Source: Candidatus Kapaibacterium sp. (GTDB taxonomy: Bacteria > Bacteroidota > Ignavibacteria > Kapaibacteriales > UBA2268). Taken from it: a DNA stretch of 64,000 bases. Shown piece by piece: positions 1 through 64,000 of the stretch. Both the position numbers and the translations under genes were made by a program. The DNA is taken from NCBI GenBank assembly GCA_013414795.1, contig CP058732.1, positions 670,501 through 734,500 on the forward strand, written 5' to 3'. The notes under the pieces were generated by a model, which did no database searches, was not told where the DNA came from, and was given only the letters and a program-made list of their open reading frames with translations. How positions within the stretch are numbered: position 1 is the stretch's first letter; every line of letters begins with the position of its first letter.

Positions 1-1707
1 AATCCTAAATATTGTCCAGAATACCTACTTAAATCAGCGAGGCAAGTTTGGGACGAAGCCCTTGAACTTGGCGAAAAATATGGCTATCGAAATGCCCAAG
101 TAACTGCAATTGCACCAACTGGTACCATTGCATTGATTATGGATTGCGACACAACGGGAATCGAACCAGACTTTGCCATTGTTAAGTTCAAAAAACTGGC
201 TGGCGGCGGCTATTTCAAAATCGTAAACCAATCTGTGCATAAAGCCTTAGTCAAACTTGGTTACACCGAAAAGCAAATTGACGAAATCGAAAAATATACC
301 AAAGGGCACGGAACCTTAATTGGCTGTCCGACTATTAACCATAAATCATTGATGGAACGAGGCTTTACCCAAGATAAAATTGATTTAATTGAAAAGCAAC
401 TCGACAACGTATTCGATTTACGATTTGCTTTCAACAAATTCGTTCTTGGGGAAGATTTCCTAAAAAGTCTTGGATTTTCCGACGAACAATTGAACGATCC
501 GAAATTCGACTTGCTCTCGGCTTTGGGATTTACTGAATATGAAATAGAAGTTGCAAACGATTACGTTTGTGGAACAATGATGCTCGAAGGAGCCCCACAT
601 TTAAAACCCGAGCATTTGCCCATTTTTGATACTGCTGTAAAGTGTGGGAAAAAAGGTACTCGTTTCATTCCCTATATGGCACACGTCCGAATGATGGCTG
701 CTGCTCAACCATTCATCACGGGAGCAATTTCGAAAACCGTCAATATGCCATCAGAAGCAAGCGTCGACGACATTGGTAAAGTTTATTTCGATGCTTGGAA
801 ACTAATGTTGAAAGCCATTGCAATCTACCGCGATGGTTCGAAACTTTCTCAACCTTTGAGCACAACTGCTTACGAAGGTTTCGACGAAATCGTTATGCTT
901 GGCGACGAAGAAACACTCGACGAAACAAAAGGACCAGCAGAAGTGCAAACCCAAATTGTCCAAAATCTTCAGGCGCAGCAAACACAGCAAACAGTGCCTT
1001 TTAAACTCGAACGAAGGAAATTACCTAAACGCCGCAAAGGATGGATTCGCGAAGCAAGTATTGGCGGGCATAAAATCTACCTCCGCACCGGTGAATACGA
1101 AGATGGTACGCTTGGAGAAATATTCATCGATATGTATAAAGAAGGAGCCGCTTTCCGTGGGCTACTTAATAGTTTTGCAATTCTTGCTTCCAAGGCTTTG
1201 CAGTATGGAGTGCCATTGGAAGAACTTGTCGATACATTCACTTTTACACGTTTCGACCCATCTGGACCAGTAGTTGGTCACGAAGCAATAAAATACGCAA
1301 CATCTGTTCTCGATTATGTTTTCCGTTCTTTGGGATATGATTATCTGGGACGAAAGGACTTTGTCCATAAAAAAGCAGTCGACGAAGATATGCCACCCAA
1401 AGAACTACAAACACAGGCAGATAACACTGCTTCTCCGACTAAAAAAGAAATACAAATAGAAAACCACAACGAAGGTAACCACAATCATCACGAAACCACA
1501 AACCAGGCGGGAAATCAAGAGGAAGAACTAATCACTGTTGACCAGCTAATTAGTTCTGTCGAAGGGCCGGCGACTACGCTTGCAAGCGCCGCTCAGGGCT
1601 TGGGCTACACTGGTGAAACTTGCCCCTCTTGTGGCTCGATTCGAATGCGAAGAAGTGGGACTTGTTCCGTCTGTGAAGATTGTGGAACCACAACTGGATG
1701 TTCATAA
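1..1707 (+). CDS. nrdJ: Adenosylcobalamin-dependent (class II) ribonucleotide reductase, C-terminal part
   Basis: This is the 3' part of a gene that begins before the window; the frame is open from base 1. It reduces ribonucleotides to deoxyribonucleotides using a radical made from vitamin B12. The APTGTI loop near bases 112-129 is typical of the reductase barrel, and the [14 protein letters not shown] stretch is typical of NrdJ proteins. The end carries a cysteine-rich tail (CPSCG, then CSVCEDCG and a final GC), matching the zinc-ribbon/redox tail of this family. Two low-complexity linkers, one Q-rich (about bases 950-1000) and one N/H-rich (about 1440-1530), separate the core from the tail. 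The DUF302 gene follows after 12 bases with a GGAGG ribosome site, so the two are probably co-transcribed. Confidence 0.93.
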
Positions 1708-1719
1708 TTTGGAGGAAAT

Positions 1720-2106
1720 ATGAGTTACTTTTTTGCAAAAACTTTAAATGTTTCATTCGACGAGGCAATTGAAAAAGTAACAAATGCATTAAAGGAAAAA
1801 GGTTTTGGTATTGTATCCGAAATCTTTGTTTCAGAGGTATTAAAAGAGAAGGTTGGCGTTGAAATTCAGCCTTACAAAATTCTTGGAGCGTGCAACCCAC
1901 ATTTTGCTTTAAAAGCGATTACCACAGAACCGCATATTGGTTTGATGTTGCCTTGCAATATTGTTGTTCGCCAAATTGATAGCAACCTTGTGGAAGTATC
2001 GGGAATCGACCCAATTGCATCAATGATGGCAATTAAAAACCCAAAGTTGCAAGATTTAGCAACGGAAGTACAAATGCATATTAAAAATGTTATAGAAAGT
2101 TTGTAA
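1720..2106 (+). CDS. DUF302 domain protein
   Basis: A 128-residue protein that fits the DUF302 family from end to end: an N-terminal FDEAIEKVTNALKEKGFG helix, a central LGACNPHFALKAI block, and a C-terminal pair of helices after DPIASM. The family is small and cytosolic, and its biochemical role is unknown. The start has a strong GGAGG site just upstream. It sits between nrdJ and the nucleotide-sugar decarboxylase gene with gaps of 12 and 3 bases, so it is likely in one transcript with both. Nothing in the sequence ties it to either function. Confidence 0.85.
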   Translation: MSYFFAKTLNVSFDEAIEKVTNALKEKGFGIVSEIFVSEVLKEKVGVEIQPYKILGACNPHFALKAITTEPHIGLMLPCNIVVRQIDSNLVEVSGIDPIASMMAIKNPKLQDLATEVQMHIKNVIESL

Positions 2107-2109
2107 GTT

Positions 2110-3045
2110 ATGGCACGAGTTGTAATTACAGGGGGAGCCGGGTTTCTCGGCTCCCATCTTTGTGACAGATTCATCGAAAATGGCGACGAAGTTATTGCAA
2201 TCGACAATTTGATTACTGGCTCGGCAGATAACATAGCCCATCTCTTTGGTCATCCGAAGTTTAAATTCATCCACTACGACATTACAAACTACACACATAT
2301 TTCTGGCGATGTCCATTTTGTTCTCCATTTTGCCTCTCCCGCGTCTCCAATCGACTACCTGCGTCTACCAATCCAAACGCTCAAAGTCGGCTCGCTTGGA
2401 ACACACAAAATGCTCGGGCTGGCGAAGGAGAAGCGCGCACGCTTTCTCCTTGCAAGCACAAGCGAAGTCTATGGCGACCCTCTTGTTCATCCCCAACCCG
2501 AGGATTACTGGGGCAATGTAAACCCGATTGGACTTCGCGGCGTTTACGACGAGGCTAAAAGATTTGCTGAGGCATTAACTATGGCATACCATCGATACCA
2601 CAACGTCGATACCCGCATCGTCAGAATTTTCAACACTTATGGTCCAAGAATGCGTATTAACGATGGGCGAGCAATTCCAGCCTTCATTACCCAAGCATTG
2701 CATAACGAAGATGTCACAGTATTTGGTTCTGGACTTCAAACCCGTTCGATTTGCTATGTTGATGACCTTATTGAAGGAATTTTTCGCTTGCTATTTGTGG
2801 ACTACCACGAACCAGTAAACATTGGCAATCCAGACGAAATCTCGATTCTCGATTTAGCAAAAGAGATTATTCAACTTTGTAATAGCAAAAGTCAAATTGT
2901 ATTCAAAGAGTTGCCAGAAGACGACCCGAAAGTGCGACAACCAGATATTTCCCTGGCACGGAAGTTATTAAATTGGGAGCCAAAAGTTCCACGCCAACAA
3001 GGATTACTCCGAACAATCGAATATTTTCGTTCAAAAGTTGGATAA
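2110..3045 (+). CDS. UDP-glucuronate decarboxylase (UDP-xylose synthase) family
   Basis: An extended short-chain dehydrogenase of 311 residues with the NAD-binding GxxGxxG glycines at residues 8, 11 and 14. The catalytic YxxxK pair is Y146/K150 and the TSEVYGD strand is at 117-123. The [15 protein letters not shown] block before the active tyrosine is characteristic of UDP-glucuronate decarboxylases, which make UDP-xylose for surface polysaccharides, and separates them from UDP-glucose 4-epimerases. There is no membrane segment. The start follows the DUF302 stop by three bases without a clear ribosome site, suggesting coupling. The gene ends 10 bases from the convergent DUF454 gene. Confidence 0.88.
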
Positions 3046-3055
3046 ATTTTTTAAT

Positions 3056-3445
3056 TCAAGTAGACAAAGTTTTTAATTTCAATATGTGGTAAGTTACTAC
3101 CGTTGCTATTGTTAACAAAAGTATGTCAAGATATATAATATCGACAACAAATACAACACTTATAAGTATCGTAAGCCAGAGCAAAGAAATTGCATAAATC
3201 TTTATCGGAAGCACCACGCCTTTCCTTTCTCTGTAATCGCGAATAATCTTTCCAAAACGCTTCGTCGAAAGAAGCCAGTTATAATGTTTAGGCGAACTTT
3301 TTGTGAAAAAATATGCCGAAAGCAATAGGAATGGTGTTGTCGGTAGAATTGGCAGAAAAATTCCTAACACCGCTAACCCGAGAGAAATAAATCCCAAAGC
3401 CACGAAGAGCCACTTTTTCGTCTTAGAAATAAATTTATAATTCAT
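3056..3445 (-). CDS. DUF454 (YbaN-like) small membrane protein
   Basis: A 129-residue membrane protein with hydrophobic segments near residues 12-30, 35-47 and 85-125. The ILPTTPFLLLSAYFFTKSSP stretch is the hallmark of the DUF454/YbaN family, inner-membrane proteins of unknown function. The family is often found singly and context is of little help here. It lies downstream of the unknown 165-residue gene on the same strand, separated by 72 bases, and converges on the decarboxylase gene. Confidence 0.85.
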   Translation of the reverse strand: MNYKFISKTKKWLFVALGFISLGLAVLGIFLPILPTTPFLLLSAYFFTKSSPKHYNWLLSTKRFGKIIRDYRERKGVVLPIKIYAISLLWLTILISVVFVVDIIYLDILLLTIATVVTYHILKLKTLST

Positions 3446-3517
3446 ATATTTTATTCAAAAAAATCGAAAATAGCAATAACCCGCTTTGCAAAAAAAGCGA
3501 GATTATAGAGAAAAATT

Positions 3518-4015
3518 CTAATATGGTTTCCGCCCAGCAAGATACATTGCAGCAGCGGCAATCGATGGTTGGTCCATCGTTGGTAAATTTATCTTTATCG
3601 GAATGTTCAGTTCTTCGGGAATATGATTAGGCGAAAAGAACACACCAACTGATTTCTTAGAGTTTGAAAGATTCTCCAAAATGTTATTGAATTTAATAAT
3701 TTTGTCGTCGTCGTCTAAAACATCTGATTGAACAAAAAAAGCAAAAATCACAACTTCGGAATCGGAAATTCCTTCACGTAGACTTATGAGATTCTCTTCG
3801 TCAAGTTCTTCATTGATGAAACCGAAATCACAATCGCTTTTGAAAATTTGGGCAAGGAAATTGAAGAAAGTTACAGCATAATCAAAATTTTCCTCGTCAA
3901 CAATCGAAAATGCTGCAATTTTGGTCTCTTCTGGGTAGGATTCGAATTTTTGCTCGCCTATAACTTGAATATTCTTGTAGGATTCAACAAGACTCCGATA
4001 CTCACTCGGGTCCAT
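3518..4015 (-). CDS. Unknown protein, possibly an isolated GH3 C-terminal-like domain
   Basis: A 165-residue acidic protein without signal peptide or membrane segment. The first ATG overlaps the thioesterase gene by 14 bases, so translation is probably coupled. The pattern of a strand ending in an aspartate (DSEVVIFAFF), a helix, then KSVGVFFSPNHI and a final DQPSIAAAAMYLAG helix resembles the C-terminal alpha/beta domain of glycoside hydrolase family 3. There is no catalytic barrel before it. This likeness is from memory of the fold pattern and is an inference. If correct, it is an orphan domain with no hydrolase activity. Confidence 0.6.
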   Translation of the reverse strand: MDPSEYRSLVESYKNIQVIGEQKFESYPEETKIAAFSIVDEENFDYAVTFFNFLAQIFKSDCDFGFINEELDEENLISLREGISDSEVVIFAFFVQSDVLDDDDKIIKFNNILENLSNSKKSVGVFFSPNHIPEELNIPIKINLPTMDQPSIAAAAMYLAGRKPY

Positions 4016-4487
4016 TCAAATCTTCATATTGTTCAACATACCCACCTTCAAAATTACGAACAAGTTCAACAAATCTTGTTGGAAGTTTCACCGACTCGAG
4101 AGTACTCGAATCTAAGTGCACCAAAATTGATTTTCCAAAGGCAGCTACACCACCGTTACCATTCAAAATTAAATTCTGATATTCAAAAGAAGAATTTCTT
4201 ATCCAACTTATTCGTGTCAAAACCTGGTATTTCTCTCCAAGACGCAAAGGTGAAAAGTAATCTATCTCGTTGTGTACTTTCATCAACGGAAATTGTTTTG
4301 TAAAAGTTTCGGGGTTTACCTCGAAGCCAAGGTTCTCAAAATATTCTGTTTGAGCAATTTCCATCCAATAGAAGTAAACCAGGTTATGGACAACGCCAAA
4401 TGAATCCACCTCGTGGAAACGCACTTTTCCTTCGATTCGATGATTAAATTTCCTGATAAACTCGGTGGTGATTTCTTCAAGACGCAT
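4002..4487 (-). CDS. Acyl-CoA thioesterase, hotdog fold (4HBT/YbgC type)
   Basis: A 161-residue single-domain hotdog protein. The VRFHEVDSFGVVHNLVYFYWMEIA block contains the D..GVVHN..Y pattern of 4-hydroxybenzoyl-CoA/YbgC thioesterases, with the conserved aspartate and histidine at the active site. The family cleaves acyl-CoA or acyl-ACP thioesters in the cytosol; the substrate cannot be told. Its start is two bases after the stop of the upstream kinase-like gene, and its end overlaps the next gene, so the three form one operon. Confidence 0.85.
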   Translation of the reverse strand: MRLEEITTEFIRKFNHRIEGKVRFHEVDSFGVVHNLVYFYWMEIAQTEYFENLGFEVNPETFTKQFPLMKVHNEIDYFSPLRLGEKYQVLTRISWIRNSSFEYQNLILNGNGGVAAFGKSILVHLDSSTLESVKLPTRFVELVRNFEGGYVEQYEDLNGPE

Positions 4488-4488
4488 A

Positions 4489-5205
4489 CTACAAAAGATT
4501 TATAAATCCTAAACCGTTTGCTTTTGCAATTGCTGAGCCCACAACCAAGGATAGAGAAATCGCAAGCGGTACACCAAGGTTGTCGTCTATTCGAAGAAAT
4601 GCTGACGACGATTCTACAATTCCAGCAAGAATAACTCCGACATATGCACTCAATAGGAAACCCAATGGAAGACCAAAACCCAACCAAACCAAAGTGACAA
4701 CCACAAACCCACTTAATATGAAAGCCAAAAATCCTTCAAGACTTTTATTCAAAAATCTAGTTCTACCAAATCTCTTTCCAAACAAAGCAGCACAAGCATC
4801 AGAAATAACCAAGACGTAGAACGAAGTAATTGTCGCAAGTTTGGGGAACAAAATCACATTCAATGTAGCGGAAATCAACATCCAAGTTGCCCCGTTAAAC
4901 ACAAAATTTTGTCTTTCGTACTTACGAAACAACTTGCCAAATATCTTGTAAATTATGACTCGTACGATATTGTCTTTCTTAATCATCAAGTCAATGAAAA
5001 TTGCTAAAATTGTAATTATGGACAAGACAACTAAGGCAAATTCTCTGGTAACGAATGTATATATTACTGGTATCGATAAGGATACAAGATGGAACAACTT
5101 TCGCCAAATTTCAACAGAAAACGGCACTTCGTCGTATTTTTCAACTGGCTCGAGTTTTTCGTTTATATCTTTAAGATTTATTTTAACTCCATCAAATTTA
5201 AGCAT
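4489..5205 (-). CDS. Polyprenol/diacylglycerol/phytol kinase family membrane protein (SEC59/DGK1/VTE5 type)
   Basis: A polytopic membrane protein of about 238 residues. The motif SDACAALFGKRFGRTRF followed by KSLEGFLAF is the signature of CTP-dependent lipid kinases acting on dolichol, phytol or diacylglycerol. I chose the ATG at 5205; a TTG at 5214 is also possible but would overlap the start of ispE. It opens an operon with the thioesterase gene. It faces ispE, an isoprenoid-precursor gene, with only eight bases between starts, which fits a polyprenol-type substrate, though that is inference. Confidence 0.82.
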   Translation of the reverse strand: MLKFDGVKINLKDINEKLEPVEKYDEVPFSVEIWRKLFHLVSLSIPVIYTFVTREFALVVLSIITILAIFIDLMIKKDNIVRVIIYKIFGKLFRKYERQNFVFNGATWMLISATLNVILFPKLATITSFYVLVISDACAALFGKRFGRTRFLNKSLEGFLAFILSGFVVVTLVWLGFGLPLGFLLSAYVGVILAGIVESSSAFLRIDDNLGVPLAISLSLVVGSAIAKANGLGFINLL

Positions 5206-5213
5206 AGTTACCA

Positions 5214-6053
5214 ATGAATAATGTTTACAAATCCTACGCCAAAATCAATTTGGGACTCGAAATACTCGAAAAAAGGCCCGACGGTTACCATAATATCTAT
5301 TCTATCTTCTTGCCAATAACTTTATTCGACGAAATTCATTTCAAAACAGCAAGCAATTTCACAATCACAATTGAACCAAACAATATTGAAATACAATTTA
5401 AAGAAAATATAATTTACAAAACAATAAAATTAATACAAAACAAATACAAAATTAACATTAATTCCTTGCATATCCATCTTGTTAAACGAATACCAATTGG
5501 CGCTGGTTTGGGGGGTGGAAGTTCAAACGCTGCAACGACTTTGCTTGCGTTGAATGAATTGTTCAAGTTAAACCTTGATAAGGAGCAATTAATTGAACTG
5601 GCTCGGAAATTAGGAGCCGATGTCCCTTTCTTTATCGACCCACGCCCATCGTTAGTTTCGGGGATAGGCGATATTATCGAGCCAATAGATTTCCCATTCG
5701 ATTTTGATATTCTTGTCGTATATCCAAATTTTCAAATATCTACGGCATACGCCTATTCCCTAATAGAAAATCTAATCCCCAAAAAACCAACAAATATTCA
5801 AAAGGTCATTAATTCGCTCTTGGACTTATCAACTTTTAAAGAATATTTTTCGAATGACTTCGAAAAATACCTTTTCCCAAAATTTCCCGCTCTTGGTGAA
5901 ATTAAATCGAAACTTTACGAATTAGGGGCACAATTTGCTTCTCTTTCTGGTAGCGGTTCTGCTGTTTATGGAGTATTCCAAAAAGGGTCAATAAACAAGA
6001 TTGACTTGAGTCAAAATTTCCAAACTTTCCATTGTGATTTATTAAAAAATTAA
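5214..6053 (+). CDS. ispE: 4-diphosphocytidyl-2-C-methyl-D-erythritol kinase
   Basis: IspE phosphorylates CDP-methylerythritol in the MEP route to isoprenoids. The 279-residue protein shows the GHMP-kinase features in order: SYAKINLGLEI at the N-terminus with the active lysine, RPDGYHNI, the glycine-rich PIGAGLGGGSSNAA phosphate loop, ADVPFFI, and the C-terminal LSGSGSAVYG motif. The start matches the usual IspE N-terminus. No Shine-Dalgarno sequence is visible and the divergent lipid-kinase gene begins eight bases away, so its promoter must lie inside that gene. Confidence 0.95.
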   Translation: MNNVYKSYAKINLGLEILEKRPDGYHNIYSIFLPITLFDEIHFKTASNFTITIEPNNIEIQFKENIIYKTIKLIQNKYKININSLHIHLVKRIPIGAGLGGGSSNAATTLLALNELFKLNLDKEQLIELARKLGADVPFFIDPRPSLVSGIGDIIEPIDFPFDFDILVVYPNFQISTAYAYSLIENLIPKKPTNIQKVINSLLDLSTFKEYFSNDFEKYLFPKFPALGEIKSKLYELGAQFASLSGSGSAVYGVFQKGSINKIDLSQNFQTFHCDLLKN

Positions 6054-6119
6054 TTTTGATAGTCTGAAAAAAATTTTTTATCTTGCCTTTTAGCAAAATT
6101 TAAAATTTATGGTGATGTA

Positions 6120-6803
6120 ATGAAAATCTCAACAAAACTTACTATTGGAATTTCTGCTCTTTCAGCAATCCTCATTTTAGTTGCAGCTTTACTGTTTTGG
6201 GTTTCTTTTCGAGTTAGCGAATTAATCCTTGAAGTAGAAAAATTACCCGAACTTCAAGCAAAATTTGGAACGCTTACTATTCAGCATTATGCCTGGGCAG
6301 AGGCACTTGGCGTTGGAACTATCCTAATGAAGAAACCATTTACTAAGGCACTTGACCACACCAAATGCGACTTAGGAAAATGGTATTACTCCTATTCCCC
6401 GCCCGATTTTCTAAAAGAACCTTTCGAGAAATTAGAGGAACCACATAAACTAATTCACGCAAGTGGTGCAAAAATTGTTGAAGCAATCAATCGGGGAGAT
6501 GTTGAAACAGCAATTAAAATATATCAAGAAGAAACAACACCAAATCTCGAAAAGGTTCGTAATTATTTGACAGATATGCATCTTAAAACAAAAGAGAAAG
6601 TAGATCAAAATTTAATAAGTATAAATAGTTCAATCAATAATCTTAAAAATATCGTGATTATTGTTTTTTCAGTATTAATTTTGTTAACTATTTTTGTGGC
6701 GTATTTCTTTGTAATTAAGCCGCTCAAAAGTTCCTTTTCACAACTTATTGCTGTCGCTGATGCTGTTTCCCGTGGAGATTTTTCTATTATTAAAGATAAA
6801 TAA
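6120..6803 (+). CDS. Membrane chemosensor with CZB-like zinc domain and partial HAMP, no output domain
   Basis: A 227-residue protein with two membrane segments, at about residues 7-30 and 178-200. Between them lies a helical domain with HxxW (H59) followed by CDLGKWYY (C84) and then PHKLIHASG, the 3His-Cys zinc pattern of the chemoreceptor zinc-binding (CZB) domain. After the second segment comes the start of a HAMP linker (KPLKSSFSQL..DAVSRGDFS), but the protein ends there. A receptor of this type should continue into a methyl-accepting or kinase domain. The stop abuts the stop of the convergent transporter gene, leaving no room for more. It may be a truncated receptor or a stand-alone sensor. 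Confidence 0.75.
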   Translation: MKISTKLTIGISALSAILILVAALLFWVSFRVSELILEVEKLPELQAKFGTLTIQHYAWAEALGVGTILMKKPFTKALDHTKCDLGKWYYSYSPPDFLKEPFEKLEEPHKLIHASGAKIVEAINRGDVETAIKIYQEETTPNLEKVRNYLTDMHLKTKEKVDQNLISINSSINNLKNIVIIVFSVLILLTIFVAYFFVIKPLKSSFSQLIAVADAVSRGDFSIIKDK

Positions 6804-8339
6804 TTACTTAATTAAAACTGGCATTCCCATCAAAGGCCAAATGTAAGCGACGAAAAGTGTTAAAACTATCATTAAAATAATACTCATAATGATTCCATTG
6901 CGGAAAAATTCACCACTTGTAAACTGTTTGCTCTCGTAAGCGATTGCGTTTGGTGCGGCACCGATTAAAAGTAAAAAAGGCATACCAGCAGTTACCAACG
7001 ATGCAAAAAGAATAACTTCGGGGGCAACGCCAAGATATTTTCCAATCACCAAAGATATTGGTAATGTAATTGCTATTGCTGCAACATTCATAATAAAGTT
7101 AGTCAGGATTAGTACAAGCAAAGCGATAGACACAACAAAAACGAGCCAGGGGGCATTCTTGAACATAACCAACCAGTTAACAGCAAGCCAATTGGCTGCA
7201 CCAGTTTGCCACAAACAGAAACCAATACACATTGCCCCGCCAAAAAGCAAAATTATATTCCACGGAACATCTTCTAAATCTTTAACTTTTAAAATATTCA
7301 ATAAGAACAATAGAATTGTTGGTAATAACATTATAGCACTTTTGTCCAAAAATTTCAATTCTGGAATGAACGAACGAAGTATTAAAAGCAAAACAGCCCC
7401 AAGCACAATTATAAGAGTTATTGTCTCCTCTTTCGTAAACTTCCCCATCCTTTCAGACAATAGCTCGACTCGCTCACGCAATCCCTCGATTGTCTTTTTC
7501 TCGGGCTTGTAAACTATTGAAATGTATGCCCAAATTATTAAAATCATCAACCAGCCAATAGGAAGCATATAATAAGTCAATTCAAAAAAGGAAATCTCCC
7601 GCCCGGGCATCCCTGGAGAAGAGGTGATTTCTTTGAAGAAACCTATGGCTGCTGGACCCCGAGCAGCACCTAATAGGGTTACAATGCTTCCAGCCCCAGC
7701 GGTATATGCCATTCCGATAAACAAACCTTTGCCGAATTTCGTGGGTTGTTCATTTTCCTCGTAAAGTGCGTGAATGGTCATCAGTATTGGATAGACCGCT
7801 GCTGCAACTGCTGTGTGTGCCATAATCAATGTCAAAATTCCAATTATTGCGAATGCTCCAAGATAAATACTCGTGGTTTTTTCCCCAACTATTTTAAGCA
7901 TTCGATATGCCATCCGCTGTGTGATTCCTGTTCTCTGGAAAGATAGACCAATTATCAAGGAACCAAAAATGAACCACACACTTGGGTCGAAAAAATCAGT
8001 AAAAACAACCCGAGGTTCACGGATTAAAAACAGAACCTGTACGACACCGATTAAAATCGAGGTAATTCCAATTGGCACAACTTCGAATACCCACCAAATC
8101 CCAGCCCAAAGGAACAAACCAAGAGCAAGTTTGCCCTGATAGGTTAATTGAAAAGTTTTACCCAATGGGTCGGTCACGCTCGGAAAAGGCGGGAGAAAAT
8201 AAAAAAGAAGGAATAATCCAAAACCTAAAAAAGCAAAAAACCATCGTTTGTAATCAATTTTTCTCTCAACTTTAGGCTTAAGATAAAACTTCTTTTGTCC
8301 AACTTTGCCATTGATTTTTTGATTCTTTGAGTTCTTCAT
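6804..8339 (-). CDS. SLC13/DASS-family anion transporter with atypical ion-site motifs
   Basis: A 511-residue protein with about a dozen membrane segments and the divalent anion:sodium symporter fold. In this family the two helical hairpins each carry an Ser-Asn-Thr motif that binds sodium and substrate. Here the first reads AHT (residues 174-176) and the second MNV (417-419), and the usual IGTPPN is LGAARGP, so ion coupling or substrate may differ. The N-terminus has about 28 basic, soluble residues. It follows the CBS-domain gene by five bases and is likely controlled or bound by that protein. The stop codon touches that of the convergent sensor gene. Confidence 0.85.
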   Translation of the reverse strand: MKNSKNQKINGKVGQKKFYLKPKVERKIDYKRWFFAFLGFGLFLLFYFLPPFPSVTDPLGKTFQLTYQGKLALGLFLWAGIWWVFEVVPIGITSILIGVVQVLFLIREPRVVFTDFFDPSVWFIFGSLIIGLSFQRTGITQRMAYRMLKIVGEKTTSIYLGAFAIIGILTLIMAHTAVAAAVYPILMTIHALYEENEQPTKFGKGLFIGMAYTAGAGSIVTLLGAARGPAAIGFFKEITSSPGMPGREISFFELTYYMLPIGWLMILIIWAYISIVYKPEKKTIEGLRERVELLSERMGKFTKEETITLIIVLGAVLLLILRSFIPELKFLDKSAIMLLPTILLFLLNILKVKDLEDVPWNIILLFGGAMCIGFCLWQTGAANWLAVNWLVMFKNAPWLVFVVSIALLVLILTNFIMNVAAIAITLPISLVIGKYLGVAPEVILFASLVTAGMPFLLLIGAAPNAIAYESKQFTSGEFFRNGIIMSIILMIVLTLFVAYIWPLMGMPVLIK

Positions 8340-8344
8340 ATATC

Positions 8345-8875
8345 CTACTCAATTTCTAACATTTTTGCAATTTCACCGAGAACTTCAACTGTTCGAACCA
8401 CACCGATAACCTCATTATTTTTTACAACTGGAAGGTGGCTCAATCCCGTTATGTCTATCATATATATTATCTTCAGAAGATGGTCGTCGTAATTCAAAGT
8501 ATGTTCAATTGGTGTCATATACTTTTCGACTGGCTCGTCTGCTTGTTTTAAACATCGATTGCACAAATGGTCGTATGCAACTTCAATCAAATTCAAATCG
8601 GGTTCGATTTCTACGTAAAGTTTTGGATGGTGGGCTTTACGACCAAAGAAACCGTGGGGTTCAAGCCCTCGAAGAATGTCCCTACGACGAATCATTCCAA
8701 CAACTTGATTCCCCTCGTCAGTAACAAAAACACTTCTTGGAAGCGACTCTTTACCATTAACATTGATAGTAAAATGCTGTATAAGTTGAATTGCTTGACG
8801 AATTGTGAACCATTTTGGAATATTGGGATATTTGTATAATGGAATCATAATCTCTTCTGCTGTTTTGAATTTCAT
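8345..8875 (-). CDS. CBS-domain pair protein, partner of the SLC13 transporter
   Basis: A 176-residue soluble protein made of two CBS motifs: GNQVVGMIRRRDILRGL ends the first half and NNEVIGVVRTVEVLGEI ends the second. CBS pairs bind adenine nucleotides or SAM and act as energy sensors. The gene is first in a two-gene operon with the SLC13 transporter, five bases upstream of it, which suggests a nucleotide-responsive regulator of transport. A cluster of two cysteines and a histidine (DHLCNRCLKQ, near residue 108) sits in the linker between the motifs and is unusual for a CBS protein. Confidence 0.85.
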   Translation of the reverse strand: MKFKTAEEIMIPLYKYPNIPKWFTIRQAIQLIQHFTINVNGKESLPRSVFVTDEGNQVVGMIRRRDILRGLEPHGFFGRKAHHPKLYVEIEPDLNLIEVAYDHLCNRCLKQADEPVEKYMTPIEHTLNYDDHLLKIIYMIDITGLSHLPVVKNNEVIGVVRTVEVLGEIAKMLEIE

Positions 8876-9074
8876 TTTTTACCTCAAGTTTTTTAAACAA
8901 ACAAAATTATTTGCGAAAATTTATCAATGTAACTGGAATTTTAGTATGTATTTATTTTGTTGTTTTAAAGGGTAAATGTTTTCATAAAAATAATATTTGG
9001 CTTAAAAAACATATTTATCGGTTCCATCATTTTTTAATTTTTCATAAATTTGAAATGTTTAATAAGGAGGAAAA

Positions 9075-9698
9075 ATGAAAACAAGGCTGGTTTGTTTGTT
9101 AAGTGTTTTAGCATTGTTCTTTGCTTTTAATTTCTCCGTTTACGCTCAAGAAGAAAAGAAAAAGCAAGAGGAAGAAGAACAAATCCAATTCCAAGAAGAG
9201 TTTCAAAAAGGTAAAATCGAAGAAAAACCAGAGGAATTGCCCGACCGCTTGAAATATTACAAAGAGAAGTATGAAGAAACTTTTTCCGAGCCATTTGATG
9301 TTGTTTGGCGTGCAATTAAAAAATCACTTGATGACATTGGTTGTATGATTAATTATGAAAAATATCAACAAGACGACGAAGGTTTCCTTTCTGGAACTCT
9401 CAAGTCCGATTTTTGTGTGTTTGCTATGGGAAAAGATACTACATTCCAAGTCCTAAAACGATACAGTTATGAAATGCCCTTAATTCGTGGTGGTATCTGG
9501 ATTAACGGAAGAATTAACTACACATTTAAAGTAAAAGAAAATAAAGACGGTACTGTTTATTTGTCATTTACTGGAAGGTTGAGTGGTTTCGAAGACTTTG
9601 TTACCCACCAAGTGCATTTTTGGAAATCGAATGGTTATCTTGAAACCCAAATGCTGGAGCGAATTAAGAAAAATATTCCATTAGTTCGAAATGAATAA
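9075..9698 (+). CDS. Exported protein of unknown function
   Basis: A 207-residue protein with a clear signal peptide (KTRLVCLLSVLALFFAFNF, cut after SVYA-Q) followed by a charged Glu/Lys/Gln-rich linker to about residue 60. The mature domain starts with FSEPFDVVWRAIKKSLDDIGC and alternates strands and helices in a way that recalls the BamC/NlpB-like lipoprotein domains, but it has no lipobox. I do not recognise the family with certainty. A GGAGG site (AAGGAGGAAAA) precedes the ATG. The gene stands alone before the CBS gene. Confidence 0.8.
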   Translation: MKTRLVCLLSVLALFFAFNFSVYAQEEKKKQEEEEQIQFQEEFQKGKIEEKPEELPDRLKYYKEKYEETFSEPFDVVWRAIKKSLDDIGCMINYEKYQQDDEGFLSGTLKSDFCVFAMGKDTTFQVLKRYSYEMPLIRGGIWINGRINYTFKVKENKDGTVYLSFTGRLSGFEDFVTHQVHFWKSNGYLETQMLERIKKNIPLVRNE

Positions 9699-9752
9699 AG
9701 AAAATTTTGTCTTTTTTATTATTTTGCATTTTTGAATTAACTAACATTAAAT

Positions 9753-10190
9753 ATGAAAGTCAAAGACATATTAAAAACCAAAGGACCAGAGGTTTTCACT
9801 ATCGGCGAAGAAAAAACACTTGGCGACGCTGTTAAAATTCTCTCTGCGAACAACATTGGTGTGCTTCTTGTTCTTTCTTCTGAAGCCAAGATTAGCGGAA
9901 TAATAAGCGAGCGAGACATTATACGACAACTTGCCAAAGATCCACAGAACTGTCTTTCTACAAAAGTTAAAGACGTTATGACTCGGCAAGTAATAGTTGT
10001 TGAACCCGAGGACGACCTCGAATATGTTGAAAAAGTTATGACACAAAACAGATGTCGCCACGTTCCCGTAATTCACAACAAAGTGTTGGTTGGATTGATT
10101 TCCATTGGGGACATTGTAAAATCTATGCTAAAAGAAAGTGAAATCGAGAACAAATACTTGAAGGATTACATCTCTGGGATTGTTTCGTAA
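9753..10190 (+). CDS. CBS-domain pair protein
   Basis: A 145-residue stand-alone CBS pair: AKISGIISERDIIRQLAK closes the first motif and NKVLVGLISIGDIVKSML the second, with VKDVMTRQVIVVEP between them. It is of the common single-pair type close to IMP-dehydrogenase-like CBS modules and should bind an adenine nucleotide. It has no catalytic domain. It is a different lineage from the CBS protein at 8345-8875 and is on the opposite strand. It ends five bases from the convergent eIF2B-like gene, so no partner is evident. Confidence 0.87.
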   Translation: MKVKDILKTKGPEVFTIGEEKTLGDAVKILSANNIGVLLVLSSEAKISGIISERDIIRQLAKDPQNCLSTKVKDVMTRQVIVVEPEDDLEYVEKVMTQNRCRHVPVIHNKVLVGLISIGDIVKSMLKESEIENKYLKDYISGIVS

Positions 10191-10195
10191 CTTTA

Positions 10196-10999
10196 TTAGT
10201 CAATAATTCCTTGCTCCTGCGTGAAAACCACGTCGGTGAAGATTCCACTAACCAAATTCATTGGAATTAAATCAAATCCATCTTCGACGATACAATCCTT
10301 TCCAAACTTGATTGATTCAGAAATAACAAAGTACGGAATTTTGTGACGAAAGCAAAATTGTGCCATCGACAATGTTGGCGTACCGTTAACAATCCCCCCA
10401 CCCAAAGAAATGCAATCGGCGCCAGAAACAGCAAAGTCAATTTTGGAGGAATAATTTATTAATTGAGATTCTTCTACCACTTGGGAATGCATACCCAAAT
10501 CTAATGCTTTTTTAAATGTTTGGTCGGAATAATCGAACCCCAGAAATTGGGATTTAAGCACCCAAAGTTGTATTTTCTTTAAATTTGCTAAATTTTCGAG
10601 AAATTTATTTATCGTCGAACTATACGAAGTGGTTAAAATAGATAATTCCCTATTCTTAAAATTGGTTAAAACAAATCTCATTGCTTTAGAAATTGTCCAT
10701 TCCTTCGCTCTCTGCAAATCTTGAATAGTTTCGAAAAGAATTCTATCGATTGTCATTGAACGATTGGTAACAATCTTTTTTTCAATTATTTCAAGAATAT
10801 TTCTCAATGCCTGCATTGTAGGTTTCGCTTTCTTTATTTCATCTAATAATTCAAAAAACTCGTTTTGCGAAATACTTGGACAAATCTTTATTATATGTAA
10901 TAAACCTTCAAGTGCATTTTGCGTTATCGTCATACTGCCATTGATGAAATCATTGGTGATTGAGGAAACTAAATTTCTCTTTGCATTGTCACAATTCAT
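10196..10999 (-). CDS. eIF2B alpha/beta/delta-like protein (sugar-phosphate isomerase family)
   Basis: A protein of about 267 residues related to the eIF2B/MtnA/ribose-1,5-bisphosphate isomerase family. The C-terminal half shows SGADCISLGGGIVNGTPTLS and IPYFVISESIKFGKD, which match the family pattern GAD...NG..N..GT..lA and pfyV..E..KF. The catalytic Asp of MtnA (NGD) is not present. The ATG at 10999 was chosen over a TTG at 11014; it overlaps the upstream HD gene by 11 bases (ATGAATTGTGA), so translation is coupled. With a YfbR-like nucleotidase partner, a role in nucleotide ribose salvage is plausible, but no substrate can be assigned. Confidence 0.75.
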   Translation of the reverse strand: MNCDNAKRNLVSSITNDFINGSMTITQNALEGLLHIIKICPSISQNEFFELLDEIKKAKPTMQALRNILEIIEKKIVTNRSMTIDRILFETIQDLQRAKEWTISKAMRFVLTNFKNRELSILTTSYSSTINKFLENLANLKKIQLWVLKSQFLGFDYSDQTFKKALDLGMHSQVVEESQLINYSSKIDFAVSGADCISLGGGIVNGTPTLSMAQFCFRHKIPYFVISESIKFGKDCIVEDGFDLIPMNLVSGIFTDVVFTQEQGIID

Positions 11000-12182
11000 T
11001 ATAAATATCTCCAAAATTTATATTCCCAATTCTCTTTTGGTATTGGTTCCGTAGATTTTTTATAGCAGATTGTAAATCGTTTGAACTAATACCATAGTCA
11101 ATTGAACTTTTGGCTTCGAGAAAAGCGGACATATGGTCCGCTGCACGAATTAATTGTCCATCATAGGGATTAAACAAGTCTTGGTTGTAATTATTTGTAA
11201 TTTCATCTACAGTTTCAACATTTACAATTTCTCCCTCTTTAACTATCTTATTGTTGAACTCATTTTGAGTAAAATAGCGAATTTCTGGTACCCATTCAGG
11301 TTCCAACAATGGATAAATTTCTTTTTCGGCAAGTTCATCTTCGATATCTTTGATAATCGCTTCGAAATCCTCGGAAGAGGTCTTAACTGGGGAAATAATA
11401 TCCCGAGTAACTGCTTCTGGCAAATCGTGGAACAAACCACCAAAAAAGTTATTATAAAGCCTACGTGGACAAGGATTGTTATCCCGTGTCAAAAAGTATG
11501 TCGCAGAAGCTACAAACATCGAATGTCCAAGCACAGAAGTTCTTGGTATGCGTGGTGTTTGCGACCAGCGAACTTGGAAGCGAAGTTGCCCGCACAGTTC
11601 GACGAAATCAGAAATTTTCTGCTTGGTTATAAGTCTTCGAATACCCTCGAGTTCAAGAAATTGCTCGATATCCTTCAACATTTCTCGGTCGATTTTTTCA
11701 ATTTCGTAACCATATGGATTGATTTGCTTAATTAGTAGAAATTCCAGGTAACTTGAATACTTGTGGCTTGCATTGAGAATGTAACGGCTAAAATCGTCGA
11801 CCAAGTCGTCTTCGACGATGTACAAGCGTAATTCTTCGAGCAATGTTTTGTCTAAATTTAACTGCTCGAAATAGTTCAATACCCATTGATTCAATTTACG
11901 ATAAGCATCTTTGTAATCCTTTTTAATTTTGAAGAAAATTGGACTTTTAATATCTCGTATTACAATTCTGCGAAGAAGTTCGTAAACACCGCCTTTGATA
12001 ATGTTCTCCCAGTTTACACTTATTCCATTTCTTTCTTCATACTTTGCAAGACACCAAGCGATTATCATTTTGTGTGCGTGCTTGTCCATTTCAATAAACT
12101 CAACTGGTCGAAGTTTATCGTTCCAACGAAGAACTGTGAAACCTTTGAAAAGTTCCTTAAAAATAACTGGTTGCGAAAACAT
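10989..12182 (-). CDS. HD-domain phosphohydrolase, YfbR-like
   Basis: A 397-residue protein whose C-terminal two thirds form an HD metal-dependent phosphohydrolase. The metal ligands are visible: the H of LGHSMFVAS, the HD of GLFHDLPEAVTRDI, and a later Asp in IRAADHMSAF. The stretch PEAVTRDIISPVK matches the signature of YfbR-type 5'-deoxynucleotidases (E..tgDi.tPvK). The N-terminal 170 residues are helical and not recognised; the protein is about twice the length of YfbR. It heads an operon with the eIF2B-like gene, which overlaps its end. It is divergent from the secreted protein gene at 12224. Confidence 0.8.
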   Translation of the reverse strand: MFSQPVIFKELFKGFTVLRWNDKLRPVEFIEMDKHAHKMIIAWCLAKYEERNGISVNWENIIKGGVYELLRRIVIRDIKSPIFFKIKKDYKDAYRKLNQWVLNYFEQLNLDKTLLEELRLYIVEDDLVDDFSRYILNASHKYSSYLEFLLIKQINPYGYEIEKIDREMLKDIEQFLELEGIRRLITKQKISDFVELCGQLRFQVRWSQTPRIPRTSVLGHSMFVASATYFLTRDNNPCPRRLYNNFFGGLFHDLPEAVTRDIISPVKTSSEDFEAIIKDIEDELAEKEIYPLLEPEWVPEIRYFTQNEFNNKIVKEGEIVNVETVDEITNNYNQDLFNPYDGQLIRAADHMSAFLEAKSSIDYGISSNDLQSAIKNLRNQYQKRIGNINFGDIYNEL

Positions 12183-12223
12183 ATTCTTTTCCTCTCAATT
12201 CAAATTCAAATATATGTAAATTA

Positions 12224-12982
12224 TTGTGTAAATTTGTAATTTATTACAAAGAATTAAGGAAGTTGGGGCTAATAAATTATCTTTTTTGCTTTGTGTTGTT
12301 TTTTTTCGTTTGGGGCAATTTTGCTTTGGCACAAGCACCTTTTAAAGTGCCATTGGATACATCCAAAACCAAAACAATCCAAGATTCAATAATTCTACCA
12401 GGTCCCTTGAATTACATATACTTACCAGAACAAGATAGTGCATATCTACGAGCAAAACGGCTGTCGATACCACCTTCCGCCCGACTTTATGCAGATATGA
12501 AACTGCTCGAACGTGAAATAATGATACAGAAGAAACTCTTCGGCTTGACCGACCAGGAGGTTGCTAAACGAAATTTACAAGTCCCCCAGGAGTTCTATCT
12601 TCCTTCGGGACAAGAAGTTACTATGTATCAATATGGTTTAATGCAATCACAATATATTCCCTATGTTCCAATATATAAACCTTTTGGAATTAAAGTTCCG
12701 TTTTCTACAATCGGTGGACTCCTTGGGTTAATCGAAGATGTTTCGCCTTGGTTGGAATACGAACTCGACGTCGAAACAGACGTTCGTGTTGCTGTTTATT
12801 CAGAAAAAGCACTACTTGTTGCAACAATTGTAAATACGACACAGCCCCCTGGCAGATATCGTTACTACTGGAACGGTAGAGACGACAATGGAAAACTGTT
12901 ACCCCGTGGTGATTACATTGGCGAAATCCGCATTGGGAAAACAAAATACATTCGTAAGAAAATTCGACTGGATTATCGATAA
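12224..12982 (+). CDS. Exported protein with C-terminal FlgD-type Ig-like domain
   Basis: A protein of up to 252 residues. The frame opens with a TTG at 12224 and the true start is uncertain; another TTG lies at 12263, and the hydrophobic signal segment (INYLFCFVLFFFVWGNFALAQ) begins right after it. The final 70 residues (VETDVRVAVYSEKALLV, then YYWNGRDDNGKLLPRGDYIGEI) match the FlgD Ig-like fold found in flagellar caps and in many exported FCB proteins. The middle is not recognised. The downstream glycosyltransferase start overlaps its stop (TAATG), so the two are coupled. Confidence 0.75.
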   Translation: MCKFVIYYKELRKLGLINYLFCFVLFFFVWGNFALAQAPFKVPLDTSKTKTIQDSIILPGPLNYIYLPEQDSAYLRAKRLSIPPSARLYADMKLLEREIMIQKKLFGLTDQEVAKRNLQVPQEFYLPSGQEVTMYQYGLMQSQYIPYVPIYKPFGIKVPFSTIGGLLGLIEDVSPWLEYELDVETDVRVAVYSEKALLVATIVNTTQPPGRYRYYWNGRDDNGKLLPRGDYIGEIRIGKTKYIRKKIRLDYR

Positions 12983-14076
12983 TGGAAAAATTGTTATTCA
13001 TATCTGTTTACCCCGACAAAAACAGATTGAAGGAAGGGTTTATACAACGCATTAAAGAGATTGACAATCTATTTTCCGACTGCGAGCGTGTTTATCTCGA
13101 TATACGTTTCTTCAGTTATTTTAAAAAAAAAGTTATCCATTTTGATAACGTAACTATCGTTCAGGCTCATTACCTTTTGAATTTTTGCGATATTATCAAA
13201 CTTATCAATAGTTCCAACCGAATTTACATTCATTCAGTTTATTCAGGTTTCAGAATTATACCCCATTTATTTTTTACTCGAATCAAAAAATCTTTGGTAT
13301 GCCTTGAACTTCACGGAACATTCCAAGAAGAATTGGAATACAAAGGAGAAAAGTACAATTCTCGGCTTTTCGGTTGGTTCGAAAAACAACTTCTTAAACA
13401 CACTAAAATGATTGTATACGTTTCAAAACGTTTCGAAGAGTATTTCCTTAAAAAATATCCGTTTACAATCAAAGCCAAAAGATATGTTATACCAACTTGT
13501 ACTGCCAAAATATTTGAACAGTTTGACCCAAGAAAAACCGAAGAAATCGCCAAAAAATTCAACCTGTCTCCAAATGATGTTGTGTTTATTTATTCTGGTA
13601 GTACAGAAGTTTGGCAGAAAATTGATTTGATGATGCAAATCATTCAAAAGTTAATAGACAACAAGAACTACAAGTTCATACTTTTGACTGGCAATGTAAA
13701 AGAAATGACCGATTTGGCAAAAAAATACGGGCTTTTTCCAAGAGAAAATTTATTCATTTCAACTGTTCCCCCCGAAGAACTTGGAAACTACTACGATATT
13801 GCACACTATGGCTTTGTCCTACGTGATGACCACATACTCAACGAGGTGTCTTCGCCAACAAAATTTCTGGAATATCTTTATTTTGGCATAACCCCAATTT
13901 TAAAATCTACAAAAATTGGCGATTTTATGAACTTTAACATAGATTACATAACCATAGACAATTTGAATTTGGATTTTCTTCCCGAAAAATCAGAAAAGAA
14001 CAAGGAAGTGGCACGCAAAATCGTTGAGATGTACAAACAAGAATTGTTTAATTTGAAAAGAGATTTCCTGGAATAG
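12982..14076 (+). CDS. Glycosyltransferase, GT-B fold (family 4 like)
   Basis: A 364-residue cytosolic protein with two Rossmann-like halves. The N-terminal half ends in LVCLELHGTFQEEL and the C-terminal half holds the FIYSGSTEVWQKIDLMMQI and SSPTKFLEYLYFGITPIL segments, which correspond to the donor-binding region of GT4 enzymes. The usual E.xxxxxxE donor motif is reduced to SSPTKFLEY. It transfers a sugar from a nucleotide donor to an unknown acceptor, probably a surface polysaccharide or lipid. It is coupled to the exported-protein gene before it and lies two bases before the SLC13 gene after it. Confidence 0.8.
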   Translation: MEKLLFISVYPDKNRLKEGFIQRIKEIDNLFSDCERVYLDIRFFSYFKKKVIHFDNVTIVQAHYLLNFCDIIKLINSSNRIYIHSVYSGFRIIPHLFFTRIKKSLVCLELHGTFQEELEYKGEKYNSRLFGWFEKQLLKHTKMIVYVSKRFEEYFLKKYPFTIKAKRYVIPTCTAKIFEQFDPRKTEEIAKKFNLSPNDVVFIYSGSTEVWQKIDLMMQIIQKLIDNKNYKFILLTGNVKEMTDLAKKYGLFPRENLFISTVPPEELGNYYDIAHYGFVLRDDHILNEVSSPTKFLEYLYFGITPILKSTKIGDFMNFNIDYITIDNLNLDFLPEKSEKNKEVARKIVEMYKQELFNLKRDFLE

Positions 14077-14078
14077 AT

Positions 14079-15521
14079 ATGAAATTCAAATGGTTTGCAC
14101 TTTCGCTGGCAATTTTTACATTGCTTTTGATTTTCCCTTTAGTTCCGTCGAAACCACAAATTTCCCATATGCTCGCAATGATAGTGCTTATGGGAATATT
14201 ATGGTTAACAGAAGCACTTCCGATTGGAATTACCGCAATGTTACCTCTTGTTTTTTTCCCAATACTTAATATTTCCAACGCCAATCAAGTATCGATAAAT
14301 TACTTCAATTCCACAATTTTCCTCTTTCTCGGCGGGTTTATAATTTCAATTGCAATTGAAAAAACGGGTTTGCACCGTAAAATTGCCTTAAATCTTTTGA
14401 AACTACTTGGTCAAACCAAAGATGGCATTTTCCTTGCTTTTGCTCTTTCCTCCTGGTTCTTGTCAATGTTTATTTCAAACACCGCTACTGCATTAATTAT
14501 GCTCCCAATCGCAATCTCTATAACTAACAACCTTGCCAGTGAGTTACCAGAGGTATTTAAAAATAGATTTTCAAAAGCAATACTTTTCGGAATTGCTTAC
14601 TCTTGCTCAATTGGCGGTATAGCCACTTTAATTGGAACCCCACCCAATTTGATATTTCACAAAATTTATTCCATAAATTTCCCAAACCTACCCGAAATTA
14701 CTTTTTCCAAATGGCTTTCAATTGCCTTACCACTTTCCTTTATTCTTTTGCTTTTTGAATATCTTTTACTTCGAGTTATATTTTTTTGGAATTTACCGAA
14801 TAAAATTGTTAACTCCAATGTTTTAAAGAACGAAATTAGCAATCGGCTTAAACTTACAACAAGCCAAGCAATTACATTAGTTGTTTTTGTTGCAACTTGT
14901 TTGCTTTGGATTTTCCGAACCACAATCGATTTGGGTTTTCTTGTTATTCCAGGATGGGCTGATTTACTGGGACTATCGAAATTTGTGGATGATTCAACAG
15001 TTTCAATTTTTTCAGCACTTTTGCTTTTCATTTTACCCAATGATTTTCAATCGAAAGCAAGAATTTTGCAAATCGATGATTTGAAAAAAGTTCCGTGGGA
15101 TATTATTTTACTCTTTGGCGGTGGTTTTGCTATTGCCAACGGTTTCGAAATTACTGGGCTTTCCGATTATCTTGCTCAAGCATTGGTCGGATATACCCAT
15201 TTGTCTGGGTTTTTAATCATTCTGCTCGTTTGCATCATTATTGTAGCAACAACTGAATTTTCTTCGAACACAGCGGTTGCCTCGACTTTCCTTCCGATTG
15301 TTGCTTCGATTTCCCAAGTGCTTGGAATTCCACCAATCAAAATTATGATACCCGCTACAATTTCCTCCTCGCTTGCCTTTATGCTTCCGATATCAACCCC
15401 ACCAAATGCAATTGTTTTTAGCACTGGAAAATTGAAAATTTCGGAAATGGCAGTAGTCGGGATTACACTCAATATCATTGGAATATTAGTTGTGGCAATT
15501 TACTTCCATTTTCTTTTTTAG
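14079..15521 (+). CDS. SLC13/DASS-family sodium:anion symporter (canonical motifs)
   Basis: A 480-residue membrane protein of the divalent anion:sodium symporter family. Both sodium/substrate hairpins keep the Ser-Asn-Thr motif, at residues 133-135 (FISNTATAL) and 396-398 (FSSNTAVAS), and both following loops keep the proline pair (IGTPPN and ISTPPN). This contrasts with the atypical paralogue at 6804-8339. Likely substrates are C4-dicarboxylates, citrate or sulfate; none can be chosen from sequence. It is the third gene of the operon that starts at 12224 and ends 73 bases before convergent gatD. Confidence 0.9.
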   Translation: MKFKWFALSLAIFTLLLIFPLVPSKPQISHMLAMIVLMGILWLTEALPIGITAMLPLVFFPILNISNANQVSINYFNSTIFLFLGGFIISIAIEKTGLHRKIALNLLKLLGQTKDGIFLAFALSSWFLSMFISNTATALIMLPIAISITNNLASELPEVFKNRFSKAILFGIAYSCSIGGIATLIGTPPNLIFHKIYSINFPNLPEITFSKWLSIALPLSFILLLFEYLLLRVIFFWNLPNKIVNSNVLKNEISNRLKLTTSQAITLVVFVATCLLWIFRTTIDLGFLVIPGWADLLGLSKFVDDSTVSIFSALLLFILPNDFQSKARILQIDDLKKVPWDIILLFGGGFAIANGFEITGLSDYLAQALVGYTHLSGFLIILLVCIIIVATTEFSSNTAVASTFLPIVASISQVLGIPPIKIMIPATISSSLAFMLPISTPPNAIVFSTGKLKISEMAVVGITLNIIGILVVAIYFHFLF

Positions 15522-15594
15522 TTCTTTGAAGTGGATAAATATTTAATTCTCTTCTGTTAAGAAGAAGTATCAAAGTTGCAATTAAATCGACCAA

Positions 15595-16977
15595 CTACAT
15601 TCTTAATTTAGATATAAATTCTTCGATTTCTGGAATCCCACCTTGAAAGATAAGATATGCATTGGTTGGTTCTCTTTCGGTAATTTCACCAGCAATCGGT
15701 GTTAACATAATTTCTTTGACTTGCTCTGGGTTTGTGGTCTGCCCAAGCGTCCAGCAAAGTTTCATATATGCAGTTTCTGGAAGCATATTTTCTGCAGGCA
15801 CAACTCCGAGCGACATAATTTCCCGACCAGTTTCGTAAACATACATTTGAACATAGCCCCAAAGCGTTTGAACTGTCATAAGAATGAAAATGCCCTTCTC
15901 GTGGGCTTTTTTTAAAGCGGGATACAACTGGTTATTGACGTGTCCCAAACCACTACCAGCGATAACTATTCCTTTATAACCATTATCTATTAATGCCTCG
16001 ATGACGTCGGGCTTCATATTTGGATAATGATAAATCAATGCGACCTTTTCTTCGAATGTAATTTTTGCGTTAAAGGCTCTATCTTTGCGTCTTCGATTGT
16101 AATCTTTTCGTAACGGGGTGATTTTCTCCTTGCTTACAAGAGCAAGCGGAATATCCCCAATTGTTCGGAAAGTCGAACGATGGGAAGAATGCATTTTCCT
16201 AACTCTTGTGCCTCTATGCAACAAACCATAGGAATCGGAAACGGGACCAACAGCACAGACCGTAACCTCGGCAATGTCCGATTCGGAAGCGGTTTTGACG
16301 CTATAAATTAAATTTAAAGGAGCATCCGAGGCGGGTCGGTCGCTCGAACGTTGCGAACCAACCATAACAATGGGTATTGGCGGGTTTTGAATCATAAATG
16401 AAAGCAAGGAAGAAGTGAAATGCATTGTATCGGTACCGTGGGCAATAACAATTCCATGATAACCAGCCTCGATATCTCTTGCTACTGCGTTGGCAATTCC
16501 AATCCATTCCTTCGGACCAATATCCTCGCTCAACACGCTGTAAAGTTTTTCAGTGTGAAGATTACAAAAGTTGGTAATTTCTGGAATAAATTCGTAAAGT
16601 TCTTCTGGTTCAAAGGCTGGCACGACTGCACCAGTTCTATAGTCCAAACGGGAAGCGATTGTCCCACCAGTACTGTTCAATTTCACAGTTGGTTTCCTTG
16701 GGTCGTGTAATCTTTCCCTGAAGTTAGTTGTCGGCTTGGTTTCCTTTTGACCAAGTAATTCAATCGAAAGAATTTTGTCGACTTTTATTCCAACATTATA
16801 TCCATTTCGCAATTTCAAAACAATATGTCGGTCGTCCCCTTTTTGACTTCGAGGGAGAACAATCCCTACAAATTCAGTCTCTTGGGTCTTTAATTTAACT
16901 TCGCTCCAAACATCAATTCCGAAATTTTTCAATATTTCCAAAGCCAAGCCCTTATAGCCTCCTTCGACCAAATCCAT
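15595..16977 (-). CDS. gatD: Glutamyl-tRNA(Gln) amidotransferase subunit D (asparaginase-like)
   Basis: The ammonia-producing subunit of the GatDE amidotransferase, which converts Glu-tRNA(Gln) into Gln-tRNA(Gln). The 460-residue protein has an N-terminal beta-barrel region of about 95 residues typical of GatD and then an L-asparaginase fold. The nucleophile motif STGGTIAS holds T103, and HGTDTMHF holds T182 and D183. The N-terminal region and the gatE neighbour separate it from plain asparaginases. Its ATG directly follows the gatE stop (TAAATG). GatDE is known as the archaeal enzyme, while bacteria normally use GatCAB, so its presence here is unusual. Confidence 0.92.
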   Translation of the reverse strand: MDLVEGGYKGLALEILKNFGIDVWSEVKLKTQETEFVGIVLPRSQKGDDRHIVLKLRNGYNVGIKVDKILSIELLGQKETKPTTNFRERLHDPRKPTVKLNSTGGTIASRLDYRTGAVVPAFEPEELYEFIPEITNFCNLHTEKLYSVLSEDIGPKEWIGIANAVARDIEAGYHGIVIAHGTDTMHFTSSLLSFMIQNPPIPIVMVGSQRSSDRPASDAPLNLIYSVKTASESDIAEVTVCAVGPVSDSYGLLHRGTRVRKMHSSHRSTFRTIGDIPLALVSKEKITPLRKDYNRRRKDRAFNAKITFEEKVALIYHYPNMKPDVIEALIDNGYKGIVIAGSGLGHVNNQLYPALKKAHEKGIFILMTVQTLWGYVQMYVYETGREIMSLGVVPAENMLPETAYMKLCWTLGQTTNPEQVKEIMLTPIAGEITEREPTNAYLIFQGGIPEIEEFISKLRM

Positions 16978-18924
16978 TTATCTGTCCCAATTTTTCTCTA
17001 CAAACTGCTTAATCAAACCACCCTTTACACGACCTCGAAGTTGTTCCATTATCAAACTAATTGCAATCTCTTTAAGTTTGTCTGGATGGCGAATCACTGT
17101 GGTTTTAATCGTAACTTTTGCGTGATTAAATGCATTCAAAATTTCTTGTTCGTTTGCTGGGGAAAGCAAACTGGACAAATATTGCTCTTTCCCCTTAAGA
17201 ATAAGTTCCAAAGCATATTTAATACCATCATCAAGAATTTTCCCTTCTTGGTAAAATCGAAATATTTCCTTTACTTTTTCAACCGATAGTTCTTGAAGAT
17301 TGTATCCTCGCCTTTCAAGCCATTGAAATGAACCAATTAACACTTTCGCAACAAAGGGAGGCGACAATTCCAACTCTTTTGCCAACTCTTTTACCAATTG
17401 ATAATGCTTGGACAATGCAAGTTTCTTTGCTAACTCATCGGGTATTTGTTGTTCTTTGCACCATTTCATTCGTTGAGCAAAATCCTCTGGTTTTGTAATT
17501 TTTATTCTTTCAATGCGTGCTGGTTCAACTATTATGGTTGGCAGGTCTGTGTCTGGATACAATCGATTTGGTCCAGGCAAATATCTTTCGAAAGAAGTTG
17601 TTCCGTCGGGCAAGGCTTTCCTCGTTTCTGCGGGAATACCAAGAGTGGCTTCGTATGCTCGATTTGCAATTTCGTCTATTGCAATTTTGACATCATCACT
17701 GCTACCCCAGACAATTACGAAAGCATCTTCTTCGGTTGCACCAATAAATTTGATTGTTTTGTCAATTTCCTCTCGTGAAATAGTGTTGTCGATTATGTCG
17801 GAAGCAATTATGTTTGGTAAATCCGTCAAACAAGCAAGGACTCGAATGCGGTCGGAGAGTTCTTGTGCAAAAACAGAATACCTTTGTGTGTTCCATTTCA
17901 ACAAGCCAGCCCAGTGTGGTAGTAGAACACAATGAACCTCGTCGCCGTTTTCCAAAGCCCGAGCAATTGGGAAATAATTTGTATTTTTCAACACCTTATA
18001 TAAATTGTAAGTTCGGAAAGAAAATGTTTCGGGAGAAATTCCACGTTTGAACAACTCCGCTCGCAAGCGGAGAAGGTTCAACTGACGCACAACTTCATTG
18101 TAAGCCACAATAGGAATTTTTCGGATTTTATCAATTCCTTTAATTTCCATTCTTGTCCCATCGGTAATGCTGACACTCAAATCGAAGCGAAAGGCACCAC
18201 TCTCCCGACGAACTCTACCCGAAGCAAGCAAATAATTTCGAAGCAATTCGCAAAATTCCATTGCTTCGGTCGGTGTCTGCAATTCTGGTTTTGTAACAAT
18301 CTCTACAAGAGGAATGCCAAGTCTATCGGTGTAAAATGTTCTCTTGTGGTGCACATCATTAATTTTTCTGGCTGTGTCTTCTTCGAGAATTATTTCGCTG
18401 ATAGCAATGTCCTTCCCTTTGAATTTCACGCTTCCCTCAACACCAATAAGAGCAGACCTTTGAAATCCGCTTGGGACGCTCCCGTCGAGTTGATGCTTTC
18501 GAATTACATATATTTCGTCAACTGGTTTTGCATTGAAGATAAAACACAATTGCAAAGCAATATCCAAAGCCTCGTAATTAATTTCAAAAGGTGGTGTTTG
18601 GTCGAGGTCATAAGTACAAATTGTATCTCTATTAATTCGATAATGTATTTCCTTTCTTGTTCTGTATTCCATTAAAATAGAAGGGTCGATTTCTTCAGTC
18701 TCGCCAGGTGTTGGTCGCATTGTCCTAACAATCTCACTATGGAACTTGTTATTGTATGGTTGACCTGGGGCGGGACATCGACAAAACAGTTTTCGATTGG
18801 TTTCCAATTGCTGATGGAATTCAAATCCAGCACGAAAACCAAGAGCCTGGTAATCCGAATCGGTCATCTCATCGAAACTTTTTATCTTCTCAAAATTCAT
18901 TACGCCGATACTTGAAAAATTCAA
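16978..18924 (-). CDS. gatE: Glutamyl-tRNA(Gln) amidotransferase subunit E
   Basis: The tRNA-binding, kinase-like subunit of GatDE. The 648-residue protein has the GatB/GatE cradle domain first (LGFRAGFEFHQQLETNRKLFCRCP and the DGSVPSGFQRSALI loop). An inserted GAD domain like that of bacterial aspartyl-tRNA synthetase follows at about residues 275-400 and distinguishes GatE from GatB. A helical YqeY-like tail that reads the tRNA elbow completes it. A second in-frame ATG (residue 9) may be the real start. It is first in the gatE-gatD operon and divergent from the M20 dipeptidase gene. Confidence 0.92.
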   Translation of the reverse strand: MNFSSIGVMNFEKIKSFDEMTDSDYQALGFRAGFEFHQQLETNRKLFCRCPAPGQPYNNKFHSEIVRTMRPTPGETEEIDPSILMEYRTRKEIHYRINRDTICTYDLDQTPPFEINYEALDIALQLCFIFNAKPVDEIYVIRKHQLDGSVPSGFQRSALIGVEGSVKFKGKDIAISEIILEEDTARKINDVHHKRTFYTDRLGIPLVEIVTKPELQTPTEAMEFCELLRNYLLASGRVRRESGAFRFDLSVSITDGTRMEIKGIDKIRKIPIVAYNEVVRQLNLLRLRAELFKRGISPETFSFRTYNLYKVLKNTNYFPIARALENGDEVHCVLLPHWAGLLKWNTQRYSVFAQELSDRIRVLACLTDLPNIIASDIIDNTISREEIDKTIKFIGATEEDAFVIVWGSSDDVKIAIDEIANRAYEATLGIPAETRKALPDGTTSFERYLPGPNRLYPDTDLPTIIVEPARIERIKITKPEDFAQRMKWCKEQQIPDELAKKLALSKHYQLVKELAKELELSPPFVAKVLIGSFQWLERRGYNLQELSVEKVKEIFRFYQEGKILDDGIKYALELILKGKEQYLSSLLSPANEQEILNAFNHAKVTIKTTVIRHPDKLKEIAISLIMEQLRGRVKGGLIKQFVEKNWDR

Positions 18925-19104
18925 AATTAAAACAAAGTGGATGTTTTTGTAAACTTTGTAAGAATGATGTCTACTTGTGTGTGTAATTTTCGACCATATC
19001 GTTTCACATCAAAAAAGCCATCCAAATGCAAATTTTTTATCTTTAAATTTTTTTTCTTATCAATTCTTTTGCTAATTTAGTTATTTTATAATTTTGATGG
19101 AATA

Positions 19105-20472
19105 ATGAATAAGGTTAAAGATTATATTGAACAAAATCGAGAACTTTTCCTTTCCCAACTAATCGATTTCCTAAAATTCCCCAGTATCAGCAGTCGAAGC
19201 GAACACAAAGAAGACGTTAGAAATTGTGCCAATTGGCTGGCAAACCACATCAAAAGTTTGGGTGCCGAAAATGTAAATGTTTTCGAAACAGAAGGACATC
19301 CAATAGTCTACGCCGAATATCTTCACAATGAAAATGCACCAACGGTTCTTGTTTATGGACACTATGATGTACAGCCAGTTGACCCTTTGGACTTGTGGAA
19401 TTCAAATCCATTTGAGCCAATCGTAAAAGATAACAAAATTTTTGCTCGGGGTACCTCCGACGACAAAGGACAATTGTTTATTCATCTTAAAGCATTCGAA
19501 ACCGTTTTGAATACAATAGGAACTTTTCCAATCAATATTAAGTTCATATTCGAAGGGGAAGAGGAGGCTGGAAGTAATCATCTTGATGAATTTATTGAAC
19601 AAAATTCCAAACTACTTGAATGTGATACCGTTTTAATTTCTGATACCGAATGGTTCGACTTCGGTCTCCCTTCGATTTGCTACGCCTTGCGAGGAATTGC
19701 CTTTGTGGAAATCAAAGTAAAAGGACCAAATAGGGATTTGCATTCCGGTTCATACGGAGGAACCGTGGATAACCCCGCGGAAGTTCTTGCTTATTTGATT
19801 TCGCGTCTCAAGGATAGATACGGTCGAATAACGATACCCGGTTTCTACGACAAAGTACTCGAATTGACGACCGAGGAAAGAGAAGAGTTTGCCCGTTTGC
19901 CTTTCAACGAGAAGAACTATTGTCAATCTATTGGGGTAAAGCAAACCTACGGAGAAAACGGCTTTTCCGTTTTGGAAAGAACCTGGGCACGCCCAACACT
20001 TGAAATCAATGGAATTTACGGAGGTTACACGGGCGAAGGAGCAAAGACAATAATTCCTTCCGAAGCCAGCGCCAAAATATCAATGCGTCTTGTTCCAAAT
20101 CAAGTGGCAAAAGAAATTCTAGATTTATTCTCTAGGTACATTAGAGAAATTGCACCACCGACTGTTGATATCGAAATCAAACCATTACACGGCGGAAATC
20201 CAGTAATGACACCAATCGACACTATTTGGATGCGTAAAGCAAAAGAAGCCCTTCGAATTGCATTTGGTGTCGAACCTGTATTCATTCGTGAAGGTGGTTC
20301 AATTCCAGTATGCGAAACATTCCAAAGGGTGCTTGGGGCTTCCCCCGTCCTTATTGGATTTGGCTTGCCAACTGATAATATTCATTCCCCAAATGAAAAC
20401 TTTTCGTTGGATAATTTCTTTGGGGGTATAAATGCAATTGCAAACTATTATTTATTATTAAATGAAAAATAA
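19105..20472 (+). CDS. M20-family dipeptidase/carboxypeptidase
   Basis: A 455-residue zinc peptidase of the M20 (ArgE/DapE/PepV) family. Metal ligands are visible in VYGHYDVQPVDPLDLW, in RGTSDDKGQL and in FEGEEEAGSNHLDEF, with the conserved His/Asp and the catalytic Glu pair. A dimerisation domain lies roughly at residues 210-360. The length and the GHYDVQPVDP block fit cytosolic dipeptidases acting on a broad range of dipeptides. It is followed after 31 bases by an OPT peptide transporter on the same strand, which suggests joint use for peptide uptake and cleavage. Confidence 0.9.
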   Translation: MNKVKDYIEQNRELFLSQLIDFLKFPSISSRSEHKEDVRNCANWLANHIKSLGAENVNVFETEGHPIVYAEYLHNENAPTVLVYGHYDVQPVDPLDLWNSNPFEPIVKDNKIFARGTSDDKGQLFIHLKAFETVLNTIGTFPINIKFIFEGEEEAGSNHLDEFIEQNSKLLECDTVLISDTEWFDFGLPSICYALRGIAFVEIKVKGPNRDLHSGSYGGTVDNPAEVLAYLISRLKDRYGRITIPGFYDKVLELTTEEREEFARLPFNEKNYCQSIGVKQTYGENGFSVLERTWARPTLEINGIYGGYTGEGAKTIIPSEASAKISMRLVPNQVAKEILDLFSRYIREIAPPTVDIEIKPLHGGNPVMTPIDTIWMRKAKEALRIAFGVEPVFIREGGSIPVCETFQRVLGASPVLIGFGLPTDNIHSPNENFSLDNFFGGINAIANYYLLLNEK

Positions 20473-20503
20473 CTTGGGTATTTGTTAATAAAAAAGAGGT
20501 GTT

Positions 20504-22540
20504 ATGAGCGAGAACAAACCATTTGTCCCTTTTGTTCCAGCCGAAATGACAATGAGCGAATTTACGCTCCGCGCTTTGGTACTTGGCTTAATTATGGCGG
20601 TTGTACTTGGTGCTGCGAATGCATATCTTGGATTGAAAGCGGGGATGACAATTGCCGCAACCTATCCAGCAGCGGTCATTGGTATGGCGTTCTTGCGACT
20701 TTTCAAAAACGGAACCATACTCGAAGAAAACTTTGCACGAACTGTCGGCTCCATTGGCGAAAGCGTTGCTGCTGGTGCAATTTTTACTATTCCAGCGTTC
20801 TTAATTGCCGGTATTTGGGAGGACTTCTCCTCAATTAAGCATTACCTCGAAGCAAGTTTCATTATGCTCATTGGTGGTATCATTGGTATCCTATTCGTTG
20901 CAATCCTACGCCGTGTAATGGTTGAAGACCGCGAACTACCATTCCCCGAATCAGTTGCTGCTGCGGAAATCCACAAGGCTGGACAACGTGGTGGTAGCGG
21001 CGCTAAATTCCTCTTTTGGGCTATGGGTTTGGGTGGTTTGATACAACTATTAAAACAGATACAAGTATTTGCCTCTTCTTGGGAAAAATTCATTCATTTT
21101 TCAACGCAAAAATTGGCATTCTGGAAGACCAGTGGTGTCGAGGCTGGCGGTGGGGCTTTGTTGACCACTCCCGGCGTTAGTCCAGCATATATGGGCGTAG
21201 GCTTTATCATTGGACCGAACCTTGCCGCATTGAACTTTACTGGTGGTTTGCTTGCCTGGGGTTTATTTGTTCCCTTGTTACTCTACTTCTTGGGTCCAGA
21301 AATTGTTAAATCGATGGAAGCCGCTGGGACACCAATATCTGGCGATGACCAATGGATTGCAATTGCATTTGAGGTCTGGCGAAAATTTGTCCGTCCAGTT
21401 GCAATCGGTGGAATGTTAATGAGCGCTGGTTACACACTTTATCGTATGCGAAACAGTTTAATCGCTGGTTTGTCCCGCGCAATAAGCGATGTTAAAAAAG
21501 CCGCTGGCGGTTCTGGTTCGACCGAACTCCGAACTGAACGCGACCTTCCATTCAAATGGGTTTTCATTGGTTTGCTGATTGCTTCGATTGCCACATTTTT
21601 CATTTATTACTATTTTTCAAACGATTTTGTTGCTGCTCTTGTCGCAACTATTGTTATGATTATAGCTGGCTTCTTCTTTGCCGCTGTTTCCGGCTATCTT
21701 GTGGGATTAATAGGCTCGAGCAATAATCCAATTAGTGGATTAACAATTTCTACGCTAATAGTTGCAGCTCTATTGATGGTAATACTTGGAGTGAAAGGGC
21801 AATCGGGCGTTGCTGCTGTGCTTGGAGTTGCCGCTGTCATTTGCGTCGCCGCTGCTGTCGCCGGCGAAATGTTGCAAGACTTGAAGGTTGGGCACATCCT
21901 TGGCGGAACTCCCTGGAAAATGCAGTTAGGAGACATATTCGGCGTATTGCTTTCCGCCTTTGTTATGTTTCTACCTTTGTACTACTTGCATCAAAGCGAT
22001 ATAATTGCTGGCGGAACAGGCCTTGGAGGCAAAACCTATCCCGCACCACAAGCCTCGCTTATGGCAATTCTTGCAAAAGGAATTGTCGGCGGCGATATGG
22101 CTTGGCCACTTATTATTGTTGGAATGTTGATGGCTTTCGGTTTCATTCTTCTTAAAGTTCGCTCTCCGATGCTTGTTTGCGTTGGAATGTATTTGCCTTT
22201 GGAAACTTCATTTGCAATATTTATCGGAGGCTTGATCCGTGGCATTCTCGACAAAGTTTTAGCAAAGAAGAACTTCAACGATGCACAAAAAGCAAGAGTC
22301 GATAACACTGGCGTCTTGCTAGCCTCTGGATTAATTGCTGGCGAGGCTTTAACTGGTTTGCTATTTGCAATCATTGCTGTTATCAATTACGATTTCCTCA
22401 AATCTTTAATCGTTTTCGAACATCCGACATTCCTTTTAAGTCTACTGGTTTACATCGTAGTGGGCTGGGTTTTAGTCACTGTTCCAGTTCGCAACGCTGG
22501 TTCACCCGACGAGCCTGCTCCACCATCGGCAATTGTATAA
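20504..22540 (+). CDS. OPT-family oligopeptide transporter
   Basis: A 678-residue integral membrane protein with about 16 membrane helices. The N-terminal GAANAYLGLKAGMTIAATYP block and the repeated glycine-rich helices (SGLTISTLIVAALLMVILG) are typical of bacterial OPT transporters, which are proton-driven importers of small peptides or metal chelates. The GAGGTG-like ribosome site sits seven bases before ATG. The gene ends in a rho-independent terminator. Together with the M20 peptidase upstream it forms a likely peptide-utilisation pair. Confidence 0.92.
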   Translation: MSENKPFVPFVPAEMTMSEFTLRALVLGLIMAVVLGAANAYLGLKAGMTIAATYPAAVIGMAFLRLFKNGTILEENFARTVGSIGESVAAGAIFTIPAFLIAGIWEDFSSIKHYLEASFIMLIGGIIGILFVAILRRVMVEDRELPFPESVAAAEIHKAGQRGGSGAKFLFWAMGLGGLIQLLKQIQVFASSWEKFIHFSTQKLAFWKTSGVEAGGGALLTTPGVSPAYMGVGFIIGPNLAALNFTGGLLAWGLFVPLLLYFLGPEIVKSMEAAGTPISGDDQWIAIAFEVWRKFVRPVAIGGMLMSAGYTLYRMRNSLIAGLSRAISDVKKAAGGSGSTELRTERDLPFKWVFIGLLIASIATFFIYYYFSNDFVAALVATIVMIIAGFFFAAVSGYLVGLIGSSNNPISGLTISTLIVAALLMVILGVKGQSGVAAVLGVAAVICVAAAVAGEMLQDLKVGHILGGTPWKMQLGDIFGVLLSAFVMFLPLYYLHQSDIIAGGTGLGGKTYPAPQASLMAILAKGIVGGDMAWPLIIVGMLMAFGFILLKVRSPMLVCVGMYLPLETSFAIFIGGLIRGILDKVLAKKNFNDAQKARVDNTGVLLASGLIAGEALTGLLFAIIAVINYDFLKSLIVFEHPTFLLSLLVYIVVGWVLVTVPVRNAGSPDEPAPPSAIV

Positions 22541-22543
22541 AAA

Positions 22544-22573
22544 CAAAAAGGCACGCAAATGCGTGCCTTTTTT
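22544..22573 (+). terminator. Rho-independent terminator after the OPT transporter gene
   Basis: A perfect stem GGCACGC / GCGTGCC with an AAAT loop, flanked by an A-run before and a T-run after. The A and T runs make it work in both directions, so it can also stop transcripts leaving the restriction-modification genes on the minus strand. Confidence 0.9.
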
Positions 22574-22597
22574 GTTGAAATTAATTATTTGTTTTAG

Positions 22598-23467
22598 TTA
22601 AAGATGTGGTAACAGAGTATTAAGAAAATGGAAATTCACAACATAATCAATATTTTCCATTGCTAGAAGAAGTGGTTCCTTCATTTTAGCCCACCCTGGA
22701 CCGTCGGTAATCCAAATGAAGGCAATACCGTTTTGCCCAGCAATTTCATTCAACTTGATATAACTTTCTGCAATTGAAACTGGTTTGCTTCCAGAAACAT
22801 TATAAAAACTGGATTCTACCAAATACTTTATATTCTTTCCAGAATAAATCACAAAGTCGTGCATTTTTGATTTATTTTTCCCAGAACTCAATTTAGGAAA
22901 TAAAGAAAAATTTTTGTCATTTTGCACAATTTTATACTTTTTACCCAATGATTTAGATAATTTATCAAAACATAATTTCTCGAATATTTCGCCACTTCTG
23001 TTTTTCCGAGAATTCGTGTCCAATCCAACTTCAACACCTAAAAGATAATCATAGAGGTCTTTAACCGATTGAAATAAGTCTAAAATCCCTAAATTTTTGC
23101 AAACGTATATTAATTCTTTATAATTTTTAATTGGATGGTTAAAATCCAATTTTAAATATTTTTCATTTGTTGAGTCAAATACTGTTAATTTTTCATTTTT
23201 AAGACGTTCTGCAATAAGTAAAGGAATAACCTTGACCACCTTTGGATATTTCTTAATTATTCGTACAAATTCATTCTCCAATTTATTCTTTGATACTTTT
23301 GTTAAAGAATTTAAAATTGAAATTTCTTCTAAAAAACGATTAACATTGTTCGTAATTTTTCTCCAATTCAAATAATAGTAGAAAGTCTTGTTTGTATGCA
23401 ACAAGTTTTCTATAAATGAGTCTAAGTATTCCTTATTGGATTTGAAACCAAACACATTAGGATTCAT
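22598..23467 (-). CDS. Type II restriction endonuclease, DpnII family
   Basis: A 289-residue nuclease that follows DpnII along its length: YPKVVKVIPLLIAER near the N-terminal third, GVEVGLDTNSRKNRSGEIFE in the centre, a MHDFVIYSGKNIKYLVESSFYN block with the D...E.. metal site, and FIWITDGPGWAKMKEPL near the end. DpnII cuts unmethylated GATC, so GATC is the likely target, by family knowledge only. The start at 23467 is one base after the methyltransferase stop, with a GGTG site upstream; a longer frame exists but would overlap the methyltransferase. The region is visibly more AT-rich than its neighbours. Confidence 0.88.
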   Translation of the reverse strand: MNPNVFGFKSNKEYLDSFIENLLHTNKTFYYYLNWRKITNNVNRFLEEISILNSLTKVSKNKLENEFVRIIKKYPKVVKVIPLLIAERLKNEKLTVFDSTNEKYLKLDFNHPIKNYKELIYVCKNLGILDLFQSVKDLYDYLLGVEVGLDTNSRKNRSGEIFEKLCFDKLSKSLGKKYKIVQNDKNFSLFPKLSSGKNKSKMHDFVIYSGKNIKYLVESSFYNVSGSKPVSIAESYIKLNEIAGQNGIAFIWITDGPGWAKMKEPLLLAMENIDYVVNFHFLNTLLPHL

Positions 23468-23468
23468 T

Positions 23469-24392
23469 TCACCACCATTTTGAACTGAATTTATAAATGC
23501 GTCTTTCCTTATCCTCGGATGGTTTTTTGAAAATGAAAATATGCTCGTGTGCAATCAAATAGAAATCGTTCGACTTTCTTGCCCAAATTTCTTTTGTTTT
23601 CTTCATATTATGTTGAATTTTGATAATATCTTCTTTGAGAATAAAACCCGCATCAAGAAATGATTCCATCACTCGAAAAGCTAACGGAATATAATGCTTA
23701 TTTTTCCTTGTGTCCCCAATCAAAATAGCACAAACCTTGCCAGGCTTTAAAACTCTATAAGCCTCTTCTGCAACCTTCTTCATTTCTATCAGATAATCTT
23801 TAAGAGGTAAATGTGAAAGATCTTCTTTTGCTACCTCGTTTTTTGAGTATGAAATAATGTTTGCGTAAGGTGGATGCGTTGCGATCAAGTCAATGCTATT
23901 ATTATCAATCTTGTCTAAATTTCTTGCGTCCCCTTGATAAGTTTTGATAATTGAATTGGTAGAACTCTCAAACAAAGTTTTAGTTTCAAAATTTAATCTA
24001 TCTAATGCAAGCATTACAGCATCTTTGTTGATGTCTACTCCTATTGCATTTCTTCCTAAAAGTTTAGCCTCCACCAAAGTTGTTCCACTTCCCATCATTT
24101 GGTCTAAAACCCAATCGCCCTCTTTCGTAAATTTTAGAATTAAGTTTCTAGGAATAAAAGGAGACCAATTCCCTCGATAATTTGATTGATGGGTAGCCCA
24201 ACTCCCCCTTTCTGGAAAACTCCATACTGTGGTTTGTTCCAATGTAAATTCACTGGAAGGTCCTAAACTTTTAACTATGTTGTCTTTTCGTAATTCAATT
24301 TCAACTTCTCCAATTGTAACTTTTCCGTTGTTTTTGCAAAACAAAACATAATCGTCAAAGTTATATTCAATCATTGAGCAATATTCATTCAT
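23469..24392 (-). CDS. DNA methyltransferase, N6-adenine/N4-cytosine type
   Basis: A 307-residue SAM-dependent enzyme. After SWATHQSNYRGNWSPFIPRNLI comes motif I (DQMMGSGTTLVEAKLLGRNAIGVD, residues about 90-113) and then motif IV as ATHPPYANIISYS (about 163-175). The order, with SAM site first and catalytic site second, is like Trm11-type or gamma-type enzymes and unlike Dam. Motif IV reads HPPY where N6/N4 methyltransferases normally have DPPY, NPPY or SPPY. It is adjacent to the DpnII-type nuclease and should protect its site, but the base it modifies is not clear. No good ribosome site precedes the ATG. Confidence 0.85.
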   Translation of the reverse strand: MNEYCSMIEYNFDDYVLFCKNNGKVTIGEVEIELRKDNIVKSLGPSSEFTLEQTTVWSFPERGSWATHQSNYRGNWSPFIPRNLILKFTKEGDWVLDQMMGSGTTLVEAKLLGRNAIGVDINKDAVMLALDRLNFETKTLFESSTNSIIKTYQGDARNLDKIDNNSIDLIATHPPYANIISYSKNEVAKEDLSHLPLKDYLIEMKKVAEEAYRVLKPGKVCAILIGDTRKNKHYIPLAFRVMESFLDAGFILKEDIIKIQHNMKKTKEIWARKSNDFYLIAHEHIFIFKKPSEDKERRIYKFSSKWW

Positions 24393-24685
24393 TGATGTTT
24401 ATGTTTTAAACTTAAAAACAAAAATAAGAAATTTTATATTGGGATTATTTGATTTTTAACCAATTATTCAATTTTAAACCAAAATACTCCATTGAAAATT
24501 TTTGAATTAATTTTTATTTTTTTTAAACTTTGGAATTTTAGGGAAAACCATTGACATTGCTTTGTTATTCCTCTGTCTAAATTCAAATTTGAATCAACAC
24601 TTCAACAATTATGAACCAAAAGTTAACAAAACGAAAAACATAAATTTCATAATTTTGAAATTTTGTGTTTCGTTTTGAGGTTAAT

Positions 24686-25348
24686 ATGCTTTCTAAACCT
24701 AGGATTAAAATTTACTTTGTTTTATTCTTTTGGTTAATAATAAATTCTTCAATTTATTCGCAACCGCCAATAGTTGTAAATCTTTCTGACGCTAAAAAAG
24801 CAGTAAAAGAATACTATTTGTCTATGCAGTATCAACTTGAACTCGATTCGATAATTGCGGATGCAATTCGCCAGGTTCGTCTTTTGAATTTACCTAAAAA
24901 TTCCGCATTCGTCTTTGATGTCGACGAAACTGCCCTTTCAAATATGGAATATGAATTGAAATACGATTTCGGCTACATTAAGGAAGAGTGGAACAAATGG
25001 GTTTTAGCCGAAAAAGCCCCAGCCATTAGACAAGTCAAAAACTTCTACGATACACTTTTAGCAATGGGATTGAAGATAATTTTTATAACTGGGCGTTCGG
25101 AAGAACAATATCAAGCCACTTTTAACAATTTAAAAAAGGCTGGTTATGGGGTTTTCGACACTCTAATTTGTAGAAATAAAAACGAAATCGGACTTTCCGC
25201 AAGGGAATACAAAACTGCAAAAAGGAAAGAACTTACCCAAAAAGGATATAACATTGTCGGAAGCATTGGCGACCAATGGAGCGACCTCGAAGGTGGCTAC
25301 ACAATCATTAAAGTTAAACTGCCAAACTATATGTACAAGGTCGAATAA
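24686..25348 (+). CDS. Exported acid phosphatase, HAD superfamily class B (e(P4)-like)
   Basis: A 220-residue exported phosphatase. The signal peptide spans IKIYFVLFFWLIINSSIYSQ. HAD motif I is FVFDVDETALSN with the nucleophilic Asp, motif II is IIFITGRSEEQ, and the C-terminal acidic motif is IGDQWSDLEGG. This is the pattern of acid phosphatase family B and lipoprotein e(P4), periplasmic enzymes that dephosphorylate nucleotides such as NMN and 5'-NMPs. The ATG at 24686 has a GAGG site (TGAGGTTAAT); a GTG at 24665 is less likely. One base separates it from the dihydroorotate dehydrogenase gene. Confidence 0.88.
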   Translation: MLSKPRIKIYFVLFFWLIINSSIYSQPPIVVNLSDAKKAVKEYYLSMQYQLELDSIIADAIRQVRLLNLPKNSAFVFDVDETALSNMEYELKYDFGYIKEEWNKWVLAEKAPAIRQVKNFYDTLLAMGLKIIFITGRSEEQYQATFNNLKKAGYGVFDTLICRNKNEIGLSAREYKTAKRKELTQKGYNIVGSIGDQWSDLEGGYTIIKVKLPNYMYKVE

Positions 25349-25349
25349 T

Positions 25350-26459
25350 ATGACTTTTACTGAACTCCTCGCCAAGATTGATGTCCCTATCCGCAAATTC
25401 CTTGTACATAACTATCCGTATGCTTCGTGCTTTGTTTATTCATATGCAAGGAAGTTCTTTTTGAATAGGTTAGTCAATGAAAAACCCGAACAAATCCAAC
25501 TACCCAGTGAATTGAAAAGAACTTTTTGGGGAATTGAATTTAGGTCCCCTTTGTTCAATGCCGCCGGTATGTTCAAAAGCGGTAAAGGCTACGAGTTGGC
25601 TTGCCGGCAATCTGCGGGTGCTTTCCTTGCTGGAACAGCTACTTCAAAGCCCAGATTTGGTAACTACCGAGATGGAATTTTGCACCCATTCGTACCATAT
25701 CCAGTAAGCAAGTCCAGTTCGAATTGGATGGGCTTACCCAATCCCGGTGTTCGAAAAGTATTTGACGAACTTCAACAAGTTCAAAAACAAAAAGGAGTTC
25801 CAATCGGTTTAAGCCTCGCTGCCGACGGAAACGATATGCAAGATTTAAAATCACTTTGCGAAGCATTATTTGAAGCGGAAAAAACCAATATAGATTTTAT
25901 CGAATTGAACGAAAGTTGTCCAAATGTCGACCATAGTGGTTTGGATTTGACCAGCCTTGATGAAAACTTCATAACTCGTCTGGAATACATATCAAAAAAC
26001 TTTCTACAAAAAAGGAAAAGAAATCTGCCAGTTATTTTGAAATTATCGAATGACTTTAATTCGAAGTTTGTTCCCACCCTTCTTAAAATTCTAATAGATT
26101 TGCAATTTGATGGTTTGAATTTTGGGAACACCTCGACAAACTACCCTGAGTGCAAGTCACGTATCTTCCAAAAGGAGCTAAACACGTTTGACTTCTTTAC
26201 TCGAAAATTTGGCGGAGGAGTAAGTGGATTTCCTTTGAAAGACAAATCGTATAATCTAACATCTACTGCGTCGAACTGTCTCAAAAAAATAAATCCACAA
26301 AGAGAATTCCACATAGTTAGAACCGGAGGTATTTTCAATTTCGAAGACTATCAAAAATCCGCAGAATTAGGTGTTTCGCTCTTTCAGTGGTTTACGGGAT
26401 ATTTTGAAAACTTTACAAATTTCGGTCACAAGTTATATCAAAAATTTTTTAAAATTTGA
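25350..26459 (+). CDS. Dihydroorotate dehydrogenase family protein
   Basis: A 369-residue FMN barrel enzyme of pyrimidine synthesis. FMN and substrate motifs are visible: FNAAGMFKSGKGYE, LAGTATSKPRFGN, IELNESCPNVDHSG, LNFGNTSTNY and IVRTGGI. The N-terminal extension of about 65 residues and GTATSKPRFGN resemble the membrane-bound class 2 enzymes, but the catalytic position is Cys (NESCPN), as in soluble class 1 enzymes, where class 2 has Ser. It may be a PyrD or a relative with another substrate. It is coupled with the acid phosphatase gene just upstream. Confidence 0.8.
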   Translation: MTFTELLAKIDVPIRKFLVHNYPYASCFVYSYARKFFLNRLVNEKPEQIQLPSELKRTFWGIEFRSPLFNAAGMFKSGKGYELACRQSAGAFLAGTATSKPRFGNYRDGILHPFVPYPVSKSSSNWMGLPNPGVRKVFDELQQVQKQKGVPIGLSLAADGNDMQDLKSLCEALFEAEKTNIDFIELNESCPNVDHSGLDLTSLDENFITRLEYISKNFLQKRKRNLPVILKLSNDFNSKFVPTLLKILIDLQFDGLNFGNTSTNYPECKSRIFQKELNTFDFFTRKFGGGVSGFPLKDKSYNLTSTASNCLKKINPQREFHIVRTGGIFNFEDYQKSAELGVSLFQWFTGYFENFTNFGHKLYQKFFKI

Positions 26460-26822
26460 CTGGGTTGACCAATTTTTTAAATAATAAAATCAAAGAAATT
26501 ACAATCTTTCAAGCAAAATAATTACACGAAACTTTTCTCAAAGTCGAAAAATTCAAATTTTTACTGGTTTTTATCAAATCATAGACAATATCTTCCAATT
26601 TTGTCAATTTGTCAGCAGAATTTCAGACACAGTGTCAATTTTACAGCAAAAAAGACAATTTGTCAGACCGAAACAAGAAATTTCAAATTTTTAGCGACAG
26701 ACTTTCAGAAAAACTGAAATTTTGTCATACAACAAACAATTGGCACGCTTTTTCAATATTATAAAGTGCTTTTGATTTTGAATTATGTTAAACAAGTATG
26801 TTGAACAAAAAAGGAGGGTGCT
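26460..26822 (+). promoter_or_regulatory. Upstream region of the heat-shock block with GACA/TGTC sites and a sigma-54-like element
   Basis: This 363-base gap holds no convincing gene. Between 26584 and 26726 there are eight GACA or TGTC half-sites. Two pair as exact inverted repeats with the form GACA-N3-TGTC: 26626-26636 (GACACAGTGTC) and 26654-26664 (GACAATTTGTC). A longer hairpin-like repeat TTTCAG-AAAAA-CTGAAA lies at about 26703-26719. Just downstream, TGGCACG at 26741-26747 matches the -24 box of sigma-54 promoters fully, with a weaker -12 box (TTCAA, 26752-26756) at the right distance. A GGAGGG ribosome site precedes the hsp20 ATG. No CIRCE element is present. Confidence 0.55.
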
Positions 26823-27266
26823 ATGGCAATCGTAAGATTTGATCCATTCCGAGGCTTTGAAACTCTTGCTCGCAGAATGAGCGAAATGTTCGAGGAATTT
26901 GAAAGAGGAATTACCGTTACGCCAAGCGACTTCTCCCCAAGAGTTGACATATCCGAGGATGAGAAACATCTTTACGTAACAGTTGAACTTCCCGGCGTTA
27001 GCAAAGAAGATGTTAAAGTATCGATTAATGACGACAACATCCTTGTAATCAAAGGGGAGAAGAAACGCGAATTCAAGACCGAGGACAAAGAACGAAATTT
27101 CATACGTGTCGAGCGAAGTTACGGCTCGTTCCAAAGATCGTTTATGTTGCCAGACAATGTCAAGAAAGATAATGTTAGTGCCAAGTATGAAAATGGTGTT
27201 CTAACGATTACGCTCGAAAAAGTTGAACCCGAACCACCAAAACAAATTGAAATACCAATTAGTTAA
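26823..27266 (+). CDS. Small heat-shock protein, Hsp20/alpha-crystallin family
   Basis: A 147-residue ATP-independent holdase chaperone. The alpha-crystallin domain spans about residues 40-140: VDISEDEKHLYVTVELPGVSKEDV, then the KGEKKRE loop, RSYGSFQRSF, and the closing YENGVLTITLEK strand. The C-terminal IEIPI is the usual I-x-I anchor for oligomerisation. It starts the block hsp20-hsp20-dnaK. A hairpin follows its stop after four bases and may separate or stabilise messages. The second Hsp20 is a clear paralogue. Confidence 0.95.
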   Translation: MAIVRFDPFRGFETLARRMSEMFEEFERGITVTPSDFSPRVDISEDEKHLYVTVELPGVSKEDVKVSINDDNILVIKGEKKREFKTEDKERNFIRVERSYGSFQRSFMLPDNVKKDNVSAKYENGVLTITLEKVEPEPPKQIEIPIS

Positions 27267-27270
27267 TCGA

Positions 27271-27292
27271 GTTCCTGCCTTCGGGCAGGAAC
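27271..27292 (+). terminator. UUCG-loop hairpin between the two hsp20 genes
   Basis: A perfect nine-base stem GTTCCTGCC / GGCAGGAAC closed by a TTCG tetraloop. Only a weak T-tract follows, so it may be a leaky terminator or a transcript-stabilising element that sets different levels of the two Hsp20 proteins. Confidence 0.6.
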
Positions 27293-27327
27293 CAATTTTA
27301 TGTTTAACCAAAAAATAGGAGGTAAAT

Positions 27328-27765
27328 ATGAGAATGCGAAGATTCAATCCTTTCTGGGAAATGGAAAATATGATTCGAAATATGTCGAATTTGATAAATT
27401 CGACAATCGAAAAGGAAAGCGAAATCACAACCGATTTCACTCCCAGCGTCGATATTTGGGAAGATGATGTAAATTACTATTTCGAATTTGAACTTCCCGG
27501 CGTGCGTAAAGAAGACATCAAATTGACAATCAACGATGACAATGTTTTGATTGTCAGCGGCGAAAAAAAGGTCGACCAAACTCTCGAAAACAAAACTTGC
27601 TGCCGAAGCGAAAGAACTTATGGACATTTCCACCGTGCATTTCAACTGCCCGATGACATAAACTCGACCAAAGTTAAAGCCAAATTTGAAAATGGCGTTT
27701 TACAAGTTTCAGTTGCAAAATCCGAAGTTAAACAGCCGAAAGAGAAACTTGTTGAAGTTCAATAA
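27328..27765 (+). CDS. Small heat-shock protein, Hsp20/alpha-crystallin family (second copy)
   Basis: A 145-residue paralogue of the preceding gene, with the same order of features: VDIWEDDVNYYFEFELPGVRKEDI, SGEKKVDQTLE, RTYGHFHRAFQLP and FENGVLQVSV. It differs in carrying an adjacent cysteine pair (KTCCRSERTYG) before the core strand and in lacking the I-x-I ending, so it may form different oligomers. A strong GGAGG site precedes the ATG. It ends before a strong terminator, so dnaK probably has its own promoter. Confidence 0.94.
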   Translation: MRMRRFNPFWEMENMIRNMSNLINSTIEKESEITTDFTPSVDIWEDDVNYYFEFELPGVRKEDIKLTINDDNVLIVSGEKKVDQTLENKTCCRSERTYGHFHRAFQLPDDINSTKVKAKFENGVLQVSVAKSEVKQPKEKLVEVQ

Positions 27766-27802
27766 TTGTAATATTGTAATAAGTCAAGCGTCTTTTCAAA
27801 TC

Positions 27803-27846
27803 AAAATGATAGCAGAAGTGTCCCGCACACTTTTGCTATCATTTTT
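27803..27846 (+). terminator. Rho-independent terminator after the second hsp20 gene
   Basis: A long stem, AATGATAGCAGAAGTGT paired with ACACTTTTGCTATCATT (one G-T pair), closed by CCCG and followed by TTT. It separates the hsp20 genes from dnaK. Confidence 0.88.
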
Positions 27847-27890
27847 GAATACGAAAATGAAAGTTTTGTTAAATAAATAAGGAGGTTTCT

Positions 27891-29807
27891 ATGGGAAAAA
27901 TAATAGGTATTGATCTTGGAACAACAAATTCCGTTGTTGCTGTGATGGAGGGAAGCACCCCCGTTGTTATAGCAAACAGCGAAGGTAGCCGAACAACTCC
28001 ATCAGTCGTTGCATTCACTAAAACTGGCGAACGGCTTGTTGGCCAAGCGGCTAAGCGACAAGCAATCACCAATCCAACGAATACAGTCTATTCAATCAAA
28101 CGCTTTATGGGACGCCGTCCCGAAGAAGTTGTCGAAGAAATGAAGATGGTTCCTTACAAAGTAGTTCCTTCGCCAGACGGAAATTCTGTCCGAGTTGACA
28201 TAAATGGTCGACTTTACTCTCCGCCAGAAATATCAGCAATGATTTTGCAGAAAATGAAGCAAACAGCCGAAGATTATCTTGGACAGAAAGTAACCGATGC
28301 TGTAATTACTGTACCAGCATACTTTAACGACGCTCAAAGGCAAGCCACAAAAGATGCTGGCGAAATTGCTGGTCTGAACGTTCGAAGAATTATCAACGAA
28401 CCAACCGCAGCCGCTTTGGCTTACGGTTTGGATAAACGAGGCAAAAACTTAACCGTGGCGGTTTACGACCTTGGCGGCGGTACTTTCGATATTTCCATAC
28501 TCGAAATTGGCGAAGGCGTGTTCGAAGTTAAATCTACAAATGGTGACACACACCTTGGCGGCGACAATTTCGACCAACGATTGATTGATTACATTGCTGA
28601 CGAATTTATGAAGCAAGAAGGAATTGATTTACGCAAGGACCCGATGGCTTTGCAAAGATTGCGAGAAGCCGCCGAAAAAGCCAAATGTGAACTTTCTCAA
28701 CTTTTGCAAACTGAAATCAACTTGCCATTTATTACCGCAACTGCCGACGGTCCAAAGCATTTGAATATGACAATCACACGCGCTAAATTCGAAAGTTTAT
28801 GTATGGATTTGTTCGAAAAAACTCTTGGTCCAGTCGAACAAGCGCTCCGAGACGCTAAAGTCACACCCGCTCAAATAGACGAGGTAATTCTTGTTGGCGG
28901 TTCAACCCGTATACCAAAGATACAAGAACTTGTACGAAACTTCTTCGGCAAAGAACCATCGAAAGGCGTTAATCCCGACGAAGTTGTTGCTGTTGGTGCT
29001 GCAATTCAAGGTGCTGTGCTTGCTGGCGAAGTGCAAGACGTTCTCCTTCTCGATGTTACACCACTTAGCCTCGGAGTCGAAACTCTTGGAGGCGTTATGA
29101 CTGTTATGATTCCAGCAAATACAACAATACCAACACGTAAAACCGAAATCTTTTCGACCGCAACAGATAATCAGACATCTGTTGAAATCCACGTTCTACA
29201 AGGCGAGCGTCCATTGGCAAAGGATAACCGCTCCCTTGGTCGCTTCCATCTTGACGGAATTCCACCCGCACCGCGAGGAGTCCCGCAAATTGAAGTGACT
29301 TTTGACATCGATGCAAACGGAATACTCCACGTTTCGGCAAAAGACAAAGCAACAGGGAAAGAACAGAATATTCGCATCGAGGCTTCCAGCGGTTTGAGCA
29401 AAGACGAAATCGAAAGAATGAAACGCGAAGCACAAATGCACGCAGAAGAAGACCGACGCAGAAAAGAAGAAATCGATTTGAAGAACCAAGCCGACAATCT
29501 TGTCTATTCTACCGACAAGCAGTTGAAAGAACTTGGGGATAGACTTCCCCCAGAGAACAAGAATAAAATTCAATCTGCTCGCGATAGATTGGACAAAGCA
29601 ATCAAAGAAAACAATATGGCAGAAATTCGCTCGGCTATGGATGCATTGAACCAAGCCTGGAGCGAAGCATCAACAAAGATTTACCAACAGGCTGGTGCGG
29701 GGGCAACCGCAGGGGGTAGTACAAGCCAAAGCACTAATGGTAAATCCCAAGACCAAGGCAAATCTAACGTCGAGGAAGCCGATTTCACAGTGGTCGACGA
29801 TAAATAA
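27891..29807 (+). CDS. dnaK: Chaperone DnaK (Hsp70)
   Basis: The 638-residue ATP-dependent chaperone. The N-terminal ATPase domain has [15 protein letters not shown] (phosphate 1), [32 protein letters not shown] (phosphate 2) and [14 protein letters not shown]. The substrate domain begins after the [17 protein letters not shown] linker, and a helical lid and disordered tail end the protein. Length and motifs are normal. GGAGG precedes the ATG. It is separated from the hsp20 genes by a terminator and followed by another. No grpE or dnaJ lies beside it. Confidence 0.98.
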
Positions 29808-29832
29808 TACTCGAATAAAGATAATTATCACT

Positions 29833-29857
29833 GGGCGAACGAAAGTTCGCCCTTTTT
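29833..29857 (+). terminator. Rho-independent terminator after dnaK
   Basis: A perfect stem GGGCGAAC / GTTCGCCC with a GAAA tetraloop, followed by TTTTT. Confidence 0.95.
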
Positions 29858-29901
29858 ACTTTGTAATTCCTTTGTTTAGAACAGATTTTCAATTCTGAAA
29901 C

Positions 29902-29936
29902 AAAAAGGGGCTGAACTTAGTTAATCGTTCAGCCCC
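29902..29936 (-). terminator. Rho-independent terminator for the S1 gene (minus strand)
   Basis: A ten-base stem GGGGCTGAAC / GTTCAGCCCC with a ten-base loop. On the minus strand it is followed by TTTTTG, so it ends the S1-protein transcript that converges on dnaK. Confidence 0.92.
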
Positions 29937-29959
29937 GATTTAATTAAAATATTTTTAAA

Positions 29960-31453
29960 CTATTTTTTAAGCGATTTTAATAGATTTTCTTTCTCTTGGT
30001 CAGAGAGCATATCCATAATTGAAATACCAGAACTCAATGGCTTGGTTTCGTAGGTTTTTGGATTAGGTTGCCGCTTTGGATTTTCTTGTCTTGGGTTTTC
30101 TTCTTCCTCTTCAACAAGCCCAAGAATTACAGATTCCTCTTCGGGTACAATTTCTGCAATGTATACTTTTATTTTATCCCCTTGTTTTAAAGGAATTTTG
30201 TTCCCTTTCAAGATTTTCTTCATCTTACTGCGTGGTAGGAAACCATCCAACTCTGGTGAGATAGAAACCACACAACCTTGTGCAACTACTTGGATGACTT
30301 TTCCTTCGTAAATTGAGTGTAGAGGATATTTCTCGTGTAAAGTAGGCCAAGGATTTTCTTGCAATCTTTTCATACTCAAAGAAATGGTCTTCTTCTCGGC
30401 ATTAAAAGCAGTTACTACAACTTCAATCTTATCGCCAACTTTTAACACTTCGTTTGGCCGTCTCAATCGCTTCGTCCAGGAAATTTCAGATGTCCGCAAC
30501 AATCCCTCTACCATTGGTTCAAGTTCAACAAAAGCACCAAAGTCGACAATTCGTCGGACAATTCCAGTGTGCTTGGTGCCAACGCCATATTTTTCTTCGG
30601 TTGCAGGCCAAGTAGATGCATCTATAAGTTCTTTTCGACTTAATCCAATTCTTTTATTTTCTTTATCAACTTCAATGATAACTGCCTTTAAGGTATCGCC
30701 AATCTTGAAGTGTTCTTTCAAGTTGTCAATTCGGTATGGAGCAATACGAGAGATATGGATTAAACCTTCCGCCCCACCAATATCTATAAATACACCAAAA
30801 CTTGCAACAGAACTGACTTTTCCTTCTACAATTTGACCAACTTTTAAGTTGTTCCAAAATTCTTCTTCCAGAAGTTTCTTTCTACTGACTATTACAGCCA
30901 TACTTCCTTCGTCGTACTCTTGAATTTCGTGCACCATAACAAGCAAGTTCTTTCCAACAACTTCCATCAATTCTTCGTCGGTCGGAGACTGCCTTAAATG
31001 GAAATGGGATGCTGGCAAGAAAAGAGGCGCCTCTTTGTAGAACACTCGCAAACCACCACGCACTCGTGCATAAACATTCACCTCAATTGGCTTGTTTTCT
31101 TGGAATGCAGCCTTTACTTCGGCAAAGGCTTGCATCAAGCGCGCTCTTTTGTTGCGTCGTTGTTCCCTTTGAAGTGCAGTTTCTTGTTGCGGTTGTGACA
31201 AAACTGTTTCCGATTGAGCACTTTCAGTCTGCGATACAACTTGGGAACCACCGCTAACTGCTTGGGATGCTTCATCAACTAATTGTTGTTCCCCACTCAC
31301 TTGCTGTTCAATTGGAGCAGTTTGCTCGGAAGTTACTTGAACTTGCTCTTGCGTTTGTTGCTCATTTGATGCTTGTACATCAACTGTTTGGCTTTGTGCT
31401 TCGAGATTTGTGTTTTGTTCAACTTGCGAAGCGATTGGATTATTCTCGTTCAT
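29960..31453 (-). CDS. rpsA: Ribosomal protein S1 family, four S1 domains with a Gln-rich N-terminal tail
   Basis: A 497-residue RNA-binding protein. Residues 1 to about 105 are low-complexity and rich in Q, E, S and V, unlike ordinary S1. Four S1 repeats follow: the first is degenerate (INVYARVRGGLRV-like), the second has EGKVSSVASFGVFIDIGGAEGLIHIS, the third TGIVRRIVDFGAFVELEPMVEGLL and the fourth EGKVIQVVAQGCVVSI. S1 brings mRNA to the small ribosomal subunit. The usual protein in relatives has about six repeats, so this is a short form or a paralogue. The C-terminus is basic and Pro/Asn-rich. Confidence 0.85.
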   Translation of the reverse strand: MNENNPIASQVEQNTNLEAQSQTVDVQASNEQQTQEQVQVTSEQTAPIEQQVSGEQQLVDEASQAVSGGSQVVSQTESAQSETVLSQPQQETALQREQRRNKRARLMQAFAEVKAAFQENKPIEVNVYARVRGGLRVFYKEAPLFLPASHFHLRQSPTDEELMEVVGKNLLVMVHEIQEYDEGSMAVIVSRKKLLEEEFWNNLKVGQIVEGKVSSVASFGVFIDIGGAEGLIHISRIAPYRIDNLKEHFKIGDTLKAVIIEVDKENKRIGLSRKELIDASTWPATEEKYGVGTKHTGIVRRIVDFGAFVELEPMVEGLLRTSEISWTKRLRRPNEVLKVGDKIEVVVTAFNAEKKTISLSMKRLQENPWPTLHEKYPLHSIYEGKVIQVVAQGCVVSISPELDGFLPRSKMKKILKGNKIPLKQGDKIKVYIAEIVPEEESVILGLVEEEEENPRQENPKRQPNPKTYETKPLSSGISIMDMLSDQEKENLLKSLKK

Positions 31454-31623
31454 TTACCCACCTAATTCTAAAAGCTTAATACATATTGATTTAAAAATAA
31501 AATGCAAAATTAGTAAAAAAATCAATTGAAAAAACAAAATTTATTTCATCTTTAGTTTTTTTAATATTCTTACTCGCAATATTTTTTTGTTCTTTCCAAG
31601 TTTTTCAAGTTTAATGCTTATTT

Positions 31624-31651
31624 TGAAAAAAAGGGACACAAAGCGTGTCCC
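31624..31651 (-). terminator. Terminator of the flagellar operon (minus strand)
   Basis: A seven-base stem GGGACAC / GTGTCCC (extended by AA/TT) with an AAAGC loop, about 20 bases after the flgE stop on the minus strand and followed there by seven or more T residues. Confidence 0.92.
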
Positions 31652-31671
31652 TTATATTTAAATCAAATCGC

Positions 31672-32994
31672 TTATCGTTTCAAGTTATTAGTTTCTGCAA
31701 GCATAGTATCGGAAATTGTAATTGTCCGAGCCGCTGCTTCGAATGCACGTTGAGTGGTAATCATATTAGTGAACTCTTCTGTAAGATCAACGTTCGATTG
31801 TTCGAGCGCCCCAGAATATATTCTATTCGAGGCAAAAGTCTCGCCAGCAGTTCCAATCAAAGGCAAACCACTATCGGGACCAACAGAAAACATATTGTTC
31901 CCTTCGCGAACCAAAGCCGAGGGGTTGGCAAAACGGGCAAGTGCAACCTGACCCATAAGTTCTGTTCTTCCGTTTGAAAACGAACCCCAGATTTTTCCAG
32001 CATCATCGACGCTTAAATCTAGTAGTTCTCCATAAGTGTAGCCATCTTGATATTGGAAACTCACAGTGTTTGCTCCTGCAAATTGGGTAATCCCTTGTAG
32101 TAAATTGTTTGCTGGGGCAAGTTCAACATTAATATCCTTGGGTGTAGTTGCGTCAAACACGTTCTGACCCAAAGCAGTATTTAAATCATTCGCTGTAATT
32201 GAAAGTGTTGTCGGTGTGTTTATTGTCCCATCGGAATTAAATGTAATAGTTGTAGCACCAATCGTTAAAGCATTGCCATCGATTTGGGCAGAAACCGACC
32301 ATTCGTTAGGGTTAGCTGTTTTAGTGAATGTGAATGAAAGAGTATGGGCAGTACCGTTGTTATCATAAATCGTTAAACTTGTCAATGCAGTTTCATTTTC
32401 CGCCGACTCCGCATTTAGATTTCCGCTCAATCTTATGTTTTCAGTTTGTTTTGGTGGCGTGGTTGTGGTAATTGGAATTTGCAAATTGTTCAATGTTTTG
32501 TTCAAAGAACTAACCCCAGAGGTATCGTAGACAATAAAACCATTTGCGTCGCGAATTACGTTATATCCTTGAAGAATCGCACCAGTTGTTGGGTCAATTA
32601 AATAGCCTTCGCTATCGCGAATGATTGGCGCTGAACGTGAGAAATATTGTCTTCCATTAAATTGATAGATAAAAAATCCATCTCCTTGGATAGCCATATC
32701 AAGCGGTCGTCCAGTCGACTCGATAACACCTTGCGAAAGATCGGGTGAGATGGAACCTATACGAACGCCGAGTCCATATTGAAGAGGATTATTCCCGCCG
32801 CTACCTCTTCCCCCAACAACATTGGAGGCACGCCCACGCGTAACGATTTGATTGAATTGGTCGACAAAATTCACTCGCGAGGCTTTGTAGCCAGTCGTGT
32901 TAATATTTGCGATGTTATTTGCAATAACATCGAACCTTCGCTGATGGCTACGAAGTGAACTTGTTCCAATTGATAATGATCTTGAAATTCCCAT
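31672..32994 (-). CDS. flgE: Flagellar hook protein FlgE
   Basis: The 440-residue subunit of the flagellar hook, exported by the flagellar secretion system. The N-terminal rod/hook motif (SIGTSSLRSHQRRFDVIANNIANINTTGYK) is the FlgB/C/E/F/G signature. The C-terminal FTNMITTQRAFEAAARTITISDTML helix forms the other half of the coiled core. The middle (about residues 150-330) is a variable surface domain. A GGAGGAGC site precedes the ATG. It is last in the operon, after flgD, which caps the hook during assembly. Confidence 0.96.
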   Translation of the reverse strand: MGISRSLSIGTSSLRSHQRRFDVIANNIANINTTGYKASRVNFVDQFNQIVTRGRASNVVGGRGSGGNNPLQYGLGVRIGSISPDLSQGVIESTGRPLDMAIQGDGFFIYQFNGRQYFSRSAPIIRDSEGYLIDPTTGAILQGYNVIRDANGFIVYDTSGVSSLNKTLNNLQIPITTTTPPKQTENIRLSGNLNAESAENETALTSLTIYDNNGTAHTLSFTFTKTANPNEWSVSAQIDGNALTIGATTITFNSDGTINTPTTLSITANDLNTALGQNVFDATTPKDINVELAPANNLLQGITQFAGANTVSFQYQDGYTYGELLDLSVDDAGKIWGSFSNGRTELMGQVALARFANPSALVREGNNMFSVGPDSGLPLIGTAGETFASNRIYSGALEQSNVDLTEEFTNMITTQRAFEAAARTITISDTMLAETNNLKR

Positions 32995-33048
32995 TGCTCC
33001 TCCTTTTGTTTAAATTACTTTAAAAAAGTTTCAATCTTGTTAAAAACT

Positions 33049-33096
33049 GGGTCGGAGCTTCCTGCCATCGGGCGAGGTCCGGCTCCATTATGACCC
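33049..33096 (-). repeat. Compound hairpin between the TIGR02530-type gene and flgE
   Basis: An imperfect double stem: GGGTC-GGAGC pairs with GGCTCC...GACCC, and an inner CCTGCC/GGCGAGG stem closes on ATCG. It overlaps the last codons of the upstream gene. The inner part resembles the hairpin at 27271-27292 (TCCTGCC, TCGGGC, AGG). It may modulate flgE expression relative to the upstream genes. Confidence 0.45.
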
Positions 33097-33471
33097 AAAC
33101 ACCACACTATCAATATTCGTTATAACTTTTTCTTCCAGTTTCTCATTTGAAAACACTGTAATTACAGTTCGATTTGGAATTGATACCAAAAATGATTTGT
33201 CGGGAAAAACCACCAAACTTTCGCGCCCACCCTTCATTTGAACATTTGTAATGGCTTTCTGCAATTTTTCCAAATCATCTGGTGTAATATCGATTTCCCG
33301 ACTTGTCAATCTGGCTTTTGCGTGTGCTGAAAATTTGATATTGTTTAACTCTGCTTCGAAAAGTTCCTGAAATCCCGTTTTCGCTTTCGATACAGATGGA
33401 ATTGATGTCTTTTTTAGGGCATCAACACCACCAATTGGTACAAAAGGCAGACGAACTCCATCGATTTCCAT
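33088..33471 (-). CDS. Flagellar operon protein, TIGR02530 type
   Basis: A 127-residue protein with the family core IKFSAHAKARLTSREIDITPDDLEKL, a VQMKGGRESLVVFPDKSFLVS strand pair and SIPNRTVITVF near the end. The family is known only from flagellar operons, next to flgD and flgE, as here; its mechanism is unknown. The ATG at 33471 has a GAGG site five bases upstream and avoids overlap with flgD, so I prefer it to an earlier start at 33501. Confidence 0.85.
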   Translation of the reverse strand: MEIDGVRLPFVPIGGVDALKKTSIPSVSKAKTGFQELFEAELNNIKFSAHAKARLTSREIDITPDDLEKLQKAITNVQMKGGRESLVVFPDKSFLVSIPNRTVITVFSNEKLEEKVITNIDSVVFGS

Positions 33472-33478
33472 CTTTGCC

Positions 33479-34165
33479 TCACACCCTTGTTTTAACTTCA
33501 ATTAAGTTTTTCAAAGGGACTTCCATACCGTCGACAACCAGCATCGTTCCTTCTGGCTTGAATCTAATCGCTTCGATTTTCCCAGTATAATATGTCGTAG
33601 CGTTGAATGTACTTCCATTATAATTCGAGATAACGATTTGCACTGAATATTCCCCTGGGGGAACCTTATTGCCATTGCTATCTTTTCCATCCCAAGAAAG
33701 TGTGTGTTCGCCACCAGTTAAAAAATCTCCGCTAAGTTGAATTCGGCGAATCTCTCTTCCATTCAAATCTTTGATAACCGCTTCGCCACTTTGGACATTT
33801 GAACTTAGAGAGAATCCAATTTGAGGTTCATTTTCCCCAGTGAATTGGATTCTATTCGAATATACCGAAGCATATTCTCCAAGCATTGCACTCATTGCGG
33901 TTCCTTGCAAAGCCTGTGTAAGCGATTCGAACATACTGTTTTGGTTTTCCAACACGCTTCGAATGTTTGTCAGTTGTTCGAGTTGCGAAAATTGAGCAAG
34001 TTGTGTTGCAAATTCCATATTATCGATTGGTTTCATTGGATTCTGCGACTTCAATTGCATCACGAGCAACTTCAAAAATTCATCCTTCCCGATGTTGCTC
34101 TCCTTGACAGGATTTGAATTTGGGGTATTCGACAACCCCGCCGTTGAATTAATGCTGGTTACCAT
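33479..34165 (-). CDS. flgD: Flagellar hook capping protein FlgD
   Basis: A 228-residue scaffold for hook assembly. The N-terminal segment IGKDEFLKLLVMQLKSQNPMKPIDNMEFATQLAQFSQLEQL is the conserved FlgD export/capping region. The C-terminal half is the FlgD Ig-like and Tudor-like fold (GGEHTLSWDGKDSNGNKVPPGEYSVQIV). The start overlaps the end of fliK by 17 bases, indicating coupling. Confidence 0.95.
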   Translation of the reverse strand: MVTSINSTAGLSNTPNSNPVKESNIGKDEFLKLLVMQLKSQNPMKPIDNMEFATQLAQFSQLEQLTNIRSVLENQNSMFESLTQALQGTAMSAMLGEYASVYSNRIQFTGENEPQIGFSLSSNVQSGEAVIKDLNGREIRRIQLSGDFLTGGEHTLSWDGKDSNGNKVPPGEYSVQIVISNYNGSTFNATTYYTGKIEAIRFKPEGTMLVVDGMEVPLKNLIEVKTRV

Positions 34166-35477
34166 TGTTTAACCATAAATAATTTTCAAAACTTTCATTT
34201 TTAGTTTTCAACCTGGTAAAGGAATTAAGAAATTCCCTTCGTAAATTTTCATCTTGCTGTCTATTGTTACCTCTTGCAAAATTCCATTCACTTGCACCCT
34301 TTTCCTCATTTTGATAATTGAATACAAGACTATGCTTTTCGAAACCATTGTTGTTTAATTTTTCTTTCAAAATACTTGCTTGGTTTTCAAGTGTGTGCAA
34401 TGTTTCCTTGTTTTCTGCCTTGAACATAATCTCGACTTTATCATTAACAATTGAAATTTCAACAACTACTGTACCAAGCCATTTGGGTTGCAATGAAATT
34501 TCTGCTTTTATTGGAAATTCCTTTGCATTTTGCACTAATGAAACGACTTTCGTTGGCAACTCCAAAAGTCTAATTGAATTGCTTCTTTCTAAAATTGGTT
34601 GATTTTCCACCCCATTACTTCCTTCGCTCTTAATCTGTTGGTTCCCACTAATAACATATGTTTTTGCATCTGTCTTTGCTCCTATTTCCGTCCTCTTTTC
34701 TTCGCCCTTTGTCCACTTCTCTACATTTTCTTGCCTACTTTTCTCTCTTTGTTCAATTTTGGTTACCCCATCTTCGCCATTTTCTCTTTTGCTTTCGATT
34801 TTTCCTACTTTGTTACTATCAATGCCAATTCTCTTTTCCACTTCTTCTTTGCCTTTTATCCAGTCGTACCTTATATTTCCCTTGACTTGTTCAGCTTTTT
34901 CTTTTCTTACTTTACCTTTTTCAACTTCACTGCTTCCTTCTTCGCTCTTCTCTTCTCTACCTACCAATATTACTCTATCCAGTATGCCTTCTTCTAATGG
35001 AAAATGTTCCGCTAATTGATTTCGGCTATTTCCATTCTGTTCTGCCTTGTTAATTCTTATTTTCGCTTCAAGTGCAACTTTGGGTAATTCCTTTGTTTCG
35101 GTTTTCTGTATCTCTGAATTGAGAACAAGGTTTTCATTATTTGAATCAACTCTTGAATTGTTATTCGTTCCTTGTAAAGCATAATCTCTTTTAAGTTTGG
35201 TTCCTAAAATTTCCCTACTTAAATTGTTTCTCTCTTTACTGGGATTTGGTTCGATAAGATTATCCCTATGCATCGATGTTTTTTCGACATCAATGGAATT
35301 GTTCTCTATTGAAAGATTTAAACTTTGCCCAAAAATAGAATGAAGAATTTGGGAGAGCAAATCGCCGAAGTTATCTTCCAGATTTTTGCTCTGGCTTAAA
35401 TTAGCCTTGAAGTCGGATTTTCGACTTCCAATTTGTTGAATATTAGTATCAAATAAATTTAGCATCCTTGCAATCAT
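34149..35477 (-). CDS. fliK: Flagellar hook-length control protein FliK
   Basis: A 442-residue secreted ruler protein. The first 300 residues are low-complexity and rich in K, E, N and S, as expected of the stretched ruler part. The C-terminal domain (about residues 325-400: LQPKWLGTVVVEISIVNDKVEIMF and ILKEKLNNNGFEKHSLVF) is the conserved Flg_hook switch that touches FlhB. An AGGAAG site precedes the ATG. It sits between the MotE-like gene and flgD. Confidence 0.88.
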   Translation of the reverse strand: MIARMLNLFDTNIQQIGSRKSDFKANLSQSKNLEDNFGDLLSQILHSIFGQSLNLSIENNSIDVEKTSMHRDNLIEPNPSKERNNLSREILGTKLKRDYALQGTNNNSRVDSNNENLVLNSEIQKTETKELPKVALEAKIRINKAEQNGNSRNQLAEHFPLEEGILDRVILVGREEKSEEGSSEVEKGKVRKEKAEQVKGNIRYDWIKGKEEVEKRIGIDSNKVGKIESKRENGEDGVTKIEQREKSRQENVEKWTKGEEKRTEIGAKTDAKTYVISGNQQIKSEGSNGVENQPILERSNSIRLLELPTKVVSLVQNAKEFPIKAEISLQPKWLGTVVVEISIVNDKVEIMFKAENKETLHTLENQASILKEKLNNNGFEKHSLVFNYQNEEKGASEWNFARGNNRQQDENLRREFLNSFTRLKTKNESFENYLWLNNGNQH

Positions 35478-35521
35478 TTTGGCTTCCTGCCTAATTAACT
35501 AATTTTAAAGAACTTATATTC

Positions 35522-36232
35522 TCACTTGAACGAAGCCTCGAAAATCTTGGCGCTTCGTTCTGGTTTTAATAAATCAATTACCTTGCCAGCCTTCTTTTTA
35601 TTCATAGATTTTAAAATCGCTAATGCATCTTCATCATTTAGAAGTTCGAGAATTTTTGCAACTTCTTCTGGCTTGGAATTTTCGTAAATCTTTGCAAAAG
35701 TTTGATATACAATCTGCTTTGCAGAATCGGTCAAAGCCTTTCCGCTTTCTTTTTGTTTTTCGAATAAACTCTGCAATTCTGCTATTGCTTTATCTTTCTG
35801 CTGTATTTGAGCAAGCAATTTTGCATTTTCTGCCGATTTCTGGCTAATAATATTATTAAGTTTGTTCAAACTGTCGAGCAATTTTGAATTATTTGCCTGT
35901 AAATCGGAATAACTTTGGTTCAATTTTTTTAATGAGTCCTGAAGATTTTTGCTGTAATTCATCAAAAATTGATTTTCATTCATTAACATTTGTGCATTAA
36001 ACGATTTTTGTATCCATTCGTCATATTCGTATTTTGAAAGAACAACTTTTGGTTCGCTTTTGAACTCTTCTTTAACTTTCTCAATCTTTTCTTCTTTTTT
36101 AGGAGCCTCTTGTGGTACTCCAAAAATTCCAGGAGCAAACTTGTAAAGTCCTACCAATATAAGAAAGACAAAAATGAGCGAACCCAAAACTATTGCTAAA
36201 ATCAAAAGTGCTTGCTTGACATTCATTTTCAC
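35522..36232 (-). CDS. MotE-like flagellar protein (MgtE N-domain)
   Basis: A 236-residue single-pass membrane protein. One hydrophobic segment at residues 7-30 is followed by a charged stretch, a long coiled coil (about 85-165) and a C-terminal MgtE intracellular N-domain repeat (AKILELLNDEDALAILKSMNKKKAGKVIDLL). This layout matches MotE-type chaperones of the motor protein MotC seen in flagellar operons, though no motor genes are in the window. Its ATG overlaps the fliJ stop by four bases. Confidence 0.75.
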   Translation of the reverse strand: MKMNVKQALLILAIVLGSLIFVFLILVGLYKFAPGIFGVPQEAPKKEEKIEKVKEEFKSEPKVVLSKYEYDEWIQKSFNAQMLMNENQFLMNYSKNLQDSLKKLNQSYSDLQANNSKLLDSLNKLNNIISQKSAENAKLLAQIQQKDKAIAELQSLFEKQKESGKALTDSAKQIVYQTFAKIYENSKPEEVAKILELLNDEDALAILKSMNKKKAGKVIDLLKPERSAKIFEASFK

Positions 36233-36672
36233 TCAAAGTGTTTCTTTCTAATTTCCTTTTGAATGGAAATTTCATCAAGTAATTTGGTTTCTTCTTTGTT
36301 CAAAGCCACTTTGTAAGCATCGAATTCTTTTTCCTTAAGTTTTTGCAAAACTTTTTCTTCTTTCATTGCCTCGACCAAACGCATTCTTAAAATGTTTTCA
36401 ATTTCAACTATCCTTGCCAATTGCTCTTTCAATTCACGGATTTCTTCTCTGACATACTCCTTGTGATAATTTAATGCTTGAATTTCGATTGCCTTGAAAG
36501 AGCCATTCCTATGTCCATTTAATGAAGCAAGATAATCTTCGTTCTTTTGTATTTCTGCTTCTGTTTGATATCTATAATACAATACTTTTTGTATGGACTC
36601 CTCGATTTCTTTCACCTTGAATGATTTAAGGTTTAAAAGGCTTTCCAAACGATAAATAAATTTTTTTGCCAT
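36229..36672 (-). CDS. fliJ: Flagellar export chaperone FliJ
   Basis: A 147-residue, highly charged, all-helical coiled-coil protein without other motifs. The size, the two long helices (about residues 1-60 and 70-140) and the position directly downstream of fliI identify it as FliJ, the stalk of the FliI hexamer that couples ATP use to export. Sequence alone would not be enough. Two bases separate it from fliI, and it overlaps the MotE-like gene. Confidence 0.82.
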   Translation of the reverse strand: MAKKFIYRLESLLNLKSFKVKEIEESIQKVLYYRYQTEAEIQKNEDYLASLNGHRNGSFKAIEIQALNYHKEYVREEIRELKEQLARIVEIENILRMRLVEAMKEEKVLQKLKEKEFDAYKVALNKEETKLLDEISIQKEIRKKHFE

Positions 36673-36673
36673 A

Positions 36674-37999
36674 TTAGACTTTCGAAGTTATTTCTATCAA
36701 AGTTTGAATTGTTTCTTCAAAGGAATGGGTTTCCTCGATATCCTGTTTTAGAAATGCCATTAAAGTATCGTGCATTGCAATGGCTTTGTCAATTTTTGGA
36801 TTGGTTCCTCTTTGATAGGCGCCAACACTGATTAAATCCTCTGCACTCTTATATGTTGCAAGCAACTCGATTGCTTTATTTACGGCAATTCTATGCTCTT
36901 TTGTAATAATATCATTCATTACCCTACTGATACTTTCAAGCACATCAATCGCTGGATAGTGTCCCATCGAGGCTAATTTTCTCGATAATACTATATGCCC
37001 ATCGAGAATTCCACGGGCAGTATCGGCAACTGGCTCGTTCAAATCGTCGCCTTCAACCAAAACTGTATAAAGTCCAGTGATTGAACCTTTGGTACTTGTA
37101 CCCGCACGTTCCATAACTTTTTGCATCAAGGCAAAAACGCTGGGAGTGTAGCCTTTGGTGGTTGGTGGTTCTCCAATAGTTAAGCCAATTTCACGTTGTG
37201 CCATTGCCAAGCGTGTGGAAGAATCCATCATCAACATAACGTCGAGCCCCTGGTCACGGAAGTATTCAGCAATTGTGGTTGCAACAAGAGCGGCTTTCAC
37301 ACGAACCAATGATGGTGCATCACTTGTTGCAACAACAACAACAGAACGGTTCAAACCCTCTTCGCCTAAATCCTTTTCGATGAACTCTCGTACTTCTCGC
37401 CCACGTTCTCCAATCAGAGCAATTACATTTATATCGGCGCTCGTCTTACGAGCAATCATTCCAAGTAGCGTCGATTTCCCAACACCCGAACCAGAGAATA
37501 TGCCAATCCTCTGACCCTTTCCAAGTGTGAGAAAAGCATCGATTGCCTTGATTCCAGTTGCAACTGGTTCACTTATCCTTTGCCTTTGCAAAGGATTTGG
37601 TGGCGAGGCATAAACAGAACGTTTGTGCCTGGTAATAATTTCACCTTTCCCATCGATTGGATTTCCCAAGCCGTCCAGTACTCTTCCAAGCAAAGCATCT
37701 CCAACTTTGACACTCAACATTTCGCCAGTTGCTATAATTTGAGTGCCAGGCTCGATTTCATTTAAATCGCCTAACACCATTGAAAGTATCTGATTTCCTC
37801 GGAAGCCAACAATTTCGGATTTACTTATTATTCTCTTATTCTTATTAACTAAATTGCAAATTTCACCAACTTTTGCTTTTGGACCTTCACTTTCGAGGAC
37901 AAGCCCAACAACTTTCGAAACTCGACCTATTAAGGTCAAAGTGTCTGTCTTTTCAACTTCTTCGAGCAATTTTTCTTTAACTTTTGCGATTTCAAACAT
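36674..37999 (-). CDS. fliI: Flagellum-specific ATPase FliI
   Basis: The 441-residue hexameric ATPase of the flagellar export gate. Walker A reads GIFSGSGVGKSTLL near residue 167, Walker B is the GLDVMLMMDSSTRLAMAQREIGL segment, and EPPTTKGYTPSVF follows. These separate FliI from the F1-ATPase beta subunit. Its ATG overlaps the fliH end by eight bases. The start is MFEIAKVKEKLL. Confidence 0.96.
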   Translation of the reverse strand: MFEIAKVKEKLLEEVEKTDTLTLIGRVSKVVGLVLESEGPKAKVGEICNLVNKNKRIISKSEIVGFRGNQILSMVLGDLNEIEPGTQIIATGEMLSVKVGDALLGRVLDGLGNPIDGKGEIITRHKRSVYASPPNPLQRQRISEPVATGIKAIDAFLTLGKGQRIGIFSGSGVGKSTLLGMIARKTSADINVIALIGERGREVREFIEKDLGEEGLNRSVVVVATSDAPSLVRVKAALVATTIAEYFRDQGLDVMLMMDSSTRLAMAQREIGLTIGEPPTTKGYTPSVFALMQKVMERAGTSTKGSITGLYTVLVEGDDLNEPVADTARGILDGHIVLSRKLASMGHYPAIDVLESISRVMNDIITKEHRIAVNKAIELLATYKSAEDLISVGAYQRGTNPKIDKAIAMHDTLMAFLKQDIEETHSFEETIQTLIEITSKV

Positions 38000-38852
38000 T
38001 TTCTTCTGTGATATTCACTAGTAAATTGTTTAATCTATTTTCTAACTTCTTCAATTGAGATGAAATCGTTGCGTCGATTTTTCCCGCCTCTGTTTCAAGA
38101 ATACAACTTCCTCGTTCAATGCTCGGGTCTGGTACAATTTCGACCCCTTCGAGCCTTGGGTCAGATAGTAATTTGCTCCCAATTTCTCTAAGCGTTTCCA
38201 CATCCAACGGGTTCAATTTCAATTCGAATATTTTTTCGTTGTCAATCAATTCGAGTGCTTTTTCCACTTGGGTTTCAACTACTTTTGGATTAACCTCGAC
38301 TTCTTTTCTTAAAATATGTTCCGAGATTTTTATTGAAAGTGGCACAATTATATCTTTTAACTGTCGAATATGCTTTGCATACTCGGCGTTCAAACTTTCG
38401 ATAACATTTTCGATTGATTTGACCCTTTCCTCAAATTTCTTGAACTCTTCGGCAATTGCCATTTGCGTTATTTGTTGTCCATCTTCAAAGCCCTTATTAT
38501 AGGCTGATTGCACTTGTTGCTCTATTTCCTCCCTTGTAAGGTCGACTTTATGGACTTTGCTTAAATCAATATCAATGGGTTTGCCAAAATTTGAAATTGA
38601 AAAATAAGCGGCAAAGGCTGGTCGCTCAACTTTTTTTTTATTCTGGGGCTTTTTCTGGCGAATGGTCTCTTTCCGCGTAAAATCTTCGTAGAATGACTGA
38701 AAATCTTGGTATTCTGGTTCAATAACCTCTTCGACTAATTCTTCAAATTTATAATACTCGATTTCGGGCAAAATATCTTTGATTACAGAACTTTCTGTAT
38801 CTTTAGCCTTTTTAGCACCTTTTTTGGGTATTTTAATCTTAATTGTTTGCAT
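37992..38852 (-). CDS. fliH: Flagellar assembly protein FliH
   Basis: A 286-residue regulator of FliI. The N-terminal 100 residues are charged and poorly conserved. A coiled-coil helix (about 105-170, starting AYNKGFEDGQQITQMAIAEEF) is followed by the FliH/V-type-ATPase-E-like C-terminal domain (HILRKEVEVNPKVVETQVEKAL, then GVEIVPDPSIERGSCILET). The GSCILET segment is a FliH hallmark. It lies between fliG and fliI. Confidence 0.92.
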   Translation of the reverse strand: MQTIKIKIPKKGAKKAKDTESSVIKDILPEIEYYKFEELVEEVIEPEYQDFQSFYEDFTRKETIRQKKPQNKKKVERPAFAAYFSISNFGKPIDIDLSKVHKVDLTREEIEQQVQSAYNKGFEDGQQITQMAIAEEFKKFEERVKSIENVIESLNAEYAKHIRQLKDIIVPLSIKISEHILRKEVEVNPKVVETQVEKALELIDNEKIFELKLNPLDVETLREIGSKLLSDPRLEGVEIVPDPSIERGSCILETEAGKIDATISSQLKKLENRLNNLLVNITEENV

Positions 38853-38873
38853 ATGGATATGGAAATATTGCTA

Positions 38874-39896
38874 CTATACGAATATATCTTCCCGACCACG
38901 ACCACCGATAACAATTTCTTCTTGCTCTTCGAGTCGTTTTATAATATCGACAATTCGCATTTGGGCTGCTTCGACTTCTTTCAACTTGACAGGACCCATA
39001 AACTCAAGTTCTTCTTTAACAACAGCAGCGGCTCGTTCGCTCATATTCTTGAATATCTTCTCTTTAACCTTTTCGTCTGCAACTTTAAGAGCAAGGGCAA
39101 GATCGCGCTTATCAACATCGCGCAAAACTCTTTGGATACTTCTGTCGTCGAGTGTGACAATATCTTCGAACAAGAACATAAGTCGTTTAATTTCAAGGGA
39201 AAGTCCGTAGTCTCGTTCTTCTATTGTTTCAAGCAATGATTTAGCAATAGTAGCGTTGCTCTTGTTTAAAATATTTGCAACTAATTGAGCACCGCCAGCA
39301 GTAGCAAGATTTTGTGAAAGGGTTTGCTCGGCAATCTGGTCGACAACGTGTTCAACTTCTTGAAGAAGTTGCGGCGAAACTTTGCCAAGTTTGGCAATAC
39401 GATAAACCACATCGACACGTAGTTGCTCGTTGAATTCCGAGAGAACTTCCGCAACCAAATCTGGTGGAAGATGCGAAAGGATAAGAGCAATAGTTTGTGG
39501 ATGTTCCTTTGTTAAGAAGTTTGCAAGTTGTTGCGGGTCTGCTTTCTTCAAAATGCTAAAGCCACGGACGCTTGTCAATACGCGGATTTTTTCAACTATT
39601 TCTTTCGCTTTTTCATAGCCGTAACTTTTTTCCAAGAGTGCTTGTGCATACTCCAAGCCTCCTTCAATCATAAAACTTTGAGCAGTCATCAAATGGTAGA
39701 ATTCTTCGAGGACTTGGTCCACAATGTTTTGTGGTAAATCTTGTAAGTTCGTGATTTCAAGAGCAATTTGCTCAACTTCTTCCAAACTTAATTGCTTAAA
39801 TACTTTGGAGGCAGTGTCAACATCCAACGACATTAATAATATTGCCGCTTTCTGTTTTGGGGTTAATTCCTCGTATCTATACTCTTTCTTTTTCAT
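38874..39896 (-). CDS. fliG: Flagellar motor switch protein FliG
   Basis: The 340-residue rotor protein that meets the stator. The N-terminal domain starts LTPKQKAAILLMSLDVDTASKVF, the middle domain has the ALILSHLPPDLVAEVL (EHPQ) block, and the C-terminal torque helix contains DDRSIQRVLRDVDKRDLALALK, with the charged residues that pair with MotA. Length and motifs are normal. It follows fliF by 45 bases. Confidence 0.97.
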   Translation of the reverse strand: MKKKEYRYEELTPKQKAAILLMSLDVDTASKVFKQLSLEEVEQIALEITNLQDLPQNIVDQVLEEFYHLMTAQSFMIEGGLEYAQALLEKSYGYEKAKEIVEKIRVLTSVRGFSILKKADPQQLANFLTKEHPQTIALILSHLPPDLVAEVLSEFNEQLRVDVVYRIAKLGKVSPQLLQEVEHVVDQIAEQTLSQNLATAGGAQLVANILNKSNATIAKSLLETIEERDYGLSLEIKRLMFLFEDIVTLDDRSIQRVLRDVDKRDLALALKVADEKVKEKIFKNMSERAAAVVKEELEFMGPVKLKEVEAAQMRIVDIIKRLEEQEEIVIGGRGREDIFV

Positions 39897-39941
39897 CTCT
39901 CATAACTTTTTTTATATAAACGAAATTTTTCAATATTATTT

Positions 39942-41675
39942 TCAATATAGTTCTTTCTTAACTGGTTCTTCTTGCGCAAGATACATTCGTACTAATTTAA
40001 CTGCCTCGGTTGGGTTTGTATCAATAAATTCTTTGATTCTCCCCTTAATTTCTCTTTTCATAATTGCTTCTTCGGTAAACGCAGGTGCTTCAGCCAATTT
40101 GGGAGTTGGCTTTTTAATAATAGATAGGTCAATCGATTCCTCGGGAATTGTAACCCCACCAGTTTCTTCCGTCAAAAGCAATTGTTCTGGCATTTCAGTT
40201 GGCAGAAAAAGAAGTTGGTCTTCTGTACGACGAAAGCCTTCAAGTTCTCGTTCGATGTCTTCTTTCTCCTCTTCAATCAACTTGCGTGGCTCGGGTAATG
40301 CCATTGCCAAACGTGTGGTTTCCTTCACTTGTTGCGAGCGGAACAACAGCGAAATCAAAAGTATCGTTATAAGTATCCCCGCCAACAATCCGAAAAGTCG
40401 TAGGTTTTCGGGTTGCAAATACCAGGGCTTTGGTTGTTCAAGTATTTCTGGTTCGGGAACTTGAGTGTCGAATGGAACATTTACTATGCTAATCTGGTCG
40501 TTTCGATTTGGGTCGAACCCAACTGCATTTTTTACAATATCTTCCAATTTTTTTATTTCCTCTTCGCTGCGAGGTATGTATTCGATTTGCTTTTTCCCAT
40601 CTTTTTCTACCACTTTATATGTTCCGTTTATCAAAGCACCAACAGTAATACGCTTGATTGTACCCACCCCATTGACAATTTTTTCAATCGTTTGTGGAAT
40701 TTCATAATTTGTAATTGTGCTCGAATTTTCAACTGTTCTGTTTGGTGCAGGATATTGCAAAGAATCAACAGTCTTTGCATTTTGGGTATTCGTTTGTTCG
40801 CTTCGAACAACTTGGCGGTCGGGGTTGTAATCGGTAATTGTCTTCTCAATTTGGGTGAAATCCAACTCTGCCGAAACTCTTACTTCGGAATTACCTGGAC
40901 CAAGAACCCCGTCGAGCAAGGATTGCACTTTGTTCGTAAGATATTGCTCTACACGGATTTGTTGCTCGTGCTGGGTTTGCGTTTTTCCAAGGACAGAGTT
41001 TGGGTCTACTTCTGATTCCGAAATTATTCTTCCTCGATGGTCAACAACTGTTACGTTGTTTGGTGCAAGACCTTCGACGCTCGAAGCAACAAGATTTTGT
41101 ATACCTCTAATATCCAAACGACTTAAAACATTTTCCCCAGCAAGTTGAAGTGTAACAGACGCAGTTGGTTGTTTCTGGTCTTTTTCGAACAAAGCCTTTT
41201 CTGGAATTACGATATGCACTCTGGCTTTTTTAACACCATTCAAGGAATTAATTGTCTTTGCAAGTTCACCTTCTAATGCTCTCCGATAATTTAATTTTTG
41301 CACAAACTCACTCATTCCAAGGTTTGTCTTGTCGAATATTTCGTATCCAACAATTCCACTTTCTGGTAAGCCTTCGGCAGCAATTGATATTCTGGTATCG
41401 TAGACCTTGTTCTTATCTACAAGAATTGTAGTTCCATTGTCTTCGAGTTTGTATGGAATTTTCTTTTCCTTCAACTTTTCAACAATTTTTCCTGCCTCGG
41501 TTGGCTCAAGTTGGGTAAACAATGTTGCATACTCAACTTTTGTGCTGGTTTGAATAGCAATGTAGATTAAACCGAACAAAACAGCAAAAGTTACACCGAA
41601 GAGAACAATTTTCTGTGCAAGCGAAAGTTTCGATAGGAAGCCAGAAATTTGCCCAAATAGGCCAGATTTTGCCAT
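39942..41675 (-). CDS. fliF: Flagellar M-ring protein FliF
   Basis: A 577-residue inner-membrane ring protein. One membrane segment is at about residues 20-42 and a second at 435-457. Between them lie the ring-building domains with GIVGYEIFDKTNLGMSEFVQKLNYRRALEGELA and GVKKARVHIVIPEKALF. The C-terminal tail carries the FliG-binding region. The ring is the platform for the export apparatus. It lies 12 bases after fliE. Confidence 0.97.
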   Translation of the reverse strand: MAKSGLFGQISGFLSKLSLAQKIVLFGVTFAVLFGLIYIAIQTSTKVEYATLFTQLEPTEAGKIVEKLKEKKIPYKLEDNGTTILVDKNKVYDTRISIAAEGLPESGIVGYEIFDKTNLGMSEFVQKLNYRRALEGELAKTINSLNGVKKARVHIVIPEKALFEKDQKQPTASVTLQLAGENVLSRLDIRGIQNLVASSVEGLAPNNVTVVDHRGRIISESEVDPNSVLGKTQTQHEQQIRVEQYLTNKVQSLLDGVLGPGNSEVRVSAELDFTQIEKTITDYNPDRQVVRSEQTNTQNAKTVDSLQYPAPNRTVENSSTITNYEIPQTIEKIVNGVGTIKRITVGALINGTYKVVEKDGKKQIEYIPRSEEEIKKLEDIVKNAVGFDPNRNDQISIVNVPFDTQVPEPEILEQPKPWYLQPENLRLFGLLAGILITILLISLLFRSQQVKETTRLAMALPEPRKLIEEEKEDIERELEGFRRTEDQLLFLPTEMPEQLLLTEETGGVTIPEESIDLSIIKKPTPKLAEAPAFTEEAIMKREIKGRIKEFIDTNPTEAVKLVRMYLAQEEPVKKELY

Positions 41676-41687
41676 TTACCCTCTCGA

Positions 41688-42038
41688 TTAAATTTGCAAA
41701 CGAATAATTTCGCGGTAAAAATCAATGAACTTGTTTCGAATTTCCATAAGTAATTGGAAACTGGTCTTTGCTTTTTCTGCTGCAATCATAACATCGTGAA
41801 TTTCGACTGGTTCACCTTTGATAAATGCTTCTTGTTTCTCTTTCGCCTCCTGGTGAAGTTGATTAACTTCTTCTATCATTTGTTTTAATGTGTCGATAAA
41901 AGATGGTTCTTTCGAAACGCTGGTTTCAATTCCTTTCAATTCAACAAGATAAGGGGTTGTGTTGGTATCTATCTTTGGTTGATTTCGAATAAGTTCTTGT
42001 TGTAACATTCGTTGTAAATTCAATTCATCGAGACGCAT
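41688..42038 (-). CDS. fliE: Flagellar hook-basal body protein FliE
   Basis: A 116-residue rod/MS-ring adaptor. The C-terminal helix VEIHDVMIAAEKAKTSFQLLMEIRNKFIDFYREIIRLQI is the FliE signature. The N-terminal part is short and less conserved. It is located between the unknown 104-residue gene and fliF, the normal order for flgB-flgC-fliE-fliF apart from that insertion. Confidence 0.94.
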   Translation of the reverse strand: MRLDELNLQRMLQQELIRNQPKIDTNTTPYLVELKGIETSVSKEPSFIDTLKQMIEEVNQLHQEAKEKQEAFIKGEPVEIHDVMIAAEKAKTSFQLLMEIRNKFIDFYREIIRLQI

Positions 42039-42057
42039 TTTTCACCCAATTATTCAA

Positions 42058-42372
42058 TTATACCTTAGCATCAACTATCAAGCCTTTGGCGTAGGAATAG
42101 GATTGCACTTTCCCGTTTCGGTTGAACAAGACGTGGTTTTCAATCTTTTGTGAACTTTCTGGAAACATTTTGACAAAAAATTCACGTTCTTGAGGGCTGA
42201 GAATTTTGTTTTGGTCCTTCAATTCTAATGAAAGTTGGTCTTTTTTGGGTTCTTGCTTTTGTTTGGGGACAACTTTTGATACGTTTTCGTTAATCAACTT
42301 TTGAATGTTATCCGCTTGGTTCTGGTTTCGAACCTCGTATTGGGAATAAACATTCAAAGGATTAATTTTCAT
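42058..42372 (-). CDS. Unknown small protein in the flagellar operon
   Basis: A 104-residue soluble, charged protein without signal or membrane segment. Residues 1-55 are rich in Q, N and K and probably disordered. The C-terminal half is ordered-looking (LSPQEREFFVKMFPESS, then HVLFNRNGKVQSYSYAKGLIVDAKV). I do not recognise the family. It is inserted between flgC and fliE, with 15 and 19 bases to its neighbours, so it is translated as part of the flagellar set. A small export- or rod-associated protein is an inference from position only. Confidence 0.75.
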   Translation of the reverse strand: MKINPLNVYSQYEVRNQNQADNIQKLINENVSKVVPKQKQEPKKDQLSLELKDQNKILSPQEREFFVKMFPESSQKIENHVLFNRNGKVQSYSYAKGLIVDAKV

Positions 42373-42387
42373 ATTTATCCCACAAAA

Positions 42388-42873
42388 TTAAATATCTAAT
42401 GAATCCCTTGCAATATTTTTGGCTGCTTCTATTACAGAAACATTTGCCTCGAATGCCCTTTGGGCTGAAATCATTTCAACCATTTCCGTAACCACATTAA
42501 TATTCGGATAGTGCACATAGCCATTCTCATCGGCTTCTGGGTGCGATGGGTCGTAAACCAATCGTTCGCTGTCGTCGGTGTAAACTTCTGGGCTTACATA
42601 ACTTGCCGACTCGCCTTGTTCTTTCTTGCTTGCTTGGTTCAGACCATAAGACTTAAAAGGAAAAACTATCGATTCCAACTGTTCCTGGAATTCAGATTTC
42701 TCAACAGCACGGGAGACAACAATCTCCCGCTTGTAAGGACCCCCTTCTGGTGTTCTCGTTGTATTAGCATTTGCAATGTTCTTTGCAATTGAAGACAATC
42801 TTGCCCTTTGAAGGTTCAAACCTTCGCTACTAATTTTTAGAATTTCAAAAACTCCTTTTCCCATACCTACCAA
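42388..42873 (-). CDS. flgC: Flagellar basal-body rod protein FlgC
   Basis: A 161-residue proximal rod protein. It shows the N-terminal LQRARLSSIAKNIANANTTRTPEGGPYKRE motif and the C-terminal NVVTEMVEMISAQRAFEANVSVIEAAKNIA helix of the FlgC family. The length is close to normal. It follows flgB by 45 bases, and the two form the rod together with FliE. Confidence 0.96.
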   Translation of the reverse strand: MVGMGKGVFEILKISSEGLNLQRARLSSIAKNIANANTTRTPEGGPYKREIVVSRAVEKSEFQEQLESIVFPFKSYGLNQASKKEQGESASYVSPEVYTDDSERLVYDPSHPEADENGYVHYPNINVVTEMVEMISAQRAFEANVSVIEAAKNIARDSLDI

Positions 42874-42918
42874 ATAAAAAACATTTTAGCAAAAAATTAC
42901 TAAGTAAATATACTCAAA

Positions 42919-43341
42919 TTACATTTCTCTAATTCCAGTAATTGCCGAATTCAATCCAGCGAAGTATCGTTTCAAAAGGCGCGAGACGAAACGGTATCGA
43001 ATTTGCGTTTCTGCCAACTCTGCCATTTCTTTATCTATGTTGACATTCGATTGTCCAGAGAAATATTTTTGGCTTTCGGGAACATTTTCAATTTCGACTT
43101 TTGGCTCGACTATTTCTGCTCGATTTTCGACAATTTCAAATGGATTTGCATTTTCAAAATTCTTCAACTGGCTAATATTCTTCTGAAAGAATTCTTCGAA
43201 TTTTACTCTTTTTGGCGAATATCCTACAGTGTTAACATTTGCAATGTTTTCTGCAACGGCTGTCAATCTCATTGAATAAGCATCTAAAGCCTTGTGCATC
43301 AAGGGTAAACGGTCCTTAAACAATAACATCCTAACCGACAT
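42919..43341 (-). CDS. flgB: Flagellar basal-body rod protein FlgB
   Basis: A 140-residue proximal rod protein and the first gene of the flagellar operon. The N-terminal helix ALDAYSMRLTAVAENIANVNTVGYSPKRV and the C-terminal LAETQIRYRFVSRLLKRYFAGLNSAI helix are typical. A GGAGAA ribosome site lies five bases before the ATG. A sigma-54-like element lies about 40-50 bases upstream. Confidence 0.96.
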   Translation of the reverse strand: MSVRMLLFKDRLPLMHKALDAYSMRLTAVAENIANVNTVGYSPKRVKFEEFFQKNISQLKNFENANPFEIVENRAEIVEPKVEIENVPESQKYFSGQSNVNIDKEMAELAETQIRYRFVSRLLKRYFAGLNSAITGIREM

Positions 43342-43377
43342 TCTTTCTCCGATTATTTTACTTCAAATAGGATTTGC

Positions 43378-43393
43378 AACAATTTTAGTGCCA
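43378..43393 (-). promoter_or_regulatory. Sigma-54-like promoter candidate of the flagellar operon
   Basis: On the minus strand, TGGCAC (43393-43388), a spacer of five, and TTGTT (43382-43378) fit the -24/-12 spacing of sigma-54 promoters (consensus TGGCACG-N4-TTGCW) with two mismatches. It is 37 bases before the flgB start, giving a leader of about 26 bases. Class II flagellar genes in many bacteria use sigma-54, which fits. The sequence alone is not proof. Confidence 0.45.
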
Positions 43394-43456
43394 GTTAGAA
43401 GTTTTGGTGGTAGTAGATTGTTTTATCTTTAAATCTAAATTCTATCCAAAATCAGT

Positions 43457-45448
43457 TTATGCTTTCATTAAATTGTAATTCAAAGTTTTTTCAATTTGAG
43501 CCTTTTCTTCGGGTGTAACCTCTAAAACCATAACTTCTTTTATTTCTGGAACTTTCATTAGTTCAAGGAGAAAAGCATTCATTTGTTCAAAAGTGTAAAA
43601 AATACAATAAAGATTTCCAGAAAAAGTATCTTTTGTTCCTAATGGAAGACCCATTAAAATGAGAGTAAAGTTAATTTGCAAAGAACTTGCCAGCCCAGTT
43701 ATTTCCGAACCTAATCCGAACTTGTCGACACCTTTTATAAAAATTTTTTTCAAAAGAGAAGATTCTTTTTCCTTCGTCTGCAATTCCTTTAATTTTTCTT
43801 TGATTTTTCTCAATTCGTTAATTGCAACTAAAGAAAAAGGTTTAACATTTCCAAAGTCGTATGTAGGTCGAGAGGCAAATATTAATTCAAAAAAATCTCC
43901 ATCTTGGAGTACATAATTTAAACCCTTGCTAATGGGAGTTGAAGACTGCTGATTTATAATTCTTGCACCTAAGGCGTTCGATGCTTTTTGGGGTGAAATT
44001 TTAAACACAAGGTCCAAGACTGTAAAACCACGCGGAACAAAGTATCTAGTTCTTGATATATTGTCTTCGACGGTGATATATGAAGATGGATAAATCTTCT
44101 TTGCATATTCAATAAGCATTTGCATTTTATTGGGTACATTCTGTTTATAAAGATATTCAATAAGTTCTATGAATGCAGAGTATTCTTTATCTTCAAATTT
44201 TCGATAAACGGAACTTTGTAATATAACTTTTTCTAAATCAATAATTTTGACATCTGCTGGCATTAAATTATACATAACTTCGAATGATTCAAAGTTGCTA
44301 AGGAAGAATTTGCGATAGCCCAATTCCACATCTTGAATAATTTCGGTTGGCGGTTCTTGTTCCATTATCAGTGGAATGTCCTCTCCAAGCACTGGAAAAG
44401 TGCTCTTCAATTTTTTATCCAACTTAGTGATTTTGTCCTTAATATCACCGGCGTTGGATGGAATATTTATCACCCAATAGTAATGTTGATAATACGAAGG
44501 GGGTTCGCTTTTTATGTCATTTTTTATTCCAGCAACAGCCTGCCAAAGTTCGGATAATGTTTTGTGGGCAACGGTAAGTGTAAATTCGGATGAGATAGAA
44601 TTAGCAATCTTGAATAAATTCTCTTCAAGATCGTACTTTCGAGCAATTCTCAAAAACCTTTCTTGTAGTTGACTGTGGATAAACCTCAATTTGGAATATA
44701 TTTTTTCGGCGGTATCTGGGTCCTCTGCAATTGTATGGAAAAGACACAAATCCCGAAGTTCTTTCGCTACCTCTTCGTATCCAAAAACTTTAATCAAAGG
44801 GACGAAAATGTTAATGGTTTGATTTGCAATCTCTTTGCGTCGATTTGGATTTTTTATACCATACAAGGTAAGTATATTGTGAAATCTATCAGCAAATTTT
44901 ACAAGGAAAATTTTGGGATTTTTCAAACCATAAGTAAAAACTTTTTGAATTGTTGCAAGTTCTTGGCTTTCATACTCAAATTCGCGGTCCAACTTGACAT
45001 CTAATGTTTTTTCTAAATCGGAGGTATCGGTGATTTTTGTTACTCCATTAACAATTTCAGCAACTTTCGAGTTAAACAATAATTCCAAATCATCAAGCGT
45101 TATCTTCTCTTTTTTATCTTCTACACTATCGTGCAAAAGAGCCGAAACGATAGTATCCGTGTCGGAAATCTTGAATTTAGTCAGCAAAATGTGAGCAGTT
45201 TCGAGAAAGTGGGTGTAGAACATTGTTCCGTCGCCACGACGGTCTTCTTTGAACAAGTCATATACTAAATCCAAAGCCTTTTCAACAATTGGCAAATCGA
45301 CTTCGGCACCTTTTTCCTTGAACAATTTCAAAAATTTGGGTTTATCTTCTGCATAATTGCCAGAATAATTTGGTTTAAACTTAATATTTATAATTCTTTG
45401 TGGAAGAATACCTTGTGGTTTTTTCGTTTCCTTTTCTTCTTGTTCCAT
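43457..45448 (-). CDS. RelA/SpoT-like protein with intact HD domain and degenerate synthetase region
   Basis: A 663-residue protein. The N-terminal HD domain keeps the (p)ppGpp hydrolase residues: the first His in FYTHFLETAHIL, HDSVED in ALLHDSVEDKK, NGVTKI, and KFADRFHNILTLYG. The synthetase region (about residues 300-420) lacks the family landmarks, including the YQSLHT and GVAAHW segments, so synthesis is unlikely. A TGS-like domain follows (RYFVPRGFTVLDLVFKIS, then YVLQDGDFFELI), and a C-terminal region resembles an ACT domain. I chose the ATG at 45448 with an AAGGAAA site. It is upstream of flgB on the same strand. Confidence 0.82.
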   Translation of the reverse strand: MEQEEKETKKPQGILPQRIINIKFKPNYSGNYAEDKPKFLKLFKEKGAEVDLPIVEKALDLVYDLFKEDRRGDGTMFYTHFLETAHILLTKFKISDTDTIVSALLHDSVEDKKEKITLDDLELLFNSKVAEIVNGVTKITDTSDLEKTLDVKLDREFEYESQELATIQKVFTYGLKNPKIFLVKFADRFHNILTLYGIKNPNRRKEIANQTINIFVPLIKVFGYEEVAKELRDLCLFHTIAEDPDTAEKIYSKLRFIHSQLQERFLRIARKYDLEENLFKIANSISSEFTLTVAHKTLSELWQAVAGIKNDIKSEPPSYYQHYYWVINIPSNAGDIKDKITKLDKKLKSTFPVLGEDIPLIMEQEPPTEIIQDVELGYRKFFLSNFESFEVMYNLMPADVKIIDLEKVILQSSVYRKFEDKEYSAFIELIEYLYKQNVPNKMQMLIEYAKKIYPSSYITVEDNISRTRYFVPRGFTVLDLVFKISPQKASNALGARIINQQSSTPISKGLNYVLQDGDFFELIFASRPTYDFGNVKPFSLVAINELRKIKEKLKELQTKEKESSLLKKIFIKGVDKFGLGSEITGLASSLQINFTLILMGLPLGTKDTFSGNLYCIFYTFEQMNAFLLELMKVPEIKEVMVLEVTPEEKAQIEKTLNYNLMKA

Positions 45449-45596
45449 AAATTTCCTTAAAATAAAATAAAAATTAAAAATTCCTTTACAAAGTACAAAA
45501 CACAAAAGAAAAATTAATCATTATTTTTAAGATTGAAAAGAGGTGAAAGCCAAGAATAAATCATCTTTTGCTATAATTTAATACTATGTGAATTGT

Positions 45597-46652
45597 TTAC
45601 TCTTCGAATAGAAGTTTTACTTCTTCTGGGGTCAATTCACGAGCATAAATTCTTAAATCGTCCAATTTACCACTGAAGTGTGAATTTGTAACGTCTATTC
45701 TGCTTCCAATTCTAAGCCCATAGACCGACGAGATTTGAGGAGTAAAAGTCGCTTGTTCCCTGTCTAATACGCCATTAATGTAAATTCTTGTTGCTCCTTT
45801 TTGACTGTTATGAGTAACTACAACGTGTGTCCATTGGTTTGTCTTAATTGGTTCATTCGAATAAGCATAATTATAATTCTCTGGGGCGCCAAAGTTATTG
45901 GGATTAACTACTTTGTAGAGCAAAACACAAAGAGTTCCATCTTGCCGAATCGAAATAGCATAGGTAGTATATCCAGGTCCCCAGTGTCCCCACCTACTAA
46001 TAATGTCAATATAGCCAGCTGCATCTGGCAATCCATAACCTTGATTAGGATTAACCCAAAATGAATAAGAAAAACTTGAGGGGTTCAATAAGTTATTAAA
46101 TGGGATATTGACATAACTTACATTGCTACCATAAAATTCAATAGCAGAATTTTGATTGCCCTTCCTATCCTCGACAAATTTTATATAACTAATCACTCCA
46201 TCAAGATGATTATCTGAATAATCCTTAACATTATTGTCAAACTTATAATATGCGATTAATCCTTCCTTTAGAATAATAGTATCATTTTCATTTGGATTAC
46301 CAGTTGTGTCTGGTGCGCTACCAGAAATTTTTTGCAAAAGAATGTCCGCTGTTGTTATAGTGCTTGAAAATACTTTCACTCCAACTTCTTTTGTGAAATA
46401 GCCATTTTTCTCGGCTCGAATTTTGTATTCGCCAGCCGGTACGTTTGAAATTAAAAAAAACCCATTGGTGTCTGTTATTTGAACAGAAGTTGGAGGTAAC
46501 GTCGAAATTTGCACCCACCCCAATGGCTGGTAAGTTCGGCTATCGTAAACTTTACCACGAATTGAACCATTTTGGTTTTCGACGCAGTTATTCTCCTTGC
46601 AAGAATAAAGAATTACGAAGAAGAAGAGGAATAATAAAATTTTTGTTTTCAT
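45597..46652 (-). CDS. Lipoprotein with carboxypeptidase-regulatory-like and LamG-type domains
   Basis: A 351-residue exported lipoprotein. The signal peptide ends in a lipobox (ILYSC-K). A carboxypeptidase-regulatory-like beta domain follows at about residues 28-110 (SIRGKVYDSRTYQPLGWVQI, FLISNVPAGEYKIRAEKNGY). A LamG/concanavalin-like domain covers about 128-345 (GLIAYYKFDNNVKDYSDNHLDG, FSYSFWVNPN, ATRIYINGVLDREQA, ARELTPEEVKLLFEE). It probably binds glycans at the outer surface; the target is unknown. It stands alone upstream of the RelA/SpoT-like gene. Confidence 0.88.
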   Translation of the reverse strand: MKTKILLFLFFFVILYSCKENNCVENQNGSIRGKVYDSRTYQPLGWVQISTLPPTSVQITDTNGFFLISNVPAGEYKIRAEKNGYFTKEVGVKVFSSTITTADILLQKISGSAPDTTGNPNENDTIILKEGLIAYYKFDNNVKDYSDNHLDGVISYIKFVEDRKGNQNSAIEFYGSNVSYVNIPFNNLLNPSSFSYSFWVNPNQGYGLPDAAGYIDIISRWGHWGPGYTTYAISIRQDGTLCVLLYKVVNPNNFGAPENYNYAYSNEPIKTNQWTHVVVTHNSQKGATRIYINGVLDREQATFTPQISSVYGLRIGSRIDVTNSHFSGKLDDLRIYARELTPEEVKLLFEE

Positions 46653-46917
46653 TATCTATCCTTAAACAAAACTGGAAAAAATTCATAGTAAAAAATTTTT
46701 CCCTAAATACCCAAAATTTTGAACGTTTAGACAAAAAACATATTTTGTTTCGTGTTCATTAGAAATCAAAAATAATTTCGTTTGCTGTGAGTTTATTTGT
46801 TCTTTATTTATAATTTCAAACATAATGCAAGTAAGACTTATTGCAGATTTAATTTATTAATTGTATATTTCCAATAGTTTGATTAATTTTGTAACTCTTT
46901 TTTTATGAAAAAGTAAA

Positions 46918-47457
46918 ATGTTGAAAATTTTAGTTAAAGGAATAAAGGACGGGGAGTATGATGTGGACATCTCCTCGCCAGTTGAAGAAATCGAGGGTTT
47001 CTTCCCCGAATTTTTCGGCGAGGTTCGTTTCCGTGGCAAATTGCGTATTGTCGGAAAAAGATACACTGTCGAAGGTGTTGCTGAATGCGAAGCCCATTTA
47101 ATTTGCGATTTGTCCCTTGAAGAATACACAGAAACAATAAGCGTCCAAATATCTTCTTCTTTCTATGCAAACAATGAACTTTATTACGCCACAAAAAATA
47201 TTAGCGAGGAATTGCGGGAAACCGAAGAACATATTATCCACGAAGACGACAAGTTCATCGACATATCCGAGGATGTCCGACAAGAACTTGCAATCCATTT
47301 ACCAATGAAGCGAATTGCCCCCCAGTATCGTGGCAAAAGTTTCGAAGAGATTTATCCCCAGTATTCAGCCGATACGCCACCAAAAAAAAGCAAAGGCAAA
47401 ACTGACGAAGAAATTGATGAACGTTGGAATGCTTTGAAAAAATTGAAGTTTAATTAA
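46918..47457 (+). CDS. YceD/DUF177 family protein
   Basis: A 179-residue cytosolic protein of the DUF177 (YceD) family, which lies before rpmF in most bacteria and has been linked with 23S rRNA processing in plants and bacteria. The middle has the VEGVAECEAHLICDLSLEEYTETI block, where two Cys positions are kept. The C-terminal half has IDISEDVRQELAIHLPMKRIAPQYRG. The CxxC zinc pair common in this family's C-terminus is not seen. It heads the fatty-acid operon and lies 18 bases before rpmF. Confidence 0.85.
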   Translation: MLKILVKGIKDGEYDVDISSPVEEIEGFFPEFFGEVRFRGKLRIVGKRYTVEGVAECEAHLICDLSLEEYTETISVQISSSFYANNELYYATKNISEELRETEEHIIHEDDKFIDISEDVRQELAIHLPMKRIAPQYRGKSFEEIYPQYSADTPPKKSKGKTDEEIDERWNALKKLKFN

Positions 47458-47475
47458 TATAATAAGGAGGTTACA

Positions 47476-47652
47476 ATGCCAAATCCCAAAAGAAGAATGT
47501 CGAGTTTGCGCCGTGATAAAAGACGCGCACATTACAAACCTACTGCACGAACCACATCGATTTGCCCACAGTGTGGCGCTGCCAAACTGCCCCATAGGGC
47601 TTGTCCAGAATGTGGTTATTACAACGGAAGAAAGATAATTTCGAAGGTATAA
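47476..47652 (+). CDS. rpmF: Ribosomal protein bL32
   Basis: A 58-residue protein, too short for a simple length filter. It starts MPNPKRRMSSLRRDKRRAH, the L32 N-terminus, and has two CxxC pairs, CPQCGAAKLPHRACPECGYY, that bind zinc. An AAGGAGG site is six bases before the ATG. It lies between yceD and plsX, the standard place for rpmF, which ties ribosome synthesis to membrane lipid synthesis. Confidence 0.97.
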   Translation: MPNPKRRMSSLRRDKRRAHYKPTARTTSICPQCGAAKLPHRACPECGYYNGRKIISKV

Positions 47653-47685
47653 TTTTTTATTTTTGTTTTTTTATTAAGGAAGATA

Positions 47686-48732
47686 ATGGAATTCCTTAAG
47701 AAGAAGTTCTATCGAATTGCATTAGATGCAATGGGAGGCGATTTTGCCCCTCTAAACGAAGTGCAAGGTGCAATCCTTGCCTATCAAAATCGCGAACCTT
47801 TCTCCGACTTTGAAATTGTTCTCGTTGGGGACGAGGAAAAAATAAAAGACGCTATAAAAAATTATAACCCGAAAGATTTCAAATATTCTATTGTCCACGC
47901 AGAAGATATCGTAACAATGCACGACGACCCCACTGCAGCAGTTAAAAAGAAAAAGAATTCCTCCTTGTACAAAGGAATAAAGTTGCTTTCAGAAAATTAC
48001 GTTGACGCCTTTGTTTCCGCTGGGAACACGGGCGCAGTTCTATCGACAGCAACAATACTTTTGGGAAGAATTGAAGGGGTTAGTCGGCCAACTATTGGGT
48101 CCTTTTTCCCTTCTGTTGCAAAATTGCCAACATTGTTGGTTGATGTTGGCGCCAATATTGATGCCAAGCCTAAATATCTCTATGAATTTGGGTTAATGGG
48201 CTCGATTTACTACCGTAGTATGTTCGGCGTTGAAAATCCACGCGTGGGGCTACTCAACATTGGAGAAGAAGAAACAAAAGGCTCTGAACTTTTGCTTAAT
48301 ACTTACAAAATAATGAAAGAATCCTCATTGAACTTCATTGGAAATGTCGAAGGAAGGGACGTTTTGCTTGGTACAGCCGAAGTTGTTGTTTGCGATGGAT
48401 TAGTAGGAAATATTGTTTTGAAGTTTGCCGAAAGCGTTTTGGGACTTTTCAAAACCAAAGTTCGTAACTATGCTAAAAAAAGTGTTATAAATGCGCTTAA
48501 AGTTCTTCTGCTAAAACCCGCATTGAGAAATATATTGAAAGATATGGACTATCAGCAATATGGTGGAGTGCCTTTGTTAGGTGTCAATGGTGTAGTAATA
48601 ATTGGACACGGAAAATCCACTCCTATTGCAATTCAAAATATGATTTACACAGCACTAGAAATGTCGAAAAAAGAAATAAACAAGAAAATCGAAAGAGCAT
48701 TGAACCCAAATTATTTTGAAAAACAAAACTGA
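47686..48732 (+). CDS. plsX: Phosphate acyltransferase PlsX
   Basis: A 348-residue enzyme that makes acyl-phosphate from acyl-ACP for phospholipid synthesis. It has the N-terminal IALDAMGGDFAP motif, FVSAGNTGAVLSTATILLGRI, LLVDVGANIDAKP and the C-terminal GVNGVVIIGHGKS block, all family features. It is third in the operon. The fabH ATG lies seven bases after its stop. Confidence 0.96.
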   Translation: MEFLKKKFYRIALDAMGGDFAPLNEVQGAILAYQNREPFSDFEIVLVGDEEKIKDAIKNYNPKDFKYSIVHAEDIVTMHDDPTAAVKKKKNSSLYKGIKLLSENYVDAFVSAGNTGAVLSTATILLGRIEGVSRPTIGSFFPSVAKLPTLLVDVGANIDAKPKYLYEFGLMGSIYYRSMFGVENPRVGLLNIGEEETKGSELLLNTYKIMKESSLNFIGNVEGRDVLLGTAEVVVCDGLVGNIVLKFAESVLGLFKTKVRNYAKKSVINALKVLLLKPALRNILKDMDYQQYGGVPLLGVNGVVIIGHGKSTPIAIQNMIYTALEMSKKEINKKIERALNPNYFEKQN

Positions 48733-48739
48733 AAGGAAT

Positions 48740-49723
48740 ATGCCGGCAACAATCACTTCTATTGCCCATTATTTCCCGCCCGATGTGTATACTAATGAAT
48801 ATTTCGAGCAATACCTCGATACATCGGACGAGTGGATAACAGAAAGAACTGGAATCAAAGAACGCAGATTCCTTAAAGAAGGCGCAACTTCGGATTTGAT
48901 CGTGCCCGCCGCAAAACTCTGTCTCGAGCGACGAGGAATGAAACCAGAAGATGTCGATTGTATCATTGTCGCAACAGTAACCCCAGACCATATGTTCCCC
49001 GCAACTGCTTGCGTTGTCCAAAACAAGTTAGGAATACCAAATGCTTGGGGTTTCGACCTTTCTGCTGCCTGTTCGGGATTTTTATTTGCTTTGGTAACAG
49101 CAGCCAAAATAGTCGAATCTGGCGGGGCTCGGAATGTTCTGCTTTGCGGAGCAGACAAAATGAGCGCAATTGTTGATTTCGAAGACAGAGCCCAGGCAGT
49201 TCTGTTCGGCGACGGCGCTGGGGTTGCACTTATTGAAAAATCCGACGACCCAAACCTTGGAATTCTCGACCACATTCTCTACATCGACGGCGAAGGCGGA
49301 AAGTATCTTTACCAAGCAGCTGGTGGAAGCGCCAAACCCGCTTCTATTGAAACAGTAAAAAATCGAGAACATTACATCCACCAAGAAGGTCAAGCAGTTT
49401 TCAAAGCCGCTGTTAAAGGAATGGCTGATGTTTCTGTCGAAATTATGGAAAAGAACAATTTAACCAAAGACGATATCGCATACCTGGTTCCACACCAAGC
49501 AAATCTTCGAATAATTACTGCAACAGCCCAAAGAATGGGAATATCGATGGACAAGGTTATGGTCAACATCGACAAATATGCAAATACGACCGCTGCGACC
49601 ATTCCCTCTTGTTTATCTCAATGGTGGGAAGCAGGAAAATTGAAAAAGGGAGACAATCTAATTCTTGCCAGTTTTGGGGCTGGCTTCACTTGGGGCGCTG
49701 TTTATATGAAATGGAGTATGTGA
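48740..49723 (+). CDS. fabH: 3-oxoacyl-ACP synthase III (FabH)
   Basis: A 327-residue condensing enzyme that starts fatty-acid chains from acyl-CoA and malonyl-ACP. The catalytic triad is visible: Cys in DLSAACSGFLFAL, His in LVPHQANLRII and Asn in DKYANTTAATI. An AAGGAAT site precedes the ATG at 48740; an in-frame upstream start would overlap plsX and is less likely. Length is normal. Confidence 0.97.
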   Translation: MPATITSIAHYFPPDVYTNEYFEQYLDTSDEWITERTGIKERRFLKEGATSDLIVPAAKLCLERRGMKPEDVDCIIVATVTPDHMFPATACVVQNKLGIPNAWGFDLSAACSGFLFALVTAAKIVESGGARNVLLCGADKMSAIVDFEDRAQAVLFGDGAGVALIEKSDDPNLGILDHILYIDGEGGKYLYQAAGGSAKPASIETVKNREHYIHQEGQAVFKAAVKGMADVSVEIMEKNNLTKDDIAYLVPHQANLRIITATAQRMGISMDKVMVNIDKYANTTAATIPSCLSQWWEAGKLKKGDNLILASFGAGFTWGAVYMKWSM

Positions 49724-49724
49724 T

Positions 49725-50660
49725 ATGAAAACTGCTTTGCTTGCACCAGGACAAGGTTCCCAATACGTTGGTATGATACGAGACTTGTATGAAGAGTTCC
49801 CAATAGTTAGAAAACTTGTTGAAGAAGCAGATAAAATCCTGAACTACAAACTCAGCGAAATTTGCTTCAACGGACCCTTAGATGAATTGAAAAAAACCCG
49901 ATATACCCAACCAGCATTATTTTTACATTCTGCTTGCATCTTCGAATTAATTAAAAATGAAATTGATTTTCATTGCACCGCTGGGCATTCGGTTGGAGAA
50001 TATGCTGCATTGTATTTTGCTGGTGTACTAACTTTTGAGGATTCTCTTCGACTTGTTCAATTGCGTGGGGATTTAATGTTCCGTGCTGGTGAATTTGCCC
50101 CTGGCACTATGTTCGCCGTAATTGGGGCAGAAGACCGAGCAGTCGAAGAAGTTTGCGAGCAACTGACTAAAGACGGAAACGGAAATGTAGTAGTTCCAGC
50201 AAATTACAATTGCCCGGGACAACTTGTAGTTTCTGGTTCTGCCGAATATCTTCGGGCAAATGTAGAGGCATTCAAAAAGATTGGAGCAAAAATTGTAAAA
50301 GAATTGGTTGTAAGCGGTGCCTTCCATTCGCCATTGATGGAACCCGCCAGAGAAGAATTGGGCAAAGCAATTGAAAACACCAAATTTGAAAAAGCGAAAG
50401 TTCCAGTTTATTTAAATGTCTCTGGGAAACCAGAAACTGATGCCCAGACAATAAAGAATGCTTTAATTCAACAATTGACATCGCCAGTTAAATGGACACA
50501 AAGCGTATTGAATATGTATAGCGATGGGGTTAGAAAATTCATTGAAGTGGGCGCTGGAAATGTTCTTCAAGGTTTGGTTAAAAGAACTGTAACAGATTGT
50601 GAAATAATGAGCTTAGACAAAGCCGAAGATGTCAAAAAATTTGTTCAAAGTTTGAAATAA
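49725..50660 (+). CDS. fabD: Malonyl-CoA:ACP transacylase (FabD)
   Basis: A 311-residue transferase that loads malonyl onto ACP. The nucleophile is in GHSVGEYAALYFAG (Ser), with the QGSQYVGM oxyanion loop at residues 10-17 and the catalytic His in VSGAFHSPLMEPA. One base separates it from fabH. The gap to fabG is 37 bases. Confidence 0.96.
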   Translation: MKTALLAPGQGSQYVGMIRDLYEEFPIVRKLVEEADKILNYKLSEICFNGPLDELKKTRYTQPALFLHSACIFELIKNEIDFHCTAGHSVGEYAALYFAGVLTFEDSLRLVQLRGDLMFRAGEFAPGTMFAVIGAEDRAVEEVCEQLTKDGNGNVVVPANYNCPGQLVVSGSAEYLRANVEAFKKIGAKIVKELVVSGAFHSPLMEPAREELGKAIENTKFEKAKVPVYLNVSGKPETDAQTIKNALIQQLTSPVKWTQSVLNMYSDGVRKFIEVGAGNVLQGLVKRTVTDCEIMSLDKAEDVKKFVQSLK

Positions 50661-50697
50661 AATAAAAAAAACTTAAATTTGTATTTTTAAAAAATTT

Positions 50698-51441
50698 ATG
50701 GATAGATTTAAAGAAAAAGTAGTAGTCGTAACTGGTGGCTGTCGAGGAATAGGGAAAGCAATAGTTGAAAAATTCCTCGAAGAAGGTGCGTTTGTCTATG
50801 CTTGGGATTTCAAAATTCCAGAGGAAAACGAACCATTCATCGAAGACGACAGTTTGAAACAACGAGTTCGAATTATTCAAGTTGACGTTTCCTCGGCGGA
50901 ATCTGTTGAGAACGCGGCACAAAAGGTTTTAGACGAAAGCGGAAAAGTGGATATTCTTGTCAATAATGCTGGGATAACCCGGGACAATTTGCTTTTGCGA
51001 ATGAGCGAAAATGAATGGGATTCCGTTTTGAATACAAATTTGAAGGGCTCGTTTTTGTGCACAAAGGCGCTCGTCCGTTCTATGATGAACCAGAGGTGGG
51101 GAAGGATAATTAACATCAGTTCAATCGTTGGTGAAATTGGGAATGCTGGACAAGCGAATTACTCGGCTTCAAAGGCTGGCTTAATTGGTTTCACCAAATC
51201 TCTTGCGAAAGAACTTGCTTCGCGAAATATACTTGTCAATGCAATCGCTCCGGGATACGTAAGAACTGCTATGACAGATAAATTAACCCCTGAGCAAAAG
51301 GAAATGTTTTTGAAAAATATACCATTGCGCCGCGAAGCGGAACCCGAAGACATTGCAAAAGTTGTTCTATTCTTGGCTTCCGATGATGCCAGTTACATCA
51401 CTGGTCAAGTAATAAATGTTGATGGTGGTTTAGTAATGTAA
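50698..51441 (+). CDS. fabG: 3-oxoacyl-ACP reductase (FabG)
   Basis: A 247-residue short-chain dehydrogenase that uses NADPH to reduce beta-ketoacyl-ACP. The cofactor loop is VVTGGCRGIGKAIVEKF. The active-site Ser lies in IINISSIVGEIGNAGQANYSASKAGLIGF, which also gives Tyr and Lys. The RILVNAIAPGYVRTAMTD loop is typical of FabG. It is in the fab operon between fabD and acpP. Confidence 0.96.
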   Translation: MDRFKEKVVVVTGGCRGIGKAIVEKFLEEGAFVYAWDFKIPEENEPFIEDDSLKQRVRIIQVDVSSAESVENAAQKVLDESGKVDILVNNAGITRDNLLLRMSENEWDSVLNTNLKGSFLCTKALVRSMMNQRWGRIINISSIVGEIGNAGQANYSASKAGLIGFTKSLAKELASRNILVNAIAPGYVRTAMTDKLTPEQKEMFLKNIPLRREAEPEDIAKVVLFLASDDASYITGQVINVDGGLVM

Positions 51442-51480
51442 AATTATTTTGTTTGTTTAACAAATTCAATAGGAGATTTT

Positions 51481-51720
51481 ATGGCAGACATTAAGCAAAA
51501 AGTAACGGAAATTGTTGTTCGCAAACTTGGCGTTGAGGAATCACAAGTTACTGAAAGCGCCAATTTCATTAAGGACCTTGGTGCCGATTCTCTCGACACT
51601 GTTGAATTAATTATGGAATTCGAAAAAGAATTTAACATTACAATTGAAGATTCCGAAGCCGAAAAAATTCAAACAGTTGGCGACGTAATCAATTTCTTGA
51701 AAGAAAAAGTTGGCGAGTAA
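51481..51720 (+). CDS. acpP: Acyl carrier protein
   Basis: A 79-residue acidic four-helix protein. The phosphopantetheine attachment serine lies in [16 protein letters not shown], the standard ACP motif. A GGAG site is about seven bases before the ATG. It carries the growing chain for all fab enzymes in this operon. Confidence 0.98.
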
Positions 51721-51742
51721 TCTTTAACAAATAGTAATTTCT

Positions 51743-53002
51743 ATGGCAAACTATAATTTCCCAAGGGTGGTTGTTACTGGAATTGGTGTAGTCACTCCGA
51801 TTGGTAATACCGTCGAGGAAATGTGGAAAGCACTCCTCGACGGAGTAAGCGGAGCGGATTACATCACCCGTTTCGACACCACCTATTACGAAACAAAATT
51901 CGCTTGCGAAGTCAAAAACTTCGACCCACTGCTCTATTTGAACCGCAAAGAAGTTCAGCGAATGGACTTGTTTACCCATTTTGCAATTGCTGCGGCAACC
52001 CAGGCGTTGAACGATTCTGGATTGAATCTTGACAAAGTCGATAAAGAACGGGTCGGTGTAGTCTTTGGCTCTGGTATTGGCGGTATGTGGACATACCACC
52101 AGCAGCAAGAACTTGTCTACCAGAACGAAGGGCGACCAGATAGAATTTCCCCATTTTTTATTCCAATGATGATTTCGGATATCGCCGCTGGGCATATTGC
52201 AATTCGTTGGGGATTTAAAGGACCAAATTACGCAACAACATCTGCGTGTGCAACATCATCACACGCACTTGCCGATGCACTTATGCTGATTCAAAGGGGC
52301 GACGCAGACATTATGGTTGTTGGCGGTTCAGAGGCGGCAATTTGTCCTATGGGCGTCGGCGGATTCAATGCTATGAAAGCCTTGTCAACACGGAACGACG
52401 ACCCGAAAACTGCCTCGCGTCCTTTCGACAAAGACCGTGACGGTTTCGTTATGGGCGAAGGTGCTGGTGTTTTAATCCTTGAAAAACTTGAAAATGCTTT
52501 GGACCGAGGAGCAAAAATATATGCGGAATTTGCTGGCTTTGGTTTGACCGACGACGCATTTCATATTACCCAACCAGCCCCCAAAGGCGAGGGCGCCTAC
52601 CGCTCGATGAAACTGGCTCTGGAGGACGCTAAACTTTCCCCACAAGATATTGACTACATCAATGCCCACGGTACATCCACTCCGTTCAATGACAAAAACG
52701 AAACCGAAGCAATCAAATCGCTTTTTGGCGACTATGCATATAAAATCAACATAAGTTCAACCAAATCTGAACACGGGCATTTGCTTGGTGCTGCTGGTGC
52801 AGTCGAAGCAGTTATCACAGTTCTCGCTATTAAGAATGGAATTATTCCACCAACTATAAATTACTTCACACCAGACCCAGAATGCGACTTGAATTACACT
52901 CCAAATAAGCCAGTGGAGAGAAAGATTCGAGCCGCTTTAAGTAATACGTTTGGATTTGGTGGACACAACGCAACATTAGCATTTAAAGCATTTGAAGATT
53001 AA
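51743..53002 (+). CDS. fabF: 3-oxoacyl-ACP synthase II (FabF)
   Basis: A 419-residue elongating condensing enzyme. Catalytic residues are visible: Cys in TTSACATSSHALADAL, His in INAHGTSTPFNDKNET and His in SSTKSEHGHLLGAAGAVE. It starts with the NYNFPRVVVTGIGVVTPIGNT motif. It overlaps the beginning of rnc by about ten bases if rnc uses its TTG start. Confidence 0.97.
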   Translation: MANYNFPRVVVTGIGVVTPIGNTVEEMWKALLDGVSGADYITRFDTTYYETKFACEVKNFDPLLYLNRKEVQRMDLFTHFAIAAATQALNDSGLNLDKVDKERVGVVFGSGIGGMWTYHQQQELVYQNEGRPDRISPFFIPMMISDIAAGHIAIRWGFKGPNYATTSACATSSHALADALMLIQRGDADIMVVGGSEAAICPMGVGGFNAMKALSTRNDDPKTASRPFDKDRDGFVMGEGAGVLILEKLENALDRGAKIYAEFAGFGLTDDAFHITQPAPKGEGAYRSMKLALEDAKLSPQDIDYINAHGTSTPFNDKNETEAIKSLFGDYAYKINISSTKSEHGHLLGAAGAVEAVITVLAIKNGIIPPTINYFTPDPECDLNYTPNKPVERKIRAALSNTFGFGGHNATLAFKAFED

Positions 53003-53855
53003 AGATATATGGCTTCGAGCCGTGAAAAATTTTTTCGACTTTATTTACTATGGTTTGTTTAGATTTACTCCGAAAGAAAAACTTTCGAACATACGGCTCG
53101 AAGCCAATTCTTTAAATCAATTTGAATTCCTTCGCCAAGAACGAAAAAAATTCTTAGAAAGCCATCTTGGAATTGAAATAAAAAATCCAAAAATTTTCGA
53201 GGAAGCGCTAATCCACCGCTCTTACCTTCATCTTCTGCCAAAAGGGCAATATTCTTCGAACGAGCGTTTAGAGTTTCTTGGTGATGCTGTTTTGAGCTTG
53301 GTCGTCTCCGACTACTTGTTTCACAAATATCCAAACCGCTTAGAAGGCGATTTAACCAAAATTCGCTCCTGGCTGGTTAATAAGCATTCTCTTTCCTATG
53401 TTGCCCGCAAACTCGAATTGGACAAGTTGATTCTTGTTAGTTTCAGCACCGCAAAAACTTTGGAACGCTCCGGCGAATCAATCCTTTCTGATGCGTTGGA
53501 GGCCGTTATCGCTGCGATATATTTGGACTCTGGTTTAAACGTAGTCAAGCAATTCATTGTCAAAAAGTTGATTCCAATGCTGGAAGAAGCAAACGTACTT
53601 CAAGATAAAAATTACAAAAGTATATTGATGGAGAAAGTGCAAGCGGAAGGGAAAATGGCCCCAACTTACGAAGTGCTCGAAGAAAATGGACCTCCGCACG
53701 ACAAAACTTTCTTTGTGGGCGTCTATGTCGATAATGTGCTTTTAGCCACTGGTAAAGGCAAAAGTAAAAAAGAGGCTGAACAAGACGCCGCAAAAAATGC
53801 TTTAAAAAATCTAAAAACTAATCAGGGTGAGGAAAATGGAGAAATTGATTTTTGA
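52992..53855 (+). CDS. rnc: Ribonuclease III
   Basis: A 287-residue double-stranded RNA nuclease. The metal-binding motif is NERLEFLGDAVLSLVVSDYLF (about residues 80-100), and SDALEAVIAAIYLDSG gives the second acidic pair. The C-terminal double-stranded RNA domain is at about residues 205-275 (GKGKSKKEAEQDAAKNAL). The start is uncertain: the longest frame begins with TTG at 52992, and a GTG at 53022 is an alternative. The first 40 residues are hydrophobic and basic, longer than in most RNase III. It overlaps gcvPB by 20 bases. Confidence 0.93.
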   Translation: MKIKDIWLRAVKNFFDFIYYGLFRFTPKEKLSNIRLEANSLNQFEFLRQERKKFLESHLGIEIKNPKIFEEALIHRSYLHLLPKGQYSSNERLEFLGDAVLSLVVSDYLFHKYPNRLEGDLTKIRSWLVNKHSLSYVARKLELDKLILVSFSTAKTLERSGESILSDALEAVIAAIYLDSGLNVVKQFIVKKLIPMLEEANVLQDKNYKSILMEKVQAEGKMAPTYEVLEENGPPHDKTFFVGVYVDNVLLATGKGKSKKEAEQDAAKNALKNLKTNQGEENGEIDF

Positions 53856-55296
53856 AAAGAGTGTCAAAGGAAGAAGGGCTTATTCTTTGCCCGCTCTTGG
53901 TTTTGATTCTTTTAGTTCTGAAAATTTACTTCCAGAGAGATTTCGAAGAAGAAGAGAGTTGAATCTTCCAGAACTTAGCGAAGTCGAGGTCGCTCGCCAC
54001 TTTGTCAAACTTTCTAAACTTAATTACTGTATCGAAGACAATGTCTATCCTCTCGGCTCTTGCACAATGAAATACAACCCAAAAGTTAACGAAAAAGTCG
54101 CAACATTAGATGGTTTCGCTACTCTCCATCCACACATCGACGAAGACTCTTGCCAAGGGGCTCTTCAATTAATGTATGAACTTGGGGAAAGTTTGAAGAA
54201 AATTACTGGGTTCACAGGAGTAACACTTCAGCCAGCCTCTGGCTCGCAAGGGGAACTTACTGGCTTGCTTCTAATCCGTGCTTACCATTTAGACCGTGGC
54301 GATACAAAGCGAAACAAAATATTGATTCCCGATTCAGCCCACGGAACCAACCCCGCTTCATCAGCAATCGCAGGGTTCCAAGTTATTACAATAAAATCCG
54401 ACGAAGATGGTAGGGTTAGTATCGAAGACTTAAAAAAGTACTGCGACGAAACTGTTGCTGGTTTTATGCTCACAAATCCCAATACTGTTGGTCTATTCGA
54501 GAAGAACATACTCGAAATATCCAGGTTAATCCACGACTGCGGCGGTTTGATGTATATGGACGGGGCAAATCTAAATGCTTTGTTGGGAATTGTTTATCCA
54601 GCAGAAATGGGATTCGATTGTATGCACATAAACTTGCACAAAACCTTTTCAACTCCCCACGGAGGTGGCGGTCCAGGCGCTGGACCGGTTTGTGTTAACG
54701 ATAAACTCGAACCCTACCTACCGGTGCCACAAATCACATTTGATGGTCAAAAGTATCACTTAAATTATGATGTTCCCAAAACCATTGGTAAACTTCATTC
54801 GTTTTTTGGAAACTTTTTAGTTTTCGTTCGTGCTTACACATATATATTGATGAATGGAACGGAAGGATTGAAGAAAGTCAGCAAAGGAGCAATTATTAAT
54901 GCAAATTATCTTTTGAGTAAATTAAAAGATGTTTATCGCCAGCCATACAATGAACATTGTATGCACGAGTTTGTAATTACTGGGGAAAACCAGAAAAAAT
55001 TTGGGGTTACAACCAAAGACATTGCAAAAAGAATTCTGGACTTTGGATTCTATGCTCCGACGATTTACTTCCCGCTAATTGTTCACGAAGCAATGCTTGT
55101 CGAACCGACCGAAACGGAAGCCAAAGAGCGATTGGATGAGTATGCAAATGTGTTCTTGCAAATTGCAAAAGAAGCAGAAACAAATCCCGAAATATTACTG
55201 ACGGCACCACACACCACACCAGTTCGCCGAGTAGATGATGCTCGTGCGGCAAGAATAGTCAATGTAAACTACTTTAAAGGCGAAACAAAGGGGTAA
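53836..55296 (+). CDS. gcvPB: Glycine dehydrogenase (decarboxylating) subunit 2
   Basis: The 486-residue PLP-binding half of split glycine decarboxylase, which releases CO2 from glycine and passes an aminomethyl group to GcvH. The PLP lysine is in HINLHKTFSTPHGGGGPGAG, and the SAHGTNPASSA and TNPNTVGLFE loops are typical. The ATG at 53836 has a GGTGAGG site; an upstream GTG is less likely. The partner subunit gcvPA is not in the window. It is at the tail of the fatty-acid operon, overlapping rnc by 20 bases. Confidence 0.95.
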   Translation: MEKLIFEKSVKGRRAYSLPALGFDSFSSENLLPERFRRRRELNLPELSEVEVARHFVKLSKLNYCIEDNVYPLGSCTMKYNPKVNEKVATLDGFATLHPHIDEDSCQGALQLMYELGESLKKITGFTGVTLQPASGSQGELTGLLLIRAYHLDRGDTKRNKILIPDSAHGTNPASSAIAGFQVITIKSDEDGRVSIEDLKKYCDETVAGFMLTNPNTVGLFEKNILEISRLIHDCGGLMYMDGANLNALLGIVYPAEMGFDCMHINLHKTFSTPHGGGGPGAGPVCVNDKLEPYLPVPQITFDGQKYHLNYDVPKTIGKLHSFFGNFLVFVRAYTYILMNGTEGLKKVSKGAIINANYLLSKLKDVYRQPYNEHCMHEFVITGENQKKFGVTTKDIAKRILDFGFYAPTIYFPLIVHEAMLVEPTETEAKERLDEYANVFLQIAKEAETNPEILLTAPHTTPVRRVDDARAARIVNVNYFKGETKG

Positions 55297-55319
55297 ATTA
55301 TAAGAACGCAAAATAAATA

Positions 55320-55349
55320 GGGGCACTTGCAACCGCAGGTGCCCCTTTT
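55320..55349 (+). terminator. Rho-independent terminator after gcvPB
   Basis: A stem GGGGCAC / GTGCCCC (plus wobble pairs) around a TTGCAACCGCAG loop, followed by TTTT. It closes the long yceD-to-gcvPB transcript and also lies just past the aconitase stop on the other strand. Confidence 0.9.
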
Positions 55350-55364
55350 GTTTTTTGTCCAAAA

Positions 55365-57644
55365 TTAAATCTCTTTTGGAGTATGTAATCTCTGCTTAAT
55401 CAAATTTAGAGCAGAACCAGCCTTGAACCATTCGATTTGGGTTTCGCTATAACTGTGATTGACAAGGAACTCATCTGTTGTGCCATCTTTGTGATGTAGA
55501 ATTACTTTCAATGGCTTGTTAGGTTGGAAATCTTTCAAGCCAACGATGTCGATAATATCGTCTTCTTGAATCTTATCATAGTCTTCCTTGTTGGCGAATG
55601 TTATGGCAAGCATTCCTTGCTTCTTCAAGTTTGTCTCGTGAATTCGAGCAAAAGATTTGGCGAGTATTGCTTTTACACCAAGATAACGAGGCTCCATCGC
55701 AGCGTGTTCACGCGAGGAACCTTCGCCGTAGTTTTCGTCGCCAACGACAATTGTTCCAATTCCTTTTGCCTTGTAGAACCTTTGTACCTCGGGAACTGGA
55801 CCGTATTCGCCCGTGATTTGGTTCTTCACAGAATTTGTTTTGTCGTTGAAATAGTTAACCGCACCGATGAGAAGGTTATTCGAAATATTATCCAAATGTC
55901 CACGGTAGCGCAACCAAGGTCCAGCCATCGAAATATGGTCGGTCGTGCATTTTCCTTTAACTTTTATCAACAATCGCAAGCCAATAAAATCGTTACCATC
56001 CCAAGGCTCGAACGGTTCCAACAGTTGAAGCCTTTCTGAATTCGGATTGACTTTGATTTCAATCGAAGAGCCATCCTCTGCTGGCGGTTGATAACCAATT
56101 TCCTCGACAGCAAAACCTTTCAGCGGAAGTTCGTAACCGTTCGGGTCTTCGAGCAAAATTTCTTCCCCTTTGTCGTTGACAAGTTTATCTTTCAATGGGT
56201 TGAACTTCAATGTTCCCGCAAGTGCAAAAGCAGTGACAATTTCTGGAGAAGCAACAAAACTATGTGTGTTGGGATTTCCATCATTTCGCTTTGCAAAATT
56301 TCGGTTAAACGAAGTCATAATCGAATTCGGCTCGTCTTTACCAACATCAGACCTTTGCCATTGTCCAATGCACGGTCCACAAGCATTTGCCAGAACCGTA
56401 CCGCCAATTTTCTCGAATATCTCAATGAAACCATCTCTTTCAATTGTATATCTTATCTGTTCGCTTCCGGGAGTAATTAGGAAATAAGATTTCGCTTTCA
56501 AGCCATTATCTAAGGCTTGTTTTGCCAACGATGCAGCACGGGAAATGTCTTCGTAGGAAGAATTGGTGCACGAGCCAATTAAACCAGCGGTAAGTTTCTC
56601 GGGCCATTTGTTTTGCTCGACCGCTTCGGCAAACTTGCTCAAAGGCCAAGCAAGGTCGGGCGTAAAAGGTCCATTGATGTGGGGTTCTAACTCGTCCAAA
56701 TTTATTTCAATGAGTTGGTCGAAGTATTTCTCGGGATTTTGGTAGACTTCTGGGTCTCCGTTAAGGTAGTCAATTAATTCATTCGCAAGGTCACCAACTT
56801 CCTTCCGTCCGGTAGCTACAAGATAATCATACATTTTCTGGTCGTAACCAAAGATAGAAGTTGTAGCACCAACCTCTGCACCCATATTGCAAATTGTTCC
56901 TTTCCCAGTGCAAGAAATAGTCTTTGCTCCCTCGCCAAAATACTCTATGATTGCTCCGGTGCCACCCTTGACTGTTAAAATTCCAGCAACTTTTAAAATG
57001 ACATCTTTGGGTGAAGTCCATCTTTGCAATTTCCCAGTCAACCTAACTCCAATAAGTTTGGGCCAACGCAATTCCCAAGGCATACCAGCCATAACATCGA
57101 CTGCGTCGGCACCGCCAACGCCAATTGCTACCATTCCAAGCCCGCCAGCATTTACTGTGTGGGAATCAGTTCCAATCATCATTCCGCCTGGAAATGCATA
57201 ATTTTCCAAAAGCACTTGGTGGATAATCCCAGCACCAGGCTTCCAAAAGCCAATGCCATATTTCATCGAAACAGAAGAGAGAAAATCGTATACTTCTTTA
57301 TTCAGCCCAAGAGCATATTCGAGGTCGTCTTTTGCACCATTGCGAGCAATAATCAAATGGTCGCAGTGAACAGTCGTCGGAACTGCAGTTTTTGGCAAGC
57401 CAGCAGAAATAAACTGCAAAAGTGCCATTTGTGCTGTTGCGTCTTGCATCGCAACTCTGTCTGGCTTGAAATTGACATAGTCGACTCCACGCTTGAAGTC
57501 TTTTATTTCGTCGGGATTGTATAAATGAGCATAGAGAACCTTTTCTGCAAGGGTCATTGGTCTTTGTAAAACTGATTTGGCTTTGTCGACTTTTTCTTTA
57601 AAAGTTGAATAAACAGATTGGATTAAATCAAAATCGAATAACAT
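55365..57644 (-). CDS. Aconitate hydratase, mitochondrial type
   Basis: A 759-residue citrate-cycle enzyme that interconverts citrate and isocitrate with a 4Fe-4S cluster. The cluster cysteines are in [16 protein letters not shown] and in [12 protein letters not shown]. The swivel domain at the C-terminus has [22 protein letters not shown] with the active-site Ser/Arg. The length and MGTDSHT-like [15 protein letters not shown] block fit the mitochondrial-type group also seen in Bacteroidetes, not AcnB. A GAGGTG site precedes the ATG. Confidence 0.95.
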
Positions 57645-57924
57645 TTTACACCTCGTTTTAATCTTTGAAATTGCAAATTAAAAAATATTTTGCTATCTTC
57701 TTTAAATGGTATGACTTTAAATTTTTAGAAATTTTATTCTATTAAATATCCCTCAATTGCTTTTTGAAGCAGTTTGAATTTTTTAAAAACTAACTCAGAT
57801 TAAAAAATTGGAACAACAAAATTGTATCTGCCGTTGGATTTGACCCTTTTTTAAAACAAAAAGCAATAATAACTTAAAGTAAAAATCGTTTAATAGTGTT
57901 CAAACTTTTGAGAGGGATTTTACT

Positions 57925-59280
57925 ATGAAGCTGAAAAGTGTTGTGTTTTTTTTGATGATTTTTGCTCTTTCCGCTCCGTTGATAAGCCAAGTTTCTAAAA
58001 CAGATTTTCCAGATACAACAAAACAAAGACGTTTGCCTCCGTTGCAACAGCAACGCTTTAATTCGTTCGAAGAAGCATTTGAACAAGCAGAGCAAGTTAA
58101 AAATTTGGTTCTTGTTGGGAAGAATATAAAAGAAATACCAACAGAAATTGAAAAATTACAAAATCTTGAAATTCTGGATTTGTCACGAAATCAACTCAAC
58201 TCACTACCAAAGGAAATCACCAGGTTGTCCAAATTGCGTGTGTTGAAGTTGAGCAAAAACAATTTCGACAAGTTTCCAGAAATTTTGAAAGATTTGCCCA
58301 ATTTGGAAAATTTAGATTTATCTGAAAACAATCTTTCGTCTTTACCCGAGAAGCCAATAACTTTGCCAAAATTGAAGAACCTTGACCTTTCCAAGAATAA
58401 ATTAACACATTTTAAAAATATAAATTTACCAGAGTTAGAAAATTTAGATTTAAGCCAAAACCAACTTGAAAAGTTTCCAGAAATTCAAAATCCCTCCAAA
58501 TTGCACACATTAAACTTATCAAACAACAAAATTTCCAAACTCGGACAAAGTTTGACGAATTTTACCCAACTTCGTAGATTGATGATTGCGAACAATCTGA
58601 TTGATACACTTGGCAAAGAGATTGCTTCGCTTGAACTTCTTAATTTCCTAAAAGCAAACAATAACAAAATTTCTTACATTCACCCAAACTTGGCAAATTT
58701 GAAAGCCCTTGTAACATTAGATTTGAGCGGTAACCTAATTTCAGCCTTTCCAAATGTTAACGGTGGTTTCAAAGCCCTTGCCAACCTTTCGCTAATTGGA
58801 AATCAAAGCGAAAAGTTCCCAGTCGAAATATTCAATATACAAACACTCAAAGTTCTAAATATTAGCAATTGTAAGAGTGTGAATTTTAAAGGCATAAGCA
58901 ATCTTACAAACCTTGAAACATTGAAACTTGTGGGTTGCAATTTAACCGAATTACCCGCAGAGGTTTGTAATTTATCGAATTTAAAGCAACTGGACCTTTC
59001 GAATAATCAACTGAAAACTCTTCCAAAAGAAATTGCAAATCTCAAATCCTTGACCTACCTGAATCTAAACAATAACCAATTTGAACAACTTCCTTCCGAA
59101 ATATATAATCTTGGCAACCTTACATATCTATCCGCAAATAACAACCAAATCACAACAATTTCGGATGATATTCGAAGACTTGTTAATTTGAAGCAGTTAC
59201 AACTGCGAAGAAATAAATTTTCCGACGAAGAACTCGACAGAATTAAAAAACTTTTGCCAAATGTTGCAGTTATGTTTTAA
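57925..59280 (+). CDS. Exported leucine-rich-repeat protein
   Basis: A 451-residue exported protein. The signal peptide is LKSVVFFLMIFALSAPLISQ. From about residue 55 to 445 there are about sixteen leucine-rich repeats of 20-24 residues with the pattern L..L..LDLS.N.L..LP..I, typical of the bacterial/plant-like LRR type. It has no other domain and no T9SS sorting tail or lipobox. The repeats form a curved protein-binding surface; the partner is unknown. The tricorn-like protease gene starts about 16 bases after its stop, so the two are probably co-expressed. Confidence 0.9.
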   Translation: MKLKSVVFFLMIFALSAPLISQVSKTDFPDTTKQRRLPPLQQQRFNSFEEAFEQAEQVKNLVLVGKNIKEIPTEIEKLQNLEILDLSRNQLNSLPKEITRLSKLRVLKLSKNNFDKFPEILKDLPNLENLDLSENNLSSLPEKPITLPKLKNLDLSKNKLTHFKNINLPELENLDLSQNQLEKFPEIQNPSKLHTLNLSNNKISKLGQSLTNFTQLRRLMIANNLIDTLGKEIASLELLNFLKANNNKISYIHPNLANLKALVTLDLSGNLISAFPNVNGGFKALANLSLIGNQSEKFPVEIFNIQTLKVLNISNCKSVNFKGISNLTNLETLKLVGCNLTELPAEVCNLSNLKQLDLSNNQLKTLPKEIANLKSLTYLNLNNNQFEQLPSEIYNLGNLTYLSANNNQITTISDDIRRLVNLKQLQLRRNKFSDEELDRIKKLLPNVAVMF

Positions 59281-59296
59281 TAAAATGAGTGATAAT

Positions 59297-62200
59297 ATGT
59301 TTAAAAAGTTCATTCTCGTTGCTTTTTTTGTACTTTCTTTTGTTTACTACTCTTTTAGCGAGGAGGCAAGATTACTCCGCTTTCCAAACGCTTCGAAAGA
59401 CAAAATCACTTTCGTTTACGCTGGTGACATCTATATAGTTAGCAAGAACGGAGGTGTTGCCCGACGGCTGACTTCTTCGGAAGGCTTGGAACTTTTCCCT
59501 CGCTTTTCCCCAGACGGAAAGTATATTGCTTTCTCGGGTGAATACGATGGGAATCGCGATGTCTATGTTATTCCATCAGATGGGGGCGAACCAAAGCGAT
59601 TGACTTATTCTATGGACTTGCCTAACGTTCCCGAAAGAATGGGTCCAGATAAAATAATAATGGGTTGGTCTCCCGACGGTAAAAAAATCCTCTATCGTTC
59701 GCGTTCAAATTGGTGGCATTCTTGGAGTGGGAAACTATTTTTTATCTCTGTCGATGGTGGATTGCCCGAAGAACTTCCTCTTCCGCGTGCTGGATTTGCC
59801 TCGCTTTCTCCTGATGGGAAAAAGTTAGCATACAACCGTGTTTTCCGTGAATTCAGAACTTGGAAACGGTATCGAGGGGGTCAAGCAGACGATATTTGGA
59901 TTTATGACTTCAACACCAAAAAGATTGAAAATATTACAAATAATCCAGCACAAGACATTATTCCTATGTGGTTCGAAAACAAAATTTACTTCCTTTCCGA
60001 CCGTGACCACACAATGAATATATTTTGCTACGACCTAACAACAAAACAAACAAAGAAAATTACAAATTTTGACAAATACGATGTGAAGTTTCCTTCTGTT
60101 GGAACCGATTATATCGCCTTTGAAAACGGCGGTTATATTTACCTTTTGGACCCGAAAACAGACAAATATGAAAAAGTAACCATAGAAATCACAGACGACT
60201 TTCCAGACATTAGACCAAAGTTTAAAAATGTCCAAGAGCAAATTAACTCATTCGAAATTTCCCCAGACGGTAGCAAAGCATTATTTGGTGCCCGAGGGGA
60301 AGTCTTTGTCGTTCCAGCAGAGAAAGGCTTGACAAAAAACGTTACCAATACACCCAACGTACACGACCGTAATCCAGTTTGGAGCCCCGATGGTAAATGG
60401 ATTGCTTACATTAGCGACAAAAGCGGAGAAACGGAAGTTTACATTGCCAAACCCGACGGCACTGGCGAAATACAACTCACCAACAATGCAACAACTTATC
60501 GTTATTTCTTGAAGTGGTCGCCAGACAGCAAAAAACTTCTTTGCACCGACAAAAATATGGAATTGTACATAATTGACATTGAAACCAAGAAAGTTACACC
60601 TATCCGAAAGTCCAAAGTCTGGGAAATTACAGATTTCACCTGGTCGCCCGACAGTCGTTGGATTGCTTTCGTGGACTATCTGGAGAATGAATTCCCAGTG
60701 ATTTATATTTATTCGCTGGAAACTGGCGAAACAAAACAAGTAACCAGCGAATTCTTTGCAAGTTATGCACCAGAATTTTCCTCCGACGGAAAATATTTGT
60801 TCTTTGTCTCGGATAGAACATTCAAAGCAACTATTGGAGCATTCGAATGGAATTTCCAATATCGAGACCTTAGCAAGATTTACGGCGTAACCTTGCAAAA
60901 AGACACTCCTTCGCCCTTTGCTTTCGAAGATGAAATTGCAGAAAGGAAGACCGAAACTCAAACAACCGAAGAGACAAAAGCAAAAGCCAAAAAAGGTGCC
61001 AAGGAAACAAAACCCACTGACGACAAACAAGTTACCGTAAATATTGATTTTGATGGTATTCAAGACCGTGTCTTTGATTTCCCAGTTCCAAATGGCGAAT
61101 ATCAAAATCTTCGCTCCGTAGGAAAGAAACTTTACTACGTTCGTTCAAGTTCAAGCAGTTCGCCAAAATTCTATGTCTTTGACCTTGAAAAGAAAAAAGA
61201 AACTGAAGTAGGCGATTTCCACCAATACGAAATCTCGTTCGACGGGAAAAAGATATTGTTCAAGAAGGACAAATCCTATTATATCACTGATTTAACAGAT
61301 AAAATCACAACAGATAAAGGAAAACTGGACCTTTCGAATATGGTGGTTCTTGTCGACCCGCGTGCCGAATGGAAGCAGATTTTTGACGAAAGTTGGAGAC
61401 AAATGCGAGACTTCTTCTACGCACCAAATCTTCACGGTGTCGATTGGAAAGCAATGAAAGAAAAATACGCCGAACTTCTTCCATACTGCCGACATCGCTT
61501 CGATTTGACATACATCATTGGCGAAATGATTGGCGAACTCAACGTTGGACACGCATACGTCGGCGGTGGGGATATGCCCAAAGTCGAGCCCGTGCCCGTT
61601 GGTCTCCTTGGTGCAGAATTTGAGTTCGACCAGCAATCTGGCTTCTATAAAATCAAGAAGATATTCAATGGTCGCAATTGGGAGGAAAAAACTCGTTCGC
61701 CTTTGCGTGAACCTGGTTTGAACATAAAAGAAGGCTATTACATTGTTGAAATCGACGGTATCGTCTTAAATAAAGATATGAATCCATACAAGGCTTTGGT
61801 GAACAAAGCAAATAAATATGTCAAAATCAAAGTAAACAGTAAGCCCTCGCTCGATGGAGCAAAAGAGTACACTGTTAAAACAATTTCCAGCGAGGCTGGC
61901 TTGCGTTATCTCGATTGGGTCGAATACAATCGCAATTATGTTGAAAAGAAAACCAATGGCAGAATCGGCTATATTCACATCCCCGATATGGGAATCGACA
62001 ACGGTTTGAATGAGTTCGTCAAATACTTCTATCCGCAAGTTCGTAAAGAAGGCTTGATTATCGACGACCGCTTTAATGGTGGCGGAAATGTTTCACCAAT
62101 GATTATCGAAAGGCTGCGAAGGATACTTGTAGTCGCAAAACACGCTCGTAACCAGGAAGTTGTACAAACCAATCCCGATGCTGTTATGACTGGACCAATG

Positions 62201-62569
62201 GTTTGCTTGGTGAATGAACTTTCCGCATCCGATGGTGATTTGTTCCCCTATCAGTTCAAAACTTTAGGGATTGGCAAAGTGGTTGGAAAACGAACCTGGG
62301 GTGGAGTTATCGGTATTCGTGGCTCTCTACCTTTCCTTGATGGTGGTTACCTGATGAAACCAGAATTCGCCAACTTTGGTGCAGATGGAAAGTGGATACT
62401 CGAAGGCGAAGGCTTAACCCCAGACATAGAAGTCGACAACGACCCCGCTCTCGAATATCAAGGTATCGACCAGCAACTCGACAAAGCAATTGAAATTATT
62501 CTCGAAGAATTGAAAACGAACACCAAACCCCAAATTCCAAAAGTTCCACCTTATCCAATTAAAAAGTAG
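59297..62569 (+). CDS. Exported tricorn-type S41 protease
   Basis: A peptidase of about 1090 residues. A signal peptide (FKKFILVAFFVLSFVYYSFS) precedes a WD40/TolB-like beta-propeller region with repeated SPDGKYIAFSG-type motifs (residues about 30-580). A short Lys/Glu/Thr-rich linker (about 565-590) follows, then a tricorn core with DESWRQMRDFFYAPNLHGVDW. A PDZ domain and an S41 serine-protease domain follow, where NELSASDGDLFPYQF holds the catalytic Ser and LIIDDRFNGGGNVS the glycine loop. I place the start at the ATG at 59297 near a GAGTG site; 59285 is possible. It degrades peptides in the periplasm. Confidence 0.92.
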   Translation: MFKKFILVAFFVLSFVYYSFSEEARLLRFPNASKDKITFVYAGDIYIVSKNGGVARRLTSSEGLELFPRFSPDGKYIAFSGEYDGNRDVYVIPSDGGEPKRLTYSMDLPNVPERMGPDKIIMGWSPDGKKILYRSRSNWWHSWSGKLFFISVDGGLPEELPLPRAGFASLSPDGKKLAYNRVFREFRTWKRYRGGQADDIWIYDFNTKKIENITNNPAQDIIPMWFENKIYFLSDRDHTMNIFCYDLTTKQTKKITNFDKYDVKFPSVGTDYIAFENGGYIYLLDPKTDKYEKVTIEITDDFPDIRPKFKNVQEQINSFEISPDGSKALFGARGEVFVVPAEKGLTKNVTNTPNVHDRNPVWSPDGKWIAYISDKSGETEVYIAKPDGTGEIQLTNNATTYRYFLKWSPDSKKLLCTDKNMELYIIDIETKKVTPIRKSKVWEITDFTWSPDSRWIAFVDYLENEFPVIYIYSLETGETKQVTSEFFASYAPEFSSDGKYLFFVSDRTFKATIGAFEWNFQYRDLSKIYGVTLQKDTPSPFAFEDEIAERKTETQTTEETKAKAKKGAKETKPTDDKQVTVNIDFDGIQDRVFDFPVPNGEYQNLRSVGKKLYYVRSSSSSSPKFYVFDLEKKKETEVGDFHQYEISFDGKKILFKKDKSYYITDLTDKITTDKGKLDLSNMVVLVDPRAEWKQIFDESWRQMRDFFYAPNLHGVDWKAMKEKYAELLPYCRHRFDLTYIIGEMIGELNVGHAYVGGGDMPKVEPVPVGLLGAEFEFDQQSGFYKIKKIFNGRNWEEKTRSPLREPGLNIKEGYYIVEIDGIVLNKDMNPYKALVNKANKYVKIKVNSKPSLDGAKEYTVKTISSEAGLRYLDWVEYNRNYVEKKTNGRIGYIHIPDMGIDNGLNEFVKYFYPQVRKEGLIIDDRFNGGGNVSPMIIERLRRILVVAKHARNQEVVQTNPDAVMTGPMVCLVNELSASDGDLFPYQFKTLGIGKVVGKRTWGGVIGIRGSLPFLDGGYLMKPEFANFGADGKWILEGEGLTPDIEVDNDPALEYQGIDQQLDKAIEIILEELKTNTKPQIPKVPPYPIKK

Positions 62570-62744
62570 AACTTACCTTTTTTAAAAAATAAAGAAGGCT
62601 GTCGATTTCTCTCTGACAGCCTTCTTTATTTACTGTATCATAACTTAGGTTTTTTAATCTTATTGGTCTTGGACTAAAACGGTTTTGAGAGAAAACATTT
62701 AATGTTAAAACAAACAAAACCACAACAAATATTAATCGTTTCAT
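62559..62744 (-). CDS. Small signal-peptide ORF, possibly a truncated exported protein
   Basis: A 61-residue frame directly after the T9SS-protein gene. A very strong purine-rich site (GAGGGGGAGGG) overlaps the stop of that gene and lies three bases before the ATG. The first 20 residues (KRLIFVVVLFVLTLNVFSQ) form a good signal peptide. The rest (NRFSPRPIRLKNLSYDT..., then REIDSLLYFLKK) has no known domain, and its last third is encoded by the terminator hairpin. It may be a small exported peptide or the remnant of a longer gene. Confidence 0.5.
   Translation of the reverse strand: MKRLIFVVVLFVLTLNVFSQNRFSPRPIRLKNLSYDTVNKEGCQREIDSLLYFLKKVSSTF
62588..62632. terminator. Bidirectional terminator between the tricorn-type protease and T9SS genes
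   Basis: A perfect 16-base stem, AATAAAGAAGGCTGTC paired with GACAGCCTTCTTTATT, around an 11-base loop. The A-rich and T-rich ends let it act in both directions. It overlaps the last third of the small minus-strand ORF. Confidence 0.92.
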
Positions 62745-62756
62745 TTTCCCTCCCCC

Positions 62757-64000
62757 TCATTTTGTTACAATCAACTTATATGCCTTGCGCCAGTTCATTC
62801 CGTGCACTACTACAAAATACATTCCCGTGGAAAGATTTTGCGTTTGTATCTCAAAGATATTCTTCCCCTCGGGCATTATTCCATCGAAAATTACTTTTAC
62901 CTCTTCACCTTGAATGGTATTAATCGTTATCTTTGTTCTTGTGTTTCCGACTCCTTCGACCTCTAATATTGCTGTTCCATCGGCTGGATTTGGTATTATC
63001 TCTCCTTCTGTTGTAATTTCTGCCTTGCTAATATTGTCGAGTCTCTCCTGGTATATGTTCCGTCGTACATAATGATAAACTCCTTCTACGGGCGCAAAAG
63101 AAACAATATATCTACCATCCTTTGTTATATCAAAAATTTTCCACATCAATGAAGTCCAGGCGTTATTCTCTTCCCCCCAGATGTAAACAACCTCGCCAGT
63201 GCGTCCGTCTATGATGTGTGTACTATGGGCTAAAAGATACTTGTCCTCTGGTCCAAACTTGAAGTAGCCCCATCCACCATACGCAATGTCAGAGTGAAAT
63301 TCTTTTTCCCATACATTTCGTTTCTCCACTACATCATAAAGCGCATACCATAACGGCGGGGTTAATACATTTCTTTCTATCCATTCATCTGTTACATATC
63401 CATATAACACGTACCGTCCCGTCCTCGACGGGAAAAACATCGGCACACAATAGGCTCCTCCGTCCAAATATATTCCATTCGATTCTATTCCTGAGCAGGT
63501 TGGTCCTAACGGTGGGCAGGGTGGAGTATCATATGGATTTCGCTCATCTTTGTTTTTGGGACAAGGTCGCTTCTTATGAATTATTGTATCTGTTACCTCT
63601 TCTTTGTTTATGTCATACAATATTACCCAATATTCTCTTCTTGGGTTCTGCTCCCATAGCCACCCCTCTACCCAATATTCGCCTCCAACTATTATCGTTG
63701 TATCTGTTAAAAATCGAACCTGTGTCTCTACAGAACTTGGTATGATAAAATGCTTTATCAAGTTTCCGCTTGGCATCTCATAAAGGAAATAGTGTCCTCC
63801 CTCATCTTCTGCTCGAAAATATGCTGCTAATAATAGATATTTTCCGCTTGGGGATACATCAAAAGTATAAAGCATCCATCCTTTGTCTCCACCAACCTCA
63901 CCTTCTAGTTGTATCGTATCCACTGGGGTTATGTCTCCTTCTAATACTCGCCTTGTGTTATATAGATATAATCTATTTCCCTCATAGTTATGTCCTTCTT
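62757..64000 (-). CDS. T9SS-exported protein, C-terminal part
   Basis: The frame is open to the right edge, so the start lies outside the window; a GTG at 63923 is only an internal codon. About 413 residues are visible. The body looks like a beta-propeller or WD40-like surface protein, with repeated LLLAAYFRAEDEGGHYFLYEMPSG-type segments. The last 80 residues are a type IX secretion sorting domain: NPADGTAILEVEGVG, INTIQGEEVKVIFDG, LSTGMYFVVV and a final KLIVTK. Such proteins cross the outer membrane and are usually anchored to the surface or released. Confidence 0.88.
   Translation of the reverse strand, partial: EGHNYEGNRLYLYNTRRVLEGDITPVDTIQLEGEVGGDKGWMLYTFDVSPSGKYLLLAAYFRAEDEGGHYFLYEMPSGNLIKHFIIPSSVETQVRFLTDTTIIVGGEYWVEGWLWEQNPRREYWVILYDINKEEVTDTIIHKKRPCPKNKDERNPYDTPPCPPLGPTCSGIESNGIYLDGGAYCVPMFFPSRTGRYVLYGYVTDEWIERNVLTPPLWYALYDVVEKRNVWEKEFHSDIAYGGWGYFKFGPEDKYLLAHSTHIIDGRTGEVVYIWGEENNAWTSLMWKIFDITKDGRYIVSFAPVEGVYHYVRRNIYQERLDNISKAEITTEGEIIPNPADGTAILEVEGVGNTRTKITINTIQGEEVKVIFDGIMPEGKNIFEIQTQNLSTGMYFVVVHGMNWRKAYKLIVTK

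Follow-up and report, generated by a model that had tools for sequence, protein, structure and literature searches.

A bacterial-clade GatDE amidotransferase in a Kapaibacterium genome that also encodes glutaminyl-tRNA synthetase

The GatDE amidotransferase divides its work between two subunits: GatD frees ammonia from an amide donor, whereas the activation and amidation of Glu-tRNA(Gln) fall to GatE. It has been described as an archaea-only enzyme (PMC9499178, PMC8007984), and it has been suggested that the adaptation of tRNA(Gln) to GatDE barred GlnRS from archaea (PMC9499178). In the window, a stretch of 64,000 nucleotides from a Candidatus Kapaibacterium sp. contig (CP058732.1), the initial annotation recognised an archaeal-type GatDE pair and pointed out that GatDE is known as the archaeal route to Gln-tRNA(Gln), which is still how the literature presents it. 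The locus raises the question of whether a bacterium really encodes this enzyme and, if so, what it does there and where it came from.

Both reading frames were intact, and the TAA stop of gatE abutted the ATG start of gatD (Table 1), as the initial annotation had described. The gatE frame comprises 648 aa counted from the TTG at 18924 and 640 aa from a likelier ATG near 18900; the TTG is probably too far upstream, since the alignment of relatives begins at the ATG. In profile searches, both proteins exceeded the curated equivalog cut-offs, GatE with 501.2 bits for NF003107 (cut-off, 456) and 427.1 bits for TIGR00134 (319.55), and GatD with 514.9 bits for NF003217 (310) and 514 bits for TIGR02153 (324). 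GatB models gave only 54–135 bits on the window GatE, every one far below its cut-off. GatD contained both asparaginase domains as well as GatD_N (63 bits), the domain that sets GatD apart from plain asparaginase. The catalytic residues of both subunits were present, including those of the asparaginase active site previously read in GatD, and were invariant in the aligned bacterial rows (GatD: 56/56, GatE: 62/62). The identity of the pair as GatDE is firm, and the claim of a true GatDE inside a bacterium holds. In the literature searched, which left out most subscription journals, no account of a bacterial GatDE turned up; because this search was limited and NCBI models would already label bacterial gatD and gatE genes, we claim no priority for bacterial GatDE.

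Table 1. Coordinates and family assignment of the two genes in the window
Gene	Product	Position	Strand	Models and structures	Residues kept (Mth numbering)
gatE	Glu-tRNA(Gln) amidotransferase subunit E	16978..18924	-	NF003107, TIGR00134; PDB 1ZQ1_C, 2D6F_C	H15/E157/E184
gatD	asparaginase-like amide-donor subunit D, 460 aa	15595..16977	-	NF003217; PF18195 (GatD_N), PF00710, PF17763	T101/T177/D178/K254

The nearest solved structures were the archaeal GatD and GatE in 1ZQ1 and 2D6F (E-values from 4e-124 to 1e-79). A fold search with the AlphaFold model of GatE (pLDDT 89.8, pTM 0.85) placed 1ZQ1_C and 2D6F at the top, followed by GatB structures. The GAD insertion attributed to GatE was only partly upheld: the region was visible when the protein was aligned with archaeal GatE, and also in the AlphaFold model, and weak AspRS fold matches were obtained, but Pfam GAD gave no match at E ≤ 0.001.

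The window genome is a single bacterial contig of 2,660,650 bases (97.65% complete), in which gatCAB, glnS and asnS were sought, as the initial annotation had proposed. Two class-Ic synthetases, a full-length GlnRS (571 aa, 783 bits) and a GluRS, are encoded along with AsnRS, AspRS and LysRS. A genome search found no amidase-family protein in the window genome and therefore no GatA. GatB was likewise absent from it: the GatE model, which also picks up GatB in bacterial control genomes, matched only the window gatE and a YqeY-like tail. The latter is a short YqeY-like ORF (L002, G000:C1:101933-102286) matching the tail domain of GatE and GatB. Because GlnRS is present, GatDE is not required as the sole route to Gln-tRNA(Gln), in contrast to the archaeal system, in which GatDE is the sole route, GlnRS is lacking and tRNA(Gln) carries A1:U72 and A73. 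Thus, the idea of a lineage-specific replacement does not hold for GlnRS, although GatDE may at most replace the absent GatCAB. GatCAB catalyses the same class of reaction, and GatB shares the GatB/GatE catalytic domain with GatE, whereas the window GatE belongs to a separate family by score and by tree. A comparable retention of an amidotransferase despite direct synthetases is described for Bdellovibrio, Deinococcus and Thermus, which have GatCAB beside GlnRS and AsnRS, and a Bdellovibrio AspRS is reported to recognise tRNA(Asn) (PMC4206432). The enzyme retained there is GatCAB, whereas that in the window genome is the Glu-specific GatDE.

We favour, with moderate confidence, the reading that the window pair is an active GatDE of a bacterial clade, auxiliary to GlnRS, that corrects Glu-tRNA(Gln) formed in error by GluRS, in place of the missing GatCAB; its catalytic activity, tRNA substrate and rescue role are what we infer from sequence. 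GatD would hydrolyse Gln or Asn to ammonia, and GatE would bind Glu-tRNA(Gln), phosphorylate the glutamyl group and amidate it to Gln-tRNA(Gln). GlnRS would probably remain the main route to Gln-tRNA(Gln) in the window cell, with GluRS forming Glu-tRNA(Gln) beside it and GatDE clearing that product.

The distribution of the pair bears on this reading. GatE scored over the cut-off in 30 of 396 phylum genomes sampled, all 30 of them in the window's class, where it was patchy; the GatE of one Melioribacteraceae record (L148) was identical to that of a class member (G116), which places Ignavibacteria/Melioribacteraceae within this class. Among the 80 loci kept from a scan of GTDB species, which used a deliberate bacterial/archaeal blend as the query and thus sampled both domains without being a census, bacterial GatE outside the phylum came from Calditrichota, Aminicenantes, Planctomycetota, Krumholzibacteriota and Fermentibacterota, the record titles naming Aminicenantes, Phycisphaerae/Planctomycetota, Krumholzibacteriota, Fermentibacteria/Aegiribacteria and Caldithrix. 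A single transfer into this one bacterium is not borne out, as the tree set the pair alongside numerous bacterial GatDE pairs from its own class, within a clade reaching other phyla; by the criterion of the initial annotation, the pair is ordinary for this group.

GlnRS accompanied GatDE in 45 of 51 GatDE-bearing bacteria. In the class, GlnRS was present in 27 and GatA in 22 of the 30 GatDE-bearing genomes; GlnRS was not found in G288 and G315, and only a fragment was found in G252. The corresponding counts for GlnRS and GatA were 18 and 8 among 21 further GatDE-bearing bacteria, one of which (G396) has a chromosome with apparent frameshifts. GatA was absent from 21/51 GatDE-bearing bacteria versus 4/50 GatDE-free genomes tested in the class. 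Within the class, GatDE was associated in raw counts with the presence of GlnRS (p = 0.011) and with the absence of GatA (Fisher p = 0.048), and neither association was confirmed in independent pairs, among which informative cases were too few. A replacement of GatCAB by GatDE was accordingly rejected as a conclusion from association, given the weak p value of 0.048 and the lack of support from independent pairs. Two MAGs assigned to Aegiribacteria and Fermentibacteria (G402 and G403; loci L181 and L186) had GatDE with neither GlnRS nor GatA found; GatDE could be their only route, or the MAGs could be incomplete. Among genomes of known high completeness, there was no case of reliance on GatDE alone.

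Four GlnRS-positive genomes (G370, G009, G140 and G338) had neither GatE nor GatA over the cut-off; therefore, rescue of Glu-tRNA(Gln) cannot be generally required. Mapped onto a tree of GluRS from 77 genomes of the class, GatDE required approximately 20 changes, compared with 7 for GatA and 4 for GlnRS. By this reconstruction, GatDE behaves as an accessory trait with volatile gains and losses, and the approximately 20 changes, together with its absence from G370 of the same genus, fit a dispensable auxiliary function. Bacterial GatDE is real, shared and apparently dispensable. GluRS itself was uninformative: Arg358, considered as a sign of a discriminating GluRS, was rejected because it was invariant everywhere, even in genomes obliged to use a non-discriminating GluRS, and no site in GluRS, convergent or otherwise, separated the amidotransferase-free genomes.

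Evolution within the window genus suggested a second explanation, namely that the pair is a once-useful backup that is being lost there under relaxed constraint and has little present function. The GatE stem of the genus is long (1.0–1.2 changes per site), and between the window genome (G000) and G358, GatE was only 59.5% identical, compared with 80.4% for GatD, 82.5% for GluRS and 90.7% for GlnRS. The corresponding values between G390 and G196 were 79.7%, 93.3%, 72.8% and 81.9%; on these pairwise identities, both subunits, above all GatE, have evolved faster in the window genus, which may signal decay. G370 lacks gatE while keeping GlnRS, and gatDE lies in a different genomic context in G358, whereas the M20-OPT gene pair of the window is conserved in both. 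However, neither of the two GatDE-bearing genomes shows a broken frame or a lost catalytic residue, and gatE is still under purifying selection in the genus, judging from a pN of 0.26 against a pS of 0.76 with zero stops. Ongoing loss is thus an unlikely account of the pair, and its retention as an auxiliary to GlnRS remains the preferred one.

Bacterial GatDE might instead act on a different substrate, such as another aminoacyl-tRNA, or in a non-translational amidation. Its strong co-occurrence with GlnRS, with no sign of exclusion, its accessory-like distribution and the clade-specific fixed differences seen in alignments of bacterial GatE and GatD speak for such a role. This possibility is nonetheless rather improbable, as every catalytic and Glu-AdT signature residue checked is conserved, the AlphaFold model of the window GatE retains the tRNA-binding tail, and no neighbour gene of bacterial gatED that might indicate another pathway is conserved beyond near relatives.

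The tRNA(Gln) genes offered a further explanation. The window genome has exactly two, which differ in architecture: tRNA(Gln)-UUG has A1:U72, as in archaea, and tRNA(Gln)-CUG has U1:A72, whereas both carry G73 in place of the archaeal A73. G73 is a determinant for bacterial GlnRS. One isoacceptor, UUG or CUG, might be charged via GluRS and GatDE and the other via GlnRS. The A1:U72 pair and the D-loop are the features that archaeal GatDE reads (PMC9499178), and the D-loop of tRNA-Gln(UUG) was longer in the window genome and G358. However, among the sampled tRNA(Gln) genes, A1:U72 occurred in only three GatDE-positive genomes (the window genome, G358 and G160) and also in the GatDE-negative G370 of the same genus; the loci concerned (L047 1501-1574, L083, L094 and L077) belong to the window genus and G160. 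The tRNA(Gln) read from all other sampled GatDE-positive genomes had the usual bacterial U1:A72. A link between GatDE and an archaeal-type A1:U72 tRNA(Gln)-UUG was rejected on this distribution, as was a link to the CUG isoacceptor, which also occurred in GatDE-negative and in GlnRS-negative genomes. No tRNA(Gln) gene accompanied gatED within the bacterial loci. With G73 retained in both tRNAs of the window genome, a division of labour between isoacceptors seems doubtful at best, and the rescue of mischarged tRNA beside GlnRS is again preferred. The bacterial clade, present in several phyla, nearly always with GlnRS and on a standard U1:A72 tRNA(Gln), shows that GatDE and GlnRS can share one cell, so that the proposed incompatibility between them becomes directly testable.

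The trees of GatE and GatD, which the initial annotation had called for, placed the bacterial genes in one clade at 100% support apart from archaea, bar one Heimdallarchaeota sister. Bacteria and archaea were split at 100% in a 79-row GatE tree. When GatB was added as the outgroup, the bacterial clade had 100/100 support and its sister, at 90/80, was a Heimdallarchaeota MAG (L222); the root separated this clade and the single Heimdall row from the other 19 of the 20 archaea. In the GatD tree, both the bacterial clade and its sister relation to L222 had 100/99 support; the deeper archaeal branching was a polytomy, compatible with a place either inside or outside the archaeal radiation. Gene order was gatE-gatD in bacterial loci with both genes and gatD-gatE in archaeal loci with both genes nearby, except in L222, where the two genes are divergent. 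The label archaeal-type is thus apt for the family and not for the lineage: the pair matches the enzymes of P. abyssi (1ZQ1) and M. thermautotrophicus (2D6F) in its two subunits, the order of their domains, their catalytic residues and the predicted fold of GatE, whereas its GatE is only 30–38% identical to archaeal GatE, its clade is its own, its gene order is inverted and it coexists with GlnRS. Archaeal DNA in the assembly, which a family described only from archaea might have suggested, is excluded by the bacterial clade, by a gene order absent from archaeal loci, and by the single 2.66 Mb bacterial contig along with further single-contig or closed genomes bearing GatDE (G132, G124, G295, CP054675 and CP070718).

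An ancient transfer from an Asgard-like source, transfer in the reverse direction and a very early divergence with inheritance from before LUCA are all possible origins compatible with these trees, and the bacterial clade adds data to the debate between LUCA and transfer. More tentatively than for the window pair itself, we propose that bacterial GatDE constitutes a deep lineage, unrecognised in the literature searched, that operates alongside GlnRS in translation quality or on an alternative substrate, can be dispensed with and moves horizontally; such a lineage would contradict the views that only archaea have GatDE and that GatDE and GlnRS are incompatible.

Archaea are described as being without GlnRS. 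L222 (Heimdallarchaeota archaeon 12F4_9, genome G417), with its bacterial-like divergent gatD and gatE, also has a gene scoring as GlnRS (675.8 bits), and contamination of this genome is possible. In the closed Phycisphaerales chromosome CP070718.1 (L171), gatD is broken into two overlapping frames, and of GlnRS just a C-terminal fragment was found, probably owing to sequencing indels. A very divergent GatE (33% identical to that of the window) lies on a long branch in L031 (G156), with a moderately divergent GatD. In two other loci, gatE is followed by (L009, 3366-4854) or located near (L020, 1-575) a divergent GatD approximately 53% identical to that of the window, rather than the usual adjacent one.
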